Positions 1 to 24,259 of a stretch of 24,259 nt of DNA are shown piece after piece (the stretch's first letter is position 1; every line of letters starts with the position of its first letter). The notes beneath the pieces were generated by a model that was given only the letters and a program-made list of their open reading frames with translations, was not told the DNA's origin and did not search any database. Origin of the DNA: a virus; the IMG/VR virus record IMGVR_UViG_3300036395_000004, positions 1-24,259 of that record, one strand, 5' to 3'. The translations under genes were made by a program, and so were the position numbers.

Positions 1-447
1 TCAAACGATCCGACCAAACTCATAGCGATTGATGAACAACCCAATCACTACGTCATGCAGCCATTCCGACTTAGAGAAGCAGATCGTCTTGCGAGCTAAT
101 CGCTTAATTCGAGTTCGTAACGTCAAGTGTTTGCGCTCGATTTTTTGCGTGTTCTGTTTGCCAACGACATGCTGGTCTTGATCCAACAAGCGGGCATACG
201 CTCCCCAGCCATCAGTGTAAAAGGTTTGAATCCCAAAAGGCTCTAACAATGCCTTTAACTCGACCAACGCCTGGTCTTTATGGTCTGCTAGCACATATGC
301 CAACACCTGCCCGGTTTGATGATCAATCGCGTGCCACAACCAGCGATTCTGTTTTTTAGACTGGACGAAGCTCCACATCTCGTCCGCCTCGGCTTCCTCA
401 ACGTGCTTCACAACTGTTACAGCAGTTGGCTTGAGTTGTTCCAACAA
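1..447 (-). CDS. insB: IS1-family transposase, InsB frame (DDE catalytic domain)
   Basis: This 148-codon frame is the catalytic half of an IS1 transposase. The IS1-type acidic residues are visible: D22 in DEMW, D79 in TDGW and E104 in KIERKH, followed by the usual C-terminal SKSEWLHDVVIG stretch. The first possible start is a TTG at 447 with no ribosome binding site, and the frame stays open upstream to the A-run at 478-485. The product is therefore probably made only as a fusion to InsA through a frame change. It acts on its own inverted repeats to cut and join DNA. It looks intact. Family assignment is firm; activity is unknown. Confidence 0.85.
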   Translation of the reverse strand: MLEQLKPTAVTVVKHVEEAEADEMWSFVQSKKQNRWLWHAIDHQTGQVLAYVLADHKDQALVELKALLEPFGIQTFYTDGWGAYARLLDQDQHVVGKQNTQKIERKHLTLRTRIKRLARKTICFSKSEWLHDVVIGLFINRYEFGRIV

Positions 448-463
448 GCCGTGGTTTACGTGT

Positions 464-742
464 TCAAGATGACGATCTTTTTTTTAGTTCTTCAATTACT
501 GTAGTTGGGCTAATTTTGAGTACCCGCGCTGTGTCTCGAATTCCACTACCATTTATTGCCATTTCACCAATCTGTTGCTTCACAGCAGGTAAGTAGCCCC
601 GGTAGGAATACTCTAAAACAAAGCTGTGACGAGTACATTCAGCATTGCGACATCGATATCGCTGTTTGCCCTCAGCCGTCTTGCCATGTTTGACGATGTT
701 CGTGCTGTTGCAGGTTGGACATTGTACGGGTTCAAGTACCAT
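464..742 (-). CDS. insA: IS1-family InsA frame (zinc-finger and HTH, DNA-binding part)
   Basis: This is the N-terminal, DNA-binding half of the IS1 transposase. A zinc-ribbon pattern CPTC, then CRNAEC, is followed by a helix-turn-helix-like stretch (GSGIRDTARVLKISPTTVIEELKK) that is typical of InsA. I prefer the ATG at 742, which puts seven residues before the first Cys as in E. coli InsA; the frame is open back to a TTG at 775. Alone it would act as a DNA-binding repressor of the element; fused to InsB it forms the active transposase. The frame ends at 464, 21 bases past the A8 run. Confidence 0.8.
   Translation of the reverse strand: MVLEPVQCPTCNSTNIVKHGKTAEGKQRYRCRNAECTRHSFVLEYSYRGYLPAVKQQIGEMAINGSGIRDTARVLKISPTTVIEELKKRSSS
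478..485 (-). other. A8 slippage site joining the InsA and InsB frames
   Basis: On the minus strand eight A residues follow CT and precede GATC. InsA reads CTA AAA AAA AGA. The InsB frame requires GAT after the second AAA, that is, loss of one A (+1, or equivalently -2). A -1 shift, as used by E. coli IS1, would hit TAA after seven codons. A run of eight A fits transcriptional slippage as well as ribosomal frameshifting. Confidence 0.6.
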
Positions 743-802
743 CACTGTAATTGAGGAATGAGCTAACAGATTCAAGTCATCCTATTTTCCGCTATACTCA
801 TC

Positions 803-822
803 CCCATGTCTAGAACACTACC
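803..822 (-). repeat. Putative insA-side terminal inverted repeat of the IS1 element
   Basis: Read on the minus strand this end starts GGTAGTGTTC, close to the GGTAATGACT start of the E. coli IS1 repeat, and it abuts the IS6-like remnant exactly. The partner repeat is outside the window, so this rests on position and resemblance only. Confidence 0.35.
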
Positions 823-891
823 CCCTTGAACTATCGAGATTTGGAAGAGATGATGCAAGAACGCGGGGTGGAAGTAGTTCTAAGGGAGTGA
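823..891 (+). pseudogene. Remnant of an IS6-family (IS240-like) transposase, N-terminal part
   Basis: In the frame starting at 823 the translation reads PLNYRDLEEMMQERGVEV. This matches the hallmark N-terminal motif of IS6/IS240 transposases (typically YPLSYRDLEEMMAERG). The match ends after about 18 residues, followed by VLRE and a stop at 889-891. It begins exactly where the IS1 end is placed, so the IS1 copy probably inserted into this older IS6 copy. No functional product is expected. Confidence 0.65.
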
Positions 892-1010
892 ATTGAAGCA
901 GAATGTCTAACAGACCAGGACTCAACTCGTGACCATCACCCCTGCATCACAGGAGTAAATCCATCTTCTGAATCAGTCTCCTTGCCGTCTCCAAATGTTA
1001 GCCTCAGACT

Positions 1011-1016
1011 AGGAGG
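1011..1016 (+). promoter_or_regulatory. Strong ribosome binding site (AGGAGG) of the SGNH lipoprotein gene
   Basis: AGGAGG lies eight bases before the ATG at 1025 and fixes that start. No convincing promoter was found in 892-1010, which otherwise shows no gene. Confidence 0.75.
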
Positions 1017-1024
1017 ATAGGGCA

Positions 1025-1744
1025 ATGGCTCCGTTTCAACTTACACGACGGCAGTTGATTCTGATGGCTGGAGGAGCAAGTGCTTTCACGCTTTTAGGCT
1101 GCAATCCACGGAAGCAAACAATGGTTACACTCTACACGTTTGGCGATTCAGTTTTAGATTGTGGACGATACAACGAGTTTGGGGTTCATCCGGGGCAACT
1201 CCTCGTGCAAAATGACGATCGCCTGTTTCCCGAATTCAAAGGAAAAGACCTCGCTTCACGTGGATCTGCTCGTCTTGAGCATCGTGCCCGCGATGGGGCA
1301 ACAGTCGCGGGTTTGCCCTCTCAGATGCAGGGATTACAAGTCAATGGAAAGGCAGTTGCCTTGATCACGGTGGGTGGCAACGATCTGCTACATGGACTCA
1401 TTCAAGATACAGGCGCAGGCATGACAACCTTCGCCAATGCCCTCAATACCTTTGTCCAACAGTTGCCCATTCGTCCGGTTCTGCTAGCAAGTGTGTACGA
1501 TCCGACTCTTGGGGATGACAGCCGCAATTTTTTAGGGGTTGAGGCGGCGATCGCCCGCAAAAACCTTCAGCGGATGAATACATCGATTCAAGATATTGCC
1601 AGCCGCTATGGGCAATTTGTCGATCTCCACGCTCATTTCCTCAAGGGCGACCCCTCTTGGTTTACAGCCACAATCGAACCCAGTTTGCGGGGTGCATCAG
1701 AAGTTCGACGGGCTTTTCTTCCACAGGTTATGGCTCAGGTCTAA
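1025..1744 (+). CDS. Exported SGNH/GDSL-family hydrolase-like lipoprotein
   Basis: The 239-residue protein starts with a twin-arginine-like signal (TRRQL, then a hydrophobic run) ending in the lipobox-like LLGC with Cys26, so it should be a lipid-anchored exported protein. Block I of the SGNH fold is clear (GDSVLD, Ser42), Gly91 fits block II, and block III is TVGGND (Asn119). Block V, where DxxHP normally supplies the catalytic Asp and His, reads ATIEP (215-219), so Glu218 stands in the His position. SGNH proteins are esterases or lipases; without the His the activity is doubtful, unless His202 or His204 substitutes. It is the only plus-strand intact gene and sits between IS remnants, so it may be a host gene rather than part of the phage. 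Confidence 0.75.
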   Translation: MAPFQLTRRQLILMAGGASAFTLLGCNPRKQTMVTLYTFGDSVLDCGRYNEFGVHPGQLLVQNDDRLFPEFKGKDLASRGSARLEHRARDGATVAGLPSQMQGLQVNGKAVALITVGGNDLLHGLIQDTGAGMTTFANALNTFVQQLPIRPVLLASVYDPTLGDDSRNFLGVEAAIARKNLQRMNTSIQDIASRYGQFVDLHAHFLKGDPSWFTATIEPSLRGASEVRRAFLPQVMAQV

Positions 1745-1763
1745 CCGCAACCCCAAAACCTAG

Positions 1764-1985
1764 CCCAATGTTTGGGAAATAGAGCGCCCACCCTACTATG
1801 CGGCTGAAGAATTGTGTTCAATTGGTTCAGGAGCGGTGGAATCGTTAGTGAAACAAATTGACCGTCGGTTGCAGCTTTCTGGCAGTCGATGGAAAGAGGA
1901 ACATATCCCGAAAGTCCTTGCACAACGCTGCGCCTACTTGAATGAGCAATTGAATCCTGATACCTTTACTCTCTCAAGAAGGTGA
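1764..1985 (+). pseudogene. C-terminal remnant of an ISKra4-like transposase
   Basis: An open frame without a start codon runs from 1764 to the TGA at 1983-1985. It encodes SIGSGAVESLVKQIDRR, then LSGSRWKEEHIPKVLAQR and CAYLN. This is the conserved C-terminal end of ISKra4-family transposases, which carry a GSGAVES...QI...SGARW...LRCAYLNG pattern. The rest of the element is missing upstream, where the SGNH gene lies. The remaining bases 1986-2025, before the phage genes, show no recognisable feature and no terminator hairpin with a T-run. Confidence 0.65.
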
Positions 1986-2025
1986 CACGCTCCCGTCGAT
2001 TAGTAGCTCGATCCGCCCAGCTAAA

Positions 2026-2547
2026 TCAGCCCTCTACCTCGCTGCTTTCGAGCCTCAGCGAAAAGTGATTCGCTTCTAGCTTTTGATTTAGCGAATCTAG
2101 TTCCTCAGATGTGAAGTCACCGATCGCTGTAATCCCGCGCATTGCTTCCCGCAGTTCAGCGATCGCAAATGCTAAATCCGGTAAGCTCTGGGTCGAAGTC
2201 AACGTGCCATAGAGCAACGTCCACGCTGCATTTGCTCTGACCGTTCGACCGGCAGCAGTAAACGACTTTTGCCAAATCAGAGTACCGCGCAGGGAATCGA
2301 TCAGTCCCGTCCAGTTTTCAGTCACAGGCGCGGTGAACTCAGGAAGCGTCCACTGATTGTTTTGCCAGAAATGCAAATCTGAAGGCCGCGCGGGTTTGAT
2401 TTGAATTTCAAACCCATCCCAGAAAAGCATCTCAGCAGGCAAGTCATCGACTCCTTTAACAACTTGAAAACCCGCAAGCTCCAATGTCGGATCGTCGGTC
2501 GTGCCACAGATTTGATTTTGATTCTTTTGGATTAGAAAGTACTGCAT
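2026..2547 (-). CDS. Tail-fibre-associated protein, possible fibre assembly or accessory protein
   Basis: This is the last gene of the phage operon, 173 residues, starting eight bases below the stop of the fibre gene. I do not recognise the family with certainty. The N-terminal half is short-stranded (MQYFLIQ, then WDGFEIQIK and DLHFWQNNQWTLPE). The second half is helical and ends with a pattern (DLAFAIAELREAM, FTSEELDSLNQKLEANHF) that looks like a compact helical domain. Position after the fibre suggests a chaperone or tip protein for it. An A8 run sits between the fibre stop and this ATG and no clear ribosome binding site is seen. Confidence 0.45.
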   Translation of the reverse strand: MQYFLIQKNQNQICGTTDDPTLELAGFQVVKGVDDLPAEMLFWDGFEIQIKPARPSDLHFWQNNQWTLPEFTAPVTENWTGLIDSLRGTLIWQKSFTAAGRTVRANAAWTLLYGTLTSTQSLPDLAFAIAELREAMRGITAIGDFTSEELDSLNQKLEANHFSLRLESSEVEG

Positions 2548-2554
2548 ATTTTTT

Positions 2555-3904
2555 TTAGATTGGGATGATGTTTCTGACCTGAAGCTGCCCTACACTGCCA
2601 GCCTGTCCCGGCCCGCCGCCCAGCCCAGCAAAACTGCCGCCACTAACAGAGCCGTTTACCGCAGTCGCAATCGTGGAAACCCCGCCGTTTAGGTTGATTG
2701 CCGCTCCGGTCAAATTCACCGTTGGAGCCGTCGTCACGAGCCATCCACCGCCACCGCCACCCGCCGTTTGAAAGGTTGAGGCATCAGGATATCCCGTTCC
2801 CCCGTCACCGCCCTTGACTGATAGCTGAGATCCGGCAGACGCTACGACCGATCTCAGGCTCTTGAGCCAGATCAAGCCACCTGAGCCACCGCCCGCGCCC
2901 GTGATCAAGCCACCTGGAAACCCAGTCAAAGCCCCTCCTGCAAAGTTCAGTACCGAGGCGTTACCCTGACCATTTTCACCATTCGCCGTAATTGTCCCAG
3001 TGACCGTGATCGTGCCTGCCGCTTCGATAATCAAGCAGCCGCCGCCATTGCCGCCGCGCGGAGTTCTCATCGCGATGCCTCCAGCCAGATTCGCAATGAA
3101 GCTCCCAGCCCCGCCACTTCCCACGGGCGAGGTAAAGTAAGAGTAAGTATTTGTGCTTATAGAGTTAACTGAAGCCCCGCCCCCGACTCCAGCGCCGATA
3201 TAGTTCGGATAGCTTTGCGGAGCGAAAACGCCGTAATGTCCGCTCCCGCCCGCAATCGGCGCAGTCACGACTACATTTCCGCTGATCGTCACATTGCCTG
3301 AGCAAAAGAGGGTTGCACCGCCCGCAATCGTTAACGTCGCACCCGCGCTCACCGTGAAATTCTGAAACCAGTTCTCGCCACTCAGGGTCGCTGTGCCCGA
3401 AGAGAGCGTATAACTTCCTTGCTCGCCTGATCCACCAAAGATTCGGATGGACTGCGCGATCGGTAGAACCTGATAGCGTGGGCGAAGATCTTCGACTGCC
3501 CCGACAATCTGAATGTTATTCGTGAGTACTTTCCCCAGCATCACACTCCGCACGGGGCGAATCGTGGAGGATTGCACCAATCCGGCTGAGTTGACAAAGA
3601 CAAAACTCTCGGTGTTTGGAGCTAAACTAAGCTGCCCCGGTGAGATCGTTAAAACCTCTCCGCTCGGCAGTACCACAGACCCACCCGCATAGTCCACGAC
3701 CAGCCCATTCGCAGCGGTGACTCGCAAGACATTTTGAAAAGCAGTCCAGTTCGCTTTGATATTTCCCGGCGCAGCGGTCAAGGCGCTGTCTGTTAGAGGC
3801 GGATAGCTGCCATCCACATCCGTGCCGTTGAAGTCGATCGCTTGCATTGCATTGAACCAGGCTGCCGGAACCCGTCGCCCTCGACTGAAATTCGTTTTCG
3901 CCAT
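2555..3904 (-). CDS. Tail fibre protein with glycine-rich distal region
   Basis: The 449-residue protein has an N-terminal part (1-150) with the look of a phage fibre attachment domain (AAWFNAMQAIDFNGTDV, then VVLPSGEVLTI and VEDLRPRYQVL). From about 160 onward it is a long beta-rich stretch made of Gly, Ser, Thr and Ala, with many GGG and GGSG turns (for example AGGGGGGW near 380-387), as in trimeric fibres or glycine-loop tips. It has no catalytic motif that I can see. A GGGAGT ribosome binding site sits just before the ATG. The role, host recognition, is inferred from position at the end of the tail module and from composition. Confidence 0.65.
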   Translation of the reverse strand: MAKTNFSRGRRVPAAWFNAMQAIDFNGTDVDGSYPPLTDSALTAAPGNIKANWTAFQNVLRVTAANGLVVDYAGGSVVLPSGEVLTISPGQLSLAPNTESFVFVNSAGLVQSSTIRPVRSVMLGKVLTNNIQIVGAVEDLRPRYQVLPIAQSIRIFGGSGEQGSYTLSSGTATLSGENWFQNFTVSAGATLTIAGGATLFCSGNVTISGNVVVTAPIAGGSGHYGVFAPQSYPNYIGAGVGGGASVNSISTNTYSYFTSPVGSGGAGSFIANLAGGIAMRTPRGGNGGGCLIIEAAGTITVTGTITANGENGQGNASVLNFAGGALTGFPGGLITGAGGGSGGLIWLKSLRSVVASAGSQLSVKGGDGGTGYPDASTFQTAGGGGGGWLVTTAPTVNLTGAAINLNGGVSTIATAVNGSVSGGSFAGLGGGPGQAGSVGQLQVRNIIPI

Positions 3905-4003
3905 AAAAAGACTCCCAAACTAAACTCTATAAGCCAAATGAGATTTCTGAAACGATGTTTAGGTCGTCCAGTATTGTTGAAAATCGAAAAGAAACTCTAT
4001 CCG

Positions 4004-6277
4004 TCAAGGTGCAGGAGTCGGTAAAGTCGTACCGGGAGCCATCGCGTACATCGTTGCTCTCCCGGAAGCCGAGATGTAAAGTAGATTGGCAATGCGAGGG
4101 TCAGCGGCTAAATGCACCATCCCGTTAATCCGAGTCAATGCCGGATCAGAAATCCGCTGCCAGTTTTGCCCTAGGTCAACCGAGCGATATAAAGCATCTT
4201 GAGCTGCACCACCGACTCGACCAAAGATGTAAACGTAGTAAGGGATTGTTCCTTCTCCAACTCCGATCGCTACAAACTCTGCGGAGTCCACTGAAGTGAC
4301 AATCGAGACGGTCTGACCGCCATCGGTCGAGCGCCACAGTTTATTGGTCTTGGAGTCGAGTTGTTCCGTATCTTTGGCAAACGAGAACCAGACATCATTA
4401 TCAGCAAATGGGTTAGGCGCGATCGTCACCTTAATTCGATAGGTTGGAAACTGCCCTCGGCTGGTTCGCGTCCAGGTTGCACCGGCATCATTAGAAACGT
4501 ATAACAAACCTTCCCAAGTTGACTCAAGATAGTAGAATCGCCCGTTAATTCGCTTGTCGGCTTCCAGAATCCCGGAGCATACTCTGGCATTGATGTTGTT
4601 TGCCCAACTTGAAAACACATCTGCTCCTGTCCCAGCCATCTTACAGACGCTCCAGGTATTGCCTCCATCGGTTGTGTAGTAGGGACTGAAGTTACGCGGA
4701 ACCCAAACCATACGATCTGTACCACGACGATCTACCGCAATTTGACCCGCCCGACCGCGCTCGGTTAACTGGGTTGTCGTATTAAGTCGAGTGGGGACAG
4801 ACCCAAACGCCTGCCAGGTTTGTCCGTGATCGTTGGTTTTCCCGTACATCGGAATCCAGTCCTCAACCTGGTGATACCCGACAAAAGCAGCTTGTTGAGG
4901 GTTTGTCCACGCGACATCAATCGAGCTACAGCCAGTAGTTGAATCCAGCGGAGCTGGAAAAGTGGTTGTTCCTGCGGGTACGATCCAAGTGGGTGTTCCA
5001 GTAGGTACAGGAATGCCCGTCGCTGCAATGTTCTTCGCAGCAGGGGCATCCAGACTAGTCTGCTTAAATCCCAACTTATCCATCACCGCCGTGTAGAAAT
5101 AGAAGTTATTCAGCGGGGTGGGAACTGGGCGTGTCATCACTCCAACAAACTGCTCCAGACCCAACATTTCCCACGACCAGGTTGGAACTGCCAGATTCGA
5201 GTTAAACGACCGTGCGACTCCAAACCCGTTTGTGAACCAAGCGTTATTCGCATTGGCGGGATCAAAAGCAATTGAGACGACAAGATTATTGGCTAAACTC
5301 GTTGTCATATAGCCGGGAGCCGAAACGTTCTGGGGAAACCGCAAGTCAGCATCGCAGCGCGTCCAGTTCGCCCCTTGATTATTTGACTTCCAGATTTTCG
5401 TGTTTCCTGAAACAAGAATCTGATTCCCATCAGGATGAACCGCAATTCCAGACAATGCACCTGCCCCAGAAGGCGTTACATTTGTCCAGGCTCCATCTCG
5501 ATAACGCTGGAGGTTTCCACGCGAGCCAAACTGGTTTCTTTCCCCAAACACGCAGTATAAATCGCCGTTCGCAGCGATCGCAGCTCTCAGCGGCTCCATC
5601 TGAATGTTACCGGCTGTCGTATTGGAAATATTTGTCCAAGCTCCGCCAACCGTAGGCCGCCGCCAAACTCCAGAACCATACGCTCCAACGTACATAACAG
5701 GAGTTTCGACACCGCTTGTTCCTGAAGATTTGTCGTGCAGAACCCAGGTAAATCCAGGCTTATCGGTGCGGGTTAAACCACCCCAAAACAGGGTAGACGG
5801 AGCGGGTAAACCAGTAACTTGTTCCCAAGCCGCGCTGCCTCGCTTCACCCATACCCCGTCATTCCGAGAGCCGAACCAAATATTCTCAGGCTTATTCGGA
5901 TCAACGGCTAACCGCTCACCCGTCTCTGCTCGAAACTCACCATTCGGTTCAATTTTGACGTTCGATGTTTGTAGACCCGTGGGTGTCCAGTTCACACCTT
6001 TGTCTGTGGATCTCCAAACTTCTCCAATGTAGCTCCAGACGTTGCCATCATTGGTGTTCTGTTTCCAAAAGGCGGCGTAAACAATATTGGGATTGGTCGG
6101 GTCAACCGCAAGCGATTCGACTCCTTCCGCGCGGGCGTTTGTTGGAAACTTCTCAAACAGATAGATCCAGTCGTTGTCTGGTCGATCAAAGCGGTAAACA
6201 CCGCCAGTATCCGTTCGGACGTACAAATCGAAAGGAGCTAGAGGTGAAATACTAATTCCGGTGACGAATCCTGACAT
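4004..6277 (-). CDS. GH74-like (xyloglucanase-type) double beta-propeller tail protein
   Basis: The 757-residue protein contains many Asp-box turns (WRSTDKGVNW, TTDGGNTW, VSNDAGATW, WRSTDGGQT), the mark of beta-propeller enzymes. Beyond that it follows GH74 landmarks in order: GFVTGI at 3-8, RTDTGGVYR at 21-29 with Asp23, GVESLAVDP at 52-60, GERLAVDP at 120-127, NGFGVARS at 350-357, GLEQ at 373-376, and AVMDKLGF at 397-404 with Asp400. In GH74 enzymes Asp residues at the first and last of these motifs are the catalytic pair. There is no signal peptide and no attachment domain is obvious. Its place between fibre genes indicates a virion enzyme or receptor-binding protein that acts on a glucan-like surface polymer. 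The fold is fairly sure, the substrate unknown. Confidence 0.7.
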   Translation of the reverse strand: MSGFVTGISISPLAPFDLYVRTDTGGVYRFDRPDNDWIYLFEKFPTNARAEGVESLAVDPTNPNIVYAAFWKQNTNDGNVWSYIGEVWRSTDKGVNWTPTGLQTSNVKIEPNGEFRAETGERLAVDPNKPENIWFGSRNDGVWVKRGSAAWEQVTGLPAPSTLFWGGLTRTDKPGFTWVLHDKSSGTSGVETPVMYVGAYGSGVWRRPTVGGAWTNISNTTAGNIQMEPLRAAIAANGDLYCVFGERNQFGSRGNLQRYRDGAWTNVTPSGAGALSGIAVHPDGNQILVSGNTKIWKSNNQGANWTRCDADLRFPQNVSAPGYMTTSLANNLVVSIAFDPANANNAWFTNGFGVARSFNSNLAVPTWSWEMLGLEQFVGVMTRPVPTPLNNFYFYTAVMDKLGFKQTSLDAPAAKNIAATGIPVPTGTPTWIVPAGTTTFPAPLDSTTGCSSIDVAWTNPQQAAFVGYHQVEDWIPMYGKTNDHGQTWQAFGSVPTRLNTTTQLTERGRAGQIAVDRRGTDRMVWVPRNFSPYYTTDGGNTWSVCKMAGTGADVFSSWANNINARVCSGILEADKRINGRFYYLESTWEGLLYVSNDAGATWTRTSRGQFPTYRIKVTIAPNPFADNDVWFSFAKDTEQLDSKTNKLWRSTDGGQTVSIVTSVDSAEFVAIGVGEGTIPYYVYIFGRVGGAAQDALYRSVDLGQNWQRISDPALTRINGMVHLAADPRIANLLYISASGRATMYAMAPGTTLPTPAP

Positions 6278-6303
6278 AGAAAGTTAGGGGGTAGGGTTAA
6301 AAA

Positions 6304-6963
6304 TTAGACAATAAAAACGGGCTGCGAACTGCCGTTAAATCGCAACTTTGTATTTACGGAGTAGAGCCAGAAATTGGGGGTCGGTGCGGGGGTTGGGCTT
6401 GTTGATCCAGAAGCTCCCGCTTCGCCCCGCGCAGCAATCAATTGCCAGAACACCGAGTTACTGCCGGGTGTACTGCCCTTCGTGGGGTTCGAGTTTACAT
6501 ACAGATACGAGCCACCGCCAAAGGATACTAACGACCCTTCTGAGTAAAAAATAGCTGGGCTGTAGTTTCCTTCTGGTCTAAACCACCTCAGCGTATTTGC
6601 ATATCCAGGGTCACTCACGAGCAGTTGAGCGATCCGCCGCAAGCCTGCGGGAAGTAAATCCGTCTGAGCGCCGATTGGAAGCAATTGCCAAAAGTCACAT
6701 CCCGCCACATTCGGCACAATCGCACTAAAAGCGGGAATAACAAGTCCTCTGTTGTCTCGAATCTCAAAGCGGTAGGTAATTTGACTCGTCTCGCTTTGCG
6801 GTAATGTAATATCGATTTCGCCCGCCGTTGAAATTTGATAGTCACGCGGCTTTGGAACTAGCATCGTGTCACCATCGAGTAGTGGTGCGTCTAGAGTCAC
6901 TCTCAGCGACCCCCCAAACGCAACGCCCCCCGAATCGGTTAACTTTCCCTTAATTATCGTCAT
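6304..6963 (-). CDS. Tail fibre protein with carbohydrate-binding-like and collagen-like motifs
   Basis: The 219-residue product starts with a beta-rich domain (1-100, including ITYRFEIRD) that may anchor to the baseplate. Residues 133-178 (YSPAIFYSEGSLVSFGGG, YLYVNSNP, then VFWQLIAARG) match the small CBM5/12-like repeat common in phage fibres, in which an empty-surface strand is followed by N-x-P and W-x-L. A short collagen-like GEAGASG and a Pro-Thr linker follow, then a final strand domain. The gene overlaps the tail protein I gene by ATGA, so it is translationally coupled to the baseplate genes and probably encodes the proximal connector of the fibre. Confidence 0.6.
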   Translation of the reverse strand: MTIIKGKLTDSGGVAFGGSLRVTLDAPLLDGDTMLVPKPRDYQISTAGEIDITLPQSETSQITYRFEIRDNRGLVIPAFSAIVPNVAGCDFWQLLPIGAQTDLLPAGLRRIAQLLVSDPGYANTLRWFRPEGNYSPAIFYSEGSLVSFGGGSYLYVNSNPTKGSTPGSNSVFWQLIAARGEAGASGSTSPTPAPTPNFWLYSVNTKLRFNGSSQPVFIV

Positions 6964-7562
6964 AGTAAAGCATCCTCTTCATCAAAGATTGGGTCGCCGC
7001 AACAGCTAAAATCCGCATAAAATCCGTCGTAAACCACATCGGAATCGCAGTAAGCCGCGCCGTAGAGTCGGTTCAGTTTTCGCGCCAAATTAAACTCAGA
7101 GCCAAGCTCTAAAGGCAGTCTCACAAAGTAGCGATATTCAGGTTCACCAAGGTCAGCGTCTAAGATACTGACCTCCGCGAGGAATTCAGTTTCTTGCCAG
7201 ACATCAAAGCGATCGCCTAAAAAGAGTTGCAGCACAAATTCCAGTACTTGTTGAGTGCCACGCAGCCGCCACAGATAGTTCAACCCATTGCGAATCAAGA
7301 CTCGCTTGGTTGCGGGAGTCCAGGTTGAATCCCAGTAGTCCCCCGTAAAGCCGCTCAACGCTGCGAGATAATCTAGCCACTGTTCATCGCAAGTATCAGG
7401 ATCGAGTTGGCGCAGCGCTACTTCATCAATTCGGGCTTTAAGTTCAATCAGAAATCGATCCCAAGTGCCGGAAAGCCAACCGCTTACTTCGCTCTCTTGA
7501 TAGACTTCCGGTAGATTGCCAGTGAAAGGAACCCCGTCTCGCCAAGCTTTAGGATCAGACAT
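6960..7562 (-). CDS. Tail protein I (P2 gpI-like baseplate component)
   Basis: This 200-residue protein sits directly after baseplate J, as gpI does in P2-like phages. It has the gpI family features: LPEVYQE near the N-terminus, then a helical middle with LDPDTCDEQWLDYLAALSG (the usual D-x-x-x-CP..LLP-like wedge segment) and TKRVLIRNGLNYLWRLRGT, matching the R-G-T that precedes the C-terminal beta part. It helps join the wedges to the tail fibres. It overlaps the J gene by eight bases and the next gene by four. The C-terminal tail is acidic (DEEDALL). Confidence 0.8.
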   Translation of the reverse strand: MSDPKAWRDGVPFTGNLPEVYQESEVSGWLSGTWDRFLIELKARIDEVALRQLDPDTCDEQWLDYLAALSGFTGDYWDSTWTPATKRVLIRNGLNYLWRLRGTQQVLEFVLQLFLGDRFDVWQETEFLAEVSILDADLGEPEYRYFVRLPLELGSEFNLARKLNRLYGAAYCDSDVVYDGFYADFSCCGDPIFDEEDALL

Positions 7563-8808
7563 CAGGAACCTCTCCTGTCATCGAAGTATCCTCCCCGAAT
7601 GCGTAGGTGTAGAGGGTCTGATCGGGAGTAAATCCTTCAAAATAGCCGCCTGTGAGTTGGGGGAGTGACTTTGCATTTGGCAACAAGACATCTTGACCTA
7701 ACCCGTTCAGCACGACCGAGTTAACGCGACGCACTCCGAGAACATTCCTCAGTAGGAATTTCAGGTCATTGAGGTTGACGTAATCGGATTCTGCGTAGGT
7801 TGTGGGGCTAAGGAAAGCTTGCAGAGCGCCGCGCATCTCATCGAAGACATCCTCTGGATTGAATCCGTCAAAGATCTGAACAATCACTTTGACTTCAATT
7901 TGAATGAATTCGATTGGAGTGAAGTAGACCGTAGTTCCTAATGGAACCAATCCACTCAATCGGGCTTGGATATCATTGCACTCCGCCTCACTGGGTAGAG
8001 ACTGATCGCTCCTGACTCCGAATACATGAACGCTGCCGATTTGATAGGTAATACCGTCCGCGCCGATCAGTGGAAGTGCGATCGCTCGACTGCCCGACCC
8101 TAAGAAATCTACTGCCGCTTGTTCGTAGTCACTCTTGACGATTAAGGTATCGCGCCGCCGAATCGCTTCTAGGGCACGGGACTCAACCTGCTCCAGTGAC
8201 TCAGGATTACTCCCGCCGAATGCTGGCTCTAAATTCCGAACTTCGCTTAAGTTGGCATAAGGAACGGTGAACAAGGTTAATACGCCTGCGGGAACATTCC
8301 CGATTTCCCCGACCTGGGTGCATTCTGCAATCACTGATCCAGAACTGTTGCCGGGTGTGATAACTAAAGCTTCTAAGGTGACAAAGGTGAGATCGATGTC
8401 GTTCGAGCTAAGGAGTGTTGCATCCGGTCGCACCTCAAAGCCTGCTGGAATCTGATAGCTGCTTGTGATTGCGGTTGAGAGTATGAAGGTTAGTTCTACC
8501 CGCGCCCGCTGTCCGAGTGACCGCTGAACCCCCGCTAAACGAAGGTAAGCAACGGCTAAGGCTCTCGGTAGTTTGTTGACATACCAAAGGATTTCAGACC
8601 CTAGCCGCGCTAAAGTTCGATTGAAAACTGCTAAGGGATTGTGGGTCGTGGTATCGTTCAGCCGCCCGCCCGATCGATTAAACCCATCGAGCATCGACTC
8701 CTCAGCCAGTTCTTCCTCATTTCGCGGGTCTAGAACCGGATAAGGAATCAAACTACCTTCATCACTGGAGTTTGTATTTGGATTAAATGTAACAGAGGTG
8801 TCGGTCAT
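7555..8808 (-). CDS. Baseplate J-like wedge protein
   Basis: I take the ATG at 8808, whose A starts an ATGA overlap with the gp25-like gene stop; the frame is open back to 8853 but those starts would lie inside that gene. The 417-residue product shows the J family pattern: a helical N-terminal part (NRTLARLGSEILWYVNKL), a strand region with IPAGFEVRPD, then EIGNVPAG, followed by ESLEQVESRALEAIRRRDTLIVKSDYEQAA, which is the typical J central helix, and a C-terminal ferredoxin-like part. It builds the wedge of the contractile baseplate together with the gp25-like protein and protein I. Confidence 0.88.
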   Translation of the reverse strand: MTDTSVTFNPNTNSSDEGSLIPYPVLDPRNEEELAEESMLDGFNRSGGRLNDTTTHNPLAVFNRTLARLGSEILWYVNKLPRALAVAYLRLAGVQRSLGQRARVELTFILSTAITSSYQIPAGFEVRPDATLLSSNDIDLTFVTLEALVITPGNSSGSVIAECTQVGEIGNVPAGVLTLFTVPYANLSEVRNLEPAFGGSNPESLEQVESRALEAIRRRDTLIVKSDYEQAAVDFLGSGSRAIALPLIGADGITYQIGSVHVFGVRSDQSLPSEAECNDIQARLSGLVPLGTTVYFTPIEFIQIEVKVIVQIFDGFNPEDVFDEMRGALQAFLSPTTYAESDYVNLNDLKFLLRNVLGVRRVNSVVLNGLGQDVLLPNAKSLPQLTGGYFEGFTPDQTLYTYAFGEDTSMTGEVPDV

Positions 8809-9158
8809 AGTCGGAGGGAGATTGCGGGTTGAGGAATATTCGAGATCGACCAATCGATGCGGAGATCGAGCAAGCCGTTTTCACCGAATTGACCAGAGCA
8901 ACGAATGTCCAGCGTTGGGTAGTCAGGTAACAGTAAGGCTCTTAATCGGGCTTCAGTATCTCGAACGATCGCGCCCGCATCAGGTAGGGAATCAAATAAT
9001 CGATTTGGTACGCCATAGTTAGGCAAGGTTAAATACTCGCCCGGTTCAATCGTGAGAACGTGCATAATGGCATTTCTCACGACGTCTGAATCTTCAGACA
9101 CCGCAAGCCCGCCGCCAGAGAGTTCTAGCGGGAATCGGATCGAACGAATGGTGGTCAT
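8805..9158 (-). CDS. gp25-like (gpW family) baseplate wedge protein
   Basis: The 117-residue protein is a short wedge protein of the T4 gp25/P2 gpW type, which nucleates sheath polymerisation. It carries the expected region VRNAIMHVLTIEPGEYLTLPNYG at 27-49 (EPGE conserved; the usual following Arg is Tyr42 and PDFG is PNYG). A helical stretch with VRDTEARLRALLLPDYP follows. The start codon shares one base with the spike gene stop (TGATG) and the stop overlaps the J start. The order spike, gp25, J, I is the standard one. Confidence 0.85.
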   Translation of the reverse strand: MTTIRSIRFPLELSGGGLAVSEDSDVVRNAIMHVLTIEPGEYLTLPNYGVPNRLFDSLPDAGAIVRDTEARLRALLLPDYPTLDIRCSGQFGENGLLDLRIDWSISNIPQPAISLRL

Positions 9159-9868
9159 CAGTAGCCTCGTTGAACTAACGTATCGCCATCCGAATCGAGA
9201 CCGCCCAAGGTCACAGCGGACTGACCGTTTAGCGTGAAATCAGCCAGGTTTACGATTTGAATCGCTGCACCATTCGCATCCCAAGCCCACTCCGCTCCGT
9301 CAGCACCTCCGCCCAACACCCATTTCTGACCAGAAGCCGCGCCTACCACGACAAAGCCTGCTTCATTTAGTTCTAAATAAGCGCCCGCCGTGTTCTGTAA
9401 TCGGATCGACCTGCCGCAATCAATCGTGAAATCATCGCCTGTCGTAGTCTTGCTTTGCTGCTTAATGTCGATCTCAGACTTACCTTGAATCGTAGTCTTC
9501 ACATCCCCGTCGATTTCTTGGTAGCTATCCAATGCGGCATCGCCTTTATCGAGTGCGGGGTTGGGACTATTGATCACTGTGCCGAGGCAGATCAGCGCAT
9601 GGGGATTCCCTTGGATCGCCCCGACTAAGACCGTTTGACCCACGCGCGGCAGCGGATCGTCGATACTGGGGCTTAACTGAAGTCTTCGTACCCAATCGCT
9701 TTCCAGCCCAGGTTTAGAAGCCAGAGTCACTTTGATGCGACGATTTCCAGTCGGGTCGCGATTCGAGGTAACGACAGCTAGTTCTAGGTAGAGATTGCGC
9801 CCGTTTAACTCTGCTGCCGCCCGAGCCGCAACGTTGGCGTTATTGAGAGCATTGAAGATGTTATCCAT
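9158..9868 (-). CDS. Baseplate spike protein, gpV/VgrG-like (OB fold plus beta-helix)
   Basis: The 236-residue protein has a helical start (FNALNNANVAARAA) and then an OB-fold region at about 25-115 (NLYLELAVVTSNRDPTG, RIKVTL, PLPRVGQTVLVGAIQGNP). These are the strands of gpV-type spikes. From about 125 on come short regular strands rich in Gly, Asp and Asn (IQGKSEIDIKQQSKTTTGDD, SIRLQN, VNLADFTLNG) that fit a beta-helix needle. It would sit below the hub and pierce the outer membrane. No separate PAAR tip gene is seen in the window. Confidence 0.8.
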   Translation of the reverse strand: MDNIFNALNNANVAARAAAELNGRNLYLELAVVTSNRDPTGNRRIKVTLASKPGLESDWVRRLQLSPSIDDPLPRVGQTVLVGAIQGNPHALICLGTVINSPNPALDKGDAALDSYQEIDGDVKTTIQGKSEIDIKQQSKTTTGDDFTIDCGRSIRLQNTAGAYLELNEAGFVVVGAASGQKWVLGGGADGAEWAWDANGAAIQIVNLADFTLNGQSAVTLGGLDSDGDTLVQRGY

Positions 9869-9892
9869 GAATCTCTTGATGTGTGAGCCGCA

Positions 9893-12175
9893 CTACCCTG
9901 CCATCGGAGGCGCACCTTCTTTGGGAAGGATGTCTCTGGGGTTAACTGAGACTTGCCCGCCTGGTCTTCTTACTTCAAAGTGGAGGTGAATTTGGTATTG
10001 ATTCATCGTTTGTCCTGAGCCACCCCGGACTGCGATCTGAGACCCTTTAGTGACTCGTTGACCCTGTTGGACTTGGATCGAGGCGAGATGAGCGTACCAA
10101 GTCTCCCAACCATCGCTGTGACGAATAATCACTAATTTTCCATAGTCATCAATCAATTCGTTCCGAGCCGTGACAACTTGACCATCCCGGGCGGCGACGA
10201 CTTGATCAGGGGTGAAGCTCCCGATATCCGTTCCGTGGTGCATTCTTCCGCGAGCATTTCCCCATTCGCAGCGAGGGCCGCAAGTGTTTCCAGTAATCGG
10301 CCACATCCACTCTCCCGGCGGAACAGGTTGAGCATTGGTTTGACCCTTCGCAACCGTGTCAAAACTGCCTTTGTTTAGCTCCTGCTCGGGAACCTTCAAA
10401 TCTTGTGGAGAGAATGCCTGAATCTGCGATCGCAGACTGCCCAAGTCATAGTCATGAACAATCTGATCGATCATCCAAATTCGATTAAACACCGGTCGGG
10501 GGTGTCCTGCGGTATTGAAAGCCGATGCCGCATCTAGACGCAAAATTGCGGGAGTGGTGGGGATATCGAAGGTACTGGGCAATGCCTTCACTCGCTTCAA
10601 GACATAACGAGTCGCTGCCCCTGCACTGGTGGGATCAGAAACGGGCGGTGGGGTGGATGCCCCTGTTGAACCCGGAGTTAAAGGTGTGGGCGCGTTCAGA
10701 ATCGCAGTGAATTCTTGCTGTTCGCGTCGCCTCAGTTGTCGCTCTGGTTCTGACTGTAGCCGAGTGATCTGACCCGTCTGGGCATCAATCATCGTCTTGG
10801 CCTCATCTCGGACACTGCTCTCGCTCGAAGCGGTAAACTTTGTACTCGCATCTTGCACTTCTTGTAGCTGAGAGGTTGCTTGATCACTCAGCGACCACGT
10901 ATCTAGTTCGCCGCCCAGGTAATACAAAATGAATCCTGTGTCGGTCGCAGGGGGGCGCGTGAAGATTAACGTTCCTCCTTTGTCTGAGATCGAGAAGCCG
11001 TGAAACTGACATTCCCGCATCAGTAGCTGATAGTCGGTTAGCCCGGATTGATCCACATACTGCAATGTAATATTTGCCATTGCGGGATCAGTCTTGGCAG
11101 TTAAGCCGTAAGCCGCTGCGACTCGTTGGGCAAGCTGGGTCAGAGTAATCGTCTTAAAGGCCGTGTTTCGCTTGATCCGATTCATCGCCGCCCGAATCGA
11201 TTGACCACTAAAAGTCGTTGTGCCCGCATGATCAGTATCTGTCTTGGTATGAATAAATTCGGCTGTGAGTAACGTCCGGTTATTCTCAAACCCCAGCCGC
11301 ACTTCGATCACTCGCCCCTTCGCTGACACTTCTTCTGAATTAGGGAGTTGTTGAGAGGAAGCGGTAGAGGCCACCGGTTGATTTGTCGAAGCGTTGGCTT
11401 GAACCCCGGGCAGTTGTTTCAGCCATTTTTGATAAAAGTTTTCATAGTCCTGCCGCCACAATCCGCCTTGAATATTCGTATACGCGGTTTGACGATTGCT
11501 ATCCGGTGTGGGCATCCAGCGATCAATTCCACCCGCACCCGTCCAACCCTCTTTCATTCCTGAAATTAGCAAAGTGGTAGACACGTCGGGGCGAAGTGCG
11601 AGATCAGGGTTGCCTACTAAATCGAGTCCTAAACGACTGCCCCACTTACGATAGTTATCTACACCTGTAATCTGAGCTAAACCGCGCCCGCCGTACTGCC
11701 CGAACGCGCCGCCTTCCGCGTTATAAGCTTGGTGGTTGAAGGAACTTTCACCTTCTGCGACCGCTAAAAGAAAGGCGATCTTTTGGGGTGCGGTGATTCC
11801 TTGTCGTCGGGCTTCAGCAATGATGGCAGGAGGCACGTCAGCGATCGCACTGCTATTGGCTCCTGATAGTCCAGGATTTGTGGAAGATGCGCTGGCTTGA
11901 GAACTCTGTTCTGGAGGGAGTCCGCGAATCCCTTGTTCTCGGAACGTCGTCTCGATATATTTTGCCGCAATCTTGTTGTCGCGATCATTTAGCTTAACCG
12001 TGCAAGAGGAGGAGCGACTATTTCTAGATAACGTCACATTGGCACTGACTAAGATGCCGTCCCCGGTGCGAAACGTATCGCCGCGACGATAATCCGCTGC
12101 ACTGCTCAGATCCACATCATTCGCGTCTGAGATCGAGACTTGGCAATAGCCACAAATCAGTCTTTCACGCACCAT
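9893..12175 (-). CDS. Baseplate hub protein with inserted GH19-like lysozyme and C-terminal M23 peptidase
   Basis: The ATG at 12175 is chosen because it shares its A with the upstream stop (TGATG); the frame is open to 12187. The 760-residue protein begins with a hub strand domain (1-75). At about 105-255 there is a GH19-type domain: AEGESSFN at 140-147 (Glu143 likely catalytic), GQYGGRGLAQITGVDNY at 159-175, VGNPDLA at 187-193. The hub resumes at 285-430 with gpD-like features (LTQLAQRVAAAYGL, YVDQSGLTDYQLLMRECQFHGFSI). The end (622-752) is an M23 metallopeptidase with HxxxD (His646, Asp650), YAH (His696) and HLH (His730, His732). The two enzymes should cut glycan and peptide bonds of the wall during injection. 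Confidence 0.85.
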   Translation of the reverse strand: MVRERLICGYCQVSISDANDVDLSSAADYRRGDTFRTGDGILVSANVTLSRNSRSSSCTVKLNDRDNKIAAKYIETTFREQGIRGLPPEQSSQASASSTNPGLSGANSSAIADVPPAIIAEARRQGITAPQKIAFLLAVAEGESSFNHQAYNAEGGAFGQYGGRGLAQITGVDNYRKWGSRLGLDLVGNPDLALRPDVSTTLLISGMKEGWTGAGGIDRWMPTPDSNRQTAYTNIQGGLWRQDYENFYQKWLKQLPGVQANASTNQPVASTASSQQLPNSEEVSAKGRVIEVRLGFENNRTLLTAEFIHTKTDTDHAGTTTFSGQSIRAAMNRIKRNTAFKTITLTQLAQRVAAAYGLTAKTDPAMANITLQYVDQSGLTDYQLLMRECQFHGFSISDKGGTLIFTRPPATDTGFILYYLGGELDTWSLSDQATSQLQEVQDASTKFTASSESSVRDEAKTMIDAQTGQITRLQSEPERQLRRREQQEFTAILNAPTPLTPGSTGASTPPPVSDPTSAGAATRYVLKRVKALPSTFDIPTTPAILRLDAASAFNTAGHPRPVFNRIWMIDQIVHDYDLGSLRSQIQAFSPQDLKVPEQELNKGSFDTVAKGQTNAQPVPPGEWMWPITGNTCGPRCEWGNARGRMHHGTDIGSFTPDQVVAARDGQVVTARNELIDDYGKLVIIRHSDGWETWYAHLASIQVQQGQRVTKGSQIAVRGGSGQTMNQYQIHLHFEVRRPGGQVSVNPRDILPKEGAPPMAG

Positions 12176-12456
12176 CAGAATAACCACGAAATACGTTCGA
12201 TTACAGACTTGAGTTTTTGAGTGCCATCCGCGAGAACGGTATCGACTTGCTGTTTGACTTGATCGACCTTGGCATTAATCGCTGACACATTCTCCAGAGA
12301 CTCTGGGGTGAACGTTCCAATCTCCGGTAAGATTCCCGCGGGAATCTCGAACGGCGCGACGTTTAACGCATCCAGCACTTCTCGATAGAATGTCGTAGAA
12401 CCGAATCGCTCTAACGCAATCGATTCAAGGTTTTGGCTTAAAGGTTCCACGGTCAT
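12175..12456 (-). CDS. Small LysM/tail protein X-like baseplate protein
   Basis: The 93-residue protein opens with SQNLESIALERFGSTTFYREVLDALNV and then IPAGILPEI. This resembles the LysM-type pattern of tail protein X (sequence of the type dTLesIA..fYG...yw..I..aN....p..l..G..l.iP). The second half is a helix (ENVSAINAKVDQVKQQVDTVL). Tail X-like proteins link the hub and tube and contact the peptidoglycan. It overlaps the previous gene by 32 bases and the hub gene by one. The LysM resemblance is degenerate, so the family call is tentative. Confidence 0.55.
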   Translation of the reverse strand: MTVEPLSQNLESIALERFGSTTFYREVLDALNVAPFEIPAGILPEIGTFTPESLENVSAINAKVDQVKQQVDTVLADGTQKLKSVIERISWLF

Positions 12457-13201
12457 TAGTGCCTATGGTGGAGAGAGTTTTACCCGTTGAATCGGTGATG
12501 GCGACCGCGCGGGTTTGGGGATTCGTCAAGATGCGATATTGACCCAGCTTCACTCGCTGTTGGAGACTGCTTGGCAACTTCAGCGGATTCTGTTTAATCC
12601 AAGCGATCGCGCCTTTACTTCCGGCTTCGAGTTCACGGCTTGACAGCTTAGGTGAGACCTGCTGAGTGCTTCCGGGTGTCGCGGGTGTGGGTCGATTCGA
12701 CAGCACTTCGATCAGCGTCATCGAACCTTCAGCGTGAACCGGGAAGCCAGCACTGTTCCACATCTTTTCACTAAAATCAAAACCTGTGACAACGCAGGAT
12801 TCTAAGCGACGAGTGCCCCAAACAAAGGAACACACTGGGGCGGCGAACTTTTGATTTGCAGGATCACAGCGGGTTAACTTCACTCCGGCATCCAGTAGCG
12901 GCTGGAGCGAGGCTTGATGTTGAGGGGACATCAGGATCAAGCCATTCAGCGTCAGTTGCAGAGCTTCTCCATAGCGATACTGCAATCGAGGAATATTCGT
13001 TCCGGCAGAAGGTAGCGACTCATAGTTAGCGGCGACTTTCTGATCGATAGAGCTGGGATTGAGAATGAAATCAAACCGCTCGTTTGTTCCTTCGAGTTGC
13101 AGATAGCAATAGATATCCGCAGTGGGCTGAGAGGGCTGATTCGGTTGAGCGCGTTGTTCACTTCGGAGACGAGCGACCGCTAGAGGGTTCAATCGTGGCA
13201 T
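12425..13201 (-). CDS. CIS-tube/gp53-like baseplate protein
   Basis: The 258-residue product carries the layout of the N-terminal domain of contractile injection system tube/T4 gp53-like proteins. It shows FDFILNPSSIDQKVAANYES, then IPRLQYRYGEALQLTLNGLIL, a middle CSFVWGTRR with the conserved F-x-WG, and GFPVHAEGSMTLIEVL at the end of the domain (about 154-170). After a Pro/Thr linker the C-terminal 80 residues do not show a recognisable LysM repeat, although many relatives end in one; the following small gene may supply it. It lies between the tape measure and the hub, so it probably joins the tube to the hub. Confidence 0.6.
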   Translation of the reverse strand: MPRLNPLAVARLRSEQRAQPNQPSQPTADIYCYLQLEGTNERFDFILNPSSIDQKVAANYESLPSAGTNIPRLQYRYGEALQLTLNGLILMSPQHQASLQPLLDAGVKLTRCDPANQKFAAPVCSFVWGTRRLESCVVTGFDFSEKMWNSAGFPVHAEGSMTLIEVLSNRPTPATPGSTQQVSPKLSSRELEAGSKGAIAWIKQNPLKLPSSLQQRVKLGQYRILTNPQTRAVAITDSTGKTLSTIGTNDRGTFKPKP

Positions 13202-13204
13202 AGC

Positions 13205-15205
13205 TTAGAGGCTCGACAGTTGATATTGATTCCAGTGCTGTTCCATCCGGTTCATGACTAAGTTCGCGAGTGATTCTTCGTTCATACCCGGCGCGGGATT
13301 GACGACGATTTGGGGTGCGAAGGTTGAGCCGCCGCCGCGCGTTCTTGTAGCAGAGACTAAACTGACGAGATCCCGCTGTTGAGCACGATTGAGAATCGTT
13401 TCTGAGGTGTTGGCGATGGCGAGGTTAGAACCAGAGGGCATCAGTGCAGTTTCGCGGGCGATCGCACTAAACAGTGAACCGACATTGAGACCTGCTGCAT
13501 TGTTGGATACCGCTTGTCCCGCATTGAGACCTGCCGTATTGTTGGATACCGCTTGTCCCGTAACCATGCCCTTGACTGTCCCAATCGGGTTGGCAAGGAA
13601 TCCTTTGATTCTTTCAACAGAATCCTGGAACCAAGTCTGAACGGACTCTACGATTCTTTGGACGCTGTTTTGCACAGACCCGATAAAGCTCGTAAAGGTG
13701 CTGCCGATCGAGGTGATGACTTTGTTGATCACGCCGCCGATCCAATCTTTTACTGAGTTGAAGGCATTTACCGCGCTGTCTTTAATCCAAGTCCAGGTGT
13801 TGCCCCATATGGCAGTAATCAAGCCCCAATTATCGGTAACTACTTTTACTGCTCCGATCGCAAGCAAGGCAACGCCAGCCGCAACTAGGACGGGAACAGA
13901 CGTTATCGCGGCGACACCTGCTGCAATCGCGGCTCCTAATGCCCCGATAACACCAATAGCTAGGGTTCCGCCAATAACAACCAATCCAACGGATAGATAG
14001 GTCGTCCAGTCTAGATTCGCTAAGAATGAACCGAGAGCTTTTAGGGAAAATGTAACGGCATCGCCTAAAGACTTCGCAAGTTGCCCGAAGTTGATTTTCG
14101 ACAAGTCGCCCAGCTTGCCGAATGCAGCATCGATCGTATCAGCAAGGACTTGCCCCAACCTTTCGGGACTGAGCTTAGTTAAATCTGGGAGCGTCAACCC
14201 TCTGAGAAAATCCCCGGCTTTTTGCGCCCAACCGGAAACGGTCATAACACCGTTGTACAGCAGGAGCATCGGATCGCCTAAATTAAGCCCTAGTGCTTTC
14301 AAGGTCTTGCCAACTGTATCGAACAAGCCGCCTTTTCCTAACACCGAAGCCAATAGGGTGGCAAACCCATCCATTACATTACGAGACTTATCGTTTACTT
14401 TAGTCACGGCTCTGAGGAAGCCGAATAGTCCCGCGCTTTCATCGAATAGTGAGTACTCGATCGCTTTGATTCTGGTTTTAGCGGTCGTTTGAAGGTCGCG
14501 AATCATTTCAGGGGGTGCGAGTCCTTGTGTTGCTGCCTCAAAGATCTTCACCCGCTGCTGGAGTGTGAGATCCTCGATTTTCTTGCCCTCACCGTGGATC
14601 TTCTTCGAGGCTTTTTCGAGTTGACCCATCAAGCCCGGCATTCTCTCATTTAATTTCAAAACGCTCAATTCGCTTTCAGACGCGCCCTCAGCAAACTTGG
14701 TAAAGAACAGTTGAATATCACTATTTTCAATCCCCGATGCGGGATCTTTTAGTAGTCCGAGCGTCTTTGTCAGGGATAGCGCTTGCTGCTTGAAAGCTTT
14801 CTCATCAAAGATGTCATTGAGCGAATTCGATTTGATGAGGGTATCCGAGATTGCTAAACCTAAATCCTTAAAGCCCGCAGCATCCCCTAACGTCGCCGCC
14901 ATCTCTCCGATTTCTTCGTTCAGATCTCCAACCAACTTCGCGCCATAAGCATAGTCTTTGTTGGTCATCGCCCCAAACTGACCCGCGAGCTTAATCGCGG
15001 ATTCCTGTGCACCCGCCGCATCAGAAAAGCGGTTCGTTAATGCACCCACCGCTCCAGCCGCTTGCGAAAGGGCGCTCGTGTACATATTCCCTAAAAAGAC
15101 CGCGCCCGCACCTAACCCTTGTGTCTGTGACCCCAGCCCTCTTAAAACGGGAGATAACTTGTCCAGTGCATCTAAAATCACTGTGATTTTGTTCTGTCCA
15201 GACAT
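13205..15205 (-). CDS. Tape measure protein
   Basis: This 666-residue protein lies just after the two chaperone frames, the fixed place of the tape measure gene. It is mostly helical and rich in Ala, Gly, Leu and Lys, with two strongly hydrophobic segments at about 404-430 and 432-457 (VGLVVIGGTLAIGVIGALG and PVLVAAGVALLAIGAV), as is common in these proteins. A stretch at 474-540 has repeated Trp residues in helices. Residues 550-575 are two copies of a 13-residue repeat. Its start shares one base with the chaperone stop (TAATG). It sets tail length and is expelled at injection; at about 0.15 nm per residue the tail would be roughly 100 nm (inference from the general rule). Confidence 0.88.
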   Translation of the reverse strand: MSGQNKITVILDALDKLSPVLRGLGSQTQGLGAGAVFLGNMYTSALSQAAGAVGALTNRFSDAAGAQESAIKLAGQFGAMTNKDYAYGAKLVGDLNEEIGEMAATLGDAAGFKDLGLAISDTLIKSNSLNDIFDEKAFKQQALSLTKTLGLLKDPASGIENSDIQLFFTKFAEGASESELSVLKLNERMPGLMGQLEKASKKIHGEGKKIEDLTLQQRVKIFEAATQGLAPPEMIRDLQTTAKTRIKAIEYSLFDESAGLFGFLRAVTKVNDKSRNVMDGFATLLASVLGKGGLFDTVGKTLKALGLNLGDPMLLLYNGVMTVSGWAQKAGDFLRGLTLPDLTKLSPERLGQVLADTIDAAFGKLGDLSKINFGQLAKSLGDAVTFSLKALGSFLANLDWTTYLSVGLVVIGGTLAIGVIGALGAAIAAGVAAITSVPVLVAAGVALLAIGAVKVVTDNWGLITAIWGNTWTWIKDSAVNAFNSVKDWIGGVINKVITSIGSTFTSFIGSVQNSVQRIVESVQTWFQDSVERIKGFLANPIGTVKGMVTGQAVSNNTAGLNAGQAVSNNAAGLNVGSLFSAIARETALMPSGSNLAIANTSETILNRAQQRDLVSLVSATRTRGGGSTFAPQIVVNPAPGMNEESLANLVMNRMEQHWNQYQLSSL
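13483..13560 (-). repeat. Two tandem 39-bp repeats in the tape measure gene
   Basis: Bases 13483-13521 and 13522-13560 are nearly identical, differing at three or so positions. They encode GQAVSNNTAGLNA and GQAVSNNAAGLNV (residues 550-575). The unit is a multiple of three, so gain or loss keeps the frame and would change tape length by 13 residues. Confidence 0.9.
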
Positions 15206-15465
15206 TACTCAGATTCCTGTTTTGATTGGGGGTCTTGAAGGGCTTCGTTGCGGACTTCGATCAGAAATAGCACTCGCCAGAGAGGGAGTTGGCAGGCATA
15301 AACGAAGAATCCGTTGTAGTCGCCACCGCAGGCGTTCAACAGGGCTTTGGTAAGCGTCCAATGACTAAAGGAGCGTCCTTCGATCGTCCACCAAATCTCT
15401 CCTTCCCTAAGCGCCAAAGAACTCGCGAAAGTTACCCACCGCTTCAGCAACCTCCTTGAAGGCAC
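15205..15465 (-). CDS. Tail assembly chaperone, downstream frame (gpT-like)
   Basis: This frame overlaps the end of the first chaperone by 59 bases and runs up to the tape measure start. That matches the G/GT arrangement, where the second part is produced only as a frameshift extension of the first. Of its possible starts, the GTG at 15465 has no ribosome binding site. The sequence is helical (WTLTKALLNACGGDYNGFFVYACQL) and ends in the charged ESKQESE-like tail. The frame is +1 relative to the first ORF. If fused, the long chaperone has about 190 residues. The role, folding tape measure and tube, is inferred from the location. Confidence 0.7.
   Translation of the reverse strand: MPSRRLLKRWVTFASSLALREGEIWWTIEGRSFSHWTLTKALLNACGGDYNGFFVYACQLPLWRVLFLIEVRNEALQDPQSKQESE
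15407..15465 (-). other. Overlap region with likely programmed frameshift between chaperone frames
   Basis: The second frame lies +1 (or -2) from the first. It contains an internal AAGGAGG on the minus strand (15457 to 15451), which could act as a stimulating anti-SD contact. I could not identify a slippery codon pair with confidence; candidates are GGTGGGTAAC and TTCTTTGG. Confidence 0.5.
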
Positions 15466-15772
15466 TCATCGGTAACTTGCCCAGAGTGGCGCGGCTACAG
15501 GAACTCTCTTCACCGAAGCGGATACAAAGCAGGGTGAACAGTAAGTACATTTGCTCGGTTGTAGGAAGTTCCGACATTGCGGATAAATCAAAGCCTCGCG
15601 CCGAAAGCAACTCTTCTAAACGCGGCATATCATCGAGTGTGGGTTGTCGTAGCTCGAACTCCACCTCACCCGCGCTCGTCTTTAACTTGCCGACGTAATT
15701 CCCAGTCGCGATCGGTTCTTGAGGTTCTGGGTTAGACTCAACCGCCGCGACTTCTTCTTTTTGTTTTGACAT
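15407..15772 (-). CDS. Tail assembly chaperone, upstream frame (gpG-like)
   Basis: The 121-residue protein follows the tube gene. It has a short disordered acidic start (KQKEEVAAVESNPEPQEP), then GNYVGKLKTSAGEVEFELRQPTLDDMPRLEELL. This LRQPTLDDM-type segment is typical of tail assembly chaperones that follow tube genes in myoviruses. A helical end (MSAFKEVAEAVGNFREFFG) follows. The gene stops at 15407 inside the next frame, consistent with a programmed frameshift. Confidence 0.75.
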   Translation of the reverse strand: MSKQKEEVAAVESNPEPQEPIATGNYVGKLKTSAGEVEFELRQPTLDDMPRLEELLSARGFDLSAMSELPTTEQMYLLFTLLCIRFGEESSCSRATLGKLPMSAFKEVAEAVGNFREFFGA

Positions 15773-15778
15773 AAGTGA

Positions 15779-16219
15779 TTAGCTGCGTGTGTATTCGCCA
15801 GGAGCGATCGTGATCACGAGTTTGCTAGTGTCGGCGCTACTGCGATTGGCTTGAGCGACTTCTACACCAGTAACCAAACAACCAAATAAGTTGAAGCCTT
15901 CGCCAACGGGTCGTGGGTCATCACTGCTATCGACTGGAACAACTGAAAGTTTGATTTCTTGTTCGTTGTCGCGCAGTCGTTCATACGCTGCCAGGATGGG
16001 TCGGTGAACGCGCGGGTCAAACTCGACGGAAATCGTGACGTCTTCGATCTCGACCATCCCTGCGACCGTGTACATTCGTCGCCGCACACCGTCGGGATAT
16101 TTCGAGGTTTGCTTTTTCTCCTTGATGCCGCTGAACTCACTAAAGTAAGCGTCCGGGAGTGAAGGACTGCTCACTAGATAGTGACTCTGTGTGATCGGCT
16201 TTAATCGTCGTAGTGCCAT
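15779..16219 (-). CDS. Contractile tail tube protein
   Basis: The 146-residue protein sits directly after the sheath gene, as tail tube proteins do. It has the tube pattern: a polar start, then YFSEFSGIKEKKQTSKYPDG, then a beta-hairpin region (MYTVAGMVEIEDVTISVEFDPRVH) and a strand-rich end (LFGCLVTGVEVAQANRSS, LVITIAPGEY). These features match the inner tube of myoviruses and contractile injection systems, whose rings stack inside the sheath. The start at 16219 is an ATG; the spacing to the sheath stop is 31 bases. Confidence 0.85.
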   Translation of the reverse strand: MALRRLKPITQSHYLVSSPSLPDAYFSEFSGIKEKKQTSKYPDGVRRRMYTVAGMVEIEDVTISVEFDPRVHRPILAAYERLRDNEQEIKLSVVPVDSSDDPRPVGEGFNLFGCLVTGVEVAQANRSSADTSKLVITIAPGEYTRS

Positions 16220-16250
16220 GTTTGATTACCGGGTAAATTTGAAGAGGAGT

Positions 16251-17423
16251 CTAGTCAGAGAGGCGAGCAGTAAATGTACCTACCGGGACTCGAACCGTCC
16301 GACCAACAATCTTTTCGACTGGGGCTGAGGGAATGAGATAGGCATCGAATCGCAGGATTCCAGCTTCAGTATCAAGGGCGGGATTATTCGTTTCATCGCA
16401 CACGACTAGAAAGGAGTCGCCTGGGTTTACGCCAAACAATGCGCCCGATTGCCAGATTCGATAAAGCACTTCCTCGGCGGTGTCTTTGACTCGGCGGTAG
16501 ATGATGCCTCGACCTTCGTTGAGATCGAATAGCAAGATGTCGAATGCTTCTCGGAGTGTGCGTTTAACCACGTTAAAAGTGACGCGCTGGTTGATGAATC
16601 GGAAGTACTCATTGGTGGAACGAGTGCGAGCACCCCACACGACTAACTGACCGTTGGAATGCCGCTTCAGTAAGTTGATTCCGAGGGGGTTCGCCACATC
16701 TTGTTCAGAGCGAGTGTAGTATTTCGTAAGTCCTTTGACTCCTCGAATGGGGTAACGTAAACCCGCTGGAGCTTGAGCAAATCCTTGAGCCCGATATCGT
16801 CGGGTTGCGACACCCGCGACCACAGGTGAGGGCGGTAGCTCTTTATCCTCTTGAGTGATTACCCAAGGCGAATAGTAAGCGGTGTGTCCGGCGGCTGAGA
16901 CATAAGGAACGCCTTCAGTTTGCAGTTCGCCCGTGGTGTCGGTTGCCTTAGAACAATCTAGGAGGGCGATCCAATCGAAGTTCTCATCTTCTGCAATGTC
17001 GCGCATCTTACTGGCAACGGAAAGTTTATCCGACGCAGTGGTTAGACGCTCGAATGCTTGCGGTGCAAGTAGAAATCCCTGCGGCTGATCCTCATTAAAT
17101 GCAACCCCAAGCGTTGCGACAAATTCAGAGGCTACGGTGAGATTGGGAGCGGCGGCTGCGACTCGTGTAAAGTACAGGATGCCTTGTGGGTCGTTGTCGA
17201 AGTAAAGCTTGACGTAATCCGTTGAGAGCGATGCGCCGAATTGATTCGTAAAGTCAGTCGGGGATACAACTTGAGTCGGCGTGTTCACATCCCCAATCGT
17301 GGATGTACCGACCATATAAACGTGCCCGAAGGTGGCAATCTCAACGGGGATATAACCGTCCTGATCCTCTACGATGTAAACGCCGGGGCTGAGAAACTGC
17401 GAGAGCGAAATTGTAGTAGCCAT
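16251..17423 (-). CDS. Contractile tail sheath protein
   Basis: The 390-residue product begins with FLSPGVYIVEDQ (10-21), the typical N-terminal sheath motif, and continues with VEIATFGHVYMVGTSTIGDVN and a dF..qFG element (FTNQFGAS). The middle has the handshake region with PSPVVAGVATRRYRAQGFAQAPAG. The C-terminal part (FRFINQRVTFNVVKRTLREAF, then YLIPSAPVEKIVG and VPVG) is the conserved C-terminal sheath domain. It forms the contracting outer tube. Its presence defines the phage as a myovirus. Confidence 0.93.
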   Translation of the reverse strand: MATTISLSQFLSPGVYIVEDQDGYIPVEIATFGHVYMVGTSTIGDVNTPTQVVSPTDFTNQFGASLSTDYVKLYFDNDPQGILYFTRVAAAAPNLTVASEFVATLGVAFNEDQPQGFLLAPQAFERLTTASDKLSVASKMRDIAEDENFDWIALLDCSKATDTTGELQTEGVPYVSAAGHTAYYSPWVITQEDKELPPSPVVAGVATRRYRAQGFAQAPAGLRYPIRGVKGLTKYYTRSEQDVANPLGINLLKRHSNGQLVVWGARTRSTNEYFRFINQRVTFNVVKRTLREAFDILLFDLNEGRGIIYRRVKDTAEEVLYRIWQSGALFGVNPGDSFLVVCDETNNPALDTEAGILRFDAYLIPSAPVEKIVGRTVRVPVGTFTARLSD

Positions 17424-17444
17424 AAATTTGAACTGATAAAAGTA

Positions 17445-18050
17445 TTAGCTGTCGAGGAAGCTTTGCTGAGGATTACCGAGCGTGTCTGACTTCGAGCGCC
17501 AGATACCGACCTGGACTGTCATGGAGTCAGGTAAAGGTATTTCAACGTCTCCAGGCTGGAGGTCAGGGACAGGTTCAGAATCGAAAATCGTTTCTACCTG
17601 TAGCTCAAAGAAAGTCGTGACTAACCAGTCAGAACTGGTGTCATCGATTCGGGAGACTACGATCGGGGACTCAACAATGTCAGTGATGGCGACAGAGAGA
17701 ATGTCATCATCGAGCACCGCACCGTTGATCAACCACTCTGTTGTGACTGACATATAGAGCGCCGTGATTTGAGTTAGCGGCAGTTCGTTGTACTGTAATC
17801 GACTGCTAAATCGATACTGCACAGCAAAGGGCAACACGAGCGAAATCACCTGCTGCCCGATCGAAACTGCACTATTGGTCTCTGGGACAAAGAGATCCTT
17901 TACGGGAGCTTGAAAGGCTACAGTCGAGGGATAAGCTTTATTCTCGATGACCGTTGTGAGTGTTCGAGGGGGGTCAGAACTCCAGGCATCGATCCGAATC
18001 TGACGACTCATCCATAGGCGAAGGAGGTTCGATAGTTCTGAGAAACGCAA
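17445..18050 (-). CDS. Probable tail terminator/neck protein
   Basis: The 201-residue product lies directly before the sheath, the place of the tail terminator in myovirus modules. The start is a TTG at 18050, supported by AGGAGG seven bases upstream (18058-18063); the next ATG, at 18011, has no such site. The protein is strand-rich with regular hydrophobic patches (QYRFSSRLQYNELPLTQITALYMSVTTEWLI) and an acidic linker (EPVPDLQPGDVEI). I do not recognise a family, so the function is from position only. Confidence 0.5.
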   Translation of the reverse strand: MRFSELSNLLRLWMSRQIRIDAWSSDPPRTLTTVIENKAYPSTVAFQAPVKDLFVPETNSAVSIGQQVISLVLPFAVQYRFSSRLQYNELPLTQITALYMSVTTEWLINGAVLDDDILSVAITDIVESPIVVSRIDDTSSDWLVTTFFELQVETIFDSEPVPDLQPGDVEIPLPDSMTVQVGIWRSKSDTLGNPQQSFLDS

Positions 18051-18052
18051 AA

Positions 18053-18475
18053 CTATTCCTCCTCTATGGGTAAGTGGCCTGAAAAGCGAGAATCAAAAGG
18101 GGCGCGGAGAATGGCACTGTAAGTTGTCGTACCTGGGATTAACTGAATGAGTCGATAGCCGCGCACTCCATTCACTTCCCAATCCCCGTTCAGCAAATCC
18201 GCTTCGGTGTAAAGTCTCACTAAGTCTGTGATCAGTAAGTCGCGCTCACTTACCACCACATCAGCACTAAAGACCGATCCGACTAAGCGAGTGGGTACAG
18301 GTTGGACTTTCGGATTGGGTTCAATCTTAAAGACCGTCTCAATCGGTGTGATCGAACCATTGGGAAAGTTTTGCTGAATGACGCGGATCGAGTGCTGATA
18401 TTGGGGTACACCAAATTGCCGGGGTAACTCCAGCAGTTTCGATTGCAGCGTCGTTAAGCGTTGAACTAAACTCAT
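18053..18475 (-). CDS. Unknown neck or head-closure protein
   Basis: The 140-residue product has a helical start (VQRLTTLQSKLLELPRQFGV) and then strands (TRLVGSVFSADVVVSERDLLI, then LIQLIPGTTTYSAILRAPF). It overlaps the preceding gene by ATGA. In myovirus operons such a gene between capsid and sheath usually encodes a connector or closure protein, but I see no family signature. Confidence 0.5.
   Translation of the reverse strand: MSLVQRLTTLQSKLLELPRQFGVPQYQHSIRVIQQNFPNGSITPIETVFKIEPNPKVQPVPTRLVGSVFSADVVVSERDLLITDLVRLYTEADLLNGDWEVNGVRGYRLIQLIPGTTTYSAILRAPFDSRFSGHLPIEEE
18058..18063 (-). promoter_or_regulatory. Ribosome binding site for the TTG start at 18050
   Basis: AGGAGG on the minus strand lies seven bases before the TTG and makes this non-ATG start credible. 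Confidence 0.75.
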
Positions 18476-18858
18476 CTCGTCATTCTCCCGAAGCCGCGAC
18501 CGCTGGATGCTCTCGAACGAATCGCACCGCCAAGCTCCGACTGAAGTTCGTTTTGCAATTCTTGCTGGAACAACGTGGTCGCTGTTTGTAAGCCCGCCGC
18601 CGCTGCAAGCATGGGTGAAATGTATTTCGTCCCACGCTCCTGATAGACGGTATAAGGAACTTGGTTACTGATGGCGAGTGAGAGTGAGTGAGTGCCATTT
18701 GTGATTTCGGTTCTCCAACCCGCCCGCATTTTCCCGGTGCGAACACGAGAGCGATCGCGAGTGACCCTGAGTGCCCGGTCTTTAGTCCGATTCGCAGCGT
18801 TGAGAAAGGCACGACGCGGCGATCCGGTAAATACCTTTCCAGTTAGTTTGACCGTCAT
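18472..18858 (-). CDS. HK97 gp10-like neck/tail completion protein
   Basis: The 128-residue protein has the gp10 family core: SRVRTGKMRAGWRTEI near 37-52, then SLAISNQVPYTVYQERGTKYISP (78-100), where PYxxYxExGT is the family mark, followed by a helical end rich in Gln and Glu (FQQELQNELQSEL) and a basic tail (SGRGFGRMTR). Such proteins complete the connector below the portal. It overlaps the next gene by four bases and lies three bases after the previous stop. Confidence 0.75.
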   Translation of the reverse strand: MTVKLTGKVFTGSPRRAFLNAANRTKDRALRVTRDRSRVRTGKMRAGWRTEITNGTHSLSLAISNQVPYTVYQERGTKYISPMLAAAAGLQTATTLFQQELQNELQSELGGAIRSRASSGRGFGRMTR

Positions 18859-18861
18859 AGG

Positions 18862-19236
18862 CTACCAGTAGCTCACACTAGAATTTGAACTAGAGCGGGG
18901 CGCGGAGCCTTTGAACTGATCAAACTTCAAAGGGAGTCCGGTGAGGGCTTCGAGTTGTCTTAGCAGGCGCGAACCTTCACTCTTCAGGTGACGGACGTGC
19001 TGGACGTAATCGATTTTGATGCCCCCGACCTCGACCGCCATTGAATCCGTCCGCGCCGCACTCAGTAACCCATTCAGACTTTCAATCGCATCTAGAAGTA
19101 ACCCAATCTCTTCGACTAAGGCTGGGCGACTCTCCAGTGGCGAAAGATATTGAGTTAGCTGGGGCTCTAGAAGGATTGGCGTAAGACCGTATCCCAAAGT
19201 CCGCAGGAGACGGTCGCGTTGCTCATCTAACAACAT
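18862..19236 (-). CDS. Unknown protein following capsid, possible head-tail adaptor
   Basis: The 124-residue helical protein (LDEQRDRLLRTLGYGL, then LVEEIGLLLDAIESLNGLLSAA and a tail EALTGLPLKFDQFKG) follows the capsid by 12 bases and precedes the gp10-like gene by three. This is the place of a head-tail adaptor, but no motif confirms it. The C-terminus is Ser-rich. Confidence 0.45.
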   Translation of the reverse strand: MLLDEQRDRLLRTLGYGLTPILLEPQLTQYLSPLESRPALVEEIGLLLDAIESLNGLLSAARTDSMAVEVGGIKIDYVQHVRHLKSEGSRLLRQLEALTGLPLKFDQFKGSAPRSSSNSSVSYW

Positions 19237-19248
19237 GGCTTATTCTAG

Positions 19249-20271
19249 TTACTGGACTCTGAGCAAAGCACACGCACTCTTGCGATTCTGCAACTGGAAC
19301 TGAGCTTGCACCGAGAGAATCATATCGATCGCATGAGGGTTCGTTTGCGGCATTCTGGTGAGTAGGATGTTTAACCCTTGAGCATTGACCACTTGAGAAT
19401 CGCCACCCGGCATCGTGCTCAATGCGGGGGCAAGTGCATAGGTGTGCAGGTATAAGTCGCTCGTGTTCAGGAAGTAAATGGAGCGGTCTGGGGTGTAAAT
19501 GCTCTTATGCACTTCACGATCTTTATAGGTCAAGCCTGTGAAGGACAAGTCAAACGAACCCCCCATGCGGTTAACGGCTAGGCGCGTCTCGAAGATTTTT
19601 TCCATCGCGTCGGCTAAGTCAAAGGTCGTCAACACATAATCGAAGTTGCCGCCGAGTTTGCCTTGTCCCGTCGTCGCCGCCCGTAGAAGGTCAGTCGTGA
19701 GCGGTCTGTTTGCCCCTGCTGTTTCGTTGTGTGATGTCCACCCTGGAAACGCAGCTCCATCAATCTCTGCATATCGATTGGTAGCGGGCGGGCCTGTAAC
19801 TGCATTCGACATTGCTCGGTTCAGACCAACGATTCCATGACTCGCATTCGAGCCATCGCCGGTATAAAGCAGAGTCTCCAACTGCTTCATCAATGCGTCC
19901 ATACCCGCTTCAAGCTTGCCCCGATACAAGTTCCGCAGTGCTTGAGGTGCAATTCGCAAAGCTTGCGTTGCTTGGGTCAAGTCGATTGAGAATTTGTGTT
20001 CTAAGACGCGAGAACCGATCGGCAAGGAAGCTTGTAAGTTGGTATCGGTGGTGCTGGTTTGGTTCGGCGTTTCAGAAGTGGCGCGACCGTAAGTGTTTCC
20101 AGTTCCGACCGACACGGGCCAGTGAATCGCGGTCTGGTAAGCGTCACGCTTTTGAACTCTATTCAGTAGCGGATACTCTTTGATTTTGGTTTCAGCAATC
20201 CCCGATTGGATTTCTGAGCGCAACAAGTCTAACGGGGCAAGCGTTTCGGTAGAGAAAATTAATTCAGGCAT
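19249..20271 (-). CDS. Major capsid protein
   Basis: The 340-residue product lies after a scaffold-like gene and before the neck genes. It has a strand-rich E-loop-like region (HWPVSVGTGNTYGRATSETP), then a spine helix (QALRNLYRGKLEAGMDALMKQLETLLYTGDG), a hallmark of HK97-fold coat proteins, followed by HGIVGLNRAM, typical of the A-domain. The middle (FDYVLTTFDLADAMEKIFETRL) fits a fold core. No Cys-linked or protease site can be seen. The ATG at 20271 is poorly placed for ribosome binding, because the nearest AAGGAGG (20303-20309) is 31 bases upstream. Confidence 0.85.
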   Translation of the reverse strand: MPELIFSTETLAPLDLLRSEIQSGIAETKIKEYPLLNRVQKRDAYQTAIHWPVSVGTGNTYGRATSETPNQTSTTDTNLQASLPIGSRVLEHKFSIDLTQATQALRIAPQALRNLYRGKLEAGMDALMKQLETLLYTGDGSNASHGIVGLNRAMSNAVTGPPATNRYAEIDGAAFPGWTSHNETAGANRPLTTDLLRAATTGQGKLGGNFDYVLTTFDLADAMEKIFETRLAVNRMGGSFDLSFTGLTYKDREVHKSIYTPDRSIYFLNTSDLYLHTYALAPALSTMPGGDSQVVNAQGLNILLTRMPQTNPHAIDMILSVQAQFQLQNRKSACALLRVQ

Positions 20272-20362
20272 ATTGACGTAATCTTGTGTTGAATAGTGAG
20301 TTCCTCCTTGTGTGAGGTGTCCGGGGATTTACGAGCTTTCCGGTAGCTCAGTTTGCAAGAAG

Positions 20363-20965
20363 CTAGGCGTACATCTGGGCTTGCAGCGCGGCGTATTGTT
20401 CATCGAGTGAAAGTTCTTTGCCGCCGCTCGAAGGAGTTGGCTTGGCGGATGAAGCGGAACCTGAACCGGATGTCGGGCTGGGCGGGATGAAGATCTTTCC
20501 TTCTTCTGAGGCGAGATAGTCCGTGAAGGTTTGAGCCAAAGGTTTAACAGAATCGCCGCCGAGGTCAACATACCAATCAGTGTTTTCCTGCCTCAACTTG
20601 TCACCGTACTCGGTGGTGAATAGTTTGAGTAAAGTTCCTTTGTGTTGGGTGGGGGAACCTGCGACCAGTTGAGCGATCGCGGCATTGCGGGCTGATGCGA
20701 ATGCCTGCTTGTCTTTCTCACTCAGTTGCGTGGTCAAGTCACTGATCTGTTGCTGTAGCGCTTTGAGGGAGAGGCGAGGGGTCGCTTCACCACTTTCATC
20801 AAGGTCAGCGGGCGATTCAGGGGGTTGTTTCTCTGAGATCTTTTTGATGTCTCTTTGAAGCGCCGCCGCCAAGCCTTTATTTTTGTGATCGACTTCAGCG
20901 AGTAATGTGGTCTTTACTTCTTCAAAGCACGTTGCGAAAAGAGTCTTAACTTCTTCTTCTGTCAT
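20363..20965 (-). CDS. Scaffold-like protein between portal and capsid
   Basis: The 200-residue protein has the composition of a capsid scaffold: acidic and helical with coiled-coil stretches (TEEEVKTLFATCFEEVKTTLL; SLKALQQQISDLTTQLSEKDKQAF), a flexible Pro/Ser/Gly linker near 163-183, and a short C-terminal helix (SLDEQYAALQAQMYA) as used for coat binding. It lies directly upstream of the capsid. No serine protease motif is seen, so it is probably not a combined protease-scaffold. The 91 bases to the capsid hold no gene. Confidence 0.75.
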   Translation of the reverse strand: MTEEEVKTLFATCFEEVKTTLLAEVDHKNKGLAAALQRDIKKISEKQPPESPADLDESGEATPRLSLKALQQQISDLTTQLSEKDKQAFASARNAAIAQLVAGSPTQHKGTLLKLFTTEYGDKLRQENTDWYVDLGGDSVKPLAQTFTDYLASEEGKIFIPPSPTSGSGSASSAKPTPSSGGKELSLDEQYAALQAQMYA

Positions 20966-21037
20966 GGGGATTAATTCCGATGTGGGATATCTGCTAGGGA
21001 TTGCTTGCAGTAGAGCTATCTGGATTCATTCCAGTGG

Positions 21038-22555
21038 TTAATCATCGTCGTCCGGTTCTTCATTTGTTGAAGGCAGGGCGGGCGATGATTGAGGTTCGGG
21101 TAAGGTAAGTGACTGAACTTCAGACTGAATCGCAGCGAGTTCTTCAGCGGAGGCGTTCGGGGCCAGTGAGACATTAAGTTGGGCGCAGAAGAGTTTGAAT
21201 GCTGTAGCTGTGAGGAAGGGTTTCACTTTTTGAAGCGCTTCAGCTTGAAGTAACAGATCATCTACGTTGTCGAGATCGAATGAGTTAAATCCAGAGGCAG
21301 AAATGCTATCTGAGCGGTATCCACTGATGCGGGCGGCGAGTTGTAAAATGTCTTGCCAGGTTGAGAGCAGCCGCTTACCGAATTGCCGCAGCAACATTTC
21401 TTCTTTGTACTTATCAACCTTCTTCGAGATTCCTGATTGTTGCACCGCATCCTTAGATGAGGAGCTATAGCCAATAGAGACAATCGAGTTGATTTCTTCC
21501 TCTAACTGTTTCAGTAAATCCGAGAGAACAGTCAGTGCCGCACCCGACATCTCTTCAAAACTGAACTTGCCCTTCATCACATAGGCATTGCCCGTCGCAA
21601 TTGTGTCCCCGTCCACATCCGCAATCGAATCGATCGGAGTGACGAAGGGTTCAAAGGTGCGCTGGACATAAGCCGTCACGCTCGCCCCGTCATATAAACA
21701 GTTATCTAAAGTGATATGTTCTAAGCACTTAAAGATCACTTGATTCCCCAGCCATAAGTCAGAAGGGACTTCAAGCTTAATCACGGGGAAGCTAGGGTAC
21801 TGGTGCTGAATGGGTCGAGCGAGTGGAATAGTTGTCTCGCTATCTACGAATCTCTCTTCACCCTTCTCGTCGTAAACCGCAAGGATGCGATCGCCGTCGA
21901 GTTTGACATCCGCTTCGTAAGTGGCGATTTCGTCCTGAGTGATATAAGTCCAAACGATGTGGTCTTTGGGTTGCTCGAAGACGGAGGCGCGGCGTTGACT
22001 CAGTTGCCGGACTTTTAGAAACGTCATTTGATTGAGAGCGTCAAAGCCCTCGTCATACACTTCTAGGGCAGAGTAGGTCGTCAGATAAGCCCGCAAGTTG
22101 AGTGCTTCTTCCTCTGCCTTATTTCGAGGTTTGATCGGACTATACGGTTTGTCAACGTGAGTGTAGACTGCGCCGAATAAGAGAACTTGTCGAAACAAAT
22201 GGGCGAGATACTCAGGCTCAGGAGTGCCCCTGCGATCTACATCTTCTCGAAAGAGTTGCCAAAAAGAGTCATCGGTCAAACCAGAGACTTGAAATGTACC
22301 CGCCGCGAGTTTATTCACTTGCTGTTGAATTGAACTCCCCAGCAGATTTCGATAGGTGAATTTCGCTAACCGAAGCTTATAGAGTGCAGGCGGCTCGTCC
22401 GGGCGTTTCGGCAGGTAGTCTTGCTTATGGACTTCAATGACATGACCCCCTTCAAACAAATGTTGAATCCGCTGCCACGTCAGCTCTTTTGACTGATACT
22501 CATTACTCTTTGCCTCTAAGCTATGCAGCAGGACTTTATCTGGAGCGCTACTCAA
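21038..22555 (-). CDS. Portal protein
   Basis: The 505-residue product follows the terminase in the usual order. The start is a TTG that overlaps the terminase stop (TTGA); AGGAGG seven bases upstream supports it, and no ATG lies near. The features fit portal families of the DUF4055/SPP1 kind: PDEPPALYKLRLAKFTYRNLLGSSIQQQVNKLAAGTF (50-86), FRQVLLFGAVYTHVDKPYSP, then long helices near the C-terminus (LKQLEEEINSIVSIGYSSSS) and an acidic tail ending PDDDD. The dodecameric portal forms the vertex for packaging and the neck. The exact family was not verified. Confidence 0.82.
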   Translation of the reverse strand: MSSAPDKVLLHSLEAKSNEYQSKELTWQRIQHLFEGGHVIEVHKQDYLPKRPDEPPALYKLRLAKFTYRNLLGSSIQQQVNKLAAGTFQVSGLTDDSFWQLFREDVDRRGTPEPEYLAHLFRQVLLFGAVYTHVDKPYSPIKPRNKAEEEALNLRAYLTTYSALEVYDEGFDALNQMTFLKVRQLSQRRASVFEQPKDHIVWTYITQDEIATYEADVKLDGDRILAVYDEKGEERFVDSETTIPLARPIQHQYPSFPVIKLEVPSDLWLGNQVIFKCLEHITLDNCLYDGASVTAYVQRTFEPFVTPIDSIADVDGDTIATGNAYVMKGKFSFEEMSGAALTVLSDLLKQLEEEINSIVSIGYSSSSKDAVQQSGISKKVDKYKEEMLLRQFGKRLLSTWQDILQLAARISGYRSDSISASGFNSFDLDNVDDLLLQAEALQKVKPFLTATAFKLFCAQLNVSLAPNASAEELAAIQSEVQSLTLPEPQSSPALPSTNEEPDDDD

Positions 22556-23817
22556 GCTGCTTCCTCCTCTCTCGCCAAAATGTTGTCGTGTAGCTCTAAG
22601 CGACCGAGCGCGTACATCGTTGCGAAGATGCTGTGGTCGGTTTGTCCTTCAGCGGGCTGATCGAGGTAATTCCCCAACTTATCTTGAGCGCGGCAGAACG
22701 ATTGGAACTCGCTAATCGTCTTCGTTAACTTGGCGTTGATGAAGAATCGATCTTGCTTAAAGAGCGAGTTGACAATATCAATCCGCGCCATCACACCCGG
22801 TTTACTCCGCTTAATCAGAGTGGTGAGTTTGAGCGCGGGTAGGTTGTGTTTATTCCCATAGCGCCGCAGTGACAAAACGATGTCGCCCCGGTCATCAGGG
22901 CAGAAGACCTTATAGGCGTTGTACTGTTGAGCAAATCGACAGACTTGAGCGATCAATTCGTCAATCGTCACGGATATGCCCGGATGAGGGTTTTCCCAAA
23001 CATCGAGCAGGAAATACTTTTGGTGTTTCAATCCGATGACGGTAATCGCGGGATTTTGAGAGCCGGGGTCAATCGCGACAAAGGTGCGATCGTACGGGTT
23101 CCCAGTTGAAATAATATGAGTGTCATTGAAGCAGTCGAATAGCTGACCTTCAAACACTAAGAAGTCTGCCATCAGTTCTTGTTGGAAGGTGCGAGGAGGT
23201 AAGTCCCGCCGCGCCCGCTCAATAAAGCTCTTGGGTAAAAGTGGATTATCTAAAGCGCTGAAGTGATGGTATGACCAGTCCGGTAGGGTCAAGGCATTCT
23301 GACGCAGCATTGTATAAAGCCAGTGCGTCCGCCCTTTCGGTGTGCCGATCGCTAAACACTTCGAGTTAGGGGTATCTAAGAGAGCCGGGTAAATTGCATC
23401 TGTCCAAGAGTGCTGCTTGAAGTCTTGAATTTCATCTAGCCCCGCGAAATAGATCTTTAACCCCCGCAGCCCATCTCCCTCTGAGTCGTTCGCCCCTCTC
23501 AATAAGATAGAAGGTCGGTTGTAGATGTCGATTCTAAAGTTCGATTTATCGATGTTCTTAACGTAAGGCTGTCCTTCTAATAAAGAGAGCAGCGGTTGCC
23601 AGTGAATTTGTCTGGCTTGTTTGAATGAAGGACAACACAAGAGGACAACAGGCGGCGAGGCGGGGTCGATGACTTGATCAAAGCTGAGACTCCGGTAGAT
23701 GACTTCGGTTAAAAGGAGTCGTGATTTTCCCCAGCGGCGCGAAGCGACTAATAACCGGATAAAGGACTTGTCAGCAAAAACAATATGCTGGTTCACGTGG
23801 AGATTAAGGTTCGTCAT
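22552..23817 (-). CDS. terL: Terminase large subunit
   Basis: I use the ATG at 23817 (421 residues); the frame is open back to a TTG at 23850, but that start has no ribosome binding site. The ATPase has a Walker A variant ASRRWGKS at 25-32, Walker B IYFAGLDE at 122-129 and the coupling motif AIGTP at 156-160. The nuclease has Asp250 (IDPGS), an acidic pair in CPDD (Asp308) and Asp394 (TDHSIFA), the RNase-H-like triad. It cuts and pumps DNA into the head. It overlaps the small subunit by 14 bases and the portal start by four. Confidence 0.92.
   Translation of the reverse strand: MTNLNLHVNQHIVFADKSFIRLLVASRRWGKSRLLLTEVIYRSLSFDQVIDPASPPVVLLCCPSFKQARQIHWQPLLSLLEGQPYVKNIDKSNFRIDIYNRPSILLRGANDSEGDGLRGLKIYFAGLDEIQDFKQHSWTDAIYPALLDTPNSKCLAIGTPKGRTHWLYTMLRQNALTLPDWSYHHFSALDNPLLPKSFIERARRDLPPRTFQQELMADFLVFEGQLFDCFNDTHIISTGNPYDRTFVAIDPGSQNPAITVIGLKHQKYFLLDVWENPHPGISVTIDELIAQVCRFAQQYNAYKVFCPDDRGDIVLSLRRYGNKHNLPALKLTTLIKRSKPGVMARIDIVNSLFKQDRFFINAKLTKTISEFQSFCRAQDKLGNYLDQPAEGQTDHSIFATMYALGRLELHDNILAREEEAA
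22563..22568 (-). promoter_or_regulatory. Ribosome binding site for the TTG start of the portal gene
   Basis: AGGAGG on the minus strand lies seven bases before the TTG at 22555, inside the end of the terminase gene. Confidence 0.75.
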
Positions 23818-24259
23818 CGCTTTGATCTGGCGTAGCGAGTCCAATCTCAAATCGGAAGGAAGGATTGATTTCGCCCTCGCTTAGACCCAAGACGCGATCT
23901 AATAATTTTGAATCGGGGATGATTTGTTCTTCTTTGACGAGAACAACTTTGCGACCTTTTCGATCCAGAACCTCTTGTCGGGTGGTTCGGTAACACTGAC
24001 GTTTCAGTACGTCATCGATATATTCATTCGCCGCCGCGACTCGATCCCAGGCTTTCTGTTTGAGTTTCGCTGCGTATTTCGCTCGTGCAGCCGTTACAGC
24101 CGCAGAAAACTCCTCTTTATCCACCATCCAAGCATAAAAAGTCGTATGAGCGATACCTACCCCTTCATAGGCAACACGGTCTACCCCAGTCTCCGCAATC
24201 AGTTCACAGATCTGATTTACCGTCTCAGGGTTATAACGGGGTTTTCTTCCACCAGGCAT
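23804..24259 (-). CDS. terS: Terminase small subunit
   Basis: The 151-residue protein starts at the window edge (ATG at 24259), so an upstream start cannot be excluded. The N-terminal half is a helix-turn-helix (NQICELIAETGVDRVAYEGVGIAHTTFYAWM) like that of phage terminase small subunits, which bind the pac or cos site. It continues with a helical region (EEFSAAVTAARAKYAAKLK) and a C-terminal part that would contact TerL. It overlaps terL by 14 bases. The call depends on the HTH and on position before terL. Confidence 0.78.
   Translation of the reverse strand: MPGGRKPRYNPETVNQICELIAETGVDRVAYEGVGIAHTTFYAWMVDKEEFSAAVTAARAKYAAKLKQKAWDRVAAANEYIDDVLKRQCYRTTRQEVLDRKGRKVVLVKEEQIIPDSKLLDRVLGLSEGEINPSFRFEIGLATPDQSDDEP

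Follow-up and report, generated by a model that had tools for sequence, protein, structure and literature searches.

The 24,259 bases of an IMG/VR virus record analysed here, referred to below as the window, are a prophage-like module, and its tail-fibre operon contains a gene whose product is firmly supported by sequence comparison as a full-length GH74 homologue. The best explanation for this gene, with a probability of about 0.55, is that it encodes a depolymerase of the tail tip, or at least of the tail locus, directed at a glucan of the host sheath; both its catalytic activity and its presence in the virion are what we infer from the data presented below.

The minus strand of the window encodes a contractile-tail structural module comprising TerL, portal, capsid, sheath, tube, tape measure, hub, spike, wedges, and fibres. 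A DNA copy of 96.5% identity is present in the chromosome contig JAHHHU010000004.1 of Phormidium tanganyikae FI6-MK23 (the Phormidium copy). The features relevant to the argument are the following:

1-775, IS1-family transposase, two ORFs (possible frameshift pair), 99-100% identical at the protein level and found in the same place in the Phormidium copy
2026..2547, minus strand, 173-aa protein at the operon end
2555..3904, minus strand, long-tail-fibre orthologue with the gp34 shoulder (residues 1-150) and a different Gly-rich arm
4004..6277, minus strand, GH74-like double beta-propeller protein of 757 aa, without a signal peptide and without the first strand
5078..5080, minus strand, Asp400 codon; the residue aligns with the second catalytic Asp, in the GDxxGF motif
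6209..6211, minus strand, Asp23 codon; the residue aligns with the catalytic Asp in the RTDIGG motif of PoGH74
6304..6963, minus strand, truncated short tail fibre of 219 aa, corresponding to A-1(L) gp33 in its beta-ring and joint part and ending in a Gly/Pro linker and 23-residue C-terminal peptide; stem and cell-binding domain are lacking
6960..7562, minus strand, baseplate wedge (Tail_P2_I), orthologue of A-1(L) gp32
7555..8853, minus strand, baseplate wedge (Baseplate_J), orthologue of A-1(L) gp31
9893..12187, minus strand, baseplate hub with lysozyme-like and M23 peptidase domains
16251..17423, minus strand, tail sheath, 52.6% identical to that of Leptolyngbya phage Lbo402-yong5
22552..23850, minus strand, terminase large subunit, nearest to those of cyanophages

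The GH74 reading frame comprises 757 codons counted from its ATG; a TAA lies three codons ahead of this ATG and there is no in-frame start upstream. The bounds given in the preliminary description were exact, while the strand had to be corrected to minus, the plus-strand reading of 4004-6277 being crowded with stops. The GH74 landmarks quoted there were all found, and in the order given.

Membership in GH74 is indicated by both sequence and fold, the resemblance going well past what coincidence would give. A phmmer search of the PDB chains gave 18 sequences at E <= 1, of which 17 were GH74 (E from 1e-47 to 3e-19), the best being PoGH74 (6mgj; E 1.4e-47, residues 2-745), and the last a homeobox chain with an insignificant E of 0.89. 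The AlphaFold2 model, built on an alignment of 38 GH74 homologues (pLDDT 70, pTM 0.65), supports a tandem double beta-propeller: when it was used as a Foldseek query against the PDB, ranks 1-25 were all occupied by GH74 chains (TM 0.60-0.80), and beyond GH74 came LRP6 and sortilin chains with TM of about 0.2-0.3 (0.21-0.25 for sortilin). NCBIfam gave propeller models only, all below the cutoff, and Pfam, apart from generic Asp-box models, a Sortilin-Vps10 match. The latter is Pfam's sole label of the full-length type and speaks for another Asp-box propeller, of the sortilin/Vps10 or HCF136/Ycf48 type, in place of GH74, but it spans just 90 residues (645-734) of what in sortilin is a ten-bladed propeller, while all significant PDB sequence matches and the top 25 folds are GH74; HCF136/Ycf48 (PSII_BNR) gave no match in Pfam at E 0.1 or in the PDB at E 1. 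Such an identity is therefore extremely improbable. The assignment to GH74 proposed in the preliminary description, which had named best matches to sortilin/Vps10 or HCF136-like propellers as one outcome that would count against it, is borne out by the sequence matches and the model overlay, with GH74 on top in both kinds of search. The phage protein shares with the GH74 endo-xyloglucanases PoGH74 (6mgj), CtXgh74A (2cn2), and XccXeg74 (7kn8) the full-length two-propeller fold, both catalytic Asp residues, and the Asp-box repeats; it differs from them in its sequence (ca. 30% identity), its location in a tail operon, the absence of the signal peptide and first strand, and the lack of the Trp/Tyr platform at subsites +3, +5, and +6.

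The two candidate catalytic residues do occupy conserved positions, as had been proposed. Asp23 and Asp400 are invariant across the 38-sequence GH74 alignment and also in a wider set including cyanobacterial proteins, except for one truncated row at Asp23, and the surrounding motifs RTDxGG and DxxGF are kept in the phage protein. The Asp of GDxxGF, the counterpart of Asp400, we take to be the second catalytic Asp of GH74, as is established for the family. The exact equivalence of the two rests on alignment; the PDB title of 2ebs, a fungal GH74 enzyme, names D465N. In the AlphaFold2 model residues 400-403 have a pLDDT below 50, whereas the global overlay on GH74 fits. Asp23 is aligned with the Asp of RTDIGG in PoGH74, the position mutated in chain 6mgl, which reads RTAIGG there. 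An offset of 32 in the PoGH74 chain numbering reproduces W347, W348, Y372, and W406, the aromatic residues tested for xyloglucan processivity at +3/+5/+6 in GH74 (PMC10317168), and since it fits every aromatic named in that paper, the counterpart of Asp23 is residue 70 in its numbering; D60A in the PDB title of 6mgl is taken to refer to the same residue in another numbering.

All four of these aromatic residues are absent from the phage protein when it is aligned with PoGH74, the WW loop being deleted, and so are W61 and W64 of the negative side. The aromatic platform of processive, xyloglucan-specific GH74 enzymes was not found in the phage protein, and because it is gone, the substrate is probably not xyloglucan. 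Judging from the sequence, endo-acting GH74 activity is possible for the protein, processive cleavage of xyloglucan is not likely, and xyloglucan is an unlikely substrate for it in general; the biology of the host would suggest a glucan of its sheath or EPS.

The location of the gene is that expected of a tail-associated depolymerase, i.e., the tail-fibre locus of a tailed phage. The order J, I, short fibre, GH74, long fibre corresponds to gp31-gp34 of Anabaena phage A-1(L), which are consecutive in its genome, with the GH74 gene inserted between the short-fibre (gp33) and long-fibre (gp34) orthologues. The tail structure of A-1(L) has been solved, and gp33 there consists of a beta-ring (residues 2-110), a joint (111-215), a stem (216-282), and a cell-binding domain (PMC10966104). 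The short fibre of the window aligns only with gp33 residues 32-190, and the GH74 gene starts 26 nt after the gene encoding it. The window and A-1(L) (gp33, gp34; 8ke9) have in common the gene order and the anchoring domains of both fibres, but in A-1(L) the short fibre is complete, stem and cell-binding domain included, and gp33 and gp34 have no enzyme encoded between them. Similarly, phage Lbo402-yong5 (OR994056), most of whose core proteins are about 30-64% identical to those of the window, has a complete short fibre of 488 aa with a homologous N-terminus (47.5% identity) and lacks GH74. A fusion of the short fibre with GH74 by frameshifting was ruled out, as there are stops in both frames between the two genes and the Phormidium copy has the same spacer sequence. 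The Gly-rich arm of the long-fibre orthologue has no relatives in the PDB or Pfam. No family match was found for the 173-aa protein, which by its position alone is possibly a fibre chaperone.

The label "distal tail protein" of the preliminary description holds as far as the gene lies inside the tail-fibre segment, between the short- and long-tail-fibre orthologues, but is imprecise, the protein having no tail-attachment domain. The endosialidase of phage K1F sits on the phage tail and acts on the capsule polysaccharide of its host. This Asp-box propeller depolymerase of family GH58 (named in PMC2716378) resembles the role proposed for the GH74 protein in being a propeller hydrolase of a phage tail, and differs in having a single 6-bladed propeller and in belonging to another family.

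The suggested cyanophage origin of the window was confirmed by the TerL, sheath, tail-fibre, and prophage matches, with TerL closest to those of Microcystis phage Mic1 and Lbo402-yong5. The Phormidium copy is flanked on one side by a polysaccharide-synthesis cluster (WecG, GDP-mannose dehydratase, glycosyltransferase, Wzc-like) and on the other by ferrochelatase and TPP-enzyme genes. The scanned flanking ORFs included no recognisable integrase or replication genes, and no tRNA was found nearby, so the copy is possibly a defective prophage. The idea of a GTA-like element passed on vertically was considered and, despite the failure to find an integrase, dropped: 42 genomes of the order contained no close copies. 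A contig (G001/L002) that might have been an independent variant with a different downstream module differs from the window exactly as the Phormidium copy does in every fully covered gene; it was assigned to the same strain, and its breaking off at the short-fibre stop codon was put down to the assembly. Between the tail genes and IS1 the plus strand carries a gene (1025-1744) for a GDSL-like esterase with a lipoprotein-like N-terminus (LLGCN), possibly a host gene or a moron.

Between the window and the Phormidium copy, divergence is below 1% in the neighbouring fibre gene, rises to 5-14% over GH74, and then drops, making GH74 the divergence peak outside the tape-measure gene. Its 142 synonymous and 68 non-synonymous changes correspond to dS of 0.32, dN of 0.040, and dN/dS of 0.13, while dS of most other genes is about 0.1 or less (the exceptions being the short fibre, 0.175, and the indel-rich tape measure, 0.65). 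The GH74 gene is under purifying selection, and the 53 differences between the two phage GH74 copies leave Asp23 and Asp400 untouched in both. The pattern is consistent with recombination having brought in a diverged allele that then came under purifying selection, which is what a host-interaction module would be expected to show. The tape-measure gene contains a 39-nt tandem repeat (13483-13560) and differs strongly from the Phormidium copy over 13483-14560, the protein being 67% identical over residues 213-666; these differences may reflect variation in tail length.

The closest relatives of the phage protein outside the phage pair are secreted cyanobacterial proteins. In a phylum-wide sample of 386 cyanobacterial genomes GH74 matches were found in 21, and they fall into clade A, nine proteins with 39-42% identity to the phage GH74 over the HMMER match, and clade B, comprising the remaining ones, mostly near 30-35%. 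In the maximum-likelihood tree the phage pair and clade A are sister groups (support 100/100); the long branch of the pair drew a program warning. Like the phage protein, clade A has lost the WW loop and carries the motifs TNGxGVAR and DxIGF/DKLGF. Clade A proteins are 845-890-aa open frames, and the complete ones begin with a hydrophobic N-terminus of the signal or lipobox-like type, after which comes a strand such as FNWKSVNIQGMG, whereas the phage form lacks a signal peptide; their neighbours, examined in three genomes, are ordinary cellular rather than phage genes, including one for a polysaccharide flippase. The members of clade A keep both catalytic Asp residues and lack the same four aromatics of the xyloglucan platform. 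The papers searched did not describe a function for them. A report of GH74 in a cyanobacterial biofilm (PMC4937211) was rejected as support for a cyanobacterial role, since the protein is listed among those of heterotrophs. A plasmid of Bradyrhizobium barranii, conjugative, encodes a GH74-like protein annotated as sialidase family (3866-6013) near type I secretion and glycosyltransferase genes.

GH74 has been listed among putative viral auxiliary genes of a cold seep, without a tail context (PMC8319345). A comparable protein was not found in PHROGs or among the full-length folds of BFVD (no viral protein there matched both propellers, with query TM of at most 0.33), the phage genomes searched gave no convincing one, and no other phage of these collections was found to have GH74 in this position. 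Their sole match, MT838787, was not accepted as a phage GH74, being an unverified 4.9-kb faecal scaffold whose protein possesses the ordinary N-terminal strand and clusters with GH74 proteins of bacteria. Non-exhaustive pattern scans of IMG/VR (with the protein alone, the PoGH74 alignment, and the cyanobacterial alignment) revealed no second viral GH74.

Cellular GH74 proteins open with a strand such as YTWKNARIDGGGFV (YxWKNxxIGGGG), typical of GH74 though not formally defining it, whereas the phage ORF begins with MSGFVTG and the protein opens at SGFV. Either the phage protein tolerates the loss, or the strand may be supplied in trans by another chain, and one may speculate that the 23-residue C-terminal peptide of the short fibre is the donor. 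A two-part fibre, in which this peptide of an anchor-only short fibre completes the separately encoded propeller, so that a captured host-type sheath enzyme is docked to the baseplate by strand complementation, is a rather improbable arrangement.

In the proposed scenario, the phage or its ancestor would have taken up a secreted, cyanobacterial-type GH74 gene, minus its signal peptide, into the tail-fibre operon, the transfer probably running from cyanobacterium to phage and the signal-less form being that of the phage. The gene would have come to lie directly behind a short-fibre gene reduced to the baseplate-anchoring beta-ring and joint, and its product probably serves as a separate subunit replacing the lost stem and binding domain, docked on the truncated fibre. 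The Asp23/Asp400 pair may then cut a beta-glucan-like backbone and so clear the way through a filamentous cyanobacterium's sheath or exopolysaccharide. Against this count the absence of an attachment domain, of the N-terminal strand, and of the +3/+5/+6 aromatics, the low confidence of the Asp400 region, and the lack of such a gene in this position in other phages of the searched collections.

An alternative is a propeller that has lost its cutting activity and grips a sheath or surface glycan for adsorption as a GH74-derived, lectin-like receptor-binding module. Its place is that of the missing stem and cell-binding domain of the short fibre, its aromatic subsites are gone, and several residues near the second Asp deviate from the classical enzymes (E376Q, H406Q, G391N). 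Nevertheless, the catalytic Asp residues and their motifs are kept, both Asp unchanged among the differences between the copies, and the overall dN/dS is low. It is because of the intact Asp pair and the strong purifying selection that an enzyme appears favoured over a receptor-binding derivative, which we consider unlikely, if the least so of the alternatives. Somewhat less probable still is a soluble, non-virion enzyme, made late and released at lysis to free the progeny from the sheath or to alter the biofilm. A separate ORF with its own start and no tail-attachment domain agrees with it, the absent signal peptide suits release by lysis, and this would be a natural fate for a captured secreted enzyme; the position between fibre genes in the operon and the truncation of the short fibre there argue for a structural role instead. 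That the gene belongs to a decaying prophage and has no current function is suggested by the lack of recognisable integrase and replication genes beside the Phormidium copy and by the IS1 element at the edge, yet this is very unlikely, as neither copy has an interrupted structural ORF and most dN/dS values in the module lie at 0.03-0.3.

Little is understood about how phages get through the thick polysaccharide sheaths that surround filamentous cyanobacteria. Read as a sheath depolymerase, the phage GH74 is a concrete, expressible candidate enzyme for this step, with secreted cyanobacterial proteins as its nearest relatives, and the place for such an enzyme is located in the tail of a structurally solved phage type, that of A-1(L). 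It also suggests that the range of GH74 extends past plant xyloglucan to microbial sheath glucans.
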